Below are positions 1-64,000 of a DNA stretch of 64,000 bases, in pieces; position 1 is the first letter of the stretch, and each line of letters opens with the position of its first letter. A program made the translations under genes and the position numbers. The notes under the pieces were generated by a model that had not been told where the DNA came from, did not search any database, and saw only the letters and a program-made list of their open reading frames with translations. This stretch comes from Candidatus Nitrospira nitrificans (GTDB lineage: Bacteria > Nitrospirota > Nitrospiria > Nitrospirales > Nitrospiraceae), in NCBI RefSeq assembly GCF_001458775.1, contig NZ_CZPZ01000031.1:62001-126000 (forward strand). Reading direction: 5' to 3'.

Positions 1-164
1 ATCTGCTGGAACTGTTGGATCCAGGCCAGGGCCTGCACGATGGATTGCACGAGATTGGCCGTGTCGATGACAGGAATCCCTCCGGCATGGAGTTTCGACA
101 TTGGACTCACGGGGATCATCACGACGATTGCCATCGCGATCAACGCGCGTTTTATGTGTGACAT
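1..164 (-). CDS. VirB5/TrbJ-like conjugal transfer protein, N-terminal part only
   Basis: The reading frame starts with ATG at 164, behind a clear AAGGAG site, and runs off the left edge of the window after 54 codons. The first 28 or so residues form a basic start plus a hydrophobic signal segment, then the mature protein begins near GGIPVIDTANLVQ and a helical stretch WIQQFQQ. This pattern (signal peptide, then VIDxxNL and a coiled helix) is typical of the periplasmic VirB5/TrbJ proteins of type IV secretion systems. It lies directly behind the VirB6 gene on the same strand, which supports the call. The body of the protein is outside the window, so the family call rests on the first third only. 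Confidence 0.65.
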   Translation of the reverse strand, partial: MSHIKRALIAMAIVVMIPVSPMSKLHAGGIPVIDTANLVQSIVQALAWIQQFQQ

Positions 165-167
165 GCC

Positions 168-1214
168 TTACTCCTTTCGCGAGACGCTGTTGCGTAACCG
201 TTCTAACGAGGTCCGTTGATAGAGGTCGCTCCCTGGCTGAGGCTTCCCGGAAGAGAGCGCGCTCAGCAAAGCGCGGGCGGTTCCGGTTCGCGGCCCACTC
301 AGAGATCCGCCGCTGGAAGCCACGGCCAACGGGACCAATCGACTCAGACCGGACGTGACGCTGTGCAGGAGCAACATTCCACTCCTGGTGGCATCGCCAC
401 CGGGGTTCCCCAACGAGAGGCCTCCGGCCAAACTTGCTCCCAGGGACGCGACATGGAGCAAGACATAGGCGGCGGTGATGGAGAGGAACAGCAGGCCGAC
501 GACATCTGCCAGGATCGAGGTGGTTGAATAGGCACTTAGCACGTGCAGACAGGCATTTCGCAGGAGGCTCGCGAGAAAGGTGATGACCGCCATGATGAGG
601 ATGTTGGTGAAGACGGCGACCAGCGCGCTGGATAGCCAATTCTCCGCATAGCGCTGCGTCACGGGAAACATCGCGCAGAAGATGAAGGCGGGTCCGACCG
701 CAAGTAACAGGGCGAGGCTCACTTTTGCGACGAGAAAGAGTCCCATCGCGACAAAGGCCATCACGATCGACGCCGTGGCACAGATCGCTCCCGCGATGAA
801 GAGGGAGAATTGCGGGACCAGTCCAGAACTCGCTTCGGTGAACAGCGTTTCCATCAACGTCGTGAAGGGGTCGGCCATCTGGTCGATGGCGCCTCCCATC
901 GAGAGCACCCCGCCGAAGGCAGAGGCGAAGGCCTCTTGAATGCCGTCCAATCCTTCCTTCACGAGACTCCGATACTGTGGCCCGTTCAACGTCAGCCCGG
1001 TGATGAGCGCCACGCGAAACCAGCGCCAGACGAGGGCCGTGACCGGTTCCTGCACGTCGCCGCGCATGACCTGAAAGCCGGTCCACATGACATAGAGCGT
1101 CATGGCGGTCACGGCGACCGGCGCGAGCACTCCGATGACGGCATCGCTGGAGGCCACGACATAGTGGTCCAGGGCGTTGTTCACCGACTGCTCGATGTAG
1201 GTCGCCATGCCCAT
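168..1214 (-). CDS. virB6: VirB6/TrbL-type inner-membrane channel protein of a type IV secretion system
   Basis: This 348-residue protein has several long hydrophobic helices: about residues 20-45, 140-160, 165-185, 195-225 and 235-265. Between and around them are glycine- and serine-rich loops, including GGVLSMGGAIDQM near residue 105. That is the layout of the TrbL/VirB6 family, the polytopic membrane protein that lines the DNA translocation channel. The C-terminal 60 residues are hydrophilic and likely cytoplasmic. It sits 8 bp after the VirB4 gene and 3 bp before the VirB5-like gene, so it is part of one minus-strand transfer operon. Confidence 0.85.
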   Translation of the reverse strand: MGMATYIEQSVNNALDHYVVASSDAVIGVLAPVAVTAMTLYVMWTGFQVMRGDVQEPVTALVWRWFRVALITGLTLNGPQYRSLVKEGLDGIQEAFASAFGGVLSMGGAIDQMADPFTTLMETLFTEASSGLVPQFSLFIAGAICATASIVMAFVAMGLFLVAKVSLALLLAVGPAFIFCAMFPVTQRYAENWLSSALVAVFTNILIMAVITFLASLLRNACLHVLSAYSTTSILADVVGLLFLSITAAYVLLHVASLGASLAGGLSLGNPGGDATRSGMLLLHSVTSGLSRLVPLAVASSGGSLSGPRTGTARALLSALSSGKPQPGSDLYQRTSLERLRNSVSRKE

Positions 1215-1222
1215 CGGTTGCT

Positions 1223-3718
1223 CTACGCGACTCCTCTTCCGTGCTCCTGCCGGAGACGTTTTCGCGCCGCGATGCGTTCATGAAAGATGGGAAGCCAGTC
1301 TGTGGGATCATCGCCTACTTCGGCTCGGATCTGGTCCAGCAACGCCACGTTGTCCGTTGTACCCGAGAGGACATTCAACAGATCCGTCATGCCGCCCAGG
1401 TCGAATTGCACGATCGCCGAGCTGTGGCCCTGCTTCACGAGAAACAGACGGCTCGCTTCCCCGAGGTTCTTGATGATGTGAAATTCCGCCTCCGTGACTT
1501 TGAACCCCTGCACGTAGTCGTCATGGTCGGCGCGAGGGTTGGGTAAGAAGATCTGGGTCACGCTCTGTTCCACCATCGTTTTGCCGATGGGATGTCTCAA
1601 CACGTCAGAGGGGGATTGCGTGACGAAGACGCCGAGGCCTGATTGTTTGCGGATGGTCTTTTGCTTGTTGAAGGCGAAGTCCGCGAATAGCGGGTCTTGC
1701 AGTGGCTTCCAGAATTCCTCCATGACATAGATGAAGGGCTCGCCTGTAATCAGCCGTTCGGTCAGATGAAGCAGATAGGCCATGATCGGGGTGCGGACTT
1801 CAGGATCGTCCAGAAAGTCCGTATAGTCGTAGCCGAATAATCGTGCGCCGCTGATCTCATGGGAATCGTGTGGATTGTCGAAGGCCCAGCCCAGCGCGTG
1901 ACCGCGGGTCCAACGCTTTAACCGTGCCCGCACACTCTGGTCGCCGGTGGCCAGGAGGTTCTGGCGGAGAAGGGACAGAGAGCGCAGCTCCGGGGAGACC
2001 GTCTCACTCATCACCGTCCGCACGGCATGGCTGATCTCGCTCTGTTCCTTTGAAGTGAGCAGGGGAATCTCGTCACCAGGCTGCTTCACGAGTTGCGCCA
2101 CGAGCTGTTCGCAGAATTGCCAATTTTGGGGGCTGGGCTCGAGCTGCAAGGGATTGAAGCCGGTCGGCATCCCGCGTTTGAGCGACTGATACCTCCCGCC
2201 CATGGCCCGGATCCCGATCTCCGCGCCACGATCTTTGTCGAAGACCACGCAGCGGAGTCCTTGGTACTTGGTCGCGAAGGCCAGGAGGCTCAGTTCCAAC
2301 GCGGTCTTGCCCACACCCGTGCTGCCGCAGATAAAGGTGTTGCCGGGATACTTCTCGTCGCGCGAATCTCGATCCTCCGGTGACACGTGGAAATTGAAAT
2401 AGTAGGGCTGGCCGCTTGGGGTCTTGAACAGGGCCAGGGCTTCGCCCCAGGGATTGCCCGCTCGTTTGCCACGGGCGAAATTGTGAAAAGGACTGAGGCA
2501 AACAAAGTTCCGGCTGGTGATGACGGCTTCGCGCGGCCGCAGACTCCAGTTGCCCGGGATCTGTGCGAACCAGGCACATTCGGGGATCACGTCGACCCGC
2601 GCCATCTTGAACCCCGGCCCATCCTGAAAGACAGCCCGGGCATCGGCGAGCGCGGTGCTCACTGACTCTATCGTGCCGCCAAAGATGGCCAGGCTGTAGT
2701 GGTACTGGCCCAAGTCGATGAGCCCGCTCTGCAGATCGTCCGCGGCCTGATCCATCTGTTCGATCTCGCGCGTCGCCGCGTCTTCCGAGGCGATCAAATG
2801 CCCTTTCTGGGTGGCGAGTGATTTGAGGGCCGCGCGTTTGTTGAGGCACGAAAAGCTCTGGGTCTCGATGTACTCGGCGTCGCTATAGAGGAGACCGTTA
2901 TTCATGCCTGGCTCGGAGAAAGGCGGGTATTCCTGCATGTCGAGAAACCCAGCGAATTTCCGCTCGCGCGGGTGCCAGATTTCCAGCATGCCGGTCCGGT
3001 CGCCGAAGTGCAGGCGAGAAGAGGGGAGGTACGAGGCCAGCGGTGCTCGCCGCAGCGGAATTTCCTCCCAGACGCCATTGATGAGGTAGCTGAGAAAGGC
3101 CAGCTGGTCGGAGTACAGGATGTCTCGTTTCGTGTAGGTACCGAGGCGGATGGGCCCATAGCGACTGAGACTCGCTTCGAGTTGTTTGCTCATGTCTTCC
3201 AAGACGGTCAGCTGTGCGGTTTCCTGCTCTCGTCGTTGAACTATCGTGCGGGTACCCATGCGAGTGAAGAAGCTTGCGACCTTGGACGGAAAGGGTCGGT
3301 ACAGCAGGGAGAGGTACAGCTCCGTCGCCATTTGTCGATGCTGCGTAAATGACTGATAGTAGCGATCGCTCAGGTGTTGGCAGAAGGGATTGGGCGAGGT
3401 GCCTTGCAACCGTTCAGTGACGACCCGCCGAATTTTATGCGACCAGACCGCGAAAGACCCGCCGCCCAAGGATCGGAGAAACTGGTGCAGCGCTTCTTTG
3501 CGCAGCAGGACTTCTGAACGGTCCGCTGTTTCGAACGTGATCCCGTCCAGTTTCCAACAGGCCAGATACTCTCCACCGGTCAAGGTGATGACGGTGGGCG
3601 TGATCGATGTGCCCAGCGGGATATAGTCACTCGCAGGAATCTGCGCGGACGCGGCTTTCGCGAGCGCGGCTCTAGTCCTCATTCTTTGTCTCTGTTCAAC
3701 CTGCTGCATTGAGAACAC
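1223..3718 (-). CDS. virB4: VirB4/TrbE conjugal transfer ATPase
   Basis: At 831 residues this is the usual length of the CagE/TrbE/VirB4 family, the cytoplasmic ATPases that power pilus assembly and substrate transfer. A Walker A motif GSTGVGKT lies near residue 463 and is followed by CVVFDKDRGAEI, typical of VirB4. The segment VMEEFWKPLQDP near residue 655 matches the Walker B region, and ARADHDDYVQGFKVTEAEF near residue 740 the conserved C-terminal part. The N-terminal half is the poorly conserved TrbE_N-like domain. It is intact, so the machine encoded here may be functional. It is the third gene of the minus-strand transfer operon, 20 bp after VirB3. Confidence 0.93.
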   Translation of the reverse strand: MFSMQQVEQRQRMRTRAALAKAASAQIPASDYIPLGTSITPTVITLTGGEYLACWKLDGITFETADRSEVLLRKEALHQFLRSLGGGSFAVWSHKIRRVVTERLQGTSPNPFCQHLSDRYYQSFTQHRQMATELYLSLLYRPFPSKVASFFTRMGTRTIVQRREQETAQLTVLEDMSKQLEASLSRYGPIRLGTYTKRDILYSDQLAFLSYLINGVWEEIPLRRAPLASYLPSSRLHFGDRTGMLEIWHPRERKFAGFLDMQEYPPFSEPGMNNGLLYSDAEYIETQSFSCLNKRAALKSLATQKGHLIASEDAATREIEQMDQAADDLQSGLIDLGQYHYSLAIFGGTIESVSTALADARAVFQDGPGFKMARVDVIPECAWFAQIPGNWSLRPREAVITSRNFVCLSPFHNFARGKRAGNPWGEALALFKTPSGQPYYFNFHVSPEDRDSRDEKYPGNTFICGSTGVGKTALELSLLAFATKYQGLRCVVFDKDRGAEIGIRAMGGRYQSLKRGMPTGFNPLQLEPSPQNWQFCEQLVAQLVKQPGDEIPLLTSKEQSEISHAVRTVMSETVSPELRSLSLLRQNLLATGDQSVRARLKRWTRGHALGWAFDNPHDSHEISGARLFGYDYTDFLDDPEVRTPIMAYLLHLTERLITGEPFIYVMEEFWKPLQDPLFADFAFNKQKTIRKQSGLGVFVTQSPSDVLRHPIGKTMVEQSVTQIFLPNPRADHDDYVQGFKVTEAEFHIIKNLGEASRLFLVKQGHSSAIVQFDLGGMTDLLNVLSGTTDNVALLDQIRAEVGDDPTDWLPIFHERIAARKRLRQEHGRGVA

Positions 3719-3738
3719 TCAGCACCTCAGCTCTTTCC

Positions 3739-4068
3739 CTACGAACGTCTGGTCTTCCATGACAGGGGGCCATAGGAAATGGCGCCCCACGTCCCGCGAC
3801 TCGGTCCGTGCCGGAGTCGCATCCGTGCCCGCATCATGACTTGGCGCAAGCGCTGATCGTCCGTCTTCGTCGTCTGGCGCATCCAGAGGAGGATGGGAAT
3901 CGTGATCAGCACGAGTGCCAGCGAGAGATAGCCGCTCACGAGGTAGTACAGCCAGACCGATACCAAGAGAGTCAGGCCGCCGATCAGGATCAGCGGCACG
4001 ATCGGCACGCCGCCCAACATCGCGGGCCTCGTGCAACCGGTGAAGATGGGATCGCGAAAGCCGTCCAT
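3739..4068 (-). CDS. virB3: VirB3/TrbD-like transfer protein
   Basis: This is a 109-residue protein that begins MDGFRDPIFTGCTRPAMLGGVP, the N-terminal signature of VirB3 (short start, FxGLTRPAM-like motif). One long hydrophobic stretch, or a pair of helices, covers residues 22-62, and a basic tail follows. VirB3 works with VirB4 at the inner membrane in pilus assembly. It starts one base after the VirB2 stop region and precedes VirB4, the standard B2-B3-B4 order. A second frame across this DNA (3719-4036) is only a shadow. Confidence 0.85.
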   Translation of the reverse strand: MDGFRDPIFTGCTRPAMLGGVPIVPLILIGGLTLLVSVWLYYLVSGYLSLALVLITIPILLWMRQTTKTDDQRLRQVMMRARMRLRHGPSRGTWGAISYGPLSWKTRRS

Positions 4069-4069
4069 G

Positions 4070-4429
4070 TCAGTTGATCAACCAGGCCGCGATCCCCGCA
4101 GCGCCGCCCACCAAGATGCCGCCGATCACGACGTTGCTCACGTCGGACCATTGGGCATGGCTGAAGGCCATCTTGAACCCGGCCCACATGATGGCGACGG
4201 TAAAGAGGGTCACCGCCACACTCGTCAGGACCGTTTGCACATTCTGCATCACGGTGTTCACCTTGGTGATCTGGGCCCAGGCCGGGTCCGATTCCAACAG
4301 GATGGCCACCCCGAGAAGCCACGAGGCTGCCGCGATCAGTCGCCCATTCCCTCGGCTGATGCCTCTCACTGTCCCTGTCCCTAACGTCTTCTCCTTCGTC
4401 ACCCCCGCTCTCGTCATCACCTCTTCCAT
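4070..4429 (-). CDS. virB2: VirB2/TrbC-like conjugative pilin
   Basis: The gene encodes the pilin subunit, with a long signal region ending near DPAWA, then a mature part with two hydrophobic helices (TVLTSVAVTLFTVAIMWAGF and VVIGGILVGGAAGIAAWLI). This is the standard TrbC/VirB2 layout. I chose ATG 4429 because AAAGGAAGG lies just upstream at good spacing. An in-frame ATG at 4489 would add 20 residues without any clear ribosome site. It is the first gene of the transfer operon, whose promoter should lie in 4430-4600. Confidence 0.85.
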   Translation of the reverse strand: MEEVMTRAGVTKEKTLGTGTVRGISRGNGRLIAAASWLLGVAILLESDPAWAQITKVNTVMQNVQTVLTSVAVTLFTVAIMWAGFKMAFSHAQWSDVSNVVIGGILVGGAAGIAAWLIN

Positions 4430-4869
4430 CTTCCCTTCCTTTCTGTGAAGTGGCATCTGTGGCCAGTTTGTAGCGTCTTCTGCTCGCACTCATCGCCAAA
4501 CGGGGTGACATGTAGTGAGGTTCAGTTTTTGATGCAAGCCTGTTGGAAGTACGTATGTGCGGAGAGGACGGCTGAAGACAGTAGGGTGGAGAGGGGTAGA
4601 TCGGCCGCAACGAGGTTGATCCAGTACCGCGCGCTCATCCGTCATTGTCAGTCGATCGGACTTGTTTGGCCATGGAAGGCCGATGGCCTGCCGCGCACGG
4701 ATCGTCTGACGCAGCGTCCGCGCCAGCACAGATCTGTCACGGCCGCCGCTGAATGCTCATCCGACCCGTGCTGCTTCGGCAGTCCTCGCCCTGTCACCTC
4801 CGTTGTCCTGCCCTGGCGCTTCGGTTTCTGCGAAAGCGCCAGTGCGTTCAACTTTTGGGAGGTGCCACC
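4430..4869. other. Intergenic region between divergent transfer operon and radC
   Basis: This stretch of about 440 bp should hold the divergent promoters of the transfer operon and of radC. The open frames that cross it have no ribosome site and no family resemblance. The frame in front of radC stays open back to 4753, but the GGGAGG site points to the start at 4870. I see no tRNA, repeat array or clear operator. Confidence 0.5.
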
Positions 4870-5343
4870 ATGGCCAAACAATCATTCAAACAACTCAACG
4901 TTCCACGCTTCATTCCTCGCTACCGGGTCACGCTCGTCTCTGAGGGCGGTCACACTGCTCCATACGGCGTTCTTCGCGATTCCGCTGCAGCGGCCGCAGC
5001 GCTGCGTCCATGCTTTGACGGTCTCGATCGCGAGCAGTTCCTCGTCTGTTGTCTCGATGCGAAGAACGTTGGCATCGGCGTGAACATCGTCTCGATCGGC
5101 TCGCTTACGCTCAGCATTGTCCATGTCCGCGAAGTGTTCAAGTCCGCCATCCTCCTCAACGCTGCTGCGATCATCGCGGTCCACAATCACCCGTCCGGTG
5201 ATCCCACACCGAGCCCGGAGGATCGGACGCTCACGACACGATTGCGGGAAGCTGGAGACTTACTGGGCATCAGATTACTCGACCATCTGATTCTCGGTGA
5301 CGACCGTCTCTATAGTTTTGCCGATCAGGGCTGGCTGCTGTGA
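4870..5343 (+). CDS. radC: RadC/JAB-domain protein of the mobile-element type
   Basis: This 157-residue protein carries the JAMM metal-binding motif HNHPSGDPTPSPED near residues 102-115, with a conserved LNAAAIIAVHNHP lead-in and a C-terminal LLDHLILGDDRLYSF. Those are the marks of RadC (COG2003). It lacks the N-terminal helix-hairpin-helix part of housekeeping RadC (about 225 residues), as is usual for copies on plasmids, phages and integrative elements. GGGAGG sits 8 bp before the chosen ATG. Its position beside a conjugation operon fits an accessory gene of an integrated element. The exact role of these short RadC proteins is not settled. Confidence 0.88.
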   Translation: MAKQSFKQLNVPRFIPRYRVTLVSEGGHTAPYGVLRDSAAAAAALRPCFDGLDREQFLVCCLDAKNVGIGVNIVSIGSLTLSIVHVREVFKSAILLNAAAIIAVHNHPSGDPTPSPEDRTLTTRLREAGDLLGIRLLDHLILGDDRLYSFADQGWLL

Positions 5344-6016
5344 GGTAACAGCCAAAGTCCTGTTGCGCATCCTGTCCATTATCCTTCTGAACAGATGACG
5401 CCTGTCGACACCTTCGGAAGATTCCAGGTTCCTACTACAAGTGGTGGTCTGCTCTTGACACAGCGGACGCCTAAAAAATAGGCAAGGTTCTGAAGAGGGC
5501 GCAGTGCGCTGTCACTAGTGTGCTCACCTCGATTTGTTCACAAGGTTATCCCCAGAAGATGGGGACGACGGGCTGAGCGTGATGGCCTCGCTCTCGTTCC
5601 ACGGGTGCTGCATAGGCGAGCAGTGGCGACCAGGTGTTCGCGGCGGGGTGCAGGATATTTGTACCCACGATTTCAGTCTTTGACTATTGCCAATGTAGCA
5701 GTGGTCGACTATATTTCACGAGGCTTAAGTATTCATGCGTTATAGGTCAAAGAATAGTGGCTGGACTTGATTCATCGTTCCTTCCTTTCCAAGTATCCAA
5801 CAATCTATTCTCCTCTAATTGTTCCCGGTGCATGCTCAGAGCTGATGGGTGTCGTACGTCAGTCAAGCTGGATGTCGCTCCCGCAAAACTATTTCCCCTC
5901 ATACTATAGGAAGCTTCCCGGCAGTCTGTGGGGATAGACCGATTGGGGTCGCCTTGTACGAAGACGAGAGAGCCTATTTACTTAAATGATCAATGGCTTA
6001 GCTGGCGGGATTGAGT
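5344..6016. other. Gene-poor spacer between mobile block and envelope operon
   Basis: About 670 bp hold no convincing gene. Two overlapping plus-strand frames (5518-5745 and 5634-5909) lack ribosome sites and protein-like composition. Small inverted repeats are present: GCCTA/TAGGC around a five-A loop at 5469-5483, CCCCA/TGGGG at 5550-5564, and the 10-bp palindrome GGAAGCTTCC at 5909-5918. The last lies about 100 bp upstream of the sigma-54 site and could be an activator site. The stretch is noticeably AT-richer than the transfer genes. Confidence 0.45.
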
Positions 6017-6032
6017 TGGAATGAGCTTTGCT
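6017..6032 (+). promoter_or_regulatory. Sigma-54 (-24/-12) promoter of the envelope operon
   Basis: The sequence TGGAATGAGCTTTGCT matches the RpoN consensus TGGCACG-N4-TTGCW. GG and GC are exactly 10 bp apart, and the TTGCT element is perfect. It lies 56 bp upstream of the first start codon, so transcription would begin near 6044. TTGAGT (6011-6016) and ACTCAA (6042-6047) flank it as a small inverted repeat. The last gene of the operon is a sigma-54 activator, which supports the assignment. Confidence 0.7.
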
Positions 6033-6087
6033 GGATTAGCGACTCAAGACGAACTGAATCTCAGGGTAGTACAGGAGGTTTGAGGAC

Positions 6088-6954
6088 ATGATGGTGGAAG
6101 GAGGAATCTCCATGTGTGAGGTGCGTTGGAATCAATCGGAAAAAATAGGGCGTGTGGCAGCGTGGTTGCAGAGGTGGAACTGTCTATTGCCGGTCTTGCT
6201 TGTTGTGCTGGTCTCTTTACTCGGTGGATGCGCGGGAACACGTGCCACGATTGTAGAGGTGCCGGTCAAACCAAAATTAGTGCTTCCGGGGAATATTGGT
6301 GAGTTTAGGATTCAAGACTTTGGAGGGCCTGCTGACTGCGCGAGGGACTTATGGACAGGGATCCATGAACTGGCTGTAAGAGGAAAGCTTACTCCAGTGG
6401 ATCCTCGCTTCCGCTCCGTGGAAGAACCACTACATATCACAGGCACTATTGAAGATTGTTCCCTAAGGATGGGGTATGGAGCATTGAAAGCTACGATAAC
6501 ACTGTCCCTCGGGGAAAAACCGTTGCATCAGGAACTAGTGCGACAAGAAACCACTCGACCGGGCGCCTCTCGGGAGGAAGTGCGTGGGATATTAGTCGAT
6601 CGGGCGGTGAAGCAGGTAGCCTCGATTTTTGTGTCGGACTGGAAATCAGAGTTGCGAGAGGTGTGCGCTCAGGGATCGAGCGATCCGGTGTGGATTGCAC
6701 TCCACGACAAGAATTGGAAACACGCCCGTGAACTAGTGTCTGAATTGACCCGCAAAGACTCCCAAGACCATTGTGCCTGGTTCAATTCCGGCATTACCCA
6801 CGAGGGCCTCAAACAATTTGATGAAGCAGTGCGGAGTTATCAGAAGGCAGTCGACGTGGATCAAAATGAAAAATATAGTCAGGCGCTCTCACGCGCCAAG
6901 CGCTCACTTGATAGTTTCAGGGCCATCAATGCTGAAAGAAGGCCTGGAGAGTAA
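6088..6954 (+). CDS. Outer-membrane-type lipoprotein with C-terminal TPR-like segment
   Basis: The protein is about 288 residues. A basic, long N-region is followed by the hydrophobic segment LLPVLLVVLVSLLGGC, where LGGC is a lipobox. The mature part has a beta-rich domain with repeated THGT-like and TITLSL strands (residues 60-185). It resembles other small envelope proteins but I do not recognise a family. Residues 205-275 (WFNSGITHEGLKQFDEAVRSYQKAV) read as one TPR unit with flanking helices. Two starts are possible: ATG 6088 behind AGGAGG, or ATG 6112 behind GGAGGAATCTCC. First gene of the sigma-54 operon; the next gene starts 4 bp after its stop. Confidence 0.75.
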   Translation: MMVEGGISMCEVRWNQSEKIGRVAAWLQRWNCLLPVLLVVLVSLLGGCAGTRATIVEVPVKPKLVLPGNIGEFRIQDFGGPADCARDLWTGIHELAVRGKLTPVDPRFRSVEEPLHITGTIEDCSLRMGYGALKATITLSLGEKPLHQELVRQETTRPGASREEVRGILVDRAVKQVASIFVSDWKSELREVCAQGSSDPVWIALHDKNWKHARELVSELTRKDSQDHCAWFNSGITHEGLKQFDEAVRSYQKAVDVDQNEKYSQALSRAKRSLDSFRAINAERRPGE

Positions 6955-6958
6955 GCCC

Positions 6959-7963
6959 ATGAGAAAGCGTTTGCGCAAAACAGTTGTCCGTAAGGCGTCC
7001 GTGACCGGGAGCAGAGCGGTCGCGTGCCAGGTCGTCATTATACTGGTCGCGGTGCTATTGGGAATCATGTGCATTCCCTCTGTGCATGCCGAGCCAGTGG
7101 TGCGAGTATTGTTCGGGGATACTTGCTCATTTTTGCCAGAACGAGAACCTCCAGAATGGTTATTCAAACGCCCGAGGACGGATGACAAGGTTGGAGTTGG
7201 GAGCGCTGATCGCATGCCGAAGTCATCCGAACAGATTCAAGTGGCGGAACAGAATGCTCGCGCCGAACTGGCCAAGGAGATCGAAGTCTCGGTGAAAGAA
7301 GAGGTGAAGATCTTTATGGAGGAACGGAACGATTCTGCAATGAAGGGCATTTCGCACGAAGGCGAACAACAGATCTCCCTGGAGGCACGCCAGGTTGTTG
7401 ATCAAATGTTGTCAGGTTCGGAAATAAGAGAGAGGTATCTGGATCGTAAGAACTGCGTTACCTATGCCCTCGCAATCGCTCCAAAGGCCGCGGTGGAAGC
7501 GGTGCAGAAGAAACTTGCTGAACAATTGCGTCGCCAATTCAAGCTTAAACCATTCATGCTGCTTGATCGATCCGAAGGGAGAGGCGAAGTAACAGCAGCT
7601 CTTAGAGCTCAATTGGAGGGGCTGTTCACGAAAATAGGTAATAAGCTAGTGGCTTCCAAGGAGCAGTATGGTCTCTGCTCTGACGACTCGGGGCAACCGC
7701 AGTGCAAAGAGTTAGCCGATACAATCTTTGCTGGATACAAAGTGCTATTGGATAGTGAAGAAACAGCAGCGGGTGACAAGCGAAGGATTTACAGACTTAT
7801 AGGTCAAATTCGGTTCAAGGATCGCCTGATTGCCTCGTTCAACGTTGCCTGCCAGGGAACAGGGAAAGTCGGTGAGGAACATCTGATCGATCAGCGGGCT
7901 GCTGGATCATGTTTTGAAAAAGCCAAACCGACAATTGCAAAGGGAATGGAGGGTTCGGAATGA
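6959..7963 (+). CDS. Secreted LPP20-like periplasmic protein
   Basis: This 334-residue protein has a long basic N-region and a signal peptide ending at SVHA-EP. The segment PPEWLFKRPRTDDKVGVGSADR followed by AEQNARAELAKEIEVSVKEE is the pattern of the LPP20 family (PxW..., VGxA..., Ax..A...L). This fold is known from small lipoproteins and LPS-assembly-related proteins of Gram-negatives, with no defined reaction. The C-terminal half has strands and three cysteines that may pair. I chose ATG 6959, which follows the upstream stop by 4 bp. The frame is open further upstream, but that part overlaps the previous gene. Confidence 0.75.
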   Translation: MRKRLRKTVVRKASVTGSRAVACQVVIILVAVLLGIMCIPSVHAEPVVRVLFGDTCSFLPEREPPEWLFKRPRTDDKVGVGSADRMPKSSEQIQVAEQNARAELAKEIEVSVKEEVKIFMEERNDSAMKGISHEGEQQISLEARQVVDQMLSGSEIRERYLDRKNCVTYALAIAPKAAVEAVQKKLAEQLRRQFKLKPFMLLDRSEGRGEVTAALRAQLEGLFTKIGNKLVASKEQYGLCSDDSGQPQCKELADTIFAGYKVLLDSEETAAGDKRRIYRLIGQIRFKDRLIASFNVACQGTGKVGEEHLIDQRAAGSCFEKAKPTIAKGMEGSE

Positions 7964-8002
7964 GCCGGGATGAGCAGTGTATCGGCTAGGAAAGGGGGAA
8001 GA

Positions 8003-9493
8003 ATGGGAACAGTCAGGGAACGCACGAATCGATTTCTTTTACAACGGTTTGATCGGCTGTCTTACGGCATCACGGTGGGAGTCCTAATCTCCGGGGTGGC
8101 GGGATGCTCAGGAATGTCGGATAGCAGTGGGGGATTTATTCCAAAAACCATTTCACCCATTTCAGATATTGTGGGCCTCCCGCTTCCTACGACGGGCAAT
8201 CCCTTTCCCTTTCCATTACCGACGGCCTGTTTGTCCCTGGGATCGATGATGTCATGGGATCTGGCAAAAGAGGGTCTTGCGTTCAAAACGGAGGAGGCCA
8301 CGGTTGAATCGGCATTGGATCGGGTCAACACGGCAGCTCGGATTATTGAAATCGGTGGGTTGATCATGAAGACTCTGCCGATTGCTGCGGGATCTGCTTG
8401 GCCAAAGCAGGGGGATAGCAGTGTGCCGCTGACAGAGGAAGGTAAGTTGCGGAATATGCTTCAACAGGATCCGGCTCATTATGGTCGAAATACCCAGCTC
8501 ACGTCGGCATTGAAACTGAAGGCGATGTATCTTCAGACCATTTTCTTTGCACGCTATCCCGATCTTTTTGCATTGCGCAAAATAGGCGTAGCCAATCCCA
8601 CTGAGGATGAAGTGCAGGCCTTACAACGAAGAGTATTGGGGGAGAACTCAAGTCCGATCTTTACCAAAGTGTTCTATCGCTTCCTGAAATACAACCCGGC
8701 GTTCGAACCGAAGCCGGAGTTGTTCATGGGTAAACTGGATGGAAAAGCATCGGAGGTCTATACGAGTTTGCCTGACGCAGTGGAATCGTTGGCGGAAAAT
8801 AAGCACGAGATTAAACTACTGAGAGAAGCGGTCCTGCAAGCAGAGGAAAAAAAAGCCAAGGAATACCGAGACATTCTGGACCTCGAGCAACGAATTAAGC
8901 AACTAGAGGCAGCCGAATTCGGTAATCCCTCTACAGCCGACGAGGCGGCGCAAGCGAGCAATCGGGATACGAATGCTGGCCAAGTTGAAGAGCTGAAGCA
9001 GCAGCTTGCAGTGCAGAAGAATGAATTCGAAACGACGGTGGCGGCGTACAAACAAGAGATCGAGAAATTGGGCCTTGAATTAGCCAAGATCAAAACCCAG
9101 CCCATCGTGTTCAATCCAGAACAGCAGGCGCTCGCCAAAAATATCCAGACAGCGGTGAATGCCGTGAAGGGCACAATGTGCCAATCGCAGCTGCTCTTGG
9201 CCATCGCGGGGTATCATTTCAAAGAAGCGGGTCCGAACTGGCAGCGTGAAGTGCAATCAATCCTTCGTCAAGCCGGTCCGGGCGCACCCGAACGGATCAA
9301 GCAGATTACACTTAATATCGCGATATTACCGGCGAATCTCTCTGTATTGACGACAGAGTCTGGTGTCCTCGAGAAGGAAGTCAAAGCCTATGATGGGCTG
9401 TTTGCAAGTCGAATTGCAGTGGAGGCTGGCGGGGACGGAACCTCAAACGACGGGTCTGGGATGATGAGGAGTTTGGGAGGTTTGTTGAAGTGA
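8003..9493 (+). CDS. Coiled-coil lipoprotein of unknown function
   Basis: The lipobox SGVAGC lies near residue 35 of this 496-residue protein, so it is a lipoprotein. The mature N-terminus is proline-rich (GLPLPTTGNPFPFPLPT). Residues about 255-380 are a long charged coiled coil (ENKHEIKLLREAVLQAEEKKAKEY and EELKQQLAVQKNEFETTVAAYKQ). A helical C-terminal domain follows. It could span part of the periplasm and act as a scaffold. ATG 8003 is preferred because GGGGGAAGA lies just before it; GTG/ATG codons from 7970 would add 11 residues. No family recognised; the function is unknown. Confidence 0.72.
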   Translation: MGTVRERTNRFLLQRFDRLSYGITVGVLISGVAGCSGMSDSSGGFIPKTISPISDIVGLPLPTTGNPFPFPLPTACLSLGSMMSWDLAKEGLAFKTEEATVESALDRVNTAARIIEIGGLIMKTLPIAAGSAWPKQGDSSVPLTEEGKLRNMLQQDPAHYGRNTQLTSALKLKAMYLQTIFFARYPDLFALRKIGVANPTEDEVQALQRRVLGENSSPIFTKVFYRFLKYNPAFEPKPELFMGKLDGKASEVYTSLPDAVESLAENKHEIKLLREAVLQAEEKKAKEYRDILDLEQRIKQLEAAEFGNPSTADEAAQASNRDTNAGQVEELKQQLAVQKNEFETTVAAYKQEIEKLGLELAKIKTQPIVFNPEQQALAKNIQTAVNAVKGTMCQSQLLLAIAGYHFKEAGPNWQREVQSILRQAGPGAPERIKQITLNIAILPANLSVLTTESGVLEKEVKAYDGLFASRIAVEAGGDGTSNDGSGMMRSLGGLLK

Positions 9494-9574
9494 GGCGATT
9501 GCAGAGATGTGGAGTTGCTGAATAGGAACGGTCGAATAAAGCAGGGGTCATTCTCAATAAGAAAAGGGGGCTTC

Positions 9575-10225
9575 ATGAAGCGTCTGGACCAAATGAAAAC
9601 GAGTATGCTGGTAATGGTTGGTGTGATGGTGATCGTATCCATGGTTGTGGGATGCGCAAGTCAGAAACCAACTGGGCAGGAGGCAGGAGGGATGTCACGG
9701 GTCGATACGCCGCTTCAGGATGTCAAAGGGTTACCGGACTGGGTGTTAAAAGGGGGAGGTGGGGAGAAGATTGACGGACGGCGAGTGTTGCAAGGGGTAG
9801 GGAGTGTATCTGGTATCTTGAATCCAACCTTGCGCAGGAAATCAGCGGGAGCCCAAGCCAGAAATGACCTGGCAGCAACTCTCCAAGTCTACGTGGCCGG
9901 CCTCAATAAACAATATATGGCGGAAACTACAGCCGGCGATTTCTCACAGCATGATGTGGAGCAACGTATTCAAGACACGATGAAACAGGTGACCGAGGCA
10001 ACACTCGTCGGTGCCCAGATAGTTGAGTACTGGGAACACCCGCTTCGAAATGAAGCCTATGCCTTGGCTCGATTGGATATGGAGCAGTTTAAAGACATCA
10101 TGAAGAACTATGCGGCAGCAAGCGGGCAGTTTAAGCAGCTCGATGCCAACCTGCGAGAGTGGGTTCAGAAGAATGCCGATAAAGCCCATGATGAGTTGAA
10201 TCAAGAGTTAGAGAAGAGGAAGTAG
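9575..10225 (+). CDS. LPP20-family lipoprotein
   Basis: This 216-residue protein has an N-terminal signal ending in the lipobox MVVGC. The mature part carries the LPP20 pattern: LPDWVLKGGG, then VLQGVGSVSG, then the helix AGAQARNDLAATLQVYVAGLNKQY, and a final strand EAYALARLDMEQFKDIM. LPP20-like proteins bind or sit at the outer membrane, and some are involved in envelope stress or LPS transport; none has a catalytic site. A second LPP20-like protein is encoded two genes upstream, so the operon holds a pair. AAAAGGGGG lies upstream of the chosen ATG. Confidence 0.82.
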   Translation: MKRLDQMKTSMLVMVGVMVIVSMVVGCASQKPTGQEAGGMSRVDTPLQDVKGLPDWVLKGGGGEKIDGRRVLQGVGSVSGILNPTLRRKSAGAQARNDLAATLQVYVAGLNKQYMAETTAGDFSQHDVEQRIQDTMKQVTEATLVGAQIVEYWEHPLRNEAYALARLDMEQFKDIMKNYAAASGQFKQLDANLREWVQKNADKAHDELNQELEKRK

Positions 10226-10255
10226 AACTAGGGGGGAGCATAGAGAGAGGACATC

Positions 10256-10756
10256 ATGCGGAGTGCAAGGCACGTTGGTACGAGCTTCATCACCATCGTC
10301 ATCGGGCTCGGTTTTCTTTTAGCACCTGGGTCGGCACAATCCGCCAGCGACAAAGAGCTGTGGCTGATTACGCCGGAAGAGGCAGCGATGGCATCTGCGA
10401 AGAAGCCGCCGGACCGCGATCTGACTCAGATAGGAGCAGAGTCCAGCTTAGGTCCAAAGATAGAGGTTCTGAAGCCGCCGGACGGAAGTGTTACGCCGTC
10501 CCCGGTAGAAGTCGATGTGAAATTTAGGCCTACGATCAGTCCAGTCGATCCAGCTAGTATGAAAGTCACTCTGATCAAATTTATCGATGTTGATATTACC
10601 GACCGTGTGCGAGGCTATGCTTCCGCAGATGGTATCTATGTACCGGCCGCTAAATTGCCCTCTGGTAAACACACAGTCCGTGTGAGCATTGCAGATCAAG
10701 ATGGGTTGCGTAGCGCCAAAGACGTGACTTTCGAAGTAATAGATGGCAGGCCGTAG
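10256..10756 (+). CDS. Secreted beta-sandwich (Ig-like) protein
   Basis: The 166-residue protein has a signal peptide ending at GSAQS-AS. The rest is a short linker and one domain, IEVLKPPDGSVTPSPVEVDVKF to KHTVRVSIADQDGLRSAKDVTFEV. This is the strand pattern of an Ig- or cadherin-like domain of the kind used for binding in the periplasm. It is also found as a repeat unit in larger surface proteins. GAGAGGACATC precedes the ATG. Its 3' end overlaps the frame upstream of the protease gene, whose own start is at 10794. Confidence 0.7.
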   Translation: MRSARHVGTSFITIVIGLGFLLAPGSAQSASDKELWLITPEEAAMASAKKPPDRDLTQIGAESSLGPKIEVLKPPDGSVTPSPVEVDVKFRPTISPVDPASMKVTLIKFIDVDITDRVRGYASADGIYVPAAKLPSGKHTVRVSIADQDGLRSAKDVTFEVIDGRP

Positions 10757-10793
10757 TCCAGCGTTTGGCTCAGTCAGGTCGAGGGAGGTCGAT

Positions 10794-11840
10794 ATGGGTG
10801 CCAAGTGGAGAGAGACGAGATCACTTTGCTGGAGCACGAGAGTTGGAGTGGTCTTCTCACTCATAACTGCAGTGTCGGCCGGATCGGCGATAGCAGCCGA
10901 GCTGTCTTCAGCACAGATTTACGCGTCTGCAGCGCCTGCGGTTGTGCTCATCGCTACTGGAAGCAGTGCTGGGACGGGCTCCATTATTGACGACAAAGGG
11001 CTGGTGCTTACGAATGCGCATGTGATCATGAACGATGAGAAAAAAACTCCTCACGAACGCATTCTTGTGTTTCTGAAGCCGGATCGCGTGGTCGGCGACT
11101 TTAACAATCAGGAAAATTTGGCTAGACGGCATGAGGCTAGGGTGGTGGCCTATGACGAGACATTAGATTTGGCTCTTCTGAAGATCGTGAGTCTGCCCTC
11201 CTCCTTGCCAGTTTTAGCACTCGCAGATCCGGGGGGGACCATTATTGGGTCGCGTGTCCTAGCCATCGGTCACCCTGAGAGGGGTGGGTTGTGGACCTTG
11301 ACCACTGGTGTCATCAGCGCAGAGTGGAAAGATTACGCTACTGTCCCAGGATGGGATATCTTTCAGACTGAAACGAGCCTCAATCGTGGAAATTCCGGCG
11401 GACCCCTGGTGAATGAATTCGGTCAACAAATCGGAATTAACACGTTTATCCAGCGGCGGGCACCTGATGGATTGGCTATCACCAGCATCAATTTTGCGGT
11501 CAAGTCCAACGTTGCCAAGGATTGGCTGGCTAGGAAAGGCGTATATGTGTCATATGCGCCGTCAGCCAAGGGACCAGGAGTAAGAGACTCCATACAAGAA
11601 AGTCAGCCGGGACCGAAGGAATCTGGCGATAGAGATCCTTCCCCCAAAAATTTAGCACCAAAGCCAGATAAGGTTCTAGAAAATCAGCCGGAAGCTAAGC
11701 CGGAAACTGGCCCAGGCCTTCCGCCGCTGCGTCCCTATAGCATCGACACCTTATTGAAACGGCTGGATCTGGTCCAAAAGGATTTGGAAAAACAGATGGA
11801 CGACATGGGCGCGGAAATTGAAAAACGTCGGCGTCGATAA
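10794..11840 (+). CDS. Secreted trypsin-like serine protease without PDZ domain
   Basis: This 348-residue protein has a signal peptide ending near SAIAA-EL. It carries an S1C/HtrA-type protease domain (residues 45-255) with the full triad: His in LTNAHVI, Asp in ETLDLALLKI and Ser in NRGNSGGPLV. No PDZ domain follows; instead there is a proline- and lysine-rich linker (residues 255-315) and a short C-terminal helix DLVQKDLEKQMDDMGAEIEKR that may form a coiled coil. Substrate recognition must then come from partners. GGGAGGTCGAT precedes the chosen ATG. Within an operon that ends in a periplasm-sensing activator, it could process the signal, as DegS does in other systems; that is inference. 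Confidence 0.88.
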   Translation: MGAKWRETRSLCWSTRVGVVFSLITAVSAGSAIAAELSSAQIYASAAPAVVLIATGSSAGTGSIIDDKGLVLTNAHVIMNDEKKTPHERILVFLKPDRVVGDFNNQENLARRHEARVVAYDETLDLALLKIVSLPSSLPVLALADPGGTIIGSRVLAIGHPERGGLWTLTTGVISAEWKDYATVPGWDIFQTETSLNRGNSGGPLVNEFGQQIGINTFIQRRAPDGLAITSINFAVKSNVAKDWLARKGVYVSYAPSAKGPGVRDSIQESQPGPKESGDRDPSPKNLAPKPDKVLENQPEAKPETGPGLPPLRPYSIDTLLKRLDLVQKDLEKQMDDMGAEIEKRRRR

Positions 11841-11849
11841 GGCGTGGTC

Positions 11850-12428
11850 ATGATGGCATTGTTTGAGAAGGTGCGAAAAAGAAAAGAGTACTTTCACTGG
11901 GGTGCAGTGGCTGTTGTACTCAGTGTCGGTTTTTTGTCTCAGATATATAATGTTGCACCTGTCGAAGCATCAGATGCTCTCTTGGACTGCAAAAAATTTG
12001 AAACGAAGGAGTCTGATTCAAGTGTGCTGGTGAAAGGGGTGGGGCCTTTTCGCTTTGCAACGGGGCCAGACTTCAACAAAGCAGCGGAGTCATGGGATCT
12101 CGTGGTGCACAGTATCATTGCTCGGTATGCCGGACTCTGTACTCGGTTCACCGCAGGTCTTGCGACCAAATCAGAATATGAAACAGGATTGAAAGAAATC
12201 GATGGGTATTACCGCGAGGCAAAGGAACTGGAATTGAAGCTGTCGGCTACCATCGAGCATCGTCGCGATGGTGCTAGCGCTACTGTCACTGGACCAGAAC
12301 AGGCGATTAAGGATCTCGCGACCCGCATGCGACAGGCGCAGGGGGGAGAACAGATTAGTGCACCGCTCGTGCCGAAGCGGCCTTGCAAACCCAAGGATAT
12401 GCTTGGCGCTCAAGGTCACAGGTGTTGA
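11850..12428 (+). CDS. Small secreted protein, function unknown
   Basis: The protein of about 192 residues has a basic start and a hydrophobic segment YFHWGAVAVVLSVGFLSQI, followed by a likely cleavage near VEASD. The mature part is helical, with cysteines at DCKKFETKE and GLCTRFT and a C-terminal pair near RPCKPKD and GHRC, so disulfides are likely. The start may be GTG 11844 or ATG 11850 or 11853. It lies between the protease and the activator genes with short spacers, so it is part of the same operon. No family recognised. Confidence 0.65.
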   Translation: MMALFEKVRKRKEYFHWGAVAVVLSVGFLSQIYNVAPVEASDALLDCKKFETKESDSSVLVKGVGPFRFATGPDFNKAAESWDLVVHSIIARYAGLCTRFTAGLATKSEYETGLKEIDGYYREAKELELKLSATIEHRRDGASATVTGPEQAIKDLATRMRQAQGGEQISAPLVPKRPCKPKDMLGAQGHRC

Positions 12429-12439
12429 GGGGATAAGGT

Positions 12440-15400
12440 ATGAGGCTAACATCATTGGATAACCATGGCGCAGCTCTTGTTATTGGCATAGTTTCAGCAC
12501 TGGTAGTGGTTATGCTTTATATCCTTATGCCAAATTTGATCTCATCATGGGAGTTGAGTACATATGACCTCCGTATGCAATTGCGTGGGAGTGTCAAGCT
12601 TACTTCTCAGTTGGTGATCATCGCCAGAGATGACGTCAGTGATGAGGAAATTGGAGTGGGAATCTGGAATCGCCAGGTCTTTGCCAAAGTCATTGACGCC
12701 CTCCATCGCGCTGGTGCGAGAGTGATCGCACTGGATTTTGACTTTAGTCAGGCTAGTCCCAAGGAGCGAGGTGGGGAATCTAGTGACCAGGCATTGATCA
12801 GTGCTATGCGGCAATCTCATACGGTGTTTCTCCCGCTTCAGGTAACGCAAGAACAGGAATCCGAGACGTCGGTGGACCGTACATTTGGTCTCAACGCAAG
12901 CGTCTTCTTGGAAAAAGGGGTGTCTCATCGTCCACCATTCCTTCTCGATGTTCCACGGGTTGGCCAGGTCTTTCCACCGATGTTCAGGTTTCTCAGCGAA
13001 GCGAACGGGATTGGTCATGTCGCAGCCATACCTGACATTGATGGGGGTTACAGGCGTACCCCGGCTTTTGTGAGAAGTGGCGATGTGATTATTCCAGCCT
13101 TGGGTGTTTCACTCGCGGCAGCATACCTTGGTGTGAGTCCGGAGGCGATAGAACTCACGCCAGAAAAGACGTTGGTATTCAAGGGTGCAATAGCTTCTGA
13201 TGGTATGCAGCGTGACCTGTCTATTCCCGTTGACCTGCAGGGAAATGTATTGCTCGATTACGCTGGACGTTGGGAGGGAGAGACCGAGTATTTCCCCATC
13301 ATTGATGTGTTGAATAAAATTGAGAACGAAAAGGATGGCATAGACGGGTTGCGAAAGACTGTTCAAGGGAAAGCCGTCTTAATTATCCATGCTGCGATCG
13401 AAGCCGATAAACGGAGAACGCCCTTGGAGTTGAAGGCGCCAGGCGGGTTTATTTTGGCAAACACGTTTAATACGATTGTGACAGAGCGAAAACTCCATCT
13501 GCTCCCGGTTTGGGAGCAGTGGGGACTTACTGGGGTGTTGGCAATCTTCGTAGCCTGGTCGGCGCTATTGCTTCAAGGTTGGAGAAGTCTCGTGGGTGTT
13601 AGTGTTCTGGGTGTCTTGTATATAGCTGGCGCCTATGGAGCGTTTGCCTGGTTCGGCATGGTCGCGCCGATAGTGGTACCGATGGTCGGCTTGGTAGTGG
13701 CTTCAGGTGGCGCGTTGACCTGGACGTCTTGGTTAGGTCTCGGGCAAGTACGAGAGGCTGAATCTAAACGGATGGCACTACAGCAAGAGGTGATGGGTCT
13801 CCATGGACTCCGAGAGAAGCAGGAGGCTCGGATCAGACAGTTAGAAGCTGCATCAGCAGCTGCACAATCTGCACGGCTGACGCAAGAGCAGGCACTGAAC
13901 GACTCACAGCATCTCCTGGTAGAACAAGTAGATTATGTGAAGCGGTTGGAAGGTGAGTTGGCGATTGTGAAAGGTGCGCCAAGAGAACAAGGGGTTCCGT
14001 CAGCGGAAGAACGCGAGCGTCTTGAGATCGAGCTGCGTCGTGCGAAAGAAGAACTGGTACAGACAGAGAACCGTGCCGTTAAGTGGCAGAACATATGCGA
14101 GTATGAAGCGCAAGCGCGTGAACGTTTGGAAACTGAGCTACGACTGGCCAAAGCAGAGCGAGAGAAGACAGACCAAACAATCGCGTCATCGCCAGCAAAG
14201 CGTACAAGTCTCTGGGCCCATGAGCCTAGTCATACGGCGCTTTCAGCTGATGAAAAGAAAAAGTTGCAGGATTTGTGTGAGGAGGACATCATCACCAGTG
14301 ATCCAGGATTGCTGCATTGCTTGAAGGATCTGGAAAAGGTCGCTCAGAGTATGGTGAAGATCATGTTCCTTGGTGAGCCTGGGACAGGCAAGGAGCGTTT
14401 CGCGTTCTTGGCTCATAAGTGGAGTGACCGGAAGGGACGCCCATTTGTTCCTGTCAATATGGCAGCGATCCCACCAGATCTCTTTGAGAGTCAACTGTTT
14501 GGACATAAAAAAGGTTCTTTTACGGGAGCAATTGCTAATCACGATGGTTATTTTCTTCAGGCTGACACTGGCACGCTATTTTTGGATGAAATCGGTGATC
14601 TGAATTTCGTATTGCAAGCCAAACTGTTACGCGTGTTGCAGGATGGTTTCGTTACCCGCGTCGGCGAAAAGGAAGCGATTAGGGTGGATGTACGAGTGGT
14701 GTCGGCGACCAATAAGGATCTGTCGAAAGAGATCGCAGAAGGGAGATTCCGACAGGATCTCTATGATCGTTTATGCGGGATTGAGATGAGATTGCCACCT
14801 CTGAGAGAACGAATGGGTGATGTCCCTAAACTCGCGCAGTTGTTCCTTGGACAGGCAGCTGTTAGGAATAAGAAACCAAATCGTCCACTCTCGAATGATG
14901 CGAGCGCTCGTCTTCAAACATGGACTTGGCCTGGGAATGTTCGGGAGTTGGAAAAATGCCTGGAACGAGCTGTTCTTCTTGCGGAAGGTTCGGAAATCAC
15001 GGAACGAGATCTAGGCTTAGGTCGGGTGTCAGACGAATTAGTGGTTCCGCCGACGGCTACACCATCATCTCCAATGATTCAGGACACGGATGATATTGAC
15101 CTAAGTCTTGAGGAATTGGAGTTTTTAAGGGCAATGCGCCAACATTGTTTGACGATAGGGAATGCCGCGGATGAACTCGATTGGAGTCGTGATACTGTCA
15201 CGGAGTGGTGGAAAGGACTGTGTTTTAAGGCCCTGGTGTATCATCAGTTCGATCGGGAGAAAGCGGCGGCTAGCTTGGCCGGAGAGTCTGGGCTGACCAA
15301 GCTAGTGCTGAAGAAACTGAACGAGTATGTGAAGGGACTTAACAAAGTGGTTTCAGAGGATCCCCCTTCTTCGGATTTTCGTGCCTGGTGTAAACAACAC

Positions 15401-15466
15401 TTCAAAAATCTGCCAGCTTGCTATTATCCAGCAATTGACGCTCTGATTCGTGCCCGTATTGTGTAG
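12440..15466 (+). CDS. Membrane-bound CHASE2 sensor fused to a sigma-54 AAA+ activator
   Basis: This 1008-residue protein joins an extracytoplasmic sensor to an enhancer-binding ATPase. Residues 11-33 are a membrane helix, residues about 38-340 a CHASE2 domain (LSTYDLRMQLRG, VIALDFDFSQ), residues 355-435 three membrane helices and 440-600 a coiled coil. The AAA+ domain has Walker A GEPGTGKE (645-652), the sigma-54 contact loop GSFTGA (692-697, normally GAFTGA), Walker B with D716/E717 and the WPGNVREL motif. A C-terminal part with a degenerate Fis-like helix-turn-helix (AAASLAGESGLTKLVLKKL) follows. CHASE2 is common in adenylate cyclases and kinases. Fusion to a sigma-54 activator is unusual. 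It is the last gene of the operon and probably activates the promoters at 6017 and 15796. Confidence 0.88.
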   Translation: MRLTSLDNHGAALVIGIVSALVVVMLYILMPNLISSWELSTYDLRMQLRGSVKLTSQLVIIARDDVSDEEIGVGIWNRQVFAKVIDALHRAGARVIALDFDFSQASPKERGGESSDQALISAMRQSHTVFLPLQVTQEQESETSVDRTFGLNASVFLEKGVSHRPPFLLDVPRVGQVFPPMFRFLSEANGIGHVAAIPDIDGGYRRTPAFVRSGDVIIPALGVSLAAAYLGVSPEAIELTPEKTLVFKGAIASDGMQRDLSIPVDLQGNVLLDYAGRWEGETEYFPIIDVLNKIENEKDGIDGLRKTVQGKAVLIIHAAIEADKRRTPLELKAPGGFILANTFNTIVTERKLHLLPVWEQWGLTGVLAIFVAWSALLLQGWRSLVGVSVLGVLYIAGAYGAFAWFGMVAPIVVPMVGLVVASGGALTWTSWLGLGQVREAESKRMALQQEVMGLHGLREKQEARIRQLEAASAAAQSARLTQEQALNDSQHLLVEQVDYVKRLEGELAIVKGAPREQGVPSAEERERLEIELRRAKEELVQTENRAVKWQNICEYEAQARERLETELRLAKAEREKTDQTIASSPAKRTSLWAHEPSHTALSADEKKKLQDLCEEDIITSDPGLLHCLKDLEKVAQSMVKIMFLGEPGTGKERFAFLAHKWSDRKGRPFVPVNMAAIPPDLFESQLFGHKKGSFTGAIANHDGYFLQADTGTLFLDEIGDLNFVLQAKLLRVLQDGFVTRVGEKEAIRVDVRVVSATNKDLSKEIAEGRFRQDLYDRLCGIEMRLPPLRERMGDVPKLAQLFLGQAAVRNKKPNRPLSNDASARLQTWTWPGNVRELEKCLERAVLLAEGSEITERDLGLGRVSDELVVPPTATPSSPMIQDTDDIDLSLEELEFLRAMRQHCLTIGNAADELDWSRDTVTEWWKGLCFKALVYHQFDREKAAASLAGESGLTKLVLKKLNEYVKGLNKVVSEDPPSSDFRAWCKQHFKNLPACYYPAIDALIRARIV

Positions 15467-15777
15467 TGTCACGATCTTCCGGTTCTCTGTGAGATGCCTG
15501 GCCGTTGACGACATTTCAGTCACGGGCTTCCTGGCTTGCCTCGCATAATCCCCCTCGATTTAGAATCATGCTATCTGTCTAGTCTCCTCGTATCCTACGC
15601 TGTATTCCTGTATTGCCCCGGAGCGGGGGAGCAAGCGTTTGTTAGGTAGAGGGAGCCGTTTCCCCCCGAATTGCGGGGATCCTGCCCGAGTCCCCGCATA
15701 ACTAACAAAACACCTTTACGATCTTCCCGTAGCGCTTTCCGAATAAGTCATTGAATACATGATGATTGGTTGGGCTT
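15467..15777. other. Intergenic region with structured repeats
   Basis: No gene is seen between the activator stop and the promoter region. The stretch contains CCCCG/CGGGG at 15616-15628 around a 3-base loop and, downstream, a nested inverted repeat listed separately. The former may end the activator transcript. The remainder looks like AT-rich leader DNA where activator sites would be expected. Confidence 0.45.
15638..15709. repeat. Nested inverted repeat upstream of the second sigma-54 promoter
   Basis: An outer pair TTTGTTAG (15638-15645) / CTAACAAA (15702-15709) encloses an inner pair TGCGGGGA (15672-15679) / TCCCCGCA (15691-15698). Both pairs are perfect. It could fold as a cruciform or RNA stem, or mark activator sites about 90-160 bp upstream of the promoter. 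The order of the ends is opposite to that of an integron attC site. Confidence 0.5.
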
Positions 15778-15795
15778 GGTCCGATTAAAAATTGA

Positions 15796-15811
15796 TGGCA
15801 GCGGACTTGCT
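15796..15811 (+). promoter_or_regulatory. Sigma-54 (-24/-12) promoter for the DUF2135-like lipoprotein gene
   Basis: TGGCAGCGGACTTGCT matches TGGCACG-N4-TTGCW with TGGCA and TTGCT intact, and with the required 10 bp between GG and GC. Transcription would begin near 15823. The next start codon is at 16014, so the leader is about 190 bases. The activator gene ends 330 bp upstream. Confidence 0.75.
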
Positions 15812-15818
15812 GAAGGAC

Positions 15819-15830
15819 AGGTCATGACCT
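15819..15830. promoter_or_regulatory. 12-bp palindrome at the sigma-54 start point
   Basis: AGGTCATGACCT is a perfect 12-bp palindrome that covers the predicted transcription start. A protein bound here would block promoter opening, so it may be a repressor operator. This is inferred from position only. Confidence 0.4.
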
Positions 15831-16013
15831 ACAGCCCCATTCATAATCGGACCGGTGAAGATGGAGTAAGCACGTGCTCACACAATCCGGAGGTGAGGGA
15901 TTCACATACTGATGTGGCCGGCGTTTTTTAGTCGATGCCAGGTTTGGATGACGGGGATGGAATGTCGGGGATAGGTCAAACAGGGATGTGTGCATAACCA
16001 CAAGGAGGATGCG

Positions 16014-17591
16014 ATGAAGATGTTGATCTCAGGATTTCAGAGGGGGCGAACGCGATGGGGAGGCATCATTGTTCTGGTCATGCTCTGCCTTAGATTGGCT
16101 GGTTGTAGTGGAGGGGGTGATGTGAGTGCTCCACTACCTACGCCAGCTAATGGGACACTTACCGGCCGTGTGATTGCTTCAGACGGTTCGGGTGGAGTTC
16201 CGAATGCGGTAGTTGAGGTGGGAACGGTGCAGACCACATCAGGGGCTGATGGCAGTTACTCATTGTCCGTACCAGTCAGTGATCGAGCGATCGTACGTGT
16301 TGAAGCGAACGGTTATGCGGAGAATATTCGCATTGCCCGTGTGATAGGTGGGCAGAGTACACCTCTCACTGTACGACTAGTCAGGGTGGGTGTGACACAG
16401 ACTGTGGCTGTTGCATCAGGTGGCACAATTACTGCGCCGAATTCACCAGCTCAAGTCGTTATTCCAGGCGACGCCCTTATCCCACTAGATGGAGGACCCC
16501 CAGCGGCGAATGTTCAATTTGGGATCACTCCTATCAATGTCGCTGCGACAACGAACAATATGCCAGGAGACTACACTGCTTCTACCGGTGGAAATATTGT
16601 GACGATTGTCAGTAGCGGTGCAATGAGGATCAGTGCAAGGGATAGCAACAACGTGCAGTATGGACTGGCCCCCGGAACCACTGCGACGATCCGTATCCCC
16701 GTTAGTACAAGATCGTCTAGTGTATCGGCAACAATTCCCCTGTTTTATTTTGATGACTCAAGTGGACGATGGATTGAGGAAGGGCAGGCGACACTCGCCG
16801 GGACTGGTGCCAATCGCTACTACGAAGGCACGGTGTCTCGTTTAAGTTATTGGAACGCGGATCTGGTGACAGAGACAATCTTGGTGAATGGTTGTGTCAA
16901 AACCCAAGCTGGACAGGCAGTGGGCAATGCCCTTGTCGAAAGCGATGGGATCGACTATTCAGGTTCCTCTCAGGTGTACACAGGAGCAGATGGTTCATTC
17001 CTTCTGCCAATCCAAAAGAATGGCAAAGCCACAGTGGCGGCCTTGGTCGGTACGCAACTGACCAATACGGTCAGTATTGGGCCAAGTGCCACGGATATCG
17101 CACTGGATTCATGTCTGGTAACCGGATCCCGTGATGGTTTCAATATTAAGCTGACATGGGGCGCAAGCCCATCGGATCTTGATTCCCATCTCTACACACC
17201 TAACGGTGATCATGTGTATTTCGGTGATAAGGGGGCTCTGACGGGATTCCCTTTTGCCAATTTAGACGTGGACGACACCTCAAGTTTTGGCCCTGAGGTC
17301 GTAACACTCATCAAAGTGATGCAAGGGACGTATATCTATGCGGTCCATAACTACAGCGGTACACAAAGTCCTGGCATCACGGCATCTCCTACGCGCGTGG
17401 AACTCACACGCGACGGAAATACCACCGTCTTTGCTCCAATAACGGGTGAAGGAGCCAAGGTCTGGTGGCATGTCTTCAACATTGAAGTGGATGCGCAGTG
17501 CAATGTCTCTGTGACTCCGGTGAATGCCTGGCTTGATCAAGCGCCAAGCCCATTACCTGGAGGAACTCCGACTATTTGTAACGTGAATTAG
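16014..17591 (+). CDS. Large lipoprotein with carboxypeptidase-regulatory-like and DUF2135/YfaP-like domains
   Basis: This 525-residue protein starts at ATG 16014 behind AAGGAGG. The signal ends in the lipobox RLAGC. Residues about 45-130 form a beta-sandwich of the carboxypeptidase-regulatory type (LTGRVIASDGSGGVPNAVVEV ... GADGSYSL). The middle is beta-rich (residues 135-300), and a second such sandwich begins at NGCVKTQAGQAVGNALVES. The C-terminal domain LTWGASPSDLDSHLYTPNG, with LDVDDTSSFGPEVVTL, matches the DUF2135 (YfaP) pattern, known mostly from secreted binding proteins. It is likely a surface or periplasmic binding protein. It is probably switched on through the sigma-54 promoter at 15796. 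Confidence 0.82.
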   Translation: MKMLISGFQRGRTRWGGIIVLVMLCLRLAGCSGGGDVSAPLPTPANGTLTGRVIASDGSGGVPNAVVEVGTVQTTSGADGSYSLSVPVSDRAIVRVEANGYAENIRIARVIGGQSTPLTVRLVRVGVTQTVAVASGGTITAPNSPAQVVIPGDALIPLDGGPPAANVQFGITPINVAATTNNMPGDYTASTGGNIVTIVSSGAMRISARDSNNVQYGLAPGTTATIRIPVSTRSSSVSATIPLFYFDDSSGRWIEEGQATLAGTGANRYYEGTVSRLSYWNADLVTETILVNGCVKTQAGQAVGNALVESDGIDYSGSSQVYTGADGSFLLPIQKNGKATVAALVGTQLTNTVSIGPSATDIALDSCLVTGSRDGFNIKLTWGASPSDLDSHLYTPNGDHVYFGDKGALTGFPFANLDVDDTSSFGPEVVTLIKVMQGTYIYAVHNYSGTQSPGITASPTRVELTRDGNTTVFAPITGEGAKVWWHVFNIEVDAQCNVSVTPVNAWLDQAPSPLPGGTPTICNVN

Positions 17592-17674
17592 GATTGTATT
17601 CAGAGGGAGAGGCCGCTCAAGTGGGTTGGCCTCTCCTATCCATCCACCAACAAACACGCAAAGGAGGGAAGGTT

Positions 17675-18025
17675 ATGCAAACACGACGGCTTTTGATACT
17701 TTCACTGGTTGGTCTACTGTTGAGCGGGATCGTGACAGGTTGTGGACATATCTCAGGCGGGGCCGCGCCTTCAACGGAGCCATTGATGCCCGGGTCCTAT
17801 CGAGAAATCGGACCTGTTTCTGGGGAAGATTGTGTGGGCTATCTTCTGGGGTTGATCCCCATCAGCGATGGCAATGAAACCAAAGACGCTATTGCTGCGG
17901 CCTTAAAGAAATCGCCTGGCGCCACAGCGCTTGTGAAGTTCACGGCTGACACGTACTCTCAAAACTATATTGTTTATGCGCGTGTCTGCACGCAAGTCCA
18001 CGGTGTCGCCGTAGGCCCCAAGTAA
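17675..18025 (+). CDS. TRL-like small lipoprotein
   Basis: The 116-residue protein starts at ATG 17675 behind AAAGGAGG. The signal ends in the lipobox GIVTGC. The mature part contains YREIGPVSGEDCVGYLLGLIPISDG, then a helix and ALVKFTADTYSQNYIVYARVC. This is the layout of the TRL/DUF6567-like small lipoproteins: short, with two cysteines that can pair. Their role is unknown. It is 84 bp after the large lipoprotein gene and shares its transcript, which ends at the hairpin at 18043. Confidence 0.75.
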   Translation: MQTRRLLILSLVGLLLSGIVTGCGHISGGAAPSTEPLMPGSYREIGPVSGEDCVGYLLGLIPISDGNETKDAIAAALKKSPGATALVKFTADTYSQNYIVYARVCTQVHGVAVGPK

Positions 18026-18042
18026 TCTCATGGCCACCCGAT

Positions 18043-18068
18043 CTCCCCTCTTCGCTTGAAGAGGGGAG
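18043..18068 (+). terminator. Strong hairpin, probable terminator of the lipoprotein pair
   Basis: CTCCCCTCTTC and GAAGAGGGGAG form a perfect 11-bp stem with the 4-base loop GCTT, 18 bp after the TRL-like stop codon. No T-run follows, so a rho-independent role is likely but not sure. Confidence 0.6.
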
Positions 18069-18290
18069 TCCGGAAACCTCGGGGTCAACAATATAGGGTC
18101 GGATCTTGGTGCGCCAGGAAAGCCTGAGAGAGGAGGACGCGCTGTGGGTAGAGCGGAAACCGCTCAGTGATCTCCAGTAGGACCTCATTCCTTCTCGGTA
18201 ATGGAAGGGCATCAGCCAGAAGCGAGTCTGGCATGGTGATGGGGCAACCCGCTAAAGAGTGTCGTCACGAGATATCGAAAGGAGTTACCG

Positions 18291-18545
18291 GTGAAGTGCG
18301 TCGCGTATGAACCTCTATCGGATTCTGTGCGCATCAAGCTCTCCTTGGTCGAGGGCCGGCTGTGGTTAGAGCTAGCCGAGGTCGCTGCGCTCATGACATT
18401 CTCTTCTGACTCGTTTGATTTCGACCCTCAAGAGGAGTGCCCTTGGCCTGATCGCTGTATCATTTGTTTCTGGGAACCACGCAAGACTGAGCTCGTCCAT
18501 CAGATTCGCATGGTGTGGATGCCTACAGAGCAGAATTGGCTATGA
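18291..18545 (+). CDS. Small protein of unknown function, first of a coupled pair
   Basis: This 84-residue frame starts with GTG behind AAAGGAG at good spacing. The protein has strands (VRIKLSLVEGRLWLELAEVAALM), an acidic stretch and a central CIICFWEP segment with three cysteines or tryptophans. I do not recognise it. Its stop overlaps the next start in an ATGA arrangement, which suggests translational coupling and supports both small genes being real. It lies between the lipoprotein operon and the RiPP cluster on the opposite strand. Confidence 0.5.
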   Translation: MKCVAYEPLSDSVRIKLSLVEGRLWLELAEVAALMTFSSDSFDFDPQEECPWPDRCIICFWEPRKTELVHQIRMVWMPTEQNWL

Positions 18546-18811
18546 GCGTAGCAGAAGCACAGGAAGGTTGGAGTGTGAGATTTGCATTGAGGGGCAGGCG
18601 AGCCACCATCCACATCGGCCTGCCAAGCGTCGATCTTCAAGACCTCGCGCGCCTGGCGTGGTATCTTCGAGGTTTTCATAGCGGGCTTTACAAAAGTGTT
18701 AGCCAAGCCACCCAATGGGTACGATGTCAACAGAACAGCCGGCATTTGCCGACAGCGGTACTTAGAGCGGTTCGGCATACTCCAGAGGGATGCGGCTATT
18801 CGGTTGGCTAG
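18542..18811 (+). CDS. Small protein of unknown function, second of a coupled pair
   Basis: This 89-residue frame begins at ATG 18542, inside the end of the previous gene (ATGA overlap). It is moderately basic, with a likely strand SVRFALRGRRATIHIGL, a helix LQDLARLAWYLRGFHSGLY and a basic tail. I do not recognise a family. Its stop lies just 40 bp before the convergent end of the ligase gene. The pair could also be a chance open frame, but the coupled stop/start argues against this. Confidence 0.45.
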   Translation: MSVAEAQEGWSVRFALRGRRATIHIGLPSVDLQDLARLAWYLRGFHSGLYKSVSQATQWVRCQQNSRHLPTAVLRAVRHTPEGCGYSVG

Positions 18812-18856
18812 TGTTTGTCTCGATGCAGGATCGGTGAGATCTGGACTTCCCAGGAT

Positions 18857-20503
18857 TTAACAGCCATCCGCTGGGTGATTGTTAGAGCATGGGGTGCTGG
18901 GAGCTACCTTCGTCCAGCTGCAAACACGTGTCCGAATGCCGCTTTGGCCCTCTTCAAATTTCCGGCCCTCACCTTGGCTGTACGTTTCGCACACGGAATC
19001 CCGCTTCTTAATGCTTCCCCGCATACGACGCCAAAGGCCCATGCTCGCAAGCGAAAAGAATAGCCGCGATCGTAAGCCATCGGACCATCGTGGCCATTCA
19101 GTCACATCAAATAGCTCATGTAAGTTGGCGAGGCTCCTTTCACAGTATTCAACGAGTTCGGGACTGCGGTATTGATCCTGATCAAAAAAGTGATCTTGTG
19201 TCTGTCCCGGAGGCCTTCTGCATAGCACAGAGCGACTAAGCTGTCGGAACCATGTCGGCGCGGGGACTGTTGCGTCTGTTGGGAAATCGAGGAGCCGCGG
19301 CTCGAACCGATGAATGAGGTTTCGGTGAAGAGTGTTTCCGTATTTCCAAATTCGTGGAGCTTGTCTAGCTGCATGTACCCATGAGTCCGAGCAGAAGGGG
19401 ACCACCCAATCGGTGTGAAGGGAAATAGCCGATATATCCGTGCCCGACTTATTGGGCGTTCGTACCTTGGTAAAAATATGGTCGAGTGCATCGCCGAGTT
19501 GCAGATGTCGCGGCATCAGACGATCGAATCGATCCTGCCACCCATCCTGACCGAGTGCAATCTGCAACTCTGGATGTAACGAAGCCGTTTCCTGGTCGGT
19601 CAGTGCCAGAGCGGTTCTCTGATGCCAGAGGTTTCTGGCAAAGTATCCATGTGATGAGAGTCCTGCCCTGACCATCGATAAGACTCCGCGAGAATCGTAG
19701 TAGCTGCGGAGAGCCTCACCATTGAACCCCAGGAACATCCGTGTCCCTCGAAGGTAGCGGGGGAACAAAACACCAGGCCAGTGACTAAGAGGCAATTGTC
19801 CATTTGTTCTAGACACCAAGCGTTCTGCATCGGCCAGAAAATCTGCGGCTGTCACTTCGCATTCAGTAAGCTCAAGCGAGAATTTTCGGGAAATCGCTCT
19901 GGCGACCCTCAAGTCATGAGAGTCTCGGTGTCCACATACCAACAAGCGAGGACGTTCGCCGCACTTCAATAACACGGAGAGTAGCAGCCTCGAATCCAAT
20001 CCTCCAGTCAGACACAGAACATCGTTCGCTTGTCCCCACCACCGCATGACCTCTGTCTGCAGGTTGGCACAGAGGTCGGAAGTGGAGAAGGGGCTAGGAT
20101 CTGCGTGTGAGACGTCGAGATATGAGCGGATCTGTCCACCTTCAAAAACGAGTACAGAGGCTGGAGGGGTGCGTTGAACGTCAGCATAGAGCGTATCATT
20201 GCCAATGGTATGATCCAGGAGAAGGACATCAGCTATCGCTCTGTAATTCCACCGAAAGGGACCGTCCAAGCCTGAACAGACATCGAGGACGGTCTCACCG
20301 TGAATAACGGAGTCAGCGCAAGCTGCGTAATAGTAGTGTTGAACGCTATGATGGGAAGTCACGATCGTCGTGACGCTTTGCTCCTCAGCTATGACGACGA
20401 ACTGACCTCTGGCTGAGAGGATTTCTTTGGCCTTGCCACTGCGTATGAGCTGAATCAGCCGTTCATCAGACCATTCGCAGTATCCGAGCGTCTTGATCTG
20501 CAC
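18857..20503 (-). CDS. Asparagine-synthetase-like ligase of the RiPP cluster
   Basis: This 548-residue protein belongs to the class of ATP-dependent ligases that includes asparagine synthetase B and the lasso-peptide cyclase. Residues 1-130 resemble a degenerate glutaminase half, but there is no N-terminal catalytic Cys after the start (it begins MQIK). The PP-loop motif TGGLDSR (166-172) starts the synthetase half. It would activate a carboxylate as an adenylate and join it to an amine, possibly in the precursor peptide. The last 60 residues (GIRTRVCSWTKV...) are a Cys-containing extension of unclear role. It is the last gene of the precursor-oxygenase-radical SAM operon. The GTG start (20503) is weakly supported by a ribosome site. 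Confidence 0.75.
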   Translation of the reverse strand: MQIKTLGYCEWSDERLIQLIRSGKAKEILSARGQFVVIAEEQSVTTIVTSHHSVQHYYYAACADSVIHGETVLDVCSGLDGPFRWNYRAIADVLLLDHTIGNDTLYADVQRTPPASVLVFEGGQIRSYLDVSHADPSPFSTSDLCANLQTEVMRWWGQANDVLCLTGGLDSRLLLSVLLKCGERPRLLVCGHRDSHDLRVARAISRKFSLELTECEVTAADFLADAERLVSRTNGQLPLSHWPGVLFPRYLRGTRMFLGFNGEALRSYYDSRGVLSMVRAGLSSHGYFARNLWHQRTALALTDQETASLHPELQIALGQDGWQDRFDRLMPRHLQLGDALDHIFTKVRTPNKSGTDISAISLHTDWVVPFCSDSWVHAARQAPRIWKYGNTLHRNLIHRFEPRLLDFPTDATVPAPTWFRQLSRSVLCRRPPGQTQDHFFDQDQYRSPELVEYCERSLANLHELFDVTEWPRWSDGLRSRLFFSLASMGLWRRMRGSIKKRDSVCETYSQGEGRKFEEGQSGIRTRVCSWTKVAPSTPCSNNHPADGC

Positions 20504-20575
20504 TCGTGCACCGCCTTCGTTACGCTGTTCGAGAAACCTTACAGCTAGAGAGCTGAACCAAACTTCCTCTTTTAC

Positions 20576-21754
20576 TTAGACCATGGGAGAAAAGCGTTGT
20601 GATTCAGGAGGGGGAGATTCTATTCCAATTTCGCATTCCATTGCAGAAAGTACAACATCTGCGACTGCCTTTACTGTCAATCGGCAGTGGTGAGTCTCCA
20701 TGGTGGCAAAAGAATGCTTTTCATAAAGCTTGTTAATTGGGGCTCCACCACCACAAACAGAAAAGTACTCACAGCCGGACCGACAAAGCGTCGTCCCAGC
20801 GGAAATATCGGTTACCAGGCGCGGCCAGGTCTCTGTATAGGGGATGCCATCCTGCGTCCATGACAAGACATTGCCAATGCTAAAGTGACCGAATATTGGA
20901 TGGGTCATTCCAAGCAGTTCTGGTGAAAAAGTTCCGATGTCTCCGTTTGATGCAATACTTAAGATTGAAAATGGTTCATTTTGAGTGTTGCGCGTGGAAG
21001 AACCTGCTCCGGCCAAAATTAGCGATCGCATGGACTTGAATTCCCGCACGGTCACTCCCGTTCTCTGCGACCACTTCATCAAATCTTCTAAAAACTCTCG
21101 AAATCGACCATCAAAGCTGTCCTCGGCAAAAGCCTTGGAGACATGCGTCCCCTCGGTTTCTTCTATGTTGAGACCGAGCTGGCCCATCCCTTCTAAATTC
21201 TCAAAGAAGTCCATAAACTCACTGGCATGGTGCAGTGTGTCAGGAGTGATGACTGCAATGACGTCAAATTTGAAATGAGCCGCTTGTAGGCATTGAATGC
21301 CGTCCATGACTTTCTGAAATGTACCCCCGCCTCGACGCGTAAGGCGCCGGGTATCATGTATGACCGGCGGCCCATCAATGCTCACGCCCACAGTAACGCG
21401 GTTAGCTTGTAAGAGATCAACCCATTGGGGATCCAAGAGAACGGCATTTGTTTGGATAGAATGGTGTAGGGCTGTTTGCTCTCCAAGGATGCAACGCGCT
21501 CGTGCAAATGCGTCTTTGTAAAACTTTTTTGAAACTGCAAGCGGCTCACCAGCATGCCAACGTATTTCTAGATGATCACCAGGGAGTTCTGCATCTCGCA
21601 CAAGGCAAAAGGCTGCTTCTAAAACCTCTGGAGCCATCACGGTGTGATCGTCACGATGTGGCAGGTAACAGTAGGTACAGGCGAGATTGCAGAATGGGGT
21701 CGGCTGAAGAACAAGTTGCCGTAGGCAATTGGCAAAAGGTCTCAGCGCATTCAC
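20576..21754 (-). CDS. Radical SAM/SPASM peptide-modifying enzyme, cyclophane-forming type
   Basis: This 392-residue enzyme has the radical SAM cluster motif C22-x3-C26-x2-C29 (CNLACTYC), followed by RWHAGEPL and SIDGPPVIHDTRR. The C-terminal SPASM part has C324-x3-C328-x5-C334 in CRSGCEYFSVCGGGAPINK, and C357. The string CEYFxxCGGGAPxNK is typical of the GrrM/XyeB type of enzymes that make three-residue cyclophanes (an aromatic side chain joined to the residue two places on) in RiPP precursors. The neighbouring precursor ends in F-S-S and W-G-N, suitable targets. Its GTG start overlaps the stop of the upstream oxygenase-like gene by 4 bp, so the two are co-translated. Confidence 0.88.
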   Translation of the reverse strand: MNALRPFANCLRQLVLQPTPFCNLACTYCYLPHRDDHTVMAPEVLEAAFCLVRDAELPGDHLEIRWHAGEPLAVSKKFYKDAFARARCILGEQTALHHSIQTNAVLLDPQWVDLLQANRVTVGVSIDGPPVIHDTRRLTRRGGGTFQKVMDGIQCLQAAHFKFDVIAVITPDTLHHASEFMDFFENLEGMGQLGLNIEETEGTHVSKAFAEDSFDGRFREFLEDLMKWSQRTGVTVREFKSMRSLILAGAGSSTRNTQNEPFSILSIASNGDIGTFSPELLGMTHPIFGHFSIGNVLSWTQDGIPYTETWPRLVTDISAGTTLCRSGCEYFSVCGGGAPINKLYEKHSFATMETHHCRLTVKAVADVVLSAMECEIGIESPPPESQRFSPMV

Positions 21755-22575
21755 AACGGATTTCCCATCATAAGAAAGACAACATCTGGGATCGTTCCTG
21801 GAACAGTTTCGCCATCGTGAATATAATTTTGAGTTTGCAGTAGATACACAGTGCCAGGCGGGATCGTCACTTTTACAACAGGGTCACGAGGGAATCGCTG
21901 GAAATACAGGTCTTTGATTTCACGTGGAAGCAATCCACAGGTCTCAGGCAACTCCAGCTTATGAAGAATCGTCGACATTGCAGCCGGCACGAAATGAAGA
22001 TACCGCGATTGCCAGCCGATATTCATACTGGCTAAGACGAATGAGTCTGCTCGTTTATGTAGTGGAAGCGACTGGTGATTGTCGATGTGAAGCCCGCGGG
22101 GGCGACCCTCATCATAATCATAAGCCGTGCTTCGCATGCCGGGCGGATTCACGATAACATCTGCTGGACCAGCAGTATCTAAATTTATCCCCGCACTGAT
22201 TAATGCGTCACGAAGGCAATGCCGAAAATGCGCTATTGCTTTTACAAGTGAGTCATTACGAGCGCCGTTGGTGGCAGTCAGGGGTGCAATCAGTGTCTCA
22301 TGTGCAAGAGTGAGTAAATCCGCTGACAAATCGAGGGTCACCAAGCTCTCAGACCACGTATTCAGCGATTGCGCTGACAGGGCGTTTCGCTCCATAGCCG
22401 AAAGATCACGCCAAGGACCACGACCAACCCATGCGGTTTCCTCATTCGAGGCCTCATGGAGTATCTCAACACCATCACTCACCCTAACGTCGACAGATGC
22501 TTCGCCAAGCGGCTGCCAGCGTACCAGGTTTTTGTTTCGGACGTCTCCACTCATAGGGGAATTGCTGGTCAACAT
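21751..22575 (-). CDS. Putative 2-oxoglutarate/Fe(II)-like oxygenase of the RiPP cluster
   Basis: This 274-residue protein has a short helical N-terminus, then a double-stranded-helix-like part. Candidate metal ligands are H163-x-D165 in GLHIDNH and H253 in NYIHDG, with IPPGTVYLLQTQ before the second His, as in oxygenases of this fold. It would hydroxylate the peptide or one of its aromatic or aliphatic residues. It is joined to the radical SAM gene by a 4-bp overlap and lies 330 bp downstream of the precursor. The family is not one I can name from sequence alone. Start is ATG 22575, with a weak ribosome site. Confidence 0.6.
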   Translation of the reverse strand: MLTSNSPMSGDVRNKNLVRWQPLGEASVDVRVSDGVEILHEASNEETAWVGRGPWRDLSAMERNALSAQSLNTWSESLVTLDLSADLLTLAHETLIAPLTATNGARNDSLVKAIAHFRHCLRDALISAGINLDTAGPADVIVNPPGMRSTAYDYDEGRPRGLHIDNHQSLPLHKRADSFVLASMNIGWQSRYLHFVPAAMSTILHKLELPETCGLLPREIKDLYFQRFPRDPVVKVTIPPGTVYLLQTQNYIHDGETVPGTIPDVVFLMMGNPL

Positions 22576-22738
22576 ACACGTTCACCAATTCGAGCGGTTG
22601 GTCTGATCTGATTGCTATGACTGTAATAAGCTGAGGCGGTCGCCAAGCACTTGGGCTCGAGCTGCTGTTGGTATAGAAGAGAGGAGAATTTGGACGCTGG
22701 TTCAGGGCCAGGTAGCATAACTAGGAGTCTTGCAGCAA

Positions 22739-22763
22739 CGCTGCGGCAAAAATGGCCGCAGCG
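22739..22763 (-). terminator. Attenuator-like hairpin between precursor and enzyme genes
   Basis: CGCTGCGGC (22739-22747) and GCCGCAGCG (22755-22763) form a perfect 9-bp GC-rich stem with a 7-base loop. It lies in the spacer between the precursor stop and the oxygenase gene. There is no T-run, so it is likely a partial terminator or processing stem that keeps peptide output above that of the enzymes, as in other RiPP operons. Confidence 0.6.
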
Positions 22764-22908
22764 TCTTGAGATAGAGTCAGACTGATTCTCATGCGGATTG
22801 ACCAGACCGTGAGTGGAGAGCTCATAGTGTGGTCAGGATGGTTGAGAATCTGGGAACTTTAGTCCCCAGACGAAATCTCATCCCTCGCAGGTTGAAACTC
22901 TGGCCGAA

Positions 22909-23091
22909 CTAGTTGCCCCAGCTGGAGAAAGGAGGATTGCAACTTCCCATCGATTGAACGGAACCTTCTCGAATCTTTCTTATCCGATCTTCCATAGAGC
23001 GGATAGCACCTGTTTGACTAGATACAGACAAAGGCATATTCAACCCATTCACCATCTGCATCAACTTACCTTGCATCTGATCCTGAGACAT
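22909..23091 (-). CDS. RiPP precursor peptide with FSS and WGN core motifs
   Basis: The gene encodes 60 residues behind a very strong site, GAGGAGG, 5 bp before the ATG. The first 46 residues are a hydrophilic, helical leader (MEDRIRKIREG near the end). The last 14 are the likely core, SMGSCNPPFSSWGN, with F55-S56-S57 and W58-G59-N60 side by side at the very C-terminus. Each fits the aromatic-x-S/N target of three-residue cyclophane enzymes. C51 and the two prolines may be involved in further steps. Downstream in the same direction lie the oxygenase, the radical SAM enzyme and the ligase, so this is the substrate of the cluster. The product is unknown. Confidence 0.85.
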   Translation of the reverse strand: MSQDQMQGKLMQMVNGLNMPLSVSSQTGAIRSMEDRIRKIREGSVQSMGSCNPPFSSWGN

Positions 23092-23156
23092 AGATTCCTC
23101 CTCTGTAAATGTAAGGTTGTAAGTTATTACTACTTCAACTCACTTATAGTTAGTAA

Positions 23157-23186
23157 ATCTTACGTCTTGAAATATGGTTCTGTCAA
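23157..23186 (-). promoter_or_regulatory. Sigma-70-type promoter of the RiPP precursor
   Basis: On the minus strand, TTGACA (23186-23181) and TAAGAT (23162-23157) are 18 bp apart. The -35 is perfect and the -10 matches 4 of 6 positions. The predicted start is near 23150, giving an untranslated leader of about 58 bases before ATG 23091. Confidence 0.6.
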
Positions 23187-23352
23187 GATTCAGGATGTGC
23201 ATCCTGGAAAAAGGAGGTAGTATTGCGAGTGCCATGGATAGGAGAGGCAATCAAATGCGTGATGGGATGATGCGATTAGGCGGATGAACAGGGGAAGGGC
23301 ATCGGCAGCATGGCCGAGTAAATGAGGATATTGTGCTGGATACTCAGCATAC

Positions 23353-23368
23353 ACAATTACGTAGTTGT
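23353..23368. promoter_or_regulatory. Operator-like near-palindrome upstream of the PhyH gene
   Basis: ACAATTACGTAGTTGT is a 16-bp inverted repeat with one mismatched pair. It lies 23 bp upstream of the dioxygenase start codon, where a repressor or activator could act. No matching copy is seen elsewhere in the cluster. Confidence 0.35.
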
Positions 23369-23391
23369 GAACGTTGTAAGGGAGAAACCCA

Positions 23392-24279
23392 ATGAAGGGT
23401 GCCTGGTCTTTCCCTGGGTTGGTAGAGAGTGCTGCTTCGAATCGCACAAAGTTTGAAACGGACGGATTTGTTGTCTTGGGGCAAATAGTGGATCCGTCTC
23501 GCCTGGATCTCATGCGAGAGCACTTTTCAGCTGTGTTCAGAGGTGAATATGAGACTGGGAATCTCCCGGATTCTGCATTGTGGCAAGAGGGAACCAGTTT
23601 GCCACATCTTCCTCGATTCATGGCAAATTCCTGGAAAAGTGATTTGACCTTCGCTCGCTTCGTGCTGTCTCCAACCCTTGCACAGGCGGCGGCGGTACTC
23701 ATGGGCTGGGAGAGCGTTCGATTGGCTCAGGATACTCTTTGGTTGAAACCGCCCAAGTGGGATGAGGGTGCGTTCCACCAGGATAATCTCGATTTTCTTG
23801 AGCCTGCATTTGGCGTGACATGTTGGTGCGCTCTTGATAAGTCCACTCCCACGCAGGGAACGCTTCAATATGTACGTGGATCACATCTGTGGCCACGAAC
23901 GGATGGCTCGTACGTTGAGCCGGATGGAACACCGCCTTCACGGGCACGTATGCTTGCTGCGGCTACAGCTGCGGGCGTTACGCGTCCCGATATTGTTCCG
24001 TTAGATGTACCCGCTGGAACCGTAGTTATGCACCGTAGTGAAATGTGGCACGGTTCGGATGGCAATCAGTCAAACATTGACCAGCGACGAGCAATCGCTG
24101 TCCACCTACTTCCAAGCCGTGTTCGTTTTGTTCGATCACGAGGGGGGTATATTTTCTCCCGCTATAAGCGAATTGGATCAAACGAGCTCGATGAGAGCTT
24201 TTTCCCAATTGTATGGTCGGCATCTGGCTATAGAACAGCCATGGCCGACCATTACTGCTATGCGGGGGAGATTCCATAA
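23392..24279 (+). CDS. PhyH-like Fe(II)/2-oxoglutarate dioxygenase of the RiPP cluster
   Basis: This 295-residue protein matches the phytanoyl-CoA dioxygenase family. Metal ligands are H129-x-D131 (FHQDNL) and H220 (MWHGSDGN), and R232 or R233 would bind 2-oxoglutarate. The segments WLKPPKWDEG, GTLQYVRGSHLWP and VPAGTVVMHRS are typical. It would hydroxylate a small molecule or peptide. It is divergent from the precursor operon and convergent with the MFS gene, so it is probably an accessory tailoring enzyme for the peptide. GGGAGAAACCC precedes the ATG. A housekeeping role not linked to the RiPP is possible. Confidence 0.82.
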   Translation: MKGAWSFPGLVESAASNRTKFETDGFVVLGQIVDPSRLDLMREHFSAVFRGEYETGNLPDSALWQEGTSLPHLPRFMANSWKSDLTFARFVLSPTLAQAAAVLMGWESVRLAQDTLWLKPPKWDEGAFHQDNLDFLEPAFGVTCWCALDKSTPTQGTLQYVRGSHLWPRTDGSYVEPDGTPPSRARMLAAATAAGVTRPDIVPLDVPAGTVVMHRSEMWHGSDGNQSNIDQRRAIAVHLLPSRVRFVRSRGGYIFSRYKRIGSNELDESFFPIVWSASGYRTAMADHYCYAGEIP

Positions 24280-24455
24280 ATACATCTGTTTGGTGTTTGT
24301 GCGATTGTTGCCTGGTCTGGAAATTGAGACGTTTAGGCGATTGATGGTACCTTATGCTGCGAGGCCGCAGAGGCCAATAGCCTACCACCCAGAAAGGCAA
24401 TGTAGTTGCTCCCAGTTTGAAATGGACCCCCTGCGGTGGGGTTCAGAGATGGGCC

Positions 24456-25862
24456 TTATCGATTGGGGTCCGTTGGTCGGCGAGATACTTGGCGTAAGGG
24501 TTTCAAAAGCGGTAGTTCCCACATCAACTGGGAATGTCCCAGTTGTTCCACTTCACGAGGTTCGTGAAAGGTTCTGAGGAGTGTAGCCGAGACGATTAAA
24601 AGGAACAGGCCGGAAAGAAAGAAGATGAACGGCAGATTGGAAACGAGCTCCAGAGTCCATTCCCCAACCTGCAACCTGGCTGGCACCGTGCCAATTAGTA
24701 CACTTCCTATCACTGTTCCCATGGCCCATCCTATGGCATTGACGATGCTTAAAACGGCGATGGCTTTTGGGCGATCGGTTGCCTGGACTGCATCGAAGAC
24801 ATAGTTGCTCAATCCGAGCCCAAGCCCTGCCCATACCACGCCTCCAAAGAAATTCACGCTGACAAGAAACGGCCAAGCTGTACTGAACAGATACAACATC
24901 GGAAGAAATGCGACGAGCAGTCCAGTGAAGGTGAGTAAGGCTTTGTTCCCGAAACGATCGGCGAACTGACCCCAGGTTGGTAAGGTAAAGAATTGCCCTA
25001 GAATACCTGCCGCCAGCCAGGTTCCGTATTGCCAATACGCGAGGTGAAGATCCTGAAGTAGGTACATGACGAAGAACGGACCGGCGACCAGCAGAGACGA
25101 ATGCATGAGCCCAGAAAACAGCAGGAAGTGGCGAAAGTTTGTGGACATGCCTGTGCGGAGAAAGATGCGAAACCCGGTTGGAGTGCTACTTGGATCATGC
25201 AGTGGGAAGCTGCTTACTCTCCGCAGCAAGAGAGCCGATACGCTACGGCACAGGCCTGCCGTGAGAAACATTACGACAAAGCCTACCCAGAGGAGTTGCC
25301 GCTGTTCGAAGAAGCTCAAGAAGACACCTGCCATACAGAGTGCGATAAAACTGGTCAGTTCAACTGCCCGTGATCGTCTGGCGAAGTAACGGCCTCGCTC
25401 ATTGGGTTCAAGTAAGTCGGTGATGAGGCTATTCCACGCTGGATAGGTGAAATGGGTGAAGGTGGAATAGACGGCGACGGCTGCAATGAGAAGCCATGGC
25501 CCATGTTCAGGCCAGAGTAACGGGAGTGCGAGGATGGGGATCCACGATAAAGATTGTCCGATGATGCCCCAGAACACTTGAGAGGCCCGGCTAGGGAACC
25601 AGTGGGAGACTTTGACAGAAACGAGCTGTGCCCATGTGCCCAAGAGTTGAGGAATGGCCGAGAGGATACTCAACTGGAATGGTGTCGCATGGAAAAGTAG
25701 GGCAAAGGCCGAGAGGTATTGCTCGGCTCCGCCTTGGGCAACGGCATGGAACAGCCCATCACGAATGCCGAACCGCCGACCTGATTCATTTGGATCGATT
25801 CGAGTGGAATGGCCGTCAAGACGGTATTCTGCGGACTGTAATGATGTGTCTTGAGTGATCAT
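24456..25862 (-). CDS. MFS transporter, probable exporter of the RiPP cluster
   Basis: This 468-residue protein has twelve hydrophobic helices in two halves of six. Loops fit the MFS pattern (NERGRYFARRSRAVE after TM4-5, and GQFADRFGNK between TM8 and 9). The N-terminal 40 residues are hydrophilic. It is convergent with the dioxygenase gene, with 176 bp between them. A hairpin ACCCC/GGGGT (24426-24442) may end both transcripts. Position beside a RiPP cluster suggests export of the product, but substrate choice cannot be read from sequence. No ABC-type peptidase exporter is seen nearby, so leader removal is unexplained. Confidence 0.8.
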   Translation of the reverse strand: MITQDTSLQSAEYRLDGHSTRIDPNESGRRFGIRDGLFHAVAQGGAEQYLSAFALLFHATPFQLSILSAIPQLLGTWAQLVSVKVSHWFPSRASQVFWGIIGQSLSWIPILALPLLWPEHGPWLLIAAVAVYSTFTHFTYPAWNSLITDLLEPNERGRYFARRSRAVELTSFIALCMAGVFLSFFEQRQLLWVGFVVMFLTAGLCRSVSALLLRRVSSFPLHDPSSTPTGFRIFLRTGMSTNFRHFLLFSGLMHSSLLVAGPFFVMYLLQDLHLAYWQYGTWLAAGILGQFFTLPTWGQFADRFGNKALLTFTGLLVAFLPMLYLFSTAWPFLVSVNFFGGVVWAGLGLGLSNYVFDAVQATDRPKAIAVLSIVNAIGWAMGTVIGSVLIGTVPARLQVGEWTLELVSNLPFIFFLSGLFLLIVSATLLRTFHEPREVEQLGHSQLMWELPLLKPLRQVSRRPTDPNR

Positions 25863-26438
25863 GGCAGTGAGTTAGGGGCACTCTACCATAGAACAGTTAC
25901 GACACAAGGAATCGCCCCTGTCATGATGTGTATTAAGGAGGTCGTTATTCGATTCTGCCAAGCCTGTACGCAAAGAACATAAAGCCATTTGAAGTGCTAG
26001 CTGATATTGAGCTTGTGAAGGGACGAGTTAGTTAGTGCGACATCTGGACAACCTTCATGAAACCTCTGCTTCAACGTCTCGTTTCTAATCGAATGGGAGT
26101 TTCCCGTCTGTGAACGCGGGGGTGAGAGCAAGGTCCTGCAAAGCAGGACGAGCCCCGCTCGTAATCACTGAGGACGACGCATGTAAGGCGCGGAAATCTA
26201 TTGCGAAAGCAATTTTGTGGAGAGATGTTGTGATCCTTCACAACGGACACTCGACCAGTCAACAAGACCGGCATGGCCGTCGGTCACGCTGCTGGGTGTA
26301 CCGCTGTTTCCGTTTCGACCCTCATCCCCGAGGCTGTGAGGCAGTGGTTCTTCATCATGCGTAGGTGAGGATCACCAGGTCGGGTGGGGAGGGGCAATTT
26401 CTATTTTCAGGATCACCTAAAATGGCATTAGGCAACAC
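25863..26438. other. Spacer with nested stem, no gene
   Basis: About 575 bp carry no convincing gene; the plus-strand frame 26110-26364 has no ribosome site or family resemblance. GCGGGG (26116-26121) pairs with CCCCGC (26153-26158). Inside it, GTCCTGC (26133-26139) pairs with GCAGGAC (26143-26149) around an AAA loop. This nested stem could be a remnant of an insertion sequence end or a structured RNA. Confidence 0.4.
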
Positions 26439-27341
26439 TCACGTCTCTGCAGCCTGCAGCGCCTTCCTTAAGGCTTGAATCGTCAGGGGCGCATTTCCTT
26501 CGCTGCGGTTATTCACTAAGACATACGCCGTTCGCTTCTCTTCCACCGCTTTCTTCACCAGGTCCACGGTGTCTCGACGCATCTCTGGCAGCTCTTCCAC
26601 AATCTTCGTGTACGGTTCTGCTCGCTTCTTCGCGGCTTCATAGGACATTTTGAGTGGCGTCAGGAGTCGCAGGACCGTGAAGGGTGCCGTGAAGCAATTC
26701 TCCATCCGTTGGTGCTGGTCCCGTAACGAAGGTATGTAGGACCAATGATTGTAGACATGGGCGATGCCGTGATTCTCCAAGACGTTGCGATAGTCCTGAC
26801 CAAGTAACCCCGCGTTACGGATTTCAACCGCATAGCGAAAGTCCTGGGGGAGTTGACCAAAAAACGTATTTAGGCGCGAGCAGAATTCCTCACTCGACAT
26901 CCCGTGCCGTTGGAATTCAAACAAGAATGGGCCGGTGTGTGGCTCGAACTTGGCTTCTCGATAAGGTGTGAGCACGAGATCATTGAAGAGCTTTGCATCA
27001 AGAAAGCGTTGATTCGGTTGTCCAGCCTTTGTGCCATACCGAGCCTGCTTCGCGTAAGTCGGAATGGTGATCTCCTCCCACACCTTGAAGCACATCTCGA
27101 AGTCTTCGGGGATCTGATTGAGATAGTGTCGCAGTTGGTTGGCTGTCGGTGGACGGTAGAACGTGGAATCATTGCCGACCGTGCGAAAGCACGGGTCACC
27201 GTTGTGGAGATACTGACAATACTCGCCCAGGCATTTCCGCGCAAAGGTCGTCTTGGCATACTTCTTCAAGTAGACCTGGCCTTGCCATCCTTCGTAGGTC
27301 CAGGTTGAAGTTCCGAATCGAATCAGCGGTGAGAGCGGCAT
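26439..27341 (-). CDS. DUF72 family protein (YecE-like)
   Basis: The 300-residue protein begins IRFGTSTWTYEGWQGQVY, the DUF72 signature (IGTSGWxYxxWxGxFY-like). It continues with FRTVGNDSTFYRPP, FCFKVxExIT-type strands and RYAVEIRN, and has VYNHWSY and AYVLVNNRSEGNAPLT at the end. The fold is a TIM barrel with a conserved polar groove. The reaction is unknown, and links to iron-sulfur or DNA metabolism have been proposed without proof. It lies 18 bp after the DnaE2 stop on the same strand and may be co-transcribed. Such genes occur near mutasome cassettes in some genomes. Confidence 0.85.
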   Translation of the reverse strand: MPLSPLIRFGTSTWTYEGWQGQVYLKKYAKTTFARKCLGEYCQYLHNGDPCFRTVGNDSTFYRPPTANQLRHYLNQIPEDFEMCFKVWEEITIPTYAKQARYGTKAGQPNQRFLDAKLFNDLVLTPYREAKFEPHTGPFLFEFQRHGMSSEEFCSRLNTFFGQLPQDFRYAVEIRNAGLLGQDYRNVLENHGIAHVYNHWSYIPSLRDQHQRMENCFTAPFTVLRLLTPLKMSYEAAKKRAEPYTKIVEELPEMRRDTVDLVKKAVEEKRTAYVLVNNRSEGNAPLTIQALRKALQAAET

Positions 27342-27359
27342 AGAGCAGGAGTGTACTGG

Positions 27360-30300
27360 CTATACGCGTAGCTCCTCAAGAGGCTCACTCGGTGCTGGAA
27401 TTGCGCCGGTGGTCAGGAGCTGTAGGGTTTTCACGGTGACCGTGACGGTCGAGAAGTGTTCCTCGACCAGGCCTGTCACGACATAAGCTTGGTTTGGGGC
27501 CAGGAGATGGCAGTATTCCCGGTACCTATTGGGAAACAGGGTGGCATCATACATCCCGGTCTGATCCTCCAGGGTCATAAATTCCATCGGCTCGCCTTTC
27601 TTCGTGGAGACGATCTTCTCTGTGAGGAGCCACCCAATCAGGGTCACTTCTTTCCCCACATACTGCTCTAAGTCCTTCGCGCGGATGCGTGGAGTCGCAG
27701 CCAGCGCCTCTGTGAACAGATCGAGTGGGTGGCAGCGTAACGGAAAGCCGAAGAGGGCGAGCTCATGATGCAGCTTCTTCTGGGGTGAGTACTCCATAGG
27801 AATTGGGATATGAGTCGGCGGCCTGGTCGCCTGCGTGGCAAAGACGCGCCACAAAATGGCCGGCCTGGTCAACTCTCCAGCGATGGAATCGAAGGATCCG
27901 GCTTTGATCAACAACTTGGCTTGGGCGTAGTCGAGCTTTATGCGACTCAAGAAATCTGACAGCGATCGATAGGGACCGTGCTGTTCTCGCTCTGCAATGA
28001 TCCGCTGGGCGAGGTCTTCTTGAAGACCTTTGATCTGCATCAGTCCCACTCGAACGGTGGTTCCTGATCCGCTGTAGGCCCAGGCACTCGCGTTGATGTC
28101 TGGCGGCAGGACGGTGAGGCCCATCCGTCTGCCTTCCGACAGATAGGCGAAGGCCGAATAGTACCCCCCTTGATTACTCACGACGGCGGCAACGAATTCG
28201 GCAGGGTAGTGGGCTCTGAGGTAGGCGGATTTGAAACTGACCTGGGCATAGCTCGCACTATGCGGCTTACAGAAGCTATATCCGGAGAAGCTCATGATCA
28301 TGGCCCAAATCGCATCGATCACGCGATATTCCACACCACGGGCCATGGCTCCCTGATAGAACTGGCGTTGATAGTCTCGCAGTTGCCGTTCCTTGTGCTT
28401 CTTACTCAGGACCTTTCTGAGCTGATCTCCGTCTTCAACCGAGAATCCACCCAAGGCGACCGCCACTTTCATGACATCTTCCTGATACACCATGATGCCG
28501 TGCGTCTCCGCGAGGATCTCATCGAGCAGCGGATGAGGCGACTGATATCGTTGCCCATGAGCTCGGCGCACGAATTCATCAGCGAACACATTCGCAGCGG
28601 GGCGGATGATCGACGAAACCACCACGAGATACTCAAAGACATCTGCCACGGCACGTCGAGCTGGCGGCATCCCACCCCAGAGCTTTTTGAGTAACAGCCG
28701 GGTGGCGGGAGACTCCACGTAAAAACAACCCATCGTCTCGCCTAGCCGAATCAGGTCATTGGTGGCTGGATCAGTGATCGGATCCCAGGTCGCATAATCG
28801 ATAACGCGTCCGGTGTTGCGGGTGACGGCTGCGATGGCGTCACGGATGACGGCGAGCGAGCGATTACCTAAGAGGTCGATCTTCACAAGCCCGGCCTCTT
28901 CCGTCTGGTCCTTCTCCCATTGAATCATCGGCAGATTGGAGGCGGAGATCTCGACCGGCACATACCGTCGGATCTCATCCGGAACCAACACGACGCCACC
29001 AGGATGGAGACCCAAATTCCTGAAGTGGCCATCCAATTGCGTCGACCAGTAGAGGATCTCCGGCCAGGGGTTTCTCAGGTTCAACGCTCTGCAAACATCA
29101 CGAGCCCAGTCTTGCACGCTCATCCCTGGTCGCACATCGACAAAGTCCGCCCGCCGTTGGAGGAAGTTCAACGCCTTGCCAATCTCACCGGCTGGCAGAC
29201 CATAGACCTTCGCAATTTCGCGTAAGGCGGCCCGTGTGGCGAGCGTGTTCTGATTGGCGACCATCGCGGCATGCTGGTGTCCGTACTGCTTGAACACCCA
29301 CTCGAGAATGGCGGGCCGTTCGTCCCAGGGAAAGTCCACGTCGATGTCGGGTGGATCATGACGACCGGGATTCAGAAACCGTTCAAACAGCAAGTTGTGC
29401 TTGATCGGATCGACATGCGTGATGCCGAGACAATAGGACACGATTGAGGCGGCGGCTGAGCCACGGCCACAGGTCCGTGGCGCTTGGCGGACGATTTCAT
29501 CCACCACCAGAAAATAATCCGCATAGCCTTTGTCACGGATCACGGTGAGTTCCTTTTCGATGCGCTCTCGAACTACGGGAGACAAGGCACCATAGCGCCA
29601 GATGGCGCCGTCGTTGGTCTTGCGCTGTAATGTTTCAAAGGCGGCGCCTGAGGAGAGCTGGCGGAAGGAGGGAAAGATGGTCTGTTTGAAGTCCCAATCT
29701 GTGTGGCACTGTTCGGCAATCCAGCGTGTGTTGGTGAGAGCCTGCGGAACGTGGGGGAGATGTCGCGCAAGAACGGATTCCGGCATGAGCCAGTGAGAGG
29801 GGAGGGCACAACGATCGGCCTTGAGCCGTGAGAGCGTCGTGTTCTCCGCAATCGTGCGTAGCAGCCGATGGGCCTGGTAATCTGCTGGCTGGAGAAAAGC
29901 AGCGCGAGTGGTGGCCGTGGGTGGCAGTCTGAGTCGGCGGCTCAATTCGACCGCGTCTTGCAAGGCTGGTCCCGGTGTCAACTCGACATAGAGGTCCGCT
30001 TCTGACTCCGTCTGCCAAGCAGTCACAGCAATAGGATCATCGGACAGGATGAACAGTCCCGTGCGATGTTGTGCGACCGTCTGGATGACGTTAAAGGACG
30101 CATCACAGTGGCGAGCCGAGAGAATCAGGCAGAGATTGGCATAGCCGGTTGGGTTCTTTGCGAGTAGCACGGCCCGGTGCTGACCTGAGACAAGTTCTGC
30201 CCCTATGATGGGTTTGAGTCCATGCTCTCGCGCGACTTTAAGAAAACGGATCGTGCCATAGAGTCCATTGGTATCGGTGAGCGCGAGATATTCCTGTCCT

Positions 30301-30392
30301 TGGTCTTTGACTGCCTGACAGAGGGCCTCCACCGTTGGCACGCCCCACATAGGCGAATAAGATGAATGCGTGTGGAGGTGAACAAAGGCCAC
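27360..30392 (-). CDS. dnaE2: Error-prone DNA polymerase III alpha subunit (DnaE2-type)
   Basis: This 1010-residue protein starts with a PHP domain (VHLHTHSSYSPMWG). It has the C-family polymerase core with PPDIDVDFPWDER (catalytic Asp pair near residue 350) and GLHPGGVVL. A tail with an OB-fold carries KEVTLIGWLLTEKIVST. It lacks the beta-clamp and tau-binding C-terminus of main replicative DnaE1, and its length fits DnaE2. It performs translesion synthesis in the ImuB-DnaE2 mutasome. The GTG start abuts the ImuB stop directly (TGAGTG), so the two are translated together. It is likely SOS-like regulated by the repressor upstream. Confidence 0.9.
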   Translation of the reverse strand: MAFVHLHTHSSYSPMWGVPTVEALCQAVKDQGQEYLALTDTNGLYGTIRFLKVAREHGLKPIIGAELVSGQHRAVLLAKNPTGYANLCLILSARHCDASFNVIQTVAQHRTGLFILSDDPIAVTAWQTESEADLYVELTPGPALQDAVELSRRLRLPPTATTRAAFLQPADYQAHRLLRTIAENTTLSRLKADRCALPSHWLMPESVLARHLPHVPQALTNTRWIAEQCHTDWDFKQTIFPSFRQLSSGAAFETLQRKTNDGAIWRYGALSPVVRERIEKELTVIRDKGYADYFLVVDEIVRQAPRTCGRGSAAASIVSYCLGITHVDPIKHNLLFERFLNPGRHDPPDIDVDFPWDERPAILEWVFKQYGHQHAAMVANQNTLATRAALREIAKVYGLPAGEIGKALNFLQRRADFVDVRPGMSVQDWARDVCRALNLRNPWPEILYWSTQLDGHFRNLGLHPGGVVLVPDEIRRYVPVEISASNLPMIQWEKDQTEEAGLVKIDLLGNRSLAVIRDAIAAVTRNTGRVIDYATWDPITDPATNDLIRLGETMGCFYVESPATRLLLKKLWGGMPPARRAVADVFEYLVVVSSIIRPAANVFADEFVRRAHGQRYQSPHPLLDEILAETHGIMVYQEDVMKVAVALGGFSVEDGDQLRKVLSKKHKERQLRDYQRQFYQGAMARGVEYRVIDAIWAMIMSFSGYSFCKPHSASYAQVSFKSAYLRAHYPAEFVAAVVSNQGGYYSAFAYLSEGRRMGLTVLPPDINASAWAYSGSGTTVRVGLMQIKGLQEDLAQRIIAEREQHGPYRSLSDFLSRIKLDYAQAKLLIKAGSFDSIAGELTRPAILWRVFATQATRPPTHIPIPMEYSPQKKLHHELALFGFPLRCHPLDLFTEALAATPRIRAKDLEQYVGKEVTLIGWLLTEKIVSTKKGEPMEFMTLEDQTGMYDATLFPNRYREYCHLLAPNQAYVVTGLVEEHFSTVTVTVKTLQLLTTGAIPAPSEPLEELRV

Positions 30393-31577
30393 TCAGCTAC
30401 TCCTGCCATACCGAATGATCTGCTCACCAAATCGTGCGTGGAGGTTGTCCAGGGCTACAGATAGTTTCCTCGCTCGGTCCTGTTTGCGCTGCTCCTCAAG
30501 TGGTCGAGCATCGAACAGCACACCTTGCTCGGCGTAACCGGCGCGACCCGCCATACTCAGGATCATGGCTCGCAAGCGAATCCGCCGACGCATACATTTC
30601 TGAAAGAGCGACAGCACCGCGGGGGACAGATCACATTCCCAGCAGGTCTCGGGAGTCACGCGCCCATGTTTTGTCACCTCAATGTGATCGCTATAGCGGA
30701 TCGTGAGAGACAGACGGCCACAGACTCGGCGCTGATTTCGTAAGGTCCGGCAGAGCCGTTGCAATGCGTCGAGTAATCGGCCAGTCAGCACCGGATCATC
30801 GATTTCATCTGGATCGAGGAGGACCGTCTCTTCGAGATGAGGCTGACTCGCCGGCGGCAATACCGGCAATGAATCAATTCCCTGAGCCCAGCGGGATAGC
30901 TGCCCGGCATAATCCCCGAGCGCCACTTCCAAGGCTTCAACAGGACTCTCTGCCACTTCGCCCAGCGTATCGAGGTTCAGGTCATCGAGCCGCGACAGGA
31001 CCTGTCGCATGCAGGGCCGCTGTAAACCTGGCAGGGTGCGCACGGACAGTGGTGCCATGAACACCGACTCAGACCCAGGCCGGACATCATACAGTTCGGA
31101 AGGCTGAATCAACGTCGCTGCGGTCTGGGCCACAAGCTTGCTACTGCCCACACCGGCAACTCCATCGAGCCGATACTGTGAGAGCACTTCGTGCTGGACC
31201 TTCGCCGCGATGTCATAGGCTGGTCCGAATAGTCGTCCGGTTCCGGTCAGATCCATCACGAAGGAGCCGGGCTGAACCGGTTCCCAGACCGGAGCGTAGC
31301 GTCTCACGACCTGAAGCAAACACTCCTCCGCCGTACGGACGCGAAAGGGATTTGGAGACAGGACGTGCAGGGAGGGACAGACACGTCGGGCTTGCTCGAC
31401 GGACATGCCGATCGCAAGGCCTGCTTGTTCTGCTTCGGATGAGACTTCACGCAGGAGGGCACGGGAGGTATTTAACGGAGCGATGGCCAGTGGTCGAGTC
31501 GAGAGGCTGGGACTGTGAAGCCGAGCAACGGCGACTTCAAAGGCAGGAATTCCGAAGCAGACAATCTGGCGGTCCAT
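30393..31577 (-). CDS. imuB: ImuB-like Y-family polymerase subunit, catalytically degenerate
   Basis: This 394-residue protein matches the Y-family fold. The usual catalytic motif at the N-terminus is replaced (CFGIPAFEVAVAR, no DxD), and the second, usually SxDE, reads FVMDLTGTG. So it probably lacks polymerase activity, as in ImuB, which instead links DnaE2 to the clamp. Segments GLAIGMSVEQARRVCPSL, GVAGVGSSKLVAQTAA and a C-terminal domain with LTIRYSDHIEVTK fit the family. ATG 31577 lies 19 bp after the repressor gene. No imuA gene is present next to it, where it is usually found. Confidence 0.85.
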   Translation of the reverse strand: MDRQIVCFGIPAFEVAVARLHSPSLSTRPLAIAPLNTSRALLREVSSEAEQAGLAIGMSVEQARRVCPSLHVLSPNPFRVRTAEECLLQVVRRYAPVWEPVQPGSFVMDLTGTGRLFGPAYDIAAKVQHEVLSQYRLDGVAGVGSSKLVAQTAATLIQPSELYDVRPGSESVFMAPLSVRTLPGLQRPCMRQVLSRLDDLNLDTLGEVAESPVEALEVALGDYAGQLSRWAQGIDSLPVLPPASQPHLEETVLLDPDEIDDPVLTGRLLDALQRLCRTLRNQRRVCGRLSLTIRYSDHIEVTKHGRVTPETCWECDLSPAVLSLFQKCMRRRIRLRAMILSMAGRAGYAEQGVLFDARPLEEQRKQDRARKLSVALDNLHARFGEQIIRYGRSS

Positions 31578-31596
31578 AGTGCCAACAGCCGAGGCC

Positions 31597-32139
31597 TCAC
31601 TTTCGGAGATGGCGGATGACGCCGACGACAATCCCTTCGATCTGGAAACTGTCCGATGGCTTGATAATGATCGGCTGCATGGCGTCATTGGCTGGGTGCA
31701 GCTCCACCATCCCGGCTTTGCGGTAATACGTCTTGATCGTGGCCTCGCCATTCACCAAAGCAATCACGGTCTGGCCATTGCTGGCAGACGAGTGTTTCTG
31801 CACCACGACAATGTCACCTGGAAAGATGCCCTCATTCTGCATGGACGTGCCTTTCACCCGAAGGGCGAAGGTCTCCCCACGACCGACCATGCTCTTCGGC
31901 ACCTCGACGCGTTCCATCTGAGGAATCGGTTCAATGGGCGCCCCGGCCGCAACGACACCGGCGAGTGGAATCTGGGCGGAGCTGAGTTGCATGAGGGCTA
32001 ATTCCACCGTCATGGGAATCGGAACAGTGCCATCTTCATAGCGGATGATCGATCGGCGGGTGCAGTGCAGCGTCTGAGCGAGGGTCTCCTGAGTCATCCC
32101 AAGGGTCTTTCGGGCTTCCCGTAACGATCCAGGCCGCAT
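31597..32139 (-). CDS. Self-cleaving S24 repressor with XRE-type HTH (LexA/CI-like)
   Basis: This 180-residue protein pairs an N-terminal Cro/CI-type helix-turn-helix (LREARKTLGMTQETLAQTL, residues 6-24) with a C-terminal S24 domain. The cleavage site is VAAGAP (A65-G66), the nucleophile S99 in GTSM and the base K136 in EATIKTYYR. It would self-cleave upon RecA activation, like LexA or lambda CI, and release repression of the mutasome genes imuB and dnaE2 that follow. ATG 32139 lies inside a perfect palindrome, so it likely represses its own gene. The frame is open to a TTG at 32175, but that TTG is part of a -35 element, so I prefer 32139. This suggests a leaderless transcript. Confidence 0.87.
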   Translation of the reverse strand: MRPGSLREARKTLGMTQETLAQTLHCTRRSIIRYEDGTVPIPMTVELALMQLSSAQIPLAGVVAAGAPIEPIPQMERVEVPKSMVGRGETFALRVKGTSMQNEGIFPGDIVVVQKHSSASNGQTVIALVNGEATIKTYYRKAGMVELHPANDAMQPIIIKPSDSFQIEGIVVGVIRHLRK

Positions 32140-32158
32140 GTGACATAATGTCACATGC
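32136..32158 (-). promoter_or_regulatory. Palindromic operator on the repressor start codon
   Basis: GCATGTGACAT and its perfect complement ATGTCACATGC flank a central A in a 23-bp palindrome (32136-32158). The start codon of the repressor (32139) lies within it. On the minus strand TTGACA (32175-32170) is a perfect -35 element. A weak -10, CATTAT, lies 19 bp on, within the palindrome. Bound repressor would block this promoter. Confidence 0.75.
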
Positions 32159-32225
32159 TTTCGTGGATCTGTCAAGAGACGTGTCTCGTGGCGGATCTTG
32201 CCGCTGGGCGCGTCACCGACTTTGA

Positions 32226-32452
32226 TCCGAGAAAAATTATGGCGCGAGGGAGGAAATTATTAGCCAAACTCTGACCCTTCGTCTCACGGACACGGGGGAA
32301 GCCGACCTTGCAGAAATCTGGGCGTACCTTGCAACGAAGGCGACAAATCTGGATTTGTCCAAGGTGGAGAAAAAATCGCACTTTCCGCATGGCCACATTC
32401 CAGGGCATCACAAATGTATTGATGAGCTAACGGGGCAGCTCAAGAAGTGCTA
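32226..32452 (+). pseudogene. Decayed ParE-like toxin gene
   Basis: From about 32256 this plus-strand frame reads ISQTLTLRLTDTGEADLAEI and then WAYLATKATN. LRLTDTGEADLAEIWAYLA is the ParE/RelE-superfamily N-terminus (LxLTxxAxxDLxxIWxY). The frame has no ATG, GTG or TTG in front (it is open only to a stop at 32223), and it ends with TAA 32450-32452. Only about 65 codons remain of the usual 95, and the middle no longer reads as toxin. FPHGHIPGHH may be a remnant of a toxin strand. No antitoxin gene is next to it. It is best read as a broken toxin-antitoxin toxin. Confidence 0.5.
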
Positions 32453-33296
32453 AATAGTTCAAACTCGGACTAGTATTCCAGGCTTAGCGGACCTGCCCGA
32501 ACAGATACATGGGCTGGACTCTCCGCTCCTACCGGTCTGCATGGACTCCTGGTCGGTAGCGCGTTCGTGGGCTAAATTGGGGGAATCCCGTTTGTAAGCG
32601 GTTCTAAGGCTATTTTTGTCCTGGTGGGGCAAACCCCAAATGGGACCCATTGCCAATGCCGGTGGGGGGGTGTGCCGATTGTGAGAGAGCGGTATCGGTG
32701 TTAGAGGAAGAGAGGTAGGGAAGGTAAGATCAGCAGGTAAGAATGTACGTCGTTAGCGGGGTCCACTTGGGGCGCGGAAATGAACACAGGATGAGCCACA
32801 GATGACCCATCCTGTCCAATCAGAAGCCTCTGTTTATGCGGTTTTCGGAGGTTCTTGAGGGTCTAAATCTGTTTTCAAGACCGGCACGTTCGGCCGCTCC
32901 GTCACCCCTCCAAACCTAGCTTGCTCGACTCGGAGCCAATCTGATTGTTCTTTGCAACGGGATATGACGCCACTCCTATTTATGAATCGCGCGTCGTGTG
33001 GGCCGACGACTCATTCCCATTATCGTCTTATCGTATCGTCGTCGGATAAACACATCACGTATCCTCAAGGTCGCTCGATTCGGAGCATACTGTTCCTTCA
33101 AACTGTTACGAGATTGCGCAGTATACGGGGTTCCGTTGGGCTTGGTAAACACCTGCTTTCTTTTTTTCGGAAGGGGTTGTGACGACTTACACAGTCTAGC
33201 CACCGGTGAACTCTGCTCTCGCCTCCGACTCAGAAGTCAGATAAGTTGCAGGAAACGCCTACGCCTATCCTTGAACCGCCCACCGGAGGAGTATCT
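32453..33296. other. Long gene-poor stretch beside the mutasome cassette
   Basis: About 840 bp hold no supported gene. Frames on both strands (for example 32998-33300 plus, 32976-33203 minus) lack ribosome sites and protein-like composition. CTACCG/CGGTAG (32529-32559) is the only notable inverted repeat. The composition is uneven, and together with the ParE remnant this looks like decayed accessory DNA. Confidence 0.45.
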
Positions 33297-33716
33297 ATGA
33301 AATGCCCACAATGTTTCACGGAACATGATGTCTCGGCCACGAAGTGCTCCGTGTGTGAGCAGGCATTGAGTGCACAGCGAGTAAAATCGGTGAGATACAC
33401 GAGCTTCTACTCGGAGTATTTTGCCTTTCGGGAATTAGTGACTCCCCAGTTGATTAAAGTGGTTTATCTTGTCGGAGCCTGCTTCATAACCGCTGCCGGG
33501 CTGTTGTCGATCGTGTCCCCCGATGCTCTGGCTGAGTATGCGGCCGGTCCGATTGCGACTCGCCTGGGCGGAATCGTAGTCCTCCTGATAGGTAATCTGA
33601 TGTGGCGCATGATGTGTGAAGGGGCCATCCTGCTCTTTAGCCTTCATGAGCTGCTGGTGAGTATTGATACCCGGATAGGGGTTCTGGTGCGGCAGAGTAA
33701 ACGCACTGAACCGTGA
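33297..33716 (+). CDS. DUF4282 membrane protein with N-terminal zinc ribbon
   Basis: This 139-residue protein begins CPQCFTEHDVSATKCSVCEQ, a short zinc ribbon (CxxC...CxxC). Then comes FAFRELVTPQLIKVVYLVGA, two membrane helices and a short polar tail. The second part matches the DUF4282 pattern (FRxxVTPxLIKVxYxxG, then two helices). The role is unknown. AGGAG lies 7 bp before ATG 33297; the frame extends 17 codons further, but without a site. Confidence 0.82.
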   Translation: MKCPQCFTEHDVSATKCSVCEQALSAQRVKSVRYTSFYSEYFAFRELVTPQLIKVVYLVGACFITAAGLLSIVSPDALAEYAAGPIATRLGGIVVLLIGNLMWRMMCEGAILLFSLHELLVSIDTRIGVLVRQSKRTEP

Positions 33717-33918
33717 GCCGGTTCGTCCGTACGCTTGACGTATACTTCCCAACTCTTTTGGAACGCCGCATACTGGGGGTGCGTCGGATCAGCCTTGGCG
33801 AGGAGGGGCATTGAAGGCCAGAAGTCGATCGTATGTGCTCGTGAACAATCGGAGTGAAGGAAATGCATCGAAGACGATTCAGGGGTTGGTCGAGATGCTG
33901 TGAGGAGAGTTACCTGCA

Positions 33919-34863
33919 ATGAATAACGACACGACCAGAAAATGGAAACATTCGGTCCCGGCACTCTTGGCACGATTAGAGGAGGCTTTGCTCTGGGTCG
34001 GACTAGAACATGGACGCGCGGCAACCTATAAGAAACTCTTGATTGAGTACTACGACGGCCGACACTCAAACGCACATTTCCTTGCTCATTTCCAGGCAAT
34101 GGAAATCTTAGGTGTCTACGACGGTTGGGTGAAGGAAGCAGAATTCTTTCCAGGTTTGAAAGAGAGGATTTCGTTTGTCCTTAAAAAGGGAACTATCCTC
34201 CCTGAAGGCGAAAGTTTTAATTCAAACCGACCTCGGAATGATGGCTTTGTCTACATGCTGGCTGGGAAGCTGTTTCACGGTCCAAAAGTACCGATTCTTT
34301 CTGTCGATGGATTTAGAAACACGAGACTTATCGCTAGTCATCCAGGCGAATCTTTCACGAGTGATATTGTGTTTTTACATAATGAGGATGCGATTCGGAT
34401 TGAATGTAAACGTCCGATGAGCAATACCACGCTAAGCGATAATGTGGACAGTGCATTTACTCAAATCAAAAATGCGAATTCGTTAGGAATCATCGCCGTT
34501 GACGTGTCGAAGCTGATTGAGCAACCGGGTCAAATCCTGGAGGCATCTACCTTAGACGATGGTTCTTGCTCTCTAACGAATGAGATTGAAGAAATTATCA
34601 CGCCGCTCGCATTCCAATTTCCACAGCCGTCACTCATTGGCATGTTCGGCTATGCTTGCCTACCGTTGGTTTCGACCGCTCAAAGTATGATTCTTAATAG
34701 TCACGGAAAGCCGTTTGAATTTGAGAATTTTCGAACCATCGCTGCCTGCTGGGTTGCGATACGAAATAAAAATTCTCCGAAAGGACAACTCATTTACGAA
34801 TTACAACGTGACTTTGAACGATCAACACATGATGTTCCGGCTAGCGCAATCTCGATAAGGTAA
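33919..34863 (+). CDS. Orphan protein with PD-(D/E)XK nuclease-like motif
   Basis: This 314-residue protein has a helical N-terminus (VPALLARLEEALLWVGLEH). The central segment SDIVFLHNEDAIRIECKRP (residues about 155-173) gives the D...ExK pattern of PD-(D/E)XK nucleases: D in SDIVF, then E and K in ECK. After it come FTQIKNANSLGIIAVDVSKL, also typical of this fold. The rest is not recognised. Base composition is clearly AT-richer than its neighbours, which suggests transfer. It stands alone, without methyltransferase or helicase partners. A role in defence or DNA processing is possible, not shown. Confidence 0.6.
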   Translation: MNNDTTRKWKHSVPALLARLEEALLWVGLEHGRAATYKKLLIEYYDGRHSNAHFLAHFQAMEILGVYDGWVKEAEFFPGLKERISFVLKKGTILPEGESFNSNRPRNDGFVYMLAGKLFHGPKVPILSVDGFRNTRLIASHPGESFTSDIVFLHNEDAIRIECKRPMSNTTLSDNVDSAFTQIKNANSLGIIAVDVSKLIEQPGQILEASTLDDGSCSLTNEIEEIITPLAFQFPQPSLIGMFGYACLPLVSTAQSMILNSHGKPFEFENFRTIAACWVAIRNKNSPKGQLIYELQRDFERSTHDVPASAISIR

Positions 34864-34915
34864 ACGGTGCTCTTTAAGCGAGGGGAGGACAAGGAAATAA
34901 ACGGGAGAATAGATC

Positions 34916-34965
34916 GCGGTAACCTACGGTAATAGACGGTAAACGGCGGTAGAGGACGGTACTAC
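34916..34965. repeat. Five direct repeats of 10-bp period
   Basis: The units GCGGTAACCT, ACGGTAATAG, ACGGTAAACG, GCGGTAGAGG and ACGGTACTAC follow each other without gaps. The core is RCGGTA at exactly 10-bp intervals, about one DNA turn, so bound proteins would line up on one face. It lies 50 bp after the nuclease-like gene and before the MITE-like element. It may be an iteron-like binding array or a short tandem repeat. Confidence 0.65.
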
Positions 34966-35108
34966 AGTGGGCAACGTTCTTGGCAGTGCTCATGCTGGGG
35001 TTTCGCGGTTTTTCGCGGGGTTCACAGTTTTCGGCCGTGCAATTGAGACCACCCTAAGACAGGGGCCCCAAGTGGACCGGGGAGTGGTGTGCTCATGAAG
35101 GCCGTCTA

Positions 35109-35232
35109 GCAGGATGCGGAAAAAGTCCGCCAACGGCGTTCTCGCATCTCTCGAGGCCTCAACGTACCAACCGCGTACGCCTCGGCCTTTCGCTCGTTGC
35201 GGCCTTGCTGGACGGACTTTTGCGCATCCTGC
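35109..35232. mobile_element. MITE-like dispersed element, copy A
   Basis: A 124-bp element begins GCAGGATGCGGAAAAAGTCC and ends in the near-exact inverted complement GGACTTTTGCGCATCCTGC. The inside shares a core of about 50 bp with the element at 40163 (CCTCAACGYACCAACC..., GCGGCCTTGC). It has no gene. The terminal repeats and dispersal point to a miniature inverted-repeat element moved by a transposase in trans. Confidence 0.7.
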
Positions 35233-35314
35233 GTGGCTGTTCAGCATCGTCCTAAACCGCGATGTCTGTGATGACTACAGAAGTCGCAATGCGTTTTTTT
35301 CTGCGTCGTCTCAT

Positions 35315-35689
35315 TCACACGTACATTGGGCGTCTATCGCCAAGAGTGATCCAGCCGCGAATGATGCGATACACGAACCACAATCCGACCAGACCGATCG
35401 GGAGCCACATGAAGAGGAGGCCGATCCCCAAGGTTGCGATGATGAAGGCCCCGCAGAGGGAAATCCAGAGCAGCCCAAACCAAAAGGTTCGAATCTGCCA
35501 GCGAAAGTGCGATTCAAGCCAGGTGCCGCGAGCCTCGCTCCGCTTGATGTAGTTCAGAATGACCGCGATGATCGACGGCCAGCCGGTGAGGAAAGCGCCG
35601 ACCACCGTGGCGGTGCCGATGATGCCGGTCAGCAAGCTGAATGCATGTAGGGCGTACACGACCTTAGTCCACGTGACAAGTGAATCCAT
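35315..35689 (-). CDS. DUF4870-like small membrane protein
   Basis: This 124-residue protein has three or four hydrophobic helices (YALHAFSLLTGIIG, FWFGLLWISLCGAFIIATLG, WLPIGLVGLWFVYRIIRG). The segment IIAVILNYIKRSEARGTWLESHFRWQIRTFWFGL, with Arg and His before the second helix, fits the DUF4870/Tic20-like pattern (KRSEARGTWLESHFRWQ-like loop). The role is unknown. The start ATG 35689 lies beside an AT-rich upstream stretch. Confidence 0.75.
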   Translation of the reverse strand: MDSLVTWTKVVYALHAFSLLTGIIGTATVVGAFLTGWPSIIAVILNYIKRSEARGTWLESHFRWQIRTFWFGLLWISLCGAFIIATLGIGLLFMWLPIGLVGLWFVYRIIRGWITLGDRRPMYV

Positions 35690-36026
35690 GAGTTCGCTCC
35701 ATTCTCATTTTCCGTGGGCATGTTGCACAGATCAGGACTGTACATTCAGCATATTCGCCATCTCCAGTTTAACGCAAGACCACCAGTGACCGATCAGGTA
35801 TGATGCCGCTCATGCCGGGTGCAGCGAACTTGTTGAAGGCAGACGGAGGTGAAGGTCGTTTTTGAAGCGGTGCGGCAAAGCCAATGGGACCTAACTCAAT
35901 GACGGAGCAGGATCTGCCCGTCGTGCCGGGAGCTACAGGTGTAAGCGCTTCGTAACCTGCTCGCGTGGAGTCTTGCCGCGGGTTAGGTTGACACGTGGAT
36001 CTCAGTGAAAGAAACTGCCTCCGCGT
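35690..36026. other. Spacer, nothing seen
   Basis: This stretch of about 335 bp should hold the promoter of the membrane-protein gene on the minus strand. No gene, repeat or RNA feature is clear. Confidence 0.4.
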
Positions 36027-36437
36027 TTAACCTGGATTGCAGTCAAGCGAGGCATGGTCGCTTCGGCGATCTGTACTCTCGTTGGATCGAATCCATAGGG
36101 CATAATTGTCATCGTCGACATAAGCCGTAATGCGGTTTCCTTTCTCGATGACAGGCTTCACTGTCCTCTGGTCGGAAAGCAGGCTCACTTCTTTTCCCGT
36201 TTCGTCCTTGACGAAATAATAATCGCCGTCGGTACTTATCAGCTCGCCGGAAATGATATGGGTATCCCTCTCATCTTGTTCGGCGCGCATCGCATTCAGC
36301 CCAGGCGGTATTTCACAGGGGCTTCTTTTCATCTCCGTTAACGCACAGGCGACGTCACTCATCTGAAGCGGGATGAATAGTCCAAGCAACAATACGATCA
36401 TGTCTGACGACACTCGACCAACTTTTGAAGTCATCAT
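36027..36437 (-). CDS. Secreted small protein, function unknown
   Basis: The 136-residue protein starts at ATG 36437 behind GGGAGGCGATTT. A hydrophobic segment MIVLLLGLFIPLQM and a likely cleavage at VACA make it secreted. The mature part has strands around HIISGELISTDGDYYFVKDETGKEVSLL and ITAYVDDDNYALWI, a small beta-barrel-like (OB- or PRC-like) layout. Two cysteines (SPCEIPP, DCNPG) may pair. Similar small proteins with a GDYYFVKDxxGKEV stretch occur in Nitrospira-type genomes, as far as I recall. The function is unknown. Confidence 0.72.
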   Translation of the reverse strand: MMTSKVGRVSSDMIVLLLGLFIPLQMSDVACALTEMKRSPCEIPPGLNAMRAEQDERDTHIISGELISTDGDYYFVKDETGKEVSLLSDQRTVKPVIEKGNRITAYVDDDNYALWIRSNESTDRRSDHASLDCNPG

Positions 36438-36458
36438 AAATCGCCTCCCGGTTAGCAT

Positions 36459-36757
36459 GACTTGGATGAGGTCCCTTCAATGTGACTTCTGATGGTTCAA
36501 CGGAGTGCTTCAACTCATATCTCACGGTGTCCTTTGTAGCTAGGTTGCCTAACAAATAAAATCTACATGCTCTTGCCGAGAGCGTCATACGAGTAAGTTG
36601 CCTAGGGTCATTGGCTTTTAAGTGGATGACGCTTCAGCGCCAAGAAGTAAAGGGGATGGCACTCAACTCCATGCGGGAAGGGGAACCGGTTCGGGGGAGG
36701 ATAGTCAGGATGCGGCGGTTGAATGGCGCGGATGTTCGGAACGCAGATTCGACTCTC
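36459..36757. other. Spacer, nothing seen
   Basis: About 300 bp between the secreted protein gene and the zinc-binding small protein gene. The plus-strand frame 36611-36970 crosses it but overlaps the real minus-strand gene and has no ribosome site. Nothing else is seen. Confidence 0.4.
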
Positions 36758-36931
36758 TTATGTTTGTCCGCATGTCTTCACCACGTTCTCTCCGCACAGA
36801 ATGCAGTTGTAATTTCCAGTCCGATAGCCGCCCTCGCTCCATTCCAATTCAAGGTTCAAATGTTCGCACTTGGGAGGATTCGGCTGCTGTTTCCACTTGA
36901 CTCGCAATTCAGCAGCTTGCGTCGTAGTCAT
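36758..36931 (-). CDS. Small zinc-ribbon-like protein
   Basis: A minus-strand frame of 57 codons starts with ATG 36931 behind GAGGTGCATT. Cysteines fall as CEH...CILCGE...TCGQT (residues 22, 43, 46 and 54), with H24 beside the first, so one zinc site is likely. WSEGGYRTGNYNCILCGE is well ordered, and codon use looks protein-like. It is too short for common gene finders, so it may be unannotated. I do not recognise a family; a DNA- or protein-binding zinc finger is possible. Confidence 0.6.
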   Translation of the reverse strand: MTTTQAAELRVKWKQQPNPPKCEHLNLELEWSEGGYRTGNYNCILCGENVVKTCGQT

Positions 36932-37344
36932 AATGCACCTCGCATCGTACGCTCATCGCTTTTGACGTAAAGAGCATGAGAGACATAACATTGACATTGT
37001 AGGCTACCTGTTTATGTAGCATTTCTCCACATGTCTGGACACTAGTGTAACCACTAGAAATCTCAAAATTTCCGGTATGTGACAAATGTCAGGCAGGGCT
37101 GTTTGCAGAATGGGCATTTCGAGATTTCCTCGACGCCATTGATGGGGCATCAACGAGGAACCTATCGAGGAGGGTTTGATGTTAACGCGCACAAGGAAAA
37201 ATAGACCGGAGTCAGCCCATGACACGAATGGCCGACTGAAGACCCGAAACAAAGACTCCTGACATTTTAATTGTGCTCTGCATGCTTTCCGTAAGGTCGT
37301 GAACCCCAGGCTGGTAAATTGGCAGCTCTGATCGGTGGTGAAGA
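36932..37344. other. Spacer with small inverted repeats
   Basis: About 410 bp between the small protein gene and the serS stop. CTAGTG/CACTAG (37042-37057) forms a 6-bp stem with a 4-base loop. The sequence ATGTGACAAATGTCA at 37075-37090 resembles half of the repressor operator at 32136 with one base missing. The frame 37004-37348 on the minus strand is unsupported. Confidence 0.4.
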
Positions 37345-38631
37345 TCACTGTCTCGTAATTCTTTCGATCCCTCCCATGTATGGCCGCAGCACCGGAGGGA
37401 TTTCGACCGAGCCGTCAGGCTGCTGAAAATTTTCCAAGATGGCCACCACGGTTCGTCCGACGGCCAGTCCGGACCCATTGAGCGTATGGACAAAGTCGGC
37501 TTTCGCCTCTTTCTTTCCTCCGGTCAGCCGATACTTGATGCTCGCTCGTCTGGCCTGAAACGATTCGAAATTGCTGCAGGACGAAATCTCGCGGTATTGC
37601 TGCTGAGACGGCAGCCACACCTCAAGATCGTAGGTCTTGGCGGCGGAAAACCCCATATCTCCCGTGCAGAGTGCGATGACGCGATAGGGGAGGCGCAAGC
37701 CCTGCAAGATCGACTCCGCGTGGCTGGTCAGCCGTTCAAGCTCTTCGTAGGAACGATCCGGAGTCGTAAATGCCACGAGTTCAACTTTGTTGAATTGGTG
37801 AAGCCGAATCAGACCTCGCGTGTCTTTTCCATAGGACCCTGCCTCTCGTCTGAAGCAAGGAGTGTAAGACGTATAGCGGAGCGGCAAGCGGTCTCCACCC
37901 AGGATTTCCTCACGATGCAGGTTCGTCACCGGTACTTCCGCAGTCGGAATCAGGAAGTAGTCTTCATCCTTCATGCGGAAGAGATCTTCCTCGAACTTCG
38001 GAAGCTGACCGGTTCCAGTCATCGACGCGCGATTCGCCATGAGGGGAGGCAGCACCTCTCGATATCCGTGTTGAGTGGTGTGGAGATCAAGCATGTAGTT
38101 GATCAGCGCTCGTTCCAGCCTGGCACCGGCCCCGGTCATGACGGAAAACCTGGCTCCGGCAATCTTCGCGGCTCGATCGAAATCCAAGATGCCGAGATGC
38201 TCTCCGACTTCCCAATGAGGTTTGGGAGGGCTGGAAAAAGACGGCACGGCGCCCCATCGACGGACTTCGACGTTTTTCGAGGCATCAGCCCCCACTGGGA
38301 CCGAGGCATGGGGAAGATTGGGGATGCGAAGCGCAACGTCGGTGAGCGCGTCCTCCACTTTTCGGAGATCGCCCTCGGCGTCCTTGATGCGATCCCCCAA
38401 CTGCTTCATCGCGGCCATGGCCGTTTCAGCCGGTTCTTTGGCTCGACGCAGCCGAGCGACTTCTTCAGAACCCTTATTGAGGTCTTGTCGCAGCTGTTCA
38501 ACCTGCATGGTGTGTGTGCGTCGTTCATCGCTCAATTTGCGAAGATCATCCCACGGAACGTCGTTCCCGCGTCGTCCAAGCGTCTCGCGGATATGATCAA
38601 GATTTTCGCGGAGAGCCTTCAGGTCGTACAC
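37345..38631 (-). CDS. serS: Seryl-tRNA synthetase
   Basis: This 428-residue enzyme joins serine to tRNA(Ser). The N-terminal coiled-coil arm (residues 10-105) binds the tRNA. The class II core has motif 2 ([21 protein letters not shown]) and motif 3 ([18 protein letters not shown]), and [12 protein letters not shown] before them. Length is normal. The GTG start lies behind AAGGAGCACGCT. A long plus-strand frame across it (37486-38736) is a shadow caused by the GC skew of codon positions. Confidence 0.97.
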
Positions 38632-38748
38632 AGCGTGCTCCTTAAAAGCGGTTGGAATCTAGCACCTGATTTCTGGAGAGTCAATGAAGCAGCCGATCCA
38701 GAGGCCGTGAACCGACGACTCAGGTGTGGGAATTGACATCGATCGGGT

Positions 38749-39783
38749 ATGAAGGACAGGATGTGTGGGATGCGTCAAATCGAAAATCCTCCTAATCCAT
38801 TCGAGTCCAGACATCGGGAACTTCTGGAACCGCCGGCGTCGCCGAAGTTGACGGTGTATGCAGACGAGACGCGAGAGATCCTGAGCCGCAACGATAGCCC
38901 GGATTTACCGTTTCGATGGAGTGTCAATCCCTATCGAGGCTGCTTTCATGCTTGCGCCTATTGTTATGCGCGTCCATCCCATGAGTATTGGGGATTCGGC
39001 GCGGGAACCGATTTCGAGAGCAAGATCGTGGTAAAGGCGGATGCGCCGCGCCTGCTTCAGCGCGCCTTTGAGAAGCCTTCGTGGCATGGAGAGCTGATCG
39101 TCTTTTCAGGAAATACCGACTGCTACCAACCGATTGAGGCAGAGTACGGGTTGACCCGAGCCTGTTTGCACGTCTGTGCGGACTATCGCAATCCCGTGGG
39201 AATTATTACGAAAGGCGCATTGGTTTTGCGCGATCTTGATGTGCTCGTGCAGTTACACCATGAGGCCTGTGCCCTGGTCTATTTCAGTATTCCCTTTGCG
39301 TCGGACGAGATGGCCAGGACAGTAGAGCCCCAGGCTCCGTCGACTACGAAACGGTTCTCCGCCATGAAGGCGCTTTCCGACGCTGGAATTCCAACAGGTA
39401 TTTCAATCGCGCCGATCATTCCTGGTCTGAATGAAGCGGATATTCCTGAACTGTTGGATCGCGCGTACGGTGCCGGCGCCCGCACGGCGACCTCTAGCCT
39501 GTTGAGACTGTCCGGCAGCCTGGAGACGGTGTTTTTGGAGCGGATGGAAGAGGCCTTTCCGGAGCGGATCGGAAAGATTACCAATCGACTCCGTGAAATC
39601 AGGGGCGGGGCGTTGACGGAGCGCCGATTTTTCAAGCGGCAGGCCGGACAAGGCCCCTATTGGGAGGTGATCGAACAGCTGTTCGATCTGGCCAGACGAC
39701 GGGCAGGATTTACTGAGAATGCTACGATCGCGGCTCCACGGACGTTTCGTCGTCCGGGCGTGGAACAGGGATCGCTCTTTTGA
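38749..39783 (+). CDS. PA0069-family radical SAM protein
   Basis: This 344-residue protein carries the radical SAM motif C65-x3-C69-x2-C72 (GCFHACAYCYARPSHEYWG). It is followed by VVKADAPRLLQRAF, SGNTDCYQPIEAEYGLTR and IIPGLNEADIP, the pattern of the PA0069/SplB-like group. The substrate is not known; spore photoproduct lyase is a relative, but this organism shows no spore genes here. It is divergent from serS and overlaps the rhodanese frame region downstream. Several ATGs lie at the start (38749, 38761, 38770), and none is clearly best. Confidence 0.88.
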   Translation: MKDRMCGMRQIENPPNPFESRHRELLEPPASPKLTVYADETREILSRNDSPDLPFRWSVNPYRGCFHACAYCYARPSHEYWGFGAGTDFESKIVVKADAPRLLQRAFEKPSWHGELIVFSGNTDCYQPIEAEYGLTRACLHVCADYRNPVGIITKGALVLRDLDVLVQLHHEACALVYFSIPFASDEMARTVEPQAPSTTKRFSAMKALSDAGIPTGISIAPIIPGLNEADIPELLDRAYGAGARTATSSLLRLSGSLETVFLERMEEAFPERIGKITNRLREIRGGALTERRFFKRQAGQGPYWEVIEQLFDLARRRAGFTENATIAAPRTFRRPGVEQGSLF

Positions 39784-39797
39784 AGAGAGGAGGAGGC

Positions 39798-40163
39798 GTG
39801 AAGCATAATCCAGGGTTCTTGCAACTTGTCGAACAGGCCAAACGACGTGTCAAGGAGTGTAGCGTGGCCGAGGTGAAGGCTCGTCTCGACCGGGGCGAAC
39901 GGTTCCATTTCATCGACATTCGAGAAGATCATGAATTCGCCAAGGACCATGCTCGAGGCGCTCGACATCTTGGGAAGGGGATCATCGAGCGGGATATCGA
40001 GTCGGTGGTTCCTGATAAGCAGGACTCAGTGGTGCTCTATTGCGGCGGAGGGTATCGATCGGCGCTGGCGGCCGATGCGTTGCAACGGATGGGGTATGGA
40101 AACGTGATCTCGATGGATGGAGGGATTCGTGCGTGGCGCGAGGCCGGTTATCCGCTGGAGTAA
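39798..40163 (+). CDS. Rhodanese-like sulfurtransferase
   Basis: This 121-residue single-domain protein has the rhodanese active-site loop YCGGGYRSALAADAL with its Cys. Also present are the CH2A-like IDIREDHEFAKDHARGARHLGKG and the end GYGNVISMDGGIRAWREAGYPL. It moves a sulfane sulfur from a donor to an acceptor. I chose GTG 39798 behind AGGAGGAGG; a TTG at 39780 overlapping the previous stop would add six residues. It is likely co-transcribed with the radical SAM gene. Confidence 0.88.
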   Translation: MKHNPGFLQLVEQAKRRVKECSVAEVKARLDRGERFHFIDIREDHEFAKDHARGARHLGKGIIERDIESVVPDKQDSVVLYCGGGYRSALAADALQRMGYGNVISMDGGIRAWREAGYPLE

Positions 40164-40408
40164 GGCTGTTGCAAAAGCCATCCAGCGTCGTTCTCCGCCT
40201 TGCCGAAGCGGCTTCGCGAGGCAGGTCGCATCGCTCAAGACCTCAACGCACCAACCTCCTACGCCTCAGTCTCTCGCTCGCTGCGGCCTTGCCCGGTGAA
40301 AGGCGCGTCTCGGCCCTCGGCTTCGCCGCGTCGGGCGTCGACGCAGGCGCGAGGCAAGCGCGCAGGGGTTAGGTGGGTGAGACAGTGAGCTTTTTCACCA
40401 TCCTCTAG
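40163..40408. mobile_element. MITE-like dispersed element, copy B (diverged)
   Basis: This stretch shares a core of about 50 bp with copy A at 35109 (CCTCAACGYACCAACC..., then GCTCGYTGCGGCCTTGC). It is longer and more diverged at the ends, with added GCTTCGCGAGGC-type stems at the left and GCGCGAGGCAAGCGCGCAG at the right. It lies directly after the rhodanese stop codon and extends to the convergent OmpH-like gene. No gene is in it; the plus-strand frames are shadows. Confidence 0.6.
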
Positions 40409-40410
40409 TC

Positions 40411-40959
40411 CTACTTGTTCGTCCGATCGAACTCCTTAATCACCTGCTCGGTGAGATCGATCGTATCCTTATTGTAAATCACGATCTTGACGGTCTGTTC
40501 GCTCCCTTTATCGACGACGATCGACACGCCTCCTTTTTCAGCGACCGTTTGTGTCGCGGCGGAGATTTTCTTCATGTACTCGTCGACCAACTCCTTCTGT
40601 TTTTTCTGGAGTTCCATGTTGAATTCTTGCGCGCGCTTCTGGAAGTCCTGAACCTTCGTCCGGAATTGCCCCTCTTTTTCCTTCTTTTCCGTGTCGGTCC
40701 ACTTCGGTGCCTGCTCCTTCAATTGCTTCTCGGTATTGCGAAGGTCTTCCTCATCCTTGGCCAGGAGCTTTTGCCTGGTTCCTACGTATTCCTTCAGCGT
40801 TTCAAGCGCCCGCTTCCCCGCCTTGGATTTTTCCAAGACCGACTGCGGGTCCACCACCCCCATCTTGAATTCCGCGGCGTGAGCGGGAGACGCGACGAGC
40901 GACAAAAGGGGAGAAAGGCACATCGCTAGAAACAGGGATCGCAGAGCAGAAATATGCAT
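40411..40959 (-). CDS. OmpH/Skp-like periplasmic chaperone
   Basis: This 182-residue protein has a signal peptide ending at SPAHA-AE. The start of the mature part, FKMGVVDPQSVLEKSKAGKR, then a long charged coiled coil (residues 50-140) and the end VVDKGSEQTVKIVIYNKDTIDLTEQVIKEF, fit the OmpH/Skp family. It escorts unfolded outer-membrane proteins across the periplasm. Here it stands alone, not beside bamA as in many genomes. It is convergent with the rhodanese gene. Confidence 0.9.
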   Translation of the reverse strand: MHISALRSLFLAMCLSPLLSLVASPAHAAEFKMGVVDPQSVLEKSKAGKRALETLKEYVGTRQKLLAKDEEDLRNTEKQLKEQAPKWTDTEKKEKEGQFRTKVQDFQKRAQEFNMELQKKQKELVDEYMKKISAATQTVAEKGGVSIVVDKGSEQTVKIVIYNKDTIDLTEQVIKEFDRTNK

Positions 40960-41041
40960 CTTGGTTCTTATGCCTCCTGGCCTAGTTGGGAAACCACGCG
41001 AGAATAACCGCGCATCGCGGGTCTGTCAAGCGATGGCATCG

Positions 41042-41452
41042 TTACCATGAATCAAAACTGATTGATTCTCCTGCGATCCAGATCTCGACGCCATAGCGCC
41101 ACTTGAGGCGTCGAGCAACCGCCCGCAAGGCATATTCATCCGCATGGACCGGATCGAACGGATTCTTGATCTTCTGAATCTTTTCTTTTCTGAACGGCGG
41201 TGGATAACCGAGATCTTTCATAGCAAGGGCCACGATATTCAACTGAAAAATGCGCGGCGTTTGGTTCAGTTGCGCCAGGATGTCGTCGGTCGATCCGTCC
41301 GACGTCGTGTGGGTTTTGTAGAGTTCAAGAACTCGGCGTTTGAGCTGAGAACGCTGCGATTCTGTGAGCTCAGGGAGGGCCAACTCTATCAAGAGCGCAT
41401 TGGTGGCGCCGTTGAACGATGGCATGTTGAGAAGTCTGCTTAGAAGTCCCAT
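41042..41452 (-). CDS. Conserved small protein, function unknown
   Basis: This 136-residue protein is soluble and helical in its first half (LLIELALPELTESQRSQLKRRVLELYKTH). A mixed second half follows (IKNPFDPVHADEYALRAVARRLKWRYGVEIWIAGES). No signal peptide or metal motif is seen. The codon use is like that of its neighbours and ATG 41452 is plausible, so it is probably real. I do not recognise a family. Confidence 0.6.
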   Translation of the reverse strand: MGLLSRLLNMPSFNGATNALLIELALPELTESQRSQLKRRVLELYKTHTTSDGSTDDILAQLNQTPRIFQLNIVALAMKDLGYPPPFRKEKIQKIKNPFDPVHADEYALRAVARRLKWRYGVEIWIAGESISFDSW

Positions 41453-41786
41453 CGGAATCCTCGCTGCATTCGTGAAACCCTGTACGACAGTCGTTCCTTC
41501 CGGCCACGCGGCTAGGTCTCGGGAGAGTGTACTGAAAATGGGCGGTGTTTTTCTAGGGCAAACGCCTGTCGCTCGCGGTGGCCATGTTGATGGCCTGTAC
41601 GCGCGTGCCTCGTGAACCGCTTTGGAAAATGACCTTGACGAAATTAGGGGGGGCGGCTGAGAATGCGCCGCTGTTGTTCCGTTATTTGATGGAACTTAGA
41701 AGCTGAGACGCACGATACCGGGCAACATCTTCCACAGTTCGACCGCGGAAGCGAGCGGCCTACTCTTATCAACCAAGGAGTTCATT
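41453..41786. other. Divergent promoter region, nothing specific
   Basis: About 335 bp separate the minus-strand small protein from the plus-strand secreted protein, so the promoters of both lie here. No RNA gene, repeat or operator is clear. Confidence 0.4.
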
Positions 41787-42299
41787 GTGAAGCAGCGTTA
41801 CGCGAGAAAGATCATGGGCACATTCGTCTGTGCGCTCGCCGTGTCCATGGGATTACCGGCATTTGCCCACGAAGATCGGGCACCGACAGGCTCTTGGGAA
41901 GGGGTTGCTCGTTCCGCGACCATTCCGCTGCCGCCACAGACGACCCTCTTGACCTTCACCGCCGATGGAAATCTCGTCGAATCACGCCGTCTCTATCTGC
42001 CGGAGTCTCCGCTAGGCCCACTGGTTGCCACGTCGGGTCACGGCGAGTGGCGCCGTTCGAAGAACGGCGGCTTCGATGCGACGATCGTGGTGCTCTACCA
42101 AGGGGCTCCCGAGCATTCCACCTCGCCGGGCATCGTGATCGGCAGGGAAAAGGTCCGGTACAAGTTCCAGTTCATCAACGGTAGCGAGCAGCTCCATGGA
42201 ACCATCTTCGTTGAGATGCAAGATGCCGCGGGCAACATCGTCTTCTCCGGCCCAGGCACCATCGACGCCACCCGTATCCGGCCTGAGCCCTTGCCGTAA
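41787..42299 (+). CDS. Secreted beta-rich protein, function unknown
   Basis: This 170-residue protein starts at GTG or ATG 41787. It has a signal peptide ending at PAFA-HE. The mature part reads as one beta-barrel-like domain (GSWEGVARSATIPLPPQTTLLTF, VRYKFQFINGSEQLHGTIFVEM). This resembles lipocalin-like or META-type periplasmic domains, but I cannot name one. Its start is preceded by AAGGAG at 41778. Confidence 0.65.
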   Translation: MKQRYARKIMGTFVCALAVSMGLPAFAHEDRAPTGSWEGVARSATIPLPPQTTLLTFTADGNLVESRRLYLPESPLGPLVATSGHGEWRRSKNGGFDATIVVLYQGAPEHSTSPGIVIGREKVRYKFQFINGSEQLHGTIFVEMQDAAGNIVFSGPGTIDATRIRPEPLP

Positions 42300-42337
42300 C
42301 CGCCCCCGATCCCGTTCCTCCAACTGCGGGAGGCTCG

Positions 42338-42729
42338 CTATCGTCGGAGGCGATCCCAGCAGCCCCGAGGATCGACGATGGCGAGAGGCGCCCGATCCGC
42401 TCTCACTAAGAGATCTTGGTCTCCTGTGACCAGCAGATCGGTTTGGCCATCGATCGCTGAAGTCAGTACCCACTGGTCGGGATCACGAATGGGAAGTGGC
42501 GAGTGTTTCGTGGGTTTTGGAACGATGTGTTCGTCGCGGAGCTTCGCCTTGACAGTGGAAATCAGTTCTGGTGATGCGCGGAATCGATCTCGCAACAGGT
42601 ATCGAAGCTCCATGAGGCTCACCTCTCCGATCAACTCATGCTCGGCCGAAATATAGCGGAAAGGCCGGCGCAAATGCCGCGTGCCGTATACGCACTGACC
42701 AGCACGTTGGTGTCGAGAATGATCTTCAC
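42338..42729 (-). pseudogene. PIN-domain toxin gene broken by a frameshift
   Basis: Two frames are needed to read a full PIN toxin. The first, from GTG 42729, gives VKIILDTNVLVSAYTARGICAGL with the first acidic residue of the PIN site (D in ILDTN). The second gives FRYISAEHELIGEVSLMELRYLL and DPDQWVLTSAIDGQTDLLVTGDQDLL, with the later acidic residues. The break lies near 42658-42662, in a short T-run (CTTTCC), where one more base would restore LFRY. So it is a -1 frameshift or a sequencing error. The GTG start overlaps the TGA of an upstream tail that may be the antitoxin. Confidence 0.7.
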
Positions 42730-42800
42730 GATACGATGCGAAACACGTCCTCCTCGGTCAGAATGCCCTGCGCTTCGTCTTGACCTTCGTTTCCGGCGGC
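42726..42800 (-). pseudogene. Possible antitoxin tail upstream of the PIN toxin
   Basis: In the frame that ends with TGA 42728-42726 the DNA reads GNEGQDEAQGILTEEDVFRIVS. ILTEEDVFRIVS looks like the C-terminus of a small antitoxin, and the 4-bp overlap with the toxin start fits translational coupling. The part further upstream has no start codon or recognisable DNA-binding domain, and it runs into the moaC promoter region. This is weak evidence. Confidence 0.35.
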
Positions 42801-42851
42801 CCCTATAATCCCGTTGCATGCCGGTTGTAAAGTACTGATTCCACGGATAAA

Positions 42852-43346
42852 ATGGCCGAATTCACTCACTTCAATGAATCAGGGCGGGCTCGGATGGTCG
42901 ATATCAGTGCCAAGGGTTCGACTGAGCGTTTCGCCACGGCCCAGGCCAAGGTCTTTCTTCTTCCGGAAACCCTTGAAAAAATTCAACGGGGCAAGATTGC
43001 GAAGGGGGACGTGCTGGCCGTCGCCCAGGTTGCCGGCGTGATGGGTGCGAAGAAGACGCCAGACCTCATTCCCATGTGCCATCCGATTCTCCTGACGAGT
43101 GTCGATATCTCTTTCAAGGAGGAGTCTCAGCCGAATCCGGAAGGCCGCTGCTCCATCACCATTACGGCCACGGCCAAGACGACGGGGCCGACGGGAGTCG
43201 AAATGGAAGCCATGACGGCGGCTTCGGTCGCGGCGTTGACCATTTACGACATGTGCAAAGCGGTGGATCGCGCGATGAGTTTCAGCGAGGTCTGTCTGCT
43301 TTCCAAATCGGGTGGGAAGTCGGGGACGTATGTACGGAATGGTTGA
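42852..43346 (+). CDS. moaC: Cyclic pyranopterin monophosphate synthase MoaC
   Basis: MoaC makes cyclic pyranopterin monophosphate from the product of MoaA, the second half-step in molybdenum cofactor synthesis. At 164 residues its length is normal. Conserved parts include MVDISAKGSTERFATAQAKV, AGVMGAKKTPDLIPMCHPI and VEMEAMTAASVAALTIYDMCKA with MSFSEVCLLSKSGGKSG at the end. It is first in moaC-moaDE-moaA and is followed by the fusion gene after 15 bp. Confidence 0.96.
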   Translation: MAEFTHFNESGRARMVDISAKGSTERFATAQAKVFLLPETLEKIQRGKIAKGDVLAVAQVAGVMGAKKTPDLIPMCHPILLTSVDISFKEESQPNPEGRCSITITATAKTTGPTGVEMEAMTAASVAALTIYDMCKAVDRAMSFSEVCLLSKSGGKSGTYVRNG

Positions 43347-43361
43347 GGCTAGGGTTGGGGC

Positions 43362-44060
43362 ATGATGATTACGGTGCGATTGTTCGGTGTGACGAAAATG
43401 CTGGCGGGAAATCAGGGTTCCCTGTCGTTGGATGTGGCGAATGGCCGGCAGGTCAAGGACTTGGTCGGCGCGATCGAGACCAGCCATCCCGGGATCGGAG
43501 AATTGATTCAGAAGAAGAAGGTGCTGGTGTCCGTAAATCAGGACATCGCGCACGACGAGACGATCATCAATGACGGCGACGAGGTCGCGCTCTTGCCCCC
43601 GTTCGCCGGAGGATCAGGACAGGAACCGACAGAGGAAAGTCAGTTCGTCCGAGTGCAGCGGGAGAATTTTTCCATCGATCAGGAACTCGATCGAGTGCGG
43701 AGCCGATCGAAACGGATCGGGGGGATCGCCACATTTTTAGGTATTGCGCGTGATCGATCTCGCGGACGGGATGTGGATGGGATTACGTTCGAGCATTACG
43801 AAGGGATGGCGCAGAAGAAGCTGCGGGAGATTCGAGAACGGGCGCTGAAAGATTTCGATATCCTCGAGTTGCTCGTCATCCATCGGTATGGCGACATCAC
43901 GATCGGTGAAAATATTGTGTTGATCATCGCCGGGGCGGAGCACCGTGCCGAGGCATTCCGAGCATGCCGATGGGCGATCGATGAGCTCAAGCAGATCACG
44001 CCGATCTGGAAGCTGGAACATACTCCTGAAGGCGAAGTGTGGGTGGAAGAACACCCCTAA
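43362..44060 (+). CDS. MoaD-MoaE fusion, molybdopterin synthase
   Basis: This 232-residue protein joins both halves of molybdopterin synthase. Residues 1-84 are a ubiquitin-like MoaD (ALLPPFAGG), with the Gly-Gly at G83-G84. Residues about 95-232 are MoaE (GGIATFLGIARDRSRGRDVDG, FEHYEGMAQKKL, VIHRYGDITIGE, PIWKLE). MoaD must end in a free Gly-Gly to carry the sulfur, so the chain is probably cut after G84, as reported for the MoaX fusion of mycobacteria. Alternatively the fusion is inactive; the intact neighbours moaC and moaA make that less likely. Confidence 0.9.
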   Translation: MMITVRLFGVTKMLAGNQGSLSLDVANGRQVKDLVGAIETSHPGIGELIQKKKVLVSVNQDIAHDETIINDGDEVALLPPFAGGSGQEPTEESQFVRVQRENFSIDQELDRVRSRSKRIGGIATFLGIARDRSRGRDVDGITFEHYEGMAQKKLREIRERALKDFDILELLVIHRYGDITIGENIVLIIAGAEHRAEAFRACRWAIDELKQITPIWKLEHTPEGEVWVEEHP

Positions 44061-44152
44061 ATTCGTGACGCGTGAAAGGTGAAACGTAGGGCGTGAAACG
44101 TGAAGCGCAAGAAAACAGAGTGAAAAACGAAGATAAAGGTCGGCGGTAAGGG
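44061..44152. repeat. Short degenerate tandem repeat with GTGAA units
   Basis: Between the MoaD-MoaE fusion and moaA the DNA reads GACGCGTGAAAGGTGAAACG and then GGCGTGAAACGTGAAGCG. About five copies of a CGTGAAA-like unit follow each other. This kind of GTGAAACGTGAA string often scatters in intergenic regions. Its function is unknown. Confidence 0.5.
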
Positions 44153-45217
44153 ATGGATGAATTCACGGAAAGGGTAGCGCCCGTAGTGGTACAGGACGTA
44201 TTCGGTCGGCCGCTTGGCAGCCTGCGGCTGTCCGTTACCGATCGCTGTAATCTTCGATGCCGGTATTGCATGCCGGAACCGGAGTACGCCTGGCTGCCGC
44301 GTGAGGATATCCTAAGCTTCGAAGAAATGGCGACGCTCGTAGGCTATTTTGCCGATCTCGGTGTCGATAAGGTCAGACTGACCGGGGGTGAGCCCTTGTT
44401 GCGTCGCGATCTGGCGCGGCTGGTTCGGCTGCTTCGGCAGGATCGACGAATTACCGAAGTGGCCTTGACGACGAATGGCGTATTACTGGCCGAGTCCGTC
44501 CAGGACCTTTACTATGCCGGCCTCGACCGCGTCACCGTCAGTCTCGATACCCTGAAGCCGGAGCGGTTTCGTCAACTGACGGGGCGGGATGAATTCGCAC
44601 GAGTTCTGGAAGGCATGGAATCGGTTGGGAAGACGGGCTTTACCCATCTGAAGCTCGACACGGTCGTCATTCGTGGATTCAACGACGATGAACTGAGCGA
44701 GCTGATCGAATGGGGCAAGCGCTATCAGGCCGAGGTGCGGTTCATCGAATACATGGATGTCGGGGGAGCCAACGAGTGGAGCCTGGCCAAAGTCCTGTCT
44801 CAGGACATGATCCTCGATACGCTCGCGCGACGGTACGGTCGAATCACGGCGCTTCCAGAACGTGGGGCCGCTCCCGCCCAACGATTTTGCTTGCCGGACG
44901 GCACGATCTTTGGGATTATTCCGTCGACGACGACACCGTTTTGCGCGCAGTGCGACCGCAGTCGTGTCACCGCCGACGGGTTGTGGTATTTGTGCTTGTA
45001 TGCGGGATCGGGAGTTGATCTCCGCAAGCCTCTTCGTGTGAATACGCAGCCGGCGCATATGCGGGACATCATTCGGTCGGGATGGGCTGCTCGTCGCGAT
45101 CGTGGGGCTGAGGAGCGGAAGGCGTTGGAACGAGTGGGGCTTCGAGACGGAGGGTTGATCGAGATCGATCGGCTCCGGGAAGATCCTCATCTGGAAATGC
45201 ATGCCCGTGGTGGATGA
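44153..45217 (+). CDS. moaA: GTP 3',8-cyclase MoaA
   Basis: This 354-residue radical SAM enzyme starts molybdenum cofactor synthesis by rearranging GTP. The N-terminal cluster motif is C32-x3-C36-x2-C39 (RCNLRCRYCM). The second cluster motif is FCAQCDRSRVTADGLWYLCLY near residue 260. The chain ends in Gly-Gly, which MoaA needs for activity. It follows moaC and the fusion gene on one transcript. The start ATG 44153 lies behind GGTAAGGG. Confidence 0.96.
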   Translation: MDEFTERVAPVVVQDVFGRPLGSLRLSVTDRCNLRCRYCMPEPEYAWLPREDILSFEEMATLVGYFADLGVDKVRLTGGEPLLRRDLARLVRLLRQDRRITEVALTTNGVLLAESVQDLYYAGLDRVTVSLDTLKPERFRQLTGRDEFARVLEGMESVGKTGFTHLKLDTVVIRGFNDDELSELIEWGKRYQAEVRFIEYMDVGGANEWSLAKVLSQDMILDTLARRYGRITALPERGAAPAQRFCLPDGTIFGIIPSTTTPFCAQCDRSRVTADGLWYLCLYAGSGVDLRKPLRVNTQPAHMRDIIRSGWAARRDRGAEERKALERVGLRDGGLIEIDRLREDPHLEMHARGG

Positions 45218-45282
45218 GAGAGGCACGTATCTCATCGAGTCGGTATCGGCCTCTTTCAGTGCTCGTGTCGGTATGAACCGTG

Positions 45283-46023
45283 ATGGAAGCCTCGACCTCA
45301 ATGTTGGATTTCTGGACGCCCGATGCCGATTTAGTCACGCTGCTGGGGATTGGTTTTCTGCTGGGACTGCGGCATGCCCTGGATACAGATCATCTCGCAG
45401 CGGTTTCGACCGTTCTTGCCGAGCGGCCGTCGTTTCTGGCGTCCGGCGCCGTCGGATTGTGGTGGGGGACCGGCCACACGCTGACGCTGCTGCTGGTCGG
45501 ATCAATCGTGCTGGCCTGGGGACTCCATATTCCTGCCGGATTTGAAGTCATGGCCGAATCGGGAGTAGGGATGCTCCTGATCGTACTTGGGGGGAGTCTC
45601 GCCTTGAAACTATATCGGGAGCGGTGGCACGTCCATAGCCATGACCACGACGGTCAGCCGCATGTCCACCTGCACAGCCACCGGCAACAACGAGATCATC
45701 GCCATCGGCATTGGATGACCGATGCGGTTCGTCCGCTGTGTATCGGCATGGTCCATGGACTTGCCGGATCGGCAGCGTTGATGCTGATGATTCTGGCCAC
45801 GACGACGACCATGGCCGGCGGACTTGTGGCGATCCTCGTCTTCGGCGTCGGATCGATCATCGGCATGATGGTGATCGGGGTAACCATGAGCGTGCCGGTC
45901 ATCTATTCCCGTTCGATGAGCCAGCGGCTTTTTGTGGGGATTCAGGGATGTGCCAGTCTCGCCAGTGTCCTCGTCGGGGTATGGATGTTGGCGAAGCTGA
46001 GTCCCTCGATTCTTGGGCACTGA
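45283..46023 (+). CDS. NicO/HoxN-like nickel-cobalt transporter
   Basis: The 246-residue membrane protein has the signature RHALDTDH (HX4DH) in the first helix pair (FLLGLRHALDTDHLAAVSTV). A histidine-rich loop of about 30 residues (HVHSHDHDGQPHVHLHSHRQ) lies near the middle and would bind metal. Six helices are seen. It likely moves Ni2+ or Co2+ into or out of the cell. It follows moaA by 65 bp. The start may be GTG 45280, ATG 45283 or ATG 45301. Confidence 0.85.
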   Translation: MEASTSMLDFWTPDADLVTLLGIGFLLGLRHALDTDHLAAVSTVLAERPSFLASGAVGLWWGTGHTLTLLLVGSIVLAWGLHIPAGFEVMAESGVGMLLIVLGGSLALKLYRERWHVHSHDHDGQPHVHLHSHRQQRDHRHRHWMTDAVRPLCIGMVHGLAGSAALMLMILATTTTMAGGLVAILVFGVGSIIGMMVIGVTMSVPVIYSRSMSQRLFVGIQGCASLASVLVGVWMLAKLSPSILGH

Positions 46024-46144
46024 CGCGGTCTGATGTCTCGGGTGCAATGCGCAGAAAGGTGCATCGGGGGGAGCCCTGTGCTATTCTCCGGCGATTTGTG
46101 CGGAGCAATGCATCGAACGGGTAGGATACAGTAAGGCGATAAGC

Positions 46145-46981
46145 ATGGCGTGGTTTAAGAAAGAAAAGCCCGCAGAATCCGTTCCGCCGCCACGTTCGAA
46201 AGGCAGCGAGGGGATGTGGCTCAAGTGCAATCATTGCCGGGAGATCGTGTACCGTAAGGAGGTCGATCGGAACAACAAAGTCTGTCCGAAGTGCGATTAT
46301 CATTTTCCGATCTCGGTCACTGAACGGATTGGATTGCTCATCGATCTCGGGACGTTCAAGGAATGGGATGCGGGTTTAGAAGCGCAGGATCCTTTGAGTT
46401 TTCAAGATACCAAGTCGTATCGAGATCGGGTCAAGGCCCATCAAGAAAAGACCGGCCGAAAGGATGCGCTCGTCATCGGCGAAGGCCTGGTCAACGGACG
46501 TCGGGTGGTGCTCTGTGTCTTCGATTTTAGTTTTATGGGCGGGAGTATGGGGTCTGTGGTCGGGGAAAAGCTCTGTCGCGCGATTGATCGGGCATTGGAG
46601 CTGAAACTGTCGGTCATCCTGGTCACCGCGTCCGGGGGCGCGCGGATGCAGGAAGGCATCCTCTCGTTGATGCAGATGGCCAAGACCTCGGCGGCGGTCG
46701 CGAAGCTGGGCGAGGCCAAACTGCCGTTTATCTCGATTCTTTCCGATCCGACGTTCGGCGGCGTCACAGCCAGCGTGGCGATGTTGGGCGATGTCATCAT
46801 TGCGGAGCCGAAAGCGTTGATCGGCTTTGCCGGACCTCGTGTCATCGAACAAACCATCAAGCAACAGTTGCCGGATCAGTTCCAACGGGCCGAGTTTCTT
46901 CTCGAACACGGCATGATCGATATGATCGTCGAGCGCAAGCGTCTCAAGGAGACGGTCGGCACCCTCGTGAATCATTTTTAG
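46145..46981 (+). CDS. accD: Acetyl-CoA carboxylase carboxyltransferase subunit beta
   Basis: This 278-residue subunit has the C4 zinc finger with C28, C31, C47 and C50 (KCNHC and CPKC), followed by the crotonase-like core [21 protein letters not shown] and [15 protein letters not shown]. It makes malonyl-CoA for fatty acid synthesis together with AccA and the biotin subunits, which are not in the window. ATG 46145 opens a run with folC after it. Length is normal. Confidence 0.97.
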
Positions 46982-47006
46982 CCTTCTGCGTCCTTCCGGC
47001 TTATTG

Positions 47007-48305
47007 ATGAGCTACTCCTCCATGATCGAGTACCTCTACGCGCTTCAGAAGCACGGCATTAAGCTGGGCCTGGAGACCATGCGGATTCTGTTGGACCGGG
47101 TCGGCAATCCTCATCGCGCGCTTCGCGTCCTTCATATCGGAGGCACCAACGGCAAGGGGTCGACGGCGGCGATGGTGGCGGCCGTCCTTCAGCATTCAGG
47201 CCGGCGGGTCGGGCTCTATACGTCTCCTCACCTCATCGAATTTCGGGAGCGGATTCGCATCAATGGATCCATGATTGCGGAGCACCACGTCGAGGAGTTG
47301 ATCGCCCGATTGCGGGCCGTTCTCGACGAGAGCCTGGAACCGACGTTTTTTGAGATGACGACGGCTCTGGCATTCCTCCATTTCGCGGAATCGGAAGTCG
47401 ATGTCGCCGTATTGGAAGTGGGGTTGGGCGGACGGTTCGATGCAACCAACGTCGTTGAACAACCGCTGGCCAGCGCGATCACGACCATTGGTCTGGACCA
47501 TCAAGAATATTTGGGACACACGGAGGAGGCGATCGCATTTGAAAAAGGGGGCATCATCAAGCCTGGCGTCCCGGTTGTGATCGGCCGGGTGGGGCAGGGA
47601 GCGGAAGACGTGCTGCGCCGGGTGGCGCAGGATCGCGCAGCTCCCCTGTGGCAGCTTGGCCGGGACTTTGCTGTTGATGGAGATCACTCCGAGCGGCTGA
47701 CGTATCGAGGACCGACTCGCGTGTGGGAGGGCCTGACCTGCGGCTTGGCGGGGCGTCACCAGTGGGACAATGCCGCTTGTGCGTTGGCGCTTCTTGAAGC
47801 GGCGGATCGGGCCGGATTTGCCGCGGATGCCGTAGCCGTTCGCAACGGCCTGCGCACGGTTTCCTGGGAAGGTCGTCTGGAAGTCATCGGCGAGTACCCC
47901 CAGGTTGTGCTCGACGGCGCCCATAACCCTGCCGCCGCTCATGCGCTCGCGGAGTATTTCAGAGACTTTTCCGCCAGTCACCCGACATCACGAATTATCC
48001 TCGTATGGGGTATGATGCGGGATAAAGATCGCCGGGGATTTATCGCGCCACTCTTACCCTGTGTGTCGGAAATCGTGCTGACGCAGGCGACCCTCGCGCG
48101 CTCCGCGACGGTCCAAGAACTCCGCGCAACGCTGCGTGAATGGCAAGGGCCGGTGCTCGAGGCCGTTCTTCCCATGGACGCGTTGACCGTGGCCAGGAGC
48201 CGGGCCATGCCTCACGATCTCATCTGTATCGCGGGATCGTTGATGCTCCTCGGGGATATCAAAGCGGCAGTGCGTGGCTGTGGGCTGTCACCGATTCGTG
48301 GCTAG
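47007..48305 (+). CDS. folC: Folylpolyglutamate/dihydrofolate synthase
   Basis: This 432-residue Mur-ligase-like enzyme adds glutamate to folates and dihydropteroate. The ATP loop GGTNGKGSTAAMV, the Mg site FFEMTTALAFL and VAVLEVGLGGRFDATN, then DHQEYLG and VVLDGAHNPAAAHAL near residue 300, fit the family. The start is uncertain between TTG 47004 and ATG 47007 or 47022, none with a strong site. It lies 23 bp after accD and directly before lptD, probably one operon. Confidence 0.95.
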   Translation: MSYSSMIEYLYALQKHGIKLGLETMRILLDRVGNPHRALRVLHIGGTNGKGSTAAMVAAVLQHSGRRVGLYTSPHLIEFRERIRINGSMIAEHHVEELIARLRAVLDESLEPTFFEMTTALAFLHFAESEVDVAVLEVGLGGRFDATNVVEQPLASAITTIGLDHQEYLGHTEEAIAFEKGGIIKPGVPVVIGRVGQGAEDVLRRVAQDRAAPLWQLGRDFAVDGDHSERLTYRGPTRVWEGLTCGLAGRHQWDNAACALALLEAADRAGFAADAVAVRNGLRTVSWEGRLEVIGEYPQVVLDGAHNPAAAHALAEYFRDFSASHPTSRIILVWGMMRDKDRRGFIAPLLPCVSEIVLTQATLARSATVQELRATLREWQGPVLEAVLPMDALTVARSRAMPHDLICIAGSLMLLGDIKAAVRGCGLSPIRG

Positions 48306-48306
48306 C

Positions 48307-50775
48307 ATGGCGGGTCCTCTCGCGTGGGTCCGCCGCCGGCTCGTTCTCATTGTCGCCATCCTCTCTCTCGTTCCCTTTCCCGGAGCAGCGGCGGACGACC
48401 GAACGGGGGCAGGAGCGTCGCCTGCCGGTTCGGCTCCTCTCGATATCACGGCCGAGCGAATCGACTATCGACAAGATCAAGAGGTGTATGAAGCAAACGG
48501 ATCGGTGGTGATTCGGCAGGGGGCGATCACGCTCACGGCTGACCACGCCACCATTCAAGTCTTGCCGGGGATTCTCACCGCCGTCGGCCATGTTCATTTA
48601 ACGGACCCGCAGGCCGATGTGACGGCTGAACGAATGGAGCTCAATGTTAATACGGAAGCCGGGGTGGCGACACATGCCCAGCTCTACGCTCCGACAACCA
48701 ACTCATCGATATCCGGCCGCCTCCTGCAGAGATTTTCCGAATACCATTACCGAGTCAAAGACGGCCGCTTCACGAATTGTGATGCGCAAGATGGAGAAGT
48801 GCCGGCATGGCGCTTTCGGTTTAAGGATCTGGATCTGACCATGGGGGACACGTTGGGAGTCAAGGGCGGGTGGTTTTGTGTCTTAGACGTGCCGACGATT
48901 CCGCTCCCCACCTTCTCTTTTCCCATGACCAAACGACAAACCGGTTTTTTGATTCCGGCCCCGAGTTATGACACTCGATTTGGGTTCCACCTGAAGCAGA
49001 GTTTTTTTTGGGCGATCAATCCGAGTCAGGATCTGACGGTCACACCGTCCTATTACAGCGACCTCGGATATGGGTCTGATTTTGAATATCGGTATGTCTT
49101 GGACCGGCGGTCTCGAGGCAAGTGGTACGTGAGTTACCTGCAACAGACGCAGCTTCCCAATGTCTCCGGCATCACGGACACCGGGGAAGATGTCAAGCAG
49201 GCACGAGCGGCACTCATCGGAACCCATACACAATATCTCACTGATACGTTGCTGCTCCGTGCCAGCGCCAACTTGGTCACCGATCCGAACTATTTCCAAC
49301 AGCTGAGCAATTCAGGGATACTCCGCGCCTCGCCGAGCAGCGAATCGAACCTCTTGATGACCCAGCGCTTCTCCTACGGCAACCTGTATCTTCTGGGCCT
49401 GTATCTGCAACCGTTACAAGCCGGAGGAAAGGATACGTTTCAACGCCTTCCGGAAGTTGGCTATAGCCTTCCCTCCGTCTCACTATTCAATTCGCCTATC
49501 TTGCTGGGCATGGAAGGGAACTACGTCAATTTTTATCGCGATCAAGGATTTTCGCTGAATCGGATCAATGTCGTTCCCAGTATTTCGACGGACATTCTGC
49601 AGCTCGGGCATATGGTCGGGATTCGACCGCAAGCGAAGTTTCGTGAGGTCTATTACAGCAGAGGGGCGCAATCGGATGAAGGTCAACATCGGGAGACGTT
49701 TTGGTTGGGGGTGGATGCCACATCGAAAGTGACGCGCCGATTTTCCCTTGCCGACGGAAGCAATCTGTTGCATACCCTCGAGCCCACGGTCATGTACGAA
49801 TATGTGCCGTCGACTGATCAATCGAAAGTGACGCAAATCGACCAAGTGGACGACCTTCCGAAGAAGAATTTGCTGACCTATCTGCTGCGCAGTCGCGTGC
49901 TGGAATCCGGGAAGACGAATGCGTTCAACTGGCTCGATCTCACGTTGGCTCAGAGCTATCACGTCGGCGATGCACAGACGCTGGCCAGGGAGTTCACGCC
50001 GGGCGTCGCCCCTTTCCTCGGATCGTTCACCCAGCCGCTCCAGCCGGCCACGGTGCCCATCCAAGGCAAGAAGTTTTCCGATATCTGGATGCGGGCCGTG
50101 ATCGGCAACAATCTGCCGACGTTGATGACGACGGCGTGGTTGGAGACCCCGGTCGTCGGACGTGCGGCGCAGGCGTGGGCTCTTCGACCGCCGATCAACC
50201 GGTATCTGACGGTCGATGCGTTCTTCGATCCCTACCAGCCTGGGGTGAGTCAATTCAATACGGATCTTCGATTTCAAGAGGGCACCAACTGGTATTTCGA
50301 AGTGGGTCAGCGGTACACGAGAGATGGGAACCGGGTCCGGCGAGGCGACGTCTGGAACCCGATCTCATTCAACGAGGTATTTGCTCCGACGAGGGAAATT
50401 CAGTTTGTGACCATGGGGGGGGCGTTCCGTACCCCCTGGGGGTGGACGCTCGGAGCCAAGGCCTACTACGATGTCAAAAATGGACGAAGTCCGGAGTTGG
50501 ACGCCGTCGCCTTGTATCAGAATCCGTGCAGGTGTTGGTCGGTGGGCCTGTATTACTTGAAGTTTCCGGACCGTGAGCAATACAGCTTTATGTTGAGCCT
50601 CACGGGAATCGGTTGGACCGAAAGCGCCGGGACTGTCGTCATGCGGACTCTCTTGAGCCCGCTTCTGTGGGGTGAACGGGGTCTCCCGTGGGCGACGCTG
50701 GGCGGACCCTATGGGATTCCTCCGCCGGCGCCTGAGACAGCCGCTCCGTTGCCGGGAGTGCGCAGCGGACGGTGA
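48307..50775 (+). CDS. lptD: LPS-assembly protein LptD
   Basis: This 822-residue outer-membrane protein places LPS in the outer leaflet together with LptE. The start ATG 48307 is the second base pair after the folC stop. The signal peptide (LVLIVAILSLVPFPGAAA) precedes the N-terminal OstA-type jellyroll (LDITAERIDYRQDQEVYEANG, DVTAERMELNVNTEAG). A long beta-barrel follows, with strands ending in aromatic residues. Length is typical. LPS is therefore expected in the outer membrane. LptE is not in the window. Confidence 0.93.
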   Translation: MAGPLAWVRRRLVLIVAILSLVPFPGAAADDRTGAGASPAGSAPLDITAERIDYRQDQEVYEANGSVVIRQGAITLTADHATIQVLPGILTAVGHVHLTDPQADVTAERMELNVNTEAGVATHAQLYAPTTNSSISGRLLQRFSEYHYRVKDGRFTNCDAQDGEVPAWRFRFKDLDLTMGDTLGVKGGWFCVLDVPTIPLPTFSFPMTKRQTGFLIPAPSYDTRFGFHLKQSFFWAINPSQDLTVTPSYYSDLGYGSDFEYRYVLDRRSRGKWYVSYLQQTQLPNVSGITDTGEDVKQARAALIGTHTQYLTDTLLLRASANLVTDPNYFQQLSNSGILRASPSSESNLLMTQRFSYGNLYLLGLYLQPLQAGGKDTFQRLPEVGYSLPSVSLFNSPILLGMEGNYVNFYRDQGFSLNRINVVPSISTDILQLGHMVGIRPQAKFREVYYSRGAQSDEGQHRETFWLGVDATSKVTRRFSLADGSNLLHTLEPTVMYEYVPSTDQSKVTQIDQVDDLPKKNLLTYLLRSRVLESGKTNAFNWLDLTLAQSYHVGDAQTLAREFTPGVAPFLGSFTQPLQPATVPIQGKKFSDIWMRAVIGNNLPTLMTTAWLETPVVGRAAQAWALRPPINRYLTVDAFFDPYQPGVSQFNTDLRFQEGTNWYFEVGQRYTRDGNRVRRGDVWNPISFNEVFAPTREIQFVTMGGAFRTPWGWTLGAKAYYDVKNGRSPELDAVALYQNPCRCWSVGLYYLKFPDREQYSFMLSLTGIGWTESAGTVVMRTLLSPLLWGERGLPWATLGGPYGIPPPAPETAAPLPGVRSGR

Positions 50776-50862
50776 TCCCTGTTTGACACTAAAAACAGTG
50801 GTGGGGTACGATGCCCATGCAATCATGTATCAATGATCTCAACCCTGAAGGAGGGCGCAGAC

Positions 50863-51210
50863 GTGGCTGGTGACGCCTTGAAAGTCGAAGATTCCACTTG
50901 GGATGCCGAAGTGATGAAGGCCTCCGAACTCGTCATGGTCGATTTTTGGGCGGTATGGTGCGGCCCTTGCCAAATGGTAGCTCCCATCGTCGACGAATTG
51001 GCAAAAGAATATGCCGGGAAGCTGAAGGTTCGAAAACTGAACACCGACGAGAATCCTGAGGTGGCGGGTCGTTACCAGGTGATGAGTATCCCCACCATTC
51101 TTTTCTTTAAGAACGGCCAGCCGGTTGAGAAGCTGGTGGGTGCCAGGCCAAAGCGCCAGTTCAAAGAAATGATCGACTCACTACTCGCTCAGCATGCCGG
51201 GATGGCCTAG
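50863..51210 (+). CDS. trxA: Thioredoxin
   Basis: This 115-residue protein has the active site WCGPC in MVDFWAVWCGPCQMVAPIVDEL. The end KNGQPVEKLVGARPKRQFKEMI also fits thioredoxin. It reduces disulfides in the cytoplasm. I chose the GTG at 50863 because AAGGAGGGCGC lies before it; an ATG at 50833 would add 10 residues that cover the ribosome site. No signal peptide is seen. Confidence 0.95.
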   Translation: MAGDALKVEDSTWDAEVMKASELVMVDFWAVWCGPCQMVAPIVDELAKEYAGKLKVRKLNTDENPEVAGRYQVMSIPTILFFKNGQPVEKLVGARPKRQFKEMIDSLLAQHAGMA

Positions 51211-51393
51211 CGTAATGCTGAAATAACGGGTCTCCGGTGTGTTCAACGCAGGTGTAGGCTTGCTGCGCTGTGGATTTCCTGGTCAACCGTTGTGAGCAAT
51301 GAGTTCGCTGTTTCAGCGATACGTTCAGTCGGCGGGAGGGATGTTCAGTGTCCCGAGGTCTGCCGTTAGTTAGAACTTGCCACTGTTGCAGCT

Positions 51394-53073
51394 ATGCTCA
51401 CTGAGCTGCGCATTGCGAATTTTGCCGTGATCGAACGACTGAGTCTGAACATGGACTCAGGATTTACCGTATTGACCGGAGAGACAGGGACCGGTAAGTC
51501 GTTATTAATCGATGCGGTGGCGCTGCTTGTCGGTGGGCGAGCCTCCAGCGACCAAATTCGATTTGGTGAAGACGAAGCCCAGCTTGAAGCGTCGTTTGAG
51601 ATTCCACCCGCCCATCCTCTCCTGCAACGGCTGCGGGCCAAAGACGTCCTTGGCCCGAACGATTCTCAGCTCATCATTCGACGCATCATTGCGCGCTCGG
51701 TAAGAAACCGGGTGTACCTGAATGGCGTTTTAAGCCCGGTCCATGTGCTGGAAGAGTTCGCCGGTACGCTTGTCGATATCCATGGCCAGCATGACCAGCA
51801 ATCGCTCCTGTCCAGCTCTGCTCAGCTTGAGGTTCTGGATGCCTTCGGTCGTCTGCAGGAAATACGGTCTCGCTATCGATCAATCCATCGTGAATGGGTA
51901 CGGACGCGCGAAGAACGCGCTGCGCTTGCCGCGACTCTCCAGCAGCGAGCCCAGCAAGAAGACCTGTTGAGTTTTCAACAGCAGGAATTGCATGAGGCCG
52001 CCTGCCGTCTGGGCGAAGAAGAGTTGCTGGTGGCCGAACGCCATCGGTTGGGAGCGTCTCGGCGTCTGGCTGAGTTGGCCTTGGAAGCGCAGGAACGAAT
52101 TCAAGGCGATCCTGACGGTATTTTGGTGAATCTGGCATTGATGGAGCGCGCGTTGGGAGAGTTGGCTCAGATCGATCCCGCGATGGAGGGAACAGGTCGG
52201 CTCGCATCCGAGGCCAAAGTACTTCTGAAAGAAGTCGCCGATTCCATTCGTGGTTACGCCGAGGGACTGGAGGCTGACCCTCTGCGACTTAATGTGATCG
52301 AGGACCGTTTGGCTGTTATCCAGAAAATAAAAAAGAAATACGGGGGGACGATCGAAGCCGCCTTAGAGACTCAGGCTCGAGTGAAACAAGAGCTGGACCG
52401 ACTTCGGCAATCGGACAGCGAGCTTGATCGGTATGATCGTCTTGTTGGGGAACAACAACACACCCTCTCGGCGCTGGCCCGGGCGCTTTCTGTGAAGCGA
52501 GCGGAAGCCGCCGATCGGTTGACGAAATTGGTGGGCAAAGAGCTCAGTGCGCTGAAAATGGGATCGGTACGGTTTCTCGTCCAAGTCATGCCGAGCGGGC
52601 CTGACGAAGTCTACGGCCCTGATGGGAGCGATCGTGTTGAGTTTCTGCTGTCGACCAATGCCGGCGAGCCCTTGAAACCGATATCTCGCATAGCATCCGG
52701 CGGCGAACTCTCGCGGGTGATGCTGGCGGTGAAATCCGTCCTTGCCGATGTCGATCATGTGCCCGTCTTGATCTTCGATGAGATCGATACGGGAGTTGGA
52801 GGGGCGGTCGCAGCCACGATCGGGAAACGGCTCAGGGAGTTGGGCCGATACCATCAAGTGTTGTGCATCACTCATCTGCCTCAGGTCGCCTCTCAAGCGC
52901 AGCATCACGTCTCGGTTGAAAAATCGGACGTGAAGGGGCGGACGGTGGCGACGGTGCGTTCGCTGACCGGCATAAGTCGTGAGGGCGAAATTGCGCGGAT
53001 GCTGGGTGGCGAGCGAATCACTTCAAAGACTCGATCTGCGGCGGCGGAATTGATCGCCGGAGCGCATGAATAG
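51394..53073 (+). CDS. recN: DNA repair protein RecN
   Basis: This 559-residue SMC-like ATPase helps double-strand break repair. Walker A GETGTGKS (29-36) is followed by LNMDSGFTVLTGE-type N-terminal strands. Coiled-coil arms lie at about 155-370. The signature ISRIASGGELSRVMLAVKSV, with Walker B VLIFDEIDTGVGGAVA, comes near residue 430-470. Length is normal. No SOS operator is evident upstream. Confidence 0.96.
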   Translation: MLTELRIANFAVIERLSLNMDSGFTVLTGETGTGKSLLIDAVALLVGGRASSDQIRFGEDEAQLEASFEIPPAHPLLQRLRAKDVLGPNDSQLIIRRIIARSVRNRVYLNGVLSPVHVLEEFAGTLVDIHGQHDQQSLLSSSAQLEVLDAFGRLQEIRSRYRSIHREWVRTREERAALAATLQQRAQQEDLLSFQQQELHEAACRLGEEELLVAERHRLGASRRLAELALEAQERIQGDPDGILVNLALMERALGELAQIDPAMEGTGRLASEAKVLLKEVADSIRGYAEGLEADPLRLNVIEDRLAVIQKIKKKYGGTIEAALETQARVKQELDRLRQSDSELDRYDRLVGEQQHTLSALARALSVKRAEAADRLTKLVGKELSALKMGSVRFLVQVMPSGPDEVYGPDGSDRVEFLLSTNAGEPLKPISRIASGGELSRVMLAVKSVLADVDHVPVLIFDEIDTGVGGAVAATIGKRLRELGRYHQVLCITHLPQVASQAQHHVSVEKSDVKGRTVATVRSLTGISREGEIARMLGGERITSKTRSAAAELIAGAHE

Positions 53074-53074
53074 A

Positions 53075-54202
53075 TCAAGCGGCCGGGGCAATGTCCATGG
53101 CGGGAGGCGAGACGGGGGAGTCCTTTACCACATGAACGAAGAGTTCCAGCAGCAGCGGATCAAAATGCGTGTGAGATTGAAGTGAGATCTGGCGAATTGC
53201 GACATCCTGCGGCAGCGCGACGCGCCCAGGGGCGTCGGCGGTCAGATGATCAAACGTTTGGGCGATGCCGACAATACGAGCCAGTAAGGGAATATCCGGG
53301 CCTCGGAGTCCACGAGGGTAGCCGTGTCCATCCCATTGCTCATGATGGGACGCGATAACTTGCCTCACCTCAATCGGTAAACCCAACGGCGCAATCATCC
53401 GCACGCCTCTGTCGACGTGTTCTCTACAGACGGATGCCTCGCCGGACGGAAGGACCTGGTCTTCTGAAAACCTATATGAGGGGAAGCTTGTTTTTCCTAA
53501 ATCATGCAGAAAAGCTCCCAAGGCCAATGCTTTTTGCTCGGAGACGATAAGATTGAGTCGGCTAGCCATCAAGGTCGCATAGAAACTCACTCTGCTCGAA
53601 TGGGTGAGTAATTGACGGTCTGTGGCCTCCAGAGCATCGGACAAGAGTGGCAGCAGGGTCATCTCGTCTTGCCGCAAGACATCATGGCTCTGCGAGTGAA
53701 CGGAGAGCGAGGCATATCCCGCCTTCACCTTATCCCATGCACGTGCGCTTTCTTCCTCCGATCCCCAAAGGTCCGGTAGTGTTCGAAGGCAGCGACGAAG
53801 AAAGTCGAGTCGGCGCTTCTTGTCCATCGTCTGTTGGATGAGGGTGGTCAGCTCGTTCACGTTGAAGGGCTTAAGCAAATAGCCCGCAGCTCCGTGGCGG
53901 ACGCCCTCCATCGCAGCCTTCAGGCTCCCGTATCCCGTGACGATAATGACCTCCACGTCAGGGCGATAGTGCTTGATGTCTCTGAGGAGGTCGAGTCCAT
54001 GACGATCCGGAAGCTTTTGATCGAGCGTGATCAGATCAATGGGTTCCTGACCGAGGATTTCTAGGGCTGTCTTGGCGTTTTCTGCCGAACGAACGTTGCA
54101 GAAAGTGTGAAGAATCACGTTAAGGGCATCGCGTGGCCCCGCTTCATCATCAACTACCAGGACTGTGGGTTGTGTTTCAGGCTGACAAGAAACCGTTGCC
54201 AT
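53075..54202 (-). CDS. Response regulator with HD-GYP phosphodiesterase domain
   Basis: This 375-residue protein has a receiver domain (phosphate site D61 in LITLDQKLPD, residues 12-130). After a linker an HD-GYP domain starts at about 205: HDLGK, then HHEQWDGHGYPRGLRG. HD-GYP enzymes cut cyclic di-GMP, so the protein lowers c-di-GMP when phosphorylated. It lies next to the NtrC-type regulator and kinase on the same strand but has its own promoter. It would be an output arm of that system. Confidence 0.92.
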   Translation of the reverse strand: MATVSCQPETQPTVLVVDDEAGPRDALNVILHTFCNVRSAENAKTALEILGQEPIDLITLDQKLPDRHGLDLLRDIKHYRPDVEVIIVTGYGSLKAAMEGVRHGAAGYLLKPFNVNELTTLIQQTMDKKRRLDFLRRCLRTLPDLWGSEEESARAWDKVKAGYASLSVHSQSHDVLRQDEMTLLPLLSDALEATDRQLLTHSSRVSFYATLMASRLNLIVSEQKALALGAFLHDLGKTSFPSYRFSEDQVLPSGEASVCREHVDRGVRMIAPLGLPIEVRQVIASHHEQWDGHGYPRGLRGPDIPLLARIVGIAQTFDHLTADAPGRVALPQDVAIRQISLQSHTHFDPLLLELFVHVVKDSPVSPPAMDIAPAA

Positions 54203-54235
54203 GCTCTTTACTTACTCCAAGCCGCTTTCATAGTA

Positions 54236-54251
54236 AGCAATTCTCATTCCT
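54236..54251 (-). promoter_or_regulatory. Sigma-54-like promoter of the HD-GYP gene
   Basis: On the minus strand AGGAATGAGAATTGCT matches the -24/-12 pattern, with GG and GC 10 bp apart and a perfect TTGCT. It resembles the element at 6017 (GGAATGAGNNTTGCT in both). The start would be near 54225, 23 bp before the ATG. The AT-rich stretch upstream (54255-54300) could hold the activator site; the activator could be the NtrC-type gene next door. Confidence 0.6.
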
Positions 54252-54402
54252 TTTTACGTAGTTATATTTAATTTCAATATAGAGTGTTGTTGTGGGGTAC
54301 GAGCAACTATACGTAGACCGTAACATGGTAGGATTCCTATATTGCTAACAGGCCAATGAGGATAATCTGTGAATAAGTGTGACGTTCTTGCATGGACGTG
54401 TG

Positions 54403-55833
54403 TCATTCTTGCATGGGTAGGTCTGACTCTTGCGGGGAGGAATTATCCGGGCGACCGATGTTGAGGGTATCCATTCGGTATTTCAGCATCCGTCGGCTGA
54501 TTCCCAGTAGGTTTGCGGCATGGGTTTGTACGTAATTGGTCCGTTTCAGCGCATCAAGGATAATCTCTCGTTCAAACTCCATCACGGCTTTTTCAAGCGA
54601 CATGCGACCCGCGAGGGTATCGTCCCGAAGCGACGTTGAACGGGAGTCGTTCTTGATCAACGTCGGCAAATGCTCCGGCATGATTTGCGCGGCATGTTGA
54701 GACCAGATGAACGCTTGCTCGACGACGTTTTCCAGCTCGCGAACGTTGCCCGGCCAAGAATAGCGTGTCAGAAGCTCCAGTGCGTCTTTCCCGAAATCGA
54801 TCCGAGGGCGTCGTTCCTCTTCCAGTCGTTTCTCAAGGAAATGTTTGGCCAGGAGGGGGACATCCTCACCGCGCTCACGGAGTGGAGGGAGAAAGAGCGC
54901 AATGACGTTGATGCGGTAGTAGAGGTCCTCTCGAAACTGCGATTTTCGAACCAGGTCATCAAGATTCTTGTTCGTCGCCGCCACGATGCGGACATCGACT
55001 TTGATCGACTGAACCCCACCGATTCTCGTAAACTCACGCTCTTGGATGACACGCAGAAGTTTCGCCTGTGTGACCGGACTTAAGTCGCCGATTTCGTCCA
55101 GAAACAACGTTCCGGTATTCGCCAATTCGAACTGTCCGACGCGCCGGGCTGTGGCATCCGTGAACGACCCTTTTTCGTGGCCGAACAGTTCGCTTTCAAT
55201 GAGCGTTTCAGGCAAGGCTGCGCAGTTCAAGGCAATGAAGGGACGTTCGCGCCGAGAACTGTTGTAGTGCAAGGCTTTCGCGACCAATTCCTTCCCTGTG
55301 CCGCTTTCTCCAGTAATGAGCACAGTGGTACGGCTGTCGGCGACTTGTTCGATTTTTGAGTAGATCTCCTGCATACCCTGGCTTTTACCGATCAGATTAT
55401 GGAAGGCATAGCGCTGGACGACTTGAGCCCGCAGCTGCTTGACCTCTCGCTCCAGTTCGGAAGAGTTCAGGACGCGATCGATGATGATGCGGAGCTCATC
55501 GACGTCGAACGGTTTTGAGAGATAGTCGGCGGCTCCGAACTTCATGGCGTCAACAGCTGTTTTGACGGATTTAGTGCCTGTGAGCATGATGACAGGAGTC
55601 ATCTTGCTCTCCATGCGAAGCGTTTGAAGCACCGCGAGGCCGTCGGTTCCCGGGAGAATGACATCCAGGAGGATGAGGTCGGGCTCGTCTTTCCGAAACA
55701 CGTCGAGCCCCTCCTGTCCATCGCCGGCCTGGAGAATGTCATAAATCGGCTCAAGAACCATCTTGAGGGAGGCACGGACTCGTGGATCGTCATCGATCAA
55801 CAGCACTCGCTTCTTAACAACCAAACTTTCCAC
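54403..55833 (-). CDS. NtrC-family sigma-54 response regulator
   Basis: This 476-residue protein has a receiver (D57 in LILLDVILPG), a sigma-54 AAA+ domain and a Fis-type HTH (THAANLLGISRRMLKYRMDTL). The AAA+ part has GESGTGKELVAKALH (Walker A), the loop GSFTDA in place of GAFTGA, GTLFLDEIGD (Walker B) and WPGNVRELENVV. The loop that touches sigma-54 has Asp in place of the second Gly, a variant seen in other NtrC-like proteins, so contact with RNA polymerase may still be possible. It is 15 bp after its kinase gene and likely in one operon with it. Confidence 0.92.
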   Translation of the reverse strand: MESLVVKKRVLLIDDDPRVRASLKMVLEPIYDILQAGDGQEGLDVFRKDEPDLILLDVILPGTDGLAVLQTLRMESKMTPVIMLTGTKSVKTAVDAMKFGAADYLSKPFDVDELRIIIDRVLNSSELEREVKQLRAQVVQRYAFHNLIGKSQGMQEIYSKIEQVADSRTTVLITGESGTGKELVAKALHYNSSRRERPFIALNCAALPETLIESELFGHEKGSFTDATARRVGQFELANTGTLFLDEIGDLSPVTQAKLLRVIQEREFTRIGGVQSIKVDVRIVAATNKNLDDLVRKSQFREDLYYRINVIALFLPPLRERGEDVPLLAKHFLEKRLEEERRPRIDFGKDALELLTRYSWPGNVRELENVVEQAFIWSQHAAQIMPEHLPTLIKNDSRSTSLRDDTLAGRMSLEKAVMEFEREIILDALKRTNYVQTHAANLLGISRRMLKYRMDTLNIGRPDNSSPQESDLPMQE

Positions 55834-55848
55834 AAGCGCTCCTTACGT

Positions 55849-57123
55849 CTATTTTTGATGGGATGGAAGATTGATGAGGAAGGTCGTTCCAATCCCTTCC
55901 GTACTCTGAACTTGAATCTCTCCTCGATGCTCCTGAACGATCTGATGCGCGATGGTCAGTCCCAAACCTGTTCCTTCGTTCAGGGTGCTCGCATGTTTGG
56001 TGGTAAAGAACGGATCGAAGATGTGGTCAAGGTTTTCAGGCGAGATGCCGTGCCCGGTATCTTCGATCCGTATCTGCGTCCACACCTCACCGCCCGCTTT
56101 TTGGAGCCTCGTGGTCCGTACCCGAAGCGTTCCGGCTTTTTCGCCGATGGCATCCATCGCATTCAAGAGCAGGTTTAAGATGACCTGTTTGATTTGCTGC
56201 CGATCTAACATGCCACGAGGAAGCTCCGGCGCCAAATCTTTTTCAATCTTGATTCCTCGGCTGTCGGCCTTCACGTGGATGAAATACAGGCACGACGAGA
56301 CGATTTCATTCAGATCCTCATTGGTCAACTGAGGTTCCATGTATCGAGCATAGTCGAGAACCTCTTGAATCAACCGCTCAATCCGATTGACGTCATCGAG
56401 CACAATGCGGCTGAATTCATCGATAAACTGGCTGTCATCCTTCCGTTCAGGAGCCAGCTGAATGAAGGTTTTGATGGAGGTCAAGGGGTTTCTGATTTCA
56501 TGCGCGAAGCCCCCTGCAATGGTTTCCAAAGAACGCAGTCGATCAGTTCGCCGCATGAGGACTTGAGATTGCCGAAGATCCTCGTACAACAGGAGAGAGT
56601 CGATCGCATTGGCGGCGCTCTGGGCCATCGCGGTCAGTAGTTCCAGGGGGGAAGAGAGGATGACGGGGGATTCTCTCGGAGATCGGAGTCCTACGAAGGC
56701 GATCAACCGACCTCGATTCAGCAGCGGGACGGCTAGATGGAGGGGAAGCATGGCGAACTGGGCATCCGTGGTGTTGTCCGACGATCCCATGCATAGGGGG
56801 TCGGCCAGTACGGACGAGTCGAGTATATCTTGGCGATCAGCCAGCTGTTGAACGAGGGGGTGATTGAGAGGAACGACGGGAGGCGCTATTGAAGGAGTCG
56901 GCGGGGGTACATCCACCAGGCGGAAACATTCTCGCTCACGGTCAAACAGATACAGTAGCCCGTGAGAGTGCCGGGATGCTTCGGAGAAGCCGGAAAGAAT
57001 CCGCTCTGCAATGAGTGGAACGCTTGTGGCATATCCCATGTCCCGTATGAACTTCGTGAGTCGTTGCAGTGAGTCCGTGCCTGCCTGACAAGGGTCCGAT
57101 TGAGGAGCTGGATGACGTGTCAT
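55849..57123 (-). CDS. Sensor histidine kinase with GAF-type input
   Basis: The 424-residue kinase has a GAF-like domain (residues 20-180), HisKA with the phospho-site H208 (GGFAHEIRNPLTSIKTF) and a HATPase domain (RQQIKQVILNLLLNAMDAIG, DTGHGISPENLDHIFDPFFTTK, GTGLGLTIAHQIV). There is no membrane helix, so it senses a cytoplasmic signal. It would phosphorylate the NtrC-type regulator that follows after 15 bp. The promoter region is 57124-57224. Confidence 0.94.
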   Translation of the reverse strand: MTRHPAPQSDPCQAGTDSLQRLTKFIRDMGYATSVPLIAERILSGFSEASRHSHGLLYLFDRERECFRLVDVPPPTPSIAPPVVPLNHPLVQQLADRQDILDSSVLADPLCMGSSDNTTDAQFAMLPLHLAVPLLNRGRLIAFVGLRSPRESPVILSSPLELLTAMAQSAANAIDSLLLYEDLRQSQVLMRRTDRLRSLETIAGGFAHEIRNPLTSIKTFIQLAPERKDDSQFIDEFSRIVLDDVNRIERLIQEVLDYARYMEPQLTNEDLNEIVSSCLYFIHVKADSRGIKIEKDLAPELPRGMLDRQQIKQVILNLLLNAMDAIGEKAGTLRVRTTRLQKAGGEVWTQIRIEDTGHGISPENLDHIFDPFFTTKHASTLNEGTGLGLTIAHQIVQEHRGEIQVQSTEGIGTTFLINLPSHQK

Positions 57124-57224
57124 GAGCGTGGTGTGCGAAGTTGCATCCGTCCGCGTAGTTCGTTGTGGTGAAAACGAGACTACGTATCATCACTATGTTA
57201 GCAGTATACACTCGAGGGGCTGTT

Positions 57225-60200
57225 TCACCCAGTAGATTTGGTCTTCCGTACAACGGCGAGTAGGAGTTGGCCGTCGAGGATGGGGAACAGCTGGATTGAC
57301 CCCGCACCCGCATGAGTCAGCAGACGGGTCAATTCATCCCGCTCGTAGATATGCAATAAGCCGTGGCGAATGGCTTCACGCAGACGGCCGAGATAGTGAA
57401 GGACGATCTGGGCCGGAGACCCAAATCCGTCGTGGCCTTCGGCGAGCTGGTGACGGCGAAACAGCATCGAGAGGTCGGTGTGCGGTTGAAGGCAGGTCAC
57501 GAGGGATGTCCCGTTCGGATGCAAGACTCGGAGCATCTGTCTGAGGCAATGAAGGGGTGAGGAAGTGAAAGAGAGCGAGAGATGGCAGAGAATGCGCTCA
57601 ATCGATCCGTCGGCGAAAGGAAGCGGTGCATCCCAGTCCGTGCGCATCCAGCTTGTTGCCATCAATTGAGCAGTTGGGACGGCAGCTCTGAGCGTGCCAG
57701 GCAATTCTTTCGCAAATGTATGGAGATGCTGTTCTGCAAGTCTCAGTGATTCGGCAGATTGGTCCAACCCGACATAACGGAGAGGGACGGTCGCTTGTCT
57801 GCTGTGATGTGCCGACCGATAGGCTTGATTGGTCAACATAAGACGGACGAAGTTTCTTTGGCCGCAGCCGATATCGAGGACAGTCATACCTGGTTCAAGG
57901 GGAAGGAGCCGTCGATATAGGTCATTGGTCATGGCCGAATAGTCCGGCAAGTGTTCGAGTTGAGACAGATGAGCCAAGTGAGCTCCCCACAAGGCGCTGC
58001 GTGTGGCCTGCGAGATGTGGTACCGGATGCGGATCCGTTCATGCTCCAACTGCCGTTGCTGAGACACATCGTGAATGTTCGGTTCCTGCCTCTGAGCTGA
58101 GGGATGACCGTCGATCATGGGCGTGGAGATCATCTTCATGATCGTCTCAAAGGCTTCAACGCGGCGCTCGCCGTCGCGGGATTCTCCGGACAGGTCGTCC
58201 GGCAGCGATACGACGGATAGGGCGGTTTCCATGGCACGAACAGGCACACGTTGAGGGCCGAAGATGTTTTCAATGGAACGGTTCTTTCCGGGAGAGGCGA
58301 GGGTCATCGGCGGAGTGACCAGTTGAGCAAGATCAGTCGATAACGAGGCTACATCGACATACTGTCCGGTGATCGCATCGTCGACAAACTTGTCGAAGTC
58401 GACATTGAGGCCCCAGAGATTGACGACGCCCCACCGACGGCCTTGCCGGTAGGTTCCAACGACATCGGCGTGAGTGATAGTGGAAAGAGCAGTTTCTAGA
58501 TCGAGGACCGGATTCAATAAGAAAAGCCGATCAGTCGCTCTGCTCTGGGCCAGGACTTTCACCGTTACTCGCGCAGCAATGTCCTCGGAGAGGAGAGTCA
58601 CCGGAGCGGTGGGCCATGTGGTATGGACAAGGTCCAAAACGCTCTGGAGATCTGCCTGCATGCTGCTTAAAGTAAAGTGCAGGACACTGCCTTCGCTTTG
58701 GCCGACATGGTTTGAGTGGTCATAGCGAAGCACGCGCAAATGGTTGACAGCGAGATGAAACGAGAGTGAGACGAAGTCAGTCTGGGTCGATCCGAATCCG
58801 GGGATCACGATGATGATCGGGGCATCGGGTGAAACCTGATGGCGAGCATGGTCGGCCGTCACGGCAATAACTTGGCCGCGTGTATTGCGGCACTCCCATC
58901 TGTCGCTGACGATGAAGGAATGGCTGTCTGGGGCCGCAATGTTGAGGGAAGAGCCGATGTGTTGTGCAAGCACACGGTTGACTTCTCGTTCTACGAGCGG
59001 CGCCGGTTGAAAAAAACGGATGCCGATGCGCTGTCTCGGTTGGGATGGAGCCGGTGTGAGCTCGGATGGAACGGTTGAATCGGGCGCGAGATAGACCATG
59101 CGGCCGGTCAGAATTGCGTCTGGTTGCTGTAGCATCGGTTGATTGTGAGTGCCGATCGAAGAGAAATGAAGCGTAAGTACCTCCTCGGTCATTTTCAGGA
59201 ACGGTTCTGCGAGCAGGCAGACACCGCCTCTGCTGAAGTTGATGACGAGGCCCGACAGACGTCCGGCCGCAGCGGTAGAAGTTTCTATACGGACCGGCAG
59301 CGCGACTCGAACTCTCATGGTCTCACGATGGTCTGTACCCAGCAGGCTCGCTTCGGTACAGGCCTCTGCCAGATCGCTGGGCTTATCCATCGGTGGAAAT
59401 TGAGCTTCGACCGTTATGGCAAGCGCGCGCATGCGTGCTTGCTCGATAAACGACGTGAGGATCTTCCCTTGGCTTTCATTGAATGCGCTGAACTCGAGTG
59501 CGAGACGTGAGGTGCGCTGTTCGATGCCGCTCAGGCGGGGAGTTTCTCCTCGGTCATACGCGGTGGCATCCAATTCCACGATACTGACGACGGTCTTGAG
59601 GATCAGATAGACCGGCTGTTGCTCAACTGAGGGGACGATACCCTCGATCTCCAACAAGGCTCCGCTCGGGCTCAAGTCGACCATGATGCCTTCGTGTAGC
59701 GTGTTGCCGATGGTAATGCGCGCTGGGAGGTCGACGATGGTCCGAGTGTATGCGCGGCGCTCAGGCAACGGCTCCGATGGTCGGATCGAGTGGATGGGGG
59801 GGGCGGTCGGCAAGGTGTGCGCCGGAGCCTGAAGAATCGCCTCGGCAGTCCGCTCGGCTGTCCCACCCGCTGAAGAAACGACGGAGGGCACAGGCACAGT
59901 GGGACTGTCCGGCAACGGAGATGGTTCCACCGGAATCCGCACCGTGAGCGACAGAAAGCCGCTGAGCGGAGCCCGAAAATCCCAGCGGCCTCCGAGTCGC
60001 TTGATTATCCCATAGGCCTCAAAGAGATCGCCGGTTGCTGCTTGGAGGGTGGGTTTTTCAACAGTGGGGATGATATCCGTCTCTTGGATGTGAATTTCGA
60101 ATTCGGTGACCGTGGCTTGTGGAAGCGAGGCGGTCCCTTGGTCTACGGAGGGGTCGTTTGAACTGGCGACCCTGGTACTGACTCGTAATCGATGTGGGGT

Positions 60201-61433
60201 TCCTATAGCAGCCATATAACGGTGGGCATATGAGAGAAGCATGCGAACGAGATCGACCATGGAGTCGACGCTTCCGGTAAAGGGCGGAAGGTCCTGTCCA
60301 TATACCAGTTCAATCCAATCAGTGTTCACAAGGGATGGTTGAGCGGAGGCCACGACGGCCTCGATGATGTCATTGATGGTGTCTCGGCCAATAATGATAT
60401 TCGTCGTGGTCTGGGCGAGTTCGCTTCCTAGATCGACGGCTTCAGCGGCATACGTCGCGAGCGAATCGACTTGTTCGATCAGGCGCGCATCACGGATGGT
60501 TTTGAGCAGGAGTTGAGATTGGACTTGTATCGCATGGTGGGGGGCACGCAGAGTTTTTGATAAGGTCGACACGCGTCGAGCGATCGCGAGCAGTCGATCG
60601 GATTCACGAAGTTGATGCTCAAGCTGGTGAATGGTCTTGGCCTGCCGGCGGTCTTGTGAAATATCGCGCAACAGACCCAGCGTTCCCAGATATCGGCGAT
60701 TCACATCATAGAGCCCTCTTGCGCTGATCTCGGCTTTGACTCGAGTGTGGGCAGGTTTGCCGGAAGAGGTCTTGCGGATGAGGTCGATCTCTATACGCTG
60801 GGCGGCTCGCGGCCCTGTTCTGCGGTCGTTGAAGCGATGGCGAGCGAGATCCTGTTGATCTGAGGGCACGACGGCGGAGTAGGGAGTGCCGAGCAACTCG
60901 TCTTGCCTGTAGCCCAGCATGTCGGCGGCGACCGGGCTGAGTTGCACGAATCGTCCTTTCCCGTCGAGTTCATAGAATCCATCGCTCAGCATTTCGATGA
61001 GACGGTCGTGGCGTTCCTGCGTCTGTTGGAGCGTCATACGGATAGCGCGTGTTTCGATCGCGCCTTTCGCACACACCACGAGTTCGGCGAGAAAGCCCGG
61101 AGACTTTTTGTAAAGGACAATGTCCGCACCGGACCGAAGCGCATTCGAGGCGGTGGCGGAGTCGCCATGATCCGTTTGCACTACGAGCGTGGCATAGGGG
61201 ACAAGTCGCTTCAGTTCCTGGAAACTAGGCGTAGCGCGCGGGGCGATCACCCCCTCATCAATTACGATGAGCTGCCATAATGCCCGATGTCCCCACTGAA
61301 GCGCTTCCTCCAGTGTGTAGACCGCTTCGACGCGGCAGTTTGGAAATGATCTCCGGAGGCCGAGCGTGGCTAGTTTGATTTCTTCGGCGATCGCATTGAC
61401 GAGGAGGATGGTAACAGGCTCACTCTGCGGCAT
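57225..61433 (-). CDS. Giant fusion: pseudo-receiver, PAS, kinase-like, two PilZ, LuxD-like and methyltransferase domains
   Basis: This 1402-residue soluble protein joins parts not usually found in one chain. Residues 1-125 are a receiver without the usual Asp (LIVIDEGVIAP), 135-265 a PAS domain, 270-510 kinase-like dimerisation and ATPase parts without clear catalytic motifs. PilZ 1 lies near 557-655 (ERRAYTR, DLSPSGA) and PilZ 2 near 700-800 (HRETMRVR, NFSRGGV); both motifs can bind c-di-GMP. Residues 868-1100 match LuxD acyl transferase (RYDHSNHVGQSEG, ARVTVKVL), but the Ser nucleophile place reads SEDIAAR. Residues 1150-1400 are a class I methyltransferase (VLDIGCGQRNF). No family name covers this. 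No membrane helix is seen. Confidence 0.85.
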   Translation of the reverse strand: MPQSEPVTILLVNAIAEEIKLATLGLRRSFPNCRVEAVYTLEEALQWGHRALWQLIVIDEGVIAPRATPSFQELKRLVPYATLVVQTDHGDSATASNALRSGADIVLYKKSPGFLAELVVCAKGAIETRAIRMTLQQTQERHDRLIEMLSDGFYELDGKGRFVQLSPVAADMLGYRQDELLGTPYSAVVPSDQQDLARHRFNDRRTGPRAAQRIEIDLIRKTSSGKPAHTRVKAEISARGLYDVNRRYLGTLGLLRDISQDRRQAKTIHQLEHQLRESDRLLAIARRVSTLSKTLRAPHHAIQVQSQLLLKTIRDARLIEQVDSLATYAAEAVDLGSELAQTTTNIIIGRDTINDIIEAVVASAQPSLVNTDWIELVYGQDLPPFTGSVDSMVDLVRMLLSYAHRYMAAIGTPHRLRVSTRVASSNDPSVDQGTASLPQATVTEFEIHIQETDIIPTVEKPTLQAATGDLFEAYGIIKRLGGRWDFRAPLSGFLSLTVRIPVEPSPLPDSPTVPVPSVVSSAGGTAERTAEAILQAPAHTLPTAPPIHSIRPSEPLPERRAYTRTIVDLPARITIGNTLHEGIMVDLSPSGALLEIEGIVPSVEQQPVYLILKTVVSIVELDATAYDRGETPRLSGIEQRTSRLALEFSAFNESQGKILTSFIEQARMRALAITVEAQFPPMDKPSDLAEACTEASLLGTDHRETMRVRVALPVRIETSTAAAGRLSGLVINFSRGGVCLLAEPFLKMTEEVLTLHFSSIGTHNQPMLQQPDAILTGRMVYLAPDSTVPSELTPAPSQPRQRIGIRFFQPAPLVEREVNRVLAQHIGSSLNIAAPDSHSFIVSDRWECRNTRGQVIAVTADHARHQVSPDAPIIIVIPGFGSTQTDFVSLSFHLAVNHLRVLRYDHSNHVGQSEGSVLHFTLSSMQADLQSVLDLVHTTWPTAPVTLLSEDIAARVTVKVLAQSRATDRLFLLNPVLDLETALSTITHADVVGTYRQGRRWGVVNLWGLNVDFDKFVDDAITGQYVDVASLSTDLAQLVTPPMTLASPGKNRSIENIFGPQRVPVRAMETALSVVSLPDDLSGESRDGERRVEAFETIMKMISTPMIDGHPSAQRQEPNIHDVSQQRQLEHERIRIRYHISQATRSALWGAHLAHLSQLEHLPDYSAMTNDLYRRLLPLEPGMTVLDIGCGQRNFVRLMLTNQAYRSAHHSRQATVPLRYVGLDQSAESLRLAEQHLHTFAKELPGTLRAAVPTAQLMATSWMRTDWDAPLPFADGSIERILCHLSLSFTSSPLHCLRQMLRVLHPNGTSLVTCLQPHTDLSMLFRRHQLAEGHDGFGSPAQIVLHYLGRLREAIRHGLLHIYERDELTRLLTHAGAGSIQLFPILDGQLLLAVVRKTKSTG

Positions 61434-61687
61434 GGCACGATTCCCGTGTTTCTGGGCAAGCCTGCACTTAGAGAGGTCATTTTGCGGGGCTGCGCATATT
61501 GCCGCCGCGTGTCAATGAATCAACTCAGCCATAACACACTGCTCAATGCGTCAGTACGGACAGTGTGATTGTGATACCACAAGTGGCGGCGAGAAACCCA
61601 GATTGGTAGCCGGTTCTTTCGTAGGGGAGCGGTGGTTACGAAGCTGGTTGAATGAACAATTTTGGACGCTGGGGAAACTATGGACCG
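61434..61687. other. Spacer upstream of the giant fusion gene
   Basis: About 250 bp between the giant fusion gene and the hairpin contain the promoter of the fusion gene on the minus strand. No gene or repeat is clear, and no -24/-12 match was seen. Confidence 0.4.
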
Positions 61688-61729
61688 CTTGCAGGCCTGC
61701 AGGATGGTTCTTGTCGGCAGGCCTGCAAG
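61688..61729 (-). terminator. Long perfect hairpin after the secreted protein gene
   Basis: CTTGCAGGCCTGC (61688-61700) and GCAGGCCTGCAAG (61717-61729) pair perfectly over 13 bp around a 16-base loop. It lies 6 bp after the stop codon of the minus-strand gene at 61736, and would end its transcript before the giant fusion gene. The T-run is short (TTT). Confidence 0.6.
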
Positions 61730-61735
61730 AGGAGA

Positions 61736-62740
61736 TCAGTAGGCGGCGGCAGTGTTACCCTGTTCCGAGCAGGCACCCGGCGTCATGTACAGCAGGTAAT
61801 TGCCCATGCCATGTTGGAGTTCAGCTTTCTGAAGGGGATGATGGTGTACCATCACCATTTCATAGTCATCTTCCTTGGTGATCGGGAATCCCTTGCCGTC
61901 TTTATACACTTGATGAGGTAGGAATTCGCGGAGCGTTCCGTCCCGCTCCACATCCGGCACAGTCCGGAGGAGTGTCTGTTTTTTTGTTTTATTTTCCAAC
62001 GCAATCATGAGCAATTCATCGTGACCGTGTGGATAGGCGTATTTGACACAGCCGTCCATCCGAAACTTCAATGGTGCCGTATGGACTTGGACTCCTTGCC
62101 TGATTTCGATCCCTTCGTCCGTCTGATCCGCAGGCCGATCACCGAACTTAGTGAAACAGACGATGTTGACGCCGACCTGATAGATATCCATTGCTTTGAC
62201 CGGTTTGGCCTTCGGCGCAAAGTACATTGTAAAGGTGGCGATGACGTCCTTCGTGGGAGGGGCCCCGTGATAGAACGCGACCACCGTCATTAACTTATCG
62301 GTTGCCGAAAGTTGGACGCCGTATCCATCGGGGAATTGGGTTTCCGACATTTCGAGTCCGGCCCCACCGAAGAAGAGCGGCTCACCGGGGCAGGACACGC
62401 TGGGCTTGGTGTTGTTGATCATCAAAATATGATGCAGGTAATTTCTCGGCAATTCCTTCCCGTCGACTGTGGAAAGGGCCGATTTGAAGCCGATCAAATA
62501 TTTGTCTTCCGGCAACTGGAAATTGAATCGCGGCATGGAATCGCCCATATCGCCTTCACCATGGCCGGTCGGAAGGTCGATGGGGCCGAAGGTTAAAACA
62601 GCGGTGTTTTCTCCATAGGTGATTTTTGAGCCCACCTGTTTTTTCAGGGTGGGAATGGCGTGATGCTCATGCCCCCCGTCGGCGTAGGCCGATGAGATCA
62701 TGAAGAAGAGAGAGAAAAACAGAGTGAGGGATCTGCGCAT
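61736..62740 (-). CDS. Secreted histidine-rich protein, possibly copper-binding
   Basis: This 334-residue protein starts at ATG 62740 behind GGAGGTCTT. The signal peptide ends at AYA-DG and is followed by GGHEHHA. The chain has paired histidines in RNYLHHILMINN and HHHPLQKAELQHGM, and cysteines in SVSCPGEP, NIVCFTKFG, DGCVKY and GACSEQ. The His-His and Cys pattern with beta-rich parts is like type II copper monooxygenase folds, but I cannot confirm the family. It is co-directional with a SnoaL-like gene 80 bp upstream. Confidence 0.65.
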   Translation of the reverse strand: MRRSLTLFFSLFFMISSAYADGGHEHHAIPTLKKQVGSKITYGENTAVLTFGPIDLPTGHGEGDMGDSMPRFNFQLPEDKYLIGFKSALSTVDGKELPRNYLHHILMINNTKPSVSCPGEPLFFGGAGLEMSETQFPDGYGVQLSATDKLMTVVAFYHGAPPTKDVIATFTMYFAPKAKPVKAMDIYQVGVNIVCFTKFGDRPADQTDEGIEIRQGVQVHTAPLKFRMDGCVKYAYPHGHDELLMIALENKTKKQTLLRTVPDVERDGTLREFLPHQVYKDGKGFPITKEDDYEMVMVHHHPLQKAELQHGMGNYLLYMTPGACSEQGNTAAAY

Positions 62741-62819
62741 AAGACCTCCAGAGGAAGTGAAGCGGTGATGTTTGAACCGGACTCCGATGTCTTGGTATGA
62801 CTGGAAGCAACAGGCCAGC

Positions 62820-63695
62820 TCATTGGCCACTGGCTGGTGATGAGGTCACCTTCTTCCAGTGATAGGTGCCGCCATGTTCCTTCGGTGGAATATTTTTCCT
62901 CGTATCGACCCGCGTGTACCACCAAATTCCCTTCGCCTGCGTGCCGTCTTCCGACAGGAGTACCTCAAACCCGCCTTCGCGATCGTTGCCGGGCTGGTGC
63001 CAGGTGCCTTGCCACAGTCGGTTCTCGATTTTTGTCGTGGTAAACCGTCCGCCCTGTTGCGTGTAGGGGCCGTTCCCGCTCTTATCGAGCGTCGCCTTGT
63101 AGCGTTTGTCGTCTTCGACTTCGAGAATATCCCATTCCCCGCTCACATCCGGCAGCGCGACAGCCGCGCTGCTGACGAGCTTTTGCGACCCCGCAGCCGG
63201 GGACGGCGAGGCAAGAGGTCCCCCAGGTTGAGCCGATCGGAACGATTCGTGCCACGACAATAATTGCCAACGTCCGGCACGCCGTTCGAGGACGCCGGTT
63301 TCCCTCAAGGGCAGGACCGTGCGCTTCACGGCGGATCCTTCGCCGACATAACGAGTATAGTCGAGTTCCATCGTAAACCAGGCCAGGTCGCCTTTCGTCC
63401 AGACTTTGAGCTCCGTAATCGGAATCTCGATCTTTTGGGTGTTGATAAATTCTTCACGCATTTCCCGTTCAAACTCAGGCCAGCCGATGTATTTGCGACC
63501 ACCGACTGTGTAACTGACGATATCGGCATCGTGGGCCATGAGGCGAGACAGTGTCGGGAGGTCTTTTTCCGCGTTGGCCCGGACCATTTGACGAATGGCC
63601 GTTTCTGGATCGAGTGGGTCACCGGCGCTCGCGACCGTAGCAAAACCGATCAGGAGCAAGAGGCTTCCACAGGCGAATGATCCCCGACGGGGCAT
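62820..63695 (-). CDS. Secreted SnoaL/DUF4440-like protein with C-terminal lipocalin-like part
   Basis: The 291-residue protein starts at ATG 63695 behind GGAGACTCTT. A signal peptide ends at TVASA-GD. Residues 28-145 match the NTF2-like group (DPETAIRQMVRANAEKDLPTLSRLMA, VGGRKYIGWPEFEREMREEF, GRWQLLSWHES). After a proline/alanine linker, residues 175-285 form a beta domain (SGEWDILEVEDDKRYKATLDK, GTWHQPGNDREGGFEVLL) like a lipocalin. The NTF2-like part often binds small molecules; a reaction is not evident. It lies 80 bp before the His-rich gene. Confidence 0.75.
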   Translation of the reverse strand: MPRRGSFACGSLLLLIGFATVASAGDPLDPETAIRQMVRANAEKDLPTLSRLMAHDADIVSYTVGGRKYIGWPEFEREMREEFINTQKIEIPITELKVWTKGDLAWFTMELDYTRYVGEGSAVKRTVLPLRETGVLERRAGRWQLLSWHESFRSAQPGGPLASPSPAAGSQKLVSSAAVALPDVSGEWDILEVEDDKRYKATLDKSGNGPYTQQGGRFTTTKIENRLWQGTWHQPGNDREGGFEVLLSEDGTQAKGIWWYTRVDTRKNIPPKEHGGTYHWKKVTSSPASGQ

Positions 63696-63786
63696 AAGAG
63701 TCTCCATGCGCATGACAAGGTTCAAAAGGTTAGAATGATCCGAAAAGCTACACGGCCTGAGGGGCCATGTCAACAACGAAGTAGAG

Positions 63787-64000
63787 TCAAGCGGAGCGCG
63801 GGGCCACCGCAATCACGGTGACGTTATCTTCGCCTCCCCGATCGAGCGCCGCCGTGATGAGACGGCGGCAGATTTGAGCCGGGTCGGGCTCACCTGCAGC
63901 GAGCAGGGTGCGGATATCCTCGTCCTCCAACATCTTGGTCAGCCCATCCGAGCAGAGCAGGATCAGATCCTCCGGCAGGAGCGGATAGGCCGTGATGGTG
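63787..64000 (-). CDS. PP2C-type Ser/Thr phosphatase, C-terminal part only
   Basis: The frame runs off the right edge and ends with TGA 63789-63787. Its 70 residues include LILLCSDGLTKML and the metal-binding end DRGGEDNVTVIAV, typical of bacterial PP2C (PPM) phosphatases that reverse Ser/Thr kinase action. The active-site N-terminus is outside the window. A partner kinase is therefore expected further right. Confidence 0.88.
   Translation of the reverse strand, partial: TITAYPLLPEDLILLCSDGLTKMLEDEDIRTLLAAGEPDPAQICRRLITAALDRGGEDNVTVIAVAPRSA

Follow-up and report, generated by a model that had tools for sequence, protein, structure and literature searches.

A triceptide-type gene cluster with a conserved, predicted C-terminal ligase in Candidatus Nitrospira nitrificans

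Triceptides are produced by OscB/GrrM three-residue cyclophane enzymes (Nguyen 2020; Sugiyama 2022; reviewed in PMC11002830), and OscB joins C7 of a Trp to the C-beta of an Asn or Asp at position i+2 (PMC11002830). Asparagine synthetase (AS)-family enzymes encoded in RiPP operons are known to carry out lasso ring formation, C-terminal amidation and, since 2026, nitrile formation, and about 300 AS-family RiPP enzymes outside lasso clusters are uncharacterised (PMC13060819). In the nitrilobacillin pes cluster, the glutamine-dependent AS-family enzyme PesC is accompanied by MNIO enzymes, of which the pair PesHI is required for PesC activity, and there is no radical SAM enzyme (PMC13060819). The locus described here resembles pes in combining an AS-family enzyme in a RiPP operon with oxidative enzymes and a C-terminal Asn, whereas its AS-like enzyme is glutaminase-less and accompanied by a GrrM-type enzyme. 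Judged by its genes, it is a triceptide-type cluster set apart by a conserved, predicted C-terminal ligase. A search of mainly open-licence literature, with few subscription journals, returned no report of a triceptide cluster with an AS-like enzyme, of MicC with cyclophanes or of Nitrospira radical SAM RiPPs, and no earlier description of C-terminal ligase activation paired with a cyclophane enzyme was found in this mainly open-licence literature.

The window, meaning the whole 64,000-nucleotide stretch of DNA that was analysed, contains six open reading frames (ORFs) that a sequence-only reading had described as an unusual RiPP cluster. All six genes are present where that reading had placed them, including those for PhyH (PF05721) and MFS (PF07690) proteins, and its interpretation as a whole is partly supported. 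The features of the cluster are as follows.
23157..23186, minus strand: promoter-like TTGACA-18-TAAGAT 5' of the precursor gene (consensus match only)
23097..23102, minus strand: ribosome site AGGAGG of the precursor gene, close 5' of the ATG
22909..23091, minus strand: precursor gene, 60 aa, kept in four sister clusters
21751..22575, minus strand: MicC-type 2-oxoglutarate/Fe(II) oxygenase, H163-x-D165 ... H253-D-G, assigned by sequence homology and iron triad
20576..21754, minus strand: predicted GrrM/OscB-type radical SAM/SPASM cyclophane maturase (TIGR04261, 362 bits, cut-off 310)
18857..20503, minus strand: AS-like ligase, ATP-dependent, with PP-loop T-G-G-L-D-S and a truncated N-terminal glutaminase part
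23392..24279, plus strand: PhyH-family oxygenase, divergent and non-conserved neighbour (PF05721), missing from sister clusters
24456..25862, minus strand: MFS transporter, non-conserved neighbour and possible exporter (PF07690), missing from sister clusters

With four bases (21751-21754) common to the oxygenase and radical SAM genes, the enzyme genes downstream of the precursor, three in all, look like one operon. The strong ribosome site attributed earlier to the precursor gene is borne out by the AGGAGG close before its ATG. The promoter-like element lies 66-95 bases upstream of the precursor gene, a position expected for an operon, and the consensus scan found two sites against 6.4 expected by chance. 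No leader peptidase gene was identified in the cluster, no repeats marking the cluster ends were found and nothing stands out in its base composition.

Four further clusters have the order precursor, oxygenase, radical SAM and AS-like gene.
G353, locus L005: another genus of the window's family; second oxygenase downstream of the AS-like gene
Streptomyces chumphonensis KK1-2, locus L011: extra reversed oxygenase within the cluster
G570, locus L018: congener of S. chumphonensis
G627, locus L019: congener of S. chumphonensis

The five clusters span two unrelated bacterial lineages, and their AS-like proteins are 30-47% identical. The sequence-only reading had named lack of conservation of the peptide near homologous enzymes as one of two results that would undo it, and the precursor is kept in all four sister clusters. 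Its inclusion of the PhyH and MFS genes among the parts of the system was dropped, as homologues of both are absent from the four sister clusters. The MFS gene runs in the direction of the operon, and the PhyH gene stands in between.

The precursor of the window ends in M48-G49-S50-C51-N52-P53-P54-F55-S56-S57-W58-G59-N60, has the core GSCNPPFSSWGN and carries the leader motif P-L-S-V-S..T-G-x-[IV]-R-S-x-E-D-R-I-x-x-x-R. Three parts of the gene encode the motifs discussed below.
22939..22947, minus strand: codons for G49-S50-C51, a block invariant in 5/5 precursors
22921..22929, minus strand: codons for F55-S56-S57, a possible second aromatic-x-x motif (aromatic at Trp minus 3 in 4/5)
22912..22920, minus strand: codons for W58-G59-N60, where a Trp-to-Asn cyclophane is predicted (WG[N/D] C-terminal in 5/5)

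Used as a query against 697 ORFs, this precursor retrieves its four syntenic counterparts with E-values of 2.6e-11, 2.0e-8, 1.7e-7 and 3e-3, and among 2,753 ORFs from ten loci only these five end in WG[ND], so the similarity exceeds chance. Four of the five share the leader motif P-x-[SA]-[VL]-[SA]...T-G-x-[VI]-R-S-x-x-[DN]-R-[IV]-x-x-x-R, and all five have GSC-x(5-6)-WG[N/D] as their C-terminal end, with W-G-N in three and W-G-D in two. The core ends are GSCNMGWGWGN in G353, GSCYSHSTWGN in S. chumphonensis, GSCHPGYTAWGD in G570 and GSCLSGYSTWGD in G627. The G49-S50-C51 block is probably the start of the core. The five cores contain no Lys, and Asp and Glu are absent apart from the C-terminal Asp in two; in the window core, the C-terminal alpha-carboxylate is the sole carboxyl group. 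NCBIfam has no match for the precursor, and its sequence lacks the Gly-rich repeat of the GrrA type.

The radical SAM protein of the window matches the GrrM/OscB model TIGR04261 with 362 bits, above the curated cut-off of 310, and the second-best model, AmcB, is matched with 290.6 bits, below its cut-off of 425. TIGR04261 is also matched by all four sister proteins. The earlier assignment of a RiPP cluster with a GrrM-type cyclophane enzyme is supported. The aromatic-x-Asn/Asp motif in a precursor adjoining a maturase gene, by which triceptides are recognised, is found in all five clusters. The C-terminal W-G-N motif singled out by the earlier reading recurs as WG[N/D] in 5/5 homologues, and the Trp-to-Asn/Asp chemistry of OscB agrees with this alternation (PMC11002830). 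By analogy with that characterised relative, a W-G-N cyclophane ring is well supported: the leader of the 60-residue precursor would recruit the enzymes, and the maturase would join the W58 indole to the C-beta of N60, closing a three-residue cyclophane right at the C-terminal end. The cluster thus shares with OscB/GrrM triceptides a radical SAM family assigned above its curated cut-off and the Trp-x-Asn/Asp motif. It differs in that those systems have Gly-rich or multiple motifs, whereas the window type has a single C-terminal WG[N/D] after the invariant Gly-Ser-Cys and adds a conserved AS-like ligase to the operon.

A ring at F-S-S is possible from the sequence pattern, and a double-ring product, with cyclophanes at both F55-S57 and W58-N60 adjacent at the C-terminus, would be compatible with any reading of the ligase; we regard it as rather doubtful. 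F-S-S, H-S-T, Y-T-A and Y-S-T stand directly before W-G-[N/D] in four of the five precursors, which places F, H, Y and Y at Trp minus 3, an arrangement with a chance probability of about 8e-4 at an aromatic background of 11.7%, a rough figure that ignores relatedness. However, the fifth precursor, from G353, has G-W-G before W-G-N and so lacks the aromatic block, and the i+2 residue of the possible ring varies (S, T, A, T). MscB, HaaB and YxdB form Phe-Ser, His-Ala and Tyr-Asp rings, respectively, but these enzymes belong to other subfamilies and the cited OscB-made Phe ring closes onto Asn (PMC11002830).

The 274-residue oxygenase has a homologue of solved structure in MicC, an alpha-ketoglutarate-dependent non-heme iron oxygenase (PDB 9vkm), with E 2.5e-11 in a single-sequence phmmer search and E 1.6e-34 over the full length in a profile search. 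It retains the HxD...H iron triad, which is kept in all copies, with H163-x-D165 and H253 invariant across nine relatives, but its sequence is strongly diverged from that of MicC, and neither Pfam nor NCBIfam has a match for it. In a structure search, its predicted structure falls among 2-oxoglutarate oxygenases; MicC, though matched by sequence, is not among the listed structure matches. The structure record of MicC gives no reaction, and no paper on it was located in the mainly open-licence literature searched. By analogy with characterised relatives, this oxygenase would hydroxylate a core residue.

MicC-like oxygenases adjoin GrrM in a Nostoc plasmid and a Streptomyces plasmid too, so the pairing of oxygenase and GrrM is recurrent. 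The cluster on the plasmid of Nostoc sp. TCL26-01 (L007) shares GrrM, a MicC-like oxygenase and a PhyH gene with the window, and the two PhyH proteins have no significant blastp match to each other. Unlike the window precursor, that of Nostoc carries several motifs (W-D-N, W-N-D and W-G-N) and a Gly-rich tail, and no AS-like gene is annotated beside its GrrM gene. The earlier reading had considered the combination of a ligase with two oxygenase-type proteins unusual; this does not hold for the oxygenases, given the Nostoc and Streptomyces plasmids, and it does for the AS-like ligase, which is the really unusual part of the cluster.

The AS-like protein (548 aa) is diverged. It barely passes the threshold of Pfam PF00733 (21.6 versus 21), scores 21.9 bits against TIGR01536, below the cut-off of 267, and has as its best weak NCBIfam match an albusnodin/ikarugamycin macrolactam cyclase, the AS models being weak too. 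Its PP-loop GGLDS aligns with E. coli AsnB in hhalign. In structural alignments, residue 1 of the model falls at positions 69-72 of the beta-lactam synthetase, human ASNS and AsnB chains, and 5/5 homologues lack the first ~70 residues together with the glutaminase cysteine. In two clusters, the AS-like start codon overlaps the stop codon of the radical SAM gene (GTGA-type), which leaves no room for a glutaminase part there. A classical glutamine-dependent asparagine synthetase was set aside on the missing glutaminase cysteine and the TIGR01536 score below cut-off. The best Foldseek folds for the model are beta-lactam synthetases, with amidotransferases such as TsnB9 resembled about equally well, in a model with pLDDT 44 overall, 85-93 in the block of residues 1-50 and poor values past residues 50-60. 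A distant homologue in G925 sits in a glycan cluster, not a RiPP cluster, so the AS-like fold alone is insufficient to fix a peptide substrate.

The explanation we favour, with confidence that is evenly balanced, is a RiPP operon in which C-terminal cyclophane formation and hydroxylation are combined with an AS-like coupling step that links the C-terminal carboxylate to an amine, the N-terminus being the likeliest partner. The substrate of the ligase and the ring closure are parts that we infer from anatomy alone. Glutaminase-less enzymes of the AS family, such as beta-lactam and carbapenam synthetases and lasso cyclases, form intramolecular amides. The AS-like enzyme shares with these an AS fold without a working glutaminase, and beta-lactam synthetases are its top Foldseek matches; it differs from them in its predicted substrate. 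Loss of the glutaminase part, also seen in beta-lactam synthetase and lasso cyclases, makes an amine of the peptide itself the most likely acceptor, and the C-terminal carboxylate is the probable target because the precursor ends at the cyclophane residue and the window core offers no other carboxylate and no Lys. The enzyme would adenylate the C-terminal alpha-carboxylate of Asn60, or of Asp, and then couple it to an amine, most likely that of a new N-terminus at Gly-Ser-Cys freed by leader removal, to give a macrolactam of ~11-12 residues bearing the C-terminal cyclophane. The full product may be a hydroxylated triceptide, small and closed head to tail, of a RiPP class that unites a radical SAM cyclophane with an AS-type backbone macrolactam, though we rate this as less likely than not. 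A lasso peptide was set aside. The lasso cyclase model NF033535 is matched by one of the five AS-like proteins, weakly (E 5e-4), the cluster differs from lasso systems in having no B1/B2 protein for leader binding and proteolysis among its six proteins, and the window core has no Asp or Glu at ring positions for an isopeptide ring.

The main rival to the lactam is amidation or nitrile formation from ammonia, in which the AS-like enzyme would convert the C-terminus at Asn60 into an amide or a nitrile and form no second ring. TsrC and ScdTA are precedents for the amide, and PesC, which acts on a C-terminal Asn, for the nitrile; this rival is possible, and we rate it as unlikely. All five precursors stop exactly at the cyclophane residue and three end in Asn, like PesA, but the other two end in Asp. 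PesC-type enzymes can use free ammonia instead of glutamine, so amidation is compatible with glutaminase loss, and PesC requires a hydroxylated substrate, which the window oxygenase could provide (PMC13060819). However, the nitrogen of PesC comes from glutamine, whereas the glutaminase part and its catalytic cysteine are missing in 5/5 AS-like proteins, and the top Foldseek matches, beta-lactam synthetases, are lactam-forming. The window cluster also has no MNIO gene, and a nitrilotide of the PesC type was set aside because no MNIO model matches any of its six proteins.

The ligase might instead couple the C-terminal carboxylate to an independent small amine or an amino acid, or close a thiolactone with a Cys thiol, rather than use the N-terminus; we consider this improbable. 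The Gly-Ser-Cys block is invariant, the thiol of internal Cys51 could be reached without leader removal, and the operon has no peptidase, so a free N-terminus may be lacking when the ligase acts. On the other hand, the five clusters have no gene in common that would provide a special amine donor, and we know of no AS-family thiolactone synthase that would serve as a precedent.

That this is an ordinary triceptide cluster, in which the radical SAM enzyme alone acts on the peptide and the ligase and oxygenase have other substrates, is very improbable: MicC-like oxygenases and AS-like proteins do occur outside such clusters, but five genomes from two lineages, their AS-like proteins 30-47% identical, retain the order and shared direction of the four genes, and start and stop codons overlap (GTGA-type) in two clusters.

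For the favoured coupling of the C-terminal carboxylate, the cluster type offers a clean system of four genes and 11-12-residue cores, with one carboxylate and natural Asn/Asp variants at the terminus predicted to be activated. The ligase would extend triceptides by a backbone lactam, or else provide a new C-terminal capping, either of which would be useful for making protease-stable peptides.

The four-gene cluster type is rare, occurring in 2 of 395 genomes sampled from the phylum of the window and in 3 of 296 genomes of the Streptomyces sample. The window proteins resemble their S. chumphonensis counterparts (radical SAM 46%, AS-like 47% identical) more closely than those of G353 (38% and 37%), which suggests that the cluster has spread by horizontal transfer. 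In a small tree, one branch (93/97) separates the five AS-linked radical SAM proteins from the others. A contig scan with the radical SAM protein alone gave no match, and a scan with a two-row AS-like alignment gave one locus, that of S. chumphonensis. A search for radical SAM relatives in the genus and family of the window returned only the window protein itself, and a search of the phylum added two more, including one from G280, whose contig holds a GrrM-type locus with a different precursor and, at 5.5 kb, is too short for the gene neighbourhood to be judged. The leader element [E/D]-x-R-[I/V/L]-x-x-[I/L/A]-R is common to the window type and to the GrrM precursors of Nostoc and G280.

The asparagine-synthetase-like (AS-like) ATP-dependent ligase encoded in the window (18857-20503, minus strand) is extended at its C-terminus by about 47 residues (window 18857-19000, minus strand), a stretch absent from the AS-like proteins of all four sister clusters. 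The DNA coding for this extension occurs in one copy in the genome, and loss of the gene's original stop is a possible origin of the extension. The ligase family itself may have originated in glycan or other metabolism, because the gene for a distant AS-like protein (27-30% identical; L022, 8524-10146) stands among glycosyltransferase genes, with no RiPP genes as neighbours.

Two of the sister clusters are followed by further genes, the first group of which was named by eye:
L005 12236-14654, after the G353 cluster: Rep-like protein, helix-turn-helix protein and tyrosine-recombinase-like protein
L011 11374-13869, behind the Streptomyces chumphonensis AS-like gene: weakly sulfotransferase-like protein and family 1/4 glycosyltransferase
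The first group hints at a mobile element next to the G353 cluster, and the second possibly supplies additional tailoring enzymes.

GrrM genes are also found on plasmids. On a Phaeobacter plasmid (L008, 5639-7182), the gene lies behind one for a W/N/S-rich peptide of 114 amino acids ending in ...WNNWSNWYKPWHNFSNYSWGNW, which is likely the precursor of a multi-ring triceptide. On a Streptomyces plasmid (L009, 3428-11528), GrrM and a MicC-like oxygenase are flanked by lanthionine-synthetase and thiopeptide/lantibiotic dehydratase genes, and this locus could be a hybrid RiPP cluster.

Away from the RiPP cluster, the window contains:
168-3718, minus strand, left edge: TrbL/VirB6 and VirB4/TrbE-type conjugation genes
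12440-15466, plus strand: protein with a CHASE2 domain and a sigma-54 activator AAA+ domain
The conjugation genes, about 15 kb from the RiPP cluster, belong to a type IV secretion or conjugative element. The pairing of CHASE2 and sigma-54 activator AAA+ domains in a single protein is uncommon.

Follow-up and report, generated by a model that had tools for sequence, protein, structure and literature searches.

What might a protein do that joins a hydrolase domain without its catalytic nucleophile to a series of signalling domains and a methyltransferase? A gene for such a protein lies in the window, the whole 64,000-nucleotide stretch of Candidatus Nitrospira nitrificans DNA that was analysed (GCF_001458775.1, NZ_CZPZ01000031.1:62001-126000). 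An earlier inspection of the bare sequence (the sequence-only reading) had described six domains in one frame without a stop and proposed that c-di-GMP binding could switch the methyltransferase. The frame was recovered at 57225 to 61433 as 1402 uninterrupted codons on the minus strand, the plus strand there being full of stops. It encodes, in order, a receiver, a PAS domain, a degenerate histidine-kinase core, two PilZ domains, a LuxD-like alpha/beta hydrolase and a class I methyltransferase. Overall, the earlier observation stood in part: the fusion, its domains and the lost LuxD Ser were found again, while the supposed absence of the receiver Asp was not.

57225..61433, minus strand: gene for the 1402-aa fusion protein (REC-PAS-HK-like-PilZ-PilZ-LuxD-like-methyltransferase)
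61038..61421, minus strand: receiver-like domain, residues 5-132; Asp59, Thr and Lys retained, acidic pair gone (Pfam in relatives, fold, motifs)
60648..61034, minus strand: PAS domain, residues 134-262 (PF00989, 8e-10)
59919..60620, minus strand: degenerate histidine-kinase core (DHp and catalytic-like parts), residues 272-505; Lys at the position of the H-box His (motifs, fold)
59364..59777, minus strand: PilZ 1, residues 553-690; RxxxR and DLSPSG here, the second motif degenerate in several orthologues
58959..59330, minus strand: PilZ 2, residues 702-825; RETMR and NFSRGG, the most constant c-di-GMP motif
58104..58922, minus strand: LuxD-like alpha/beta hydrolase, residues 838-1110, catalytic triad gone
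58581..58583, minus strand: codon of Asp951, at the LuxD nucleophile (Ser) position
57228..58031, minus strand: class I SAM methyltransferase, residues 1135-1402; motif I LDIGCGQ, acid D1224

Domain assignment with HMMs agreed with this architecture. In the window copy, Pfam called the PAS domain, two PilZ domains (3e-11; 43.8 bits against a cut-off of 22.5), Acyl_transf_2/LuxD (PF02273; 2e-10, 40.8 bits against 20.3) and the methyltransferase (5e-9, 36.6 bits against 27). The receiver received no Pfam call in the window copy and was called in relatives (2e-10, 3e-8, and 1e-16). Two structure models were made, one of the N-terminal part, which was weaker as a whole (pLDDT 70.9, pTM 0.30), and a confident one of the hydrolase-methyltransferase part (pLDDT 87.5, pTM 0.88). 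Between them, they recovered the receiver fold (Z ~16), the kinase core, with residues 350-505 matching the NtrB catalytic domain (Z 15.1), and the LuxD fold, while the methyltransferase part matched small-molecule class I enzymes (Z ~19-20). Foldseek matches of the N-terminal model included the PilZ proteins MotI and VCA0042 (c-di-GMP complex).

Conservation of the fusion

The full-length protein, with the same domain order, was found in eight other genomes of the genus (44 to 79% identity; 39 genomes searched), and the order recurred in some 40 tabulated sequences. The complete chromosome of N. moscoviensis also has it, apart from the fused C-terminus of its protein. Misassembly had been named as one way in which the fusion could prove false; because domain order and neighbours are conserved across genomes, it is excluded, and the fusion is real.

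Genome contigs were also scanned by pattern, and the 75 loci recovered carry titles that name Nitrospirota lineages, save one titled Nitrospinota (L025). In a sample of the phylum, matches were found in 68 of 295 genomes; the loci of the genome search, contig scan and phylum sample overlap in part, and most sequences come from metagenome assemblies. About half of the same-genus genomes in the phylum sample had no copy, and the protein is therefore dispensable in the genus. Since the searches favour close relatives, restriction to Nitrospirota is not proven. On plasmids, no record covered 80% of the hydrolase-methyltransferase query. Motif counts given below refer to the contig-scan set plus the window copy, which comprises 42 long forms such as that of the window.

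Receiver, kinase-like and PilZ domains

The claim that the receiver lacks its Asp did not hold. D59 aligns with the phospho-acceptor and is kept together with T87 and Lys109, the Thr/Ser and Lys of a receiver; across the long forms, Asp59 and Thr/Ser are each present in 41/42 and Lys in 42/42. It is instead the acidic pair for the metal ion that has decayed, reading NA in the window copy and NE, SE, ND or SD in most others. The kinase-like part had been described as lacking clear catalytic motifs, and both the H-box His and the ATP-site motifs are indeed absent from the window copy, yet this part folds like a kinase core. The H-box phospho-acceptor, Lys in the window copy, is His in 4 of the 42 long forms and has been lost in the other 38.

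Both RxxxR and D/NxSxxG, the motifs of a PilZ c-di-GMP effector, were found in the window copy. RxxxR of PilZ 2 is present in all 42 long forms and NxSxxG in nearly all, and we infer from these motifs that PilZ 2 probably binds c-di-GMP. With 5 GGDEF and 26 PilZ matches, the source genome has the means to make and read this nucleotide; it also has one sigma-54 and an exosortase. For short forms, PilZ domains were judged with a profile built from long forms only, which supported PilZ in L035, L090, L040, L024, L025 and L084 but gave weak support in L026 and none in the other short forms.

Loss of the catalytic triad in the LuxD-like domain

The sequence-only reading had pointed to a LuxD-like pattern, RYDxxxHVGxSxG, with SEDIAAR in place of the Ser nucleophile. 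The window copy does contain RYDHSNHVGQSEG and SEDIAAR, Asp951 occupies the Ser position, and the acid and His of the Ser-Asp-His triad are missing as well. Among solved structures, the best match was 1tht, the LuxD myristoyl-ACP thioesterase of Vibrio harveyi (Z 23.4, rmsd 3.5, 274 residues), and a LuxD fold was thus confirmed for the modelled hydrolase part. The NCBIfam LuxD equivalog (NF052253) gave 38.3 bits, short of its cut-off of 420. A lux-type role was rejected, as LuxC was not found in the source genome.

Triad states were read from an alignment with a real luxD gene. All 42 long forms have Asp at the nucleophile position and neither the acid nor the His. Outside the long forms, short relatives across Nitrospirota keep Ser-Asp-His, L035 has Asp-Asp-His, f2 (L040 and L041) has Asn-Asp-His and L090 has Asn-Asp-Asn; the L112 family, which belongs to another class, visibly has all three triad residues. 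Short relatives give 1e-32 against the LuxD model and 3e-21 against the real luxD gene.

In a midpoint-rooted tree, the long forms make up one supported clade, and relatives outside it mostly keep Ser. Because the root was placed in this way, the direction of evolution is proposed rather than read from the tree; we prefer an enzyme-first direction because the intact triad is widespread and homologous to LuxD, the tree being unrooted. In one genus (L109), the same locus holds two genes in place of the fusion: a frame of 450 codons encodes REC-PAS-PilZ on its own, and immediately after it comes a PilZ-PilZ-hydrolase-methyltransferase gene whose triad is intact, followed by genes for a transmembrane kinase and the sigma-54 regulator. 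The occurrence of the parts as separate genes in relatives had been put forward as a refutation of the fusion; such genes do exist here, but the split state illustrates a possible route to the fusion and does not count against it. Both types occur in genomes of genus g10, where the short form has Ser and adjoins a transmembrane kinase and the long one has Asp and adjoins a soluble kinase.

Operon and neighbouring genes

55849..57123, minus strand: soluble GAF-HisKA-HATPase histidine kinase, downstream, constant neighbour of the family
54403..55833, minus strand: AtoC/NtrC-type sigma-54 response regulator
53075..54202, minus strand: receiver-HD-GYP response regulator, with Gln in place of the last metal-ligand Asp

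A histidine kinase gene lies directly downstream, on the same strand, in nearly every locus with readable flanks (exceptions: none at L084 and L111, one gene between at L041, and loss in N. moscoviensis), and at long-form loci it is followed by the sigma-54 and HD-GYP regulators. By a simple hydropathy count, several membrane segments are predicted in the kinases beside Ser forms (21/21) and none or one in those beside Asp forms (49/49), an association that goes back to a handful of independent events (the single long clade, together with L035, L090 and the Asn group). Pfam confirmed HisKA_7TM in all three kinases tested. The window kinase and regulator missed the NCBIfam cut-offs for PrsK (TIGR02916; 112.6 bits, cut-off 300) and PrsR (TIGR02915; 433.8 bits, cut-off 502.6), respectively.

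The nearby HD-GYP gene had been expected to lower c-di-GMP. Its product keeps FLHDLGK and HHEQWDGHGYP (the HD and HHExxDGxGYP motifs), but in IAQTFD the Asp of the xxAD motif is Gln, both in the window and in all listed orthologue variants. From the PmGH ligand set, we take this Asp to be the last metal ligand, and because it is Gln here, the lowering of c-di-GMP is uncertain.

Both the operon and the intact-triad relatives had been overlooked in the sequence-only reading. The kinase/sigma-54 operon and the intact-triad short relatives beside a 7TM kinase suggest a signalling input protein no less than a switchable enzyme. The short-form loci, where an intact LuxD triad and a methyltransferase adjoin a HisKA_7TM-GAF kinase, also recall Ralstonia, in which the methyltransferase PhcB makes 3-OH fatty acid methyl esters that are sensed by PhcS, a kinase of the same operon (PMC6989110, PMC11960443). 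Intact short forms could likewise release an acyl group and methylate it, giving a methyl-ester signal for the adjacent 7TM kinase, and the long forms would be derived, either binding the signal or still methylating free fatty acids. We consider this unlikely: PhcB is likened by description and not by sequence, a comparative study of Nitrospirales names AHL systems only and no methyl ester (PMC12342949), and the genus of the window has the long form only.

Selective constraint

Across 13 close relatives, the median dN/dS from pairwise estimates, which are not independent, was lowest in the hydrolase core and PAS domain (both 0.22), followed by DHp (0.23), methyltransferase (0.26), receiver (0.31), PilZ (0.32-0.38), catalytic-like part (0.34), hydrolase C-part (0.53) and linker (0.64); neighbouring genes gave 0.06-0.21. 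Neutral decay of the whole fusion is not supported by these non-independent estimates, which are below 1 in every domain.

The hydrolase core (elbow and pocket floor) is constrained about as tightly as the methyltransferase, and the hydrolase C-part, former site of the acid and His, is relaxed. Purifying selection on a core that has lost its triad fits the earlier suggestion that the LuxD-like part is a binding module, and we infer that the dead domain has been retained as a pocket for a ligand, probably an acyl one.

Part of this pattern would also suit a non-catalytic scaffold, in which the kinase-like core, though degenerate, would partner the downstream kinase and dampen or redirect its activity, leaving a structural role only for the hydrolase and methyltransferase. 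The H-box His has been lost from most long forms although the DHp segment is under constraint, and catalytic residues are gone from every enzymatic domain except the methyltransferase. SAM motif I, however, is retained in nearly all long forms, seemingly beyond structural need, and we regard such a scaffold as very improbable.

Methyltransferase and c-di-GMP

Motif I of the methyltransferase is intact in the window copy, Asp/Glu1187 is found in all long forms scored, and position 1224, the second SAM-binding acid, is Asp or Glu in 31/41 long forms and Gly in 10/41. Judging by these motifs, the domain may transfer methyl groups to the bound ligand or to a partner. It could do so under c-di-GMP control, with the PilZ domains gating catalysis and the dead LuxD domain just presenting an acyl substrate. 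The conserved PilZ 2 motif and SAM motif I and the constraint on the methyltransferase are consistent with such a switch, and a two-protein precedent exists in the inhibition of CheR1 by c-di-GMP through the PilZ protein MapZ (PMC6370697). The Gly at the second SAM-binding position in some long forms argues against it, and the near-constant pairing with a histidine kinase would be left unexplained; we therefore rate the switch as unlikely. What was upheld of the earlier interpretation is the triad loss over a constrained core, the PilZ 2 motif and SAM motif I.

Proposed origin and role

We favour, tentatively and just short of calling it probable, a cytosolic pseudoenzyme sensor derived from a hydrolase-methyltransferase that was partnered with a membrane kinase. 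The ancestor, in Nitrospirota, would have been a LuxD-like acyl hydrolase or thioesterase fused to a small-molecule methyltransferase, its gene lying beside that of a 7TM-GAF histidine kinase. This gene would have joined an upstream REC-PAS-PilZ gene, a degenerate kinase core would have been acquired, and the hydrolase triad would have been lost (Ser to Asp, acid and His gone). In the resulting protein, the dead hydrolase domain would hold the putative acyl ligand, PilZ 2 would read c-di-GMP, and the PAS, REC and kinase-like parts would relay their state to the downstream soluble histidine kinase and on to the sigma-54 regulator, while the methyltransferase, its SAM site retained, would act on the bound ligand or a partner. 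Together, these results suggest that a lipid enzyme seemingly kept its fold, lost its catalytic residues and gained sensor parts, turning from enzyme into signal receptor.

The series can be read in living genomes. Some encode an intact enzyme beside a membrane kinase, others have the parts as unfused neighbouring genes or a triad that has partly decayed (Asn-Asp-His, Asp-Asp-His), and others again encode the giant sensor, which has no triad and is paired with a soluble kinase. A broader proposal, to which we give a low probability, is an undescribed Nitrospirota signalling module in which a LuxD-like hydrolase-methyltransferase makes an acyl or methyl-ester signal for the adjacent 7TM kinase, the synthase having become an intracellular, c-di-GMP-tuned receptor in Nitrospira. 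The host bacteria are central to nitrification, and the favoured origin, if true, would give bacteria an equivalent of the hormone receptors that derive from hydrolases and would hint at an unrecognised lipid-type signal in Nitrospira. Within the literature library searched, no paper joined PilZ, Nitrospira, methyltransferase and c-di-GMP.

Comparison with known systems

The family resembles LuxD (1tht, PF02273, NF052253) in its fold, the RYDxxxHVGxSxG region and the nucleophile elbow, and its short relatives keep Ser, Asp and His; unlike LuxD, the window copy has Asp at the nucleophile position, lacks the acid and the His, carries six further domains in the same chain and lies in a genome in which LuxC was not found. 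With PhcB-PhcS, the methyl-ester quorum sensing system of Ralstonia, it shares, by description, a methyltransferase gene adjoining a histidine kinase gene with response regulators nearby, whereas here the methyltransferase is fused to LuxD-like and PilZ parts, and the long forms have a dead hydrolase and a soluble kinase. PrsK-PrsR of the exosortase-A/PEP-CTERM system likewise combines a GAF-HisKA kinase with a sigma-54 regulator, has its 7TM N-terminus matched in short-form loci and its exosortase in the source genome, but the window kinase and regulator score below the NCBIfam cut-offs.

In MapZ-CheR1, a PilZ protein conveys the effect of c-di-GMP to a methyltransferase (PMC6370697), although these are two separate proteins and CheR1 methylates chemoreceptors. 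The gibberellin receptor GID1 has an alpha/beta-hydrolase fold and goes back to an ancestor that turned into a receptor with the loss of a catalytic residue (PMC3531792); as a plant protein from another hydrolase family, it offers an analogy only, for the same change from enzyme to receptor that we propose here.

Gene neighbourhoods of long and short forms

The long forms, in which the full domain order carries Asp at the LuxD nucleophile position, have a constant neighbour gene, whose protein gave no match in a Pfam search.

Window 61736-62830, same strand as the fusion gene, upstream: conserved gene (YADGGHEHH...)

Among the shorter hydrolase-methyltransferase relatives, an O-methyltransferase gene was seen at locus L023, where its assignment was confirmed with PF00891, and similar genes lie just past the kinase on the opposite strand in L024, L026, L031 and L044.

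L023 10212-11231, opposite strand, just past the kinase: O-methyltransferase gene

The triad-intact short forms of Nitrospirales (L027-L039) have N-terminal regions of about 200 residues, which did not match the unbiased PilZ profile.

Joined and broken frames

At locus L107, the join between the hydrolase-methyltransferase and the kinase looks frameshifted, and the single frame may therefore be an assembly or sequencing error.

L107 3308-8305: 1666-codon frame, hydrolase-methyltransferase with 7TM-GAF kinase

A family copy split over several frames (L095 4414-6372; G001 C132) is either a decayed gene or an assembly error.

In Nitrospira moscoviensis, the methyltransferase end continues in-frame into the sigma-54 regulator's AAA+ and DNA-binding portion.

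L083 3313-8454 (Nitrospira moscoviensis NSP M-1, NZ_CP011801.1): 1714-codon frame

The kinase gene is absent from this locus, and the regulator part is without its receiver and has a Walker A reading VFGGTGKE, with the first Gly gone.
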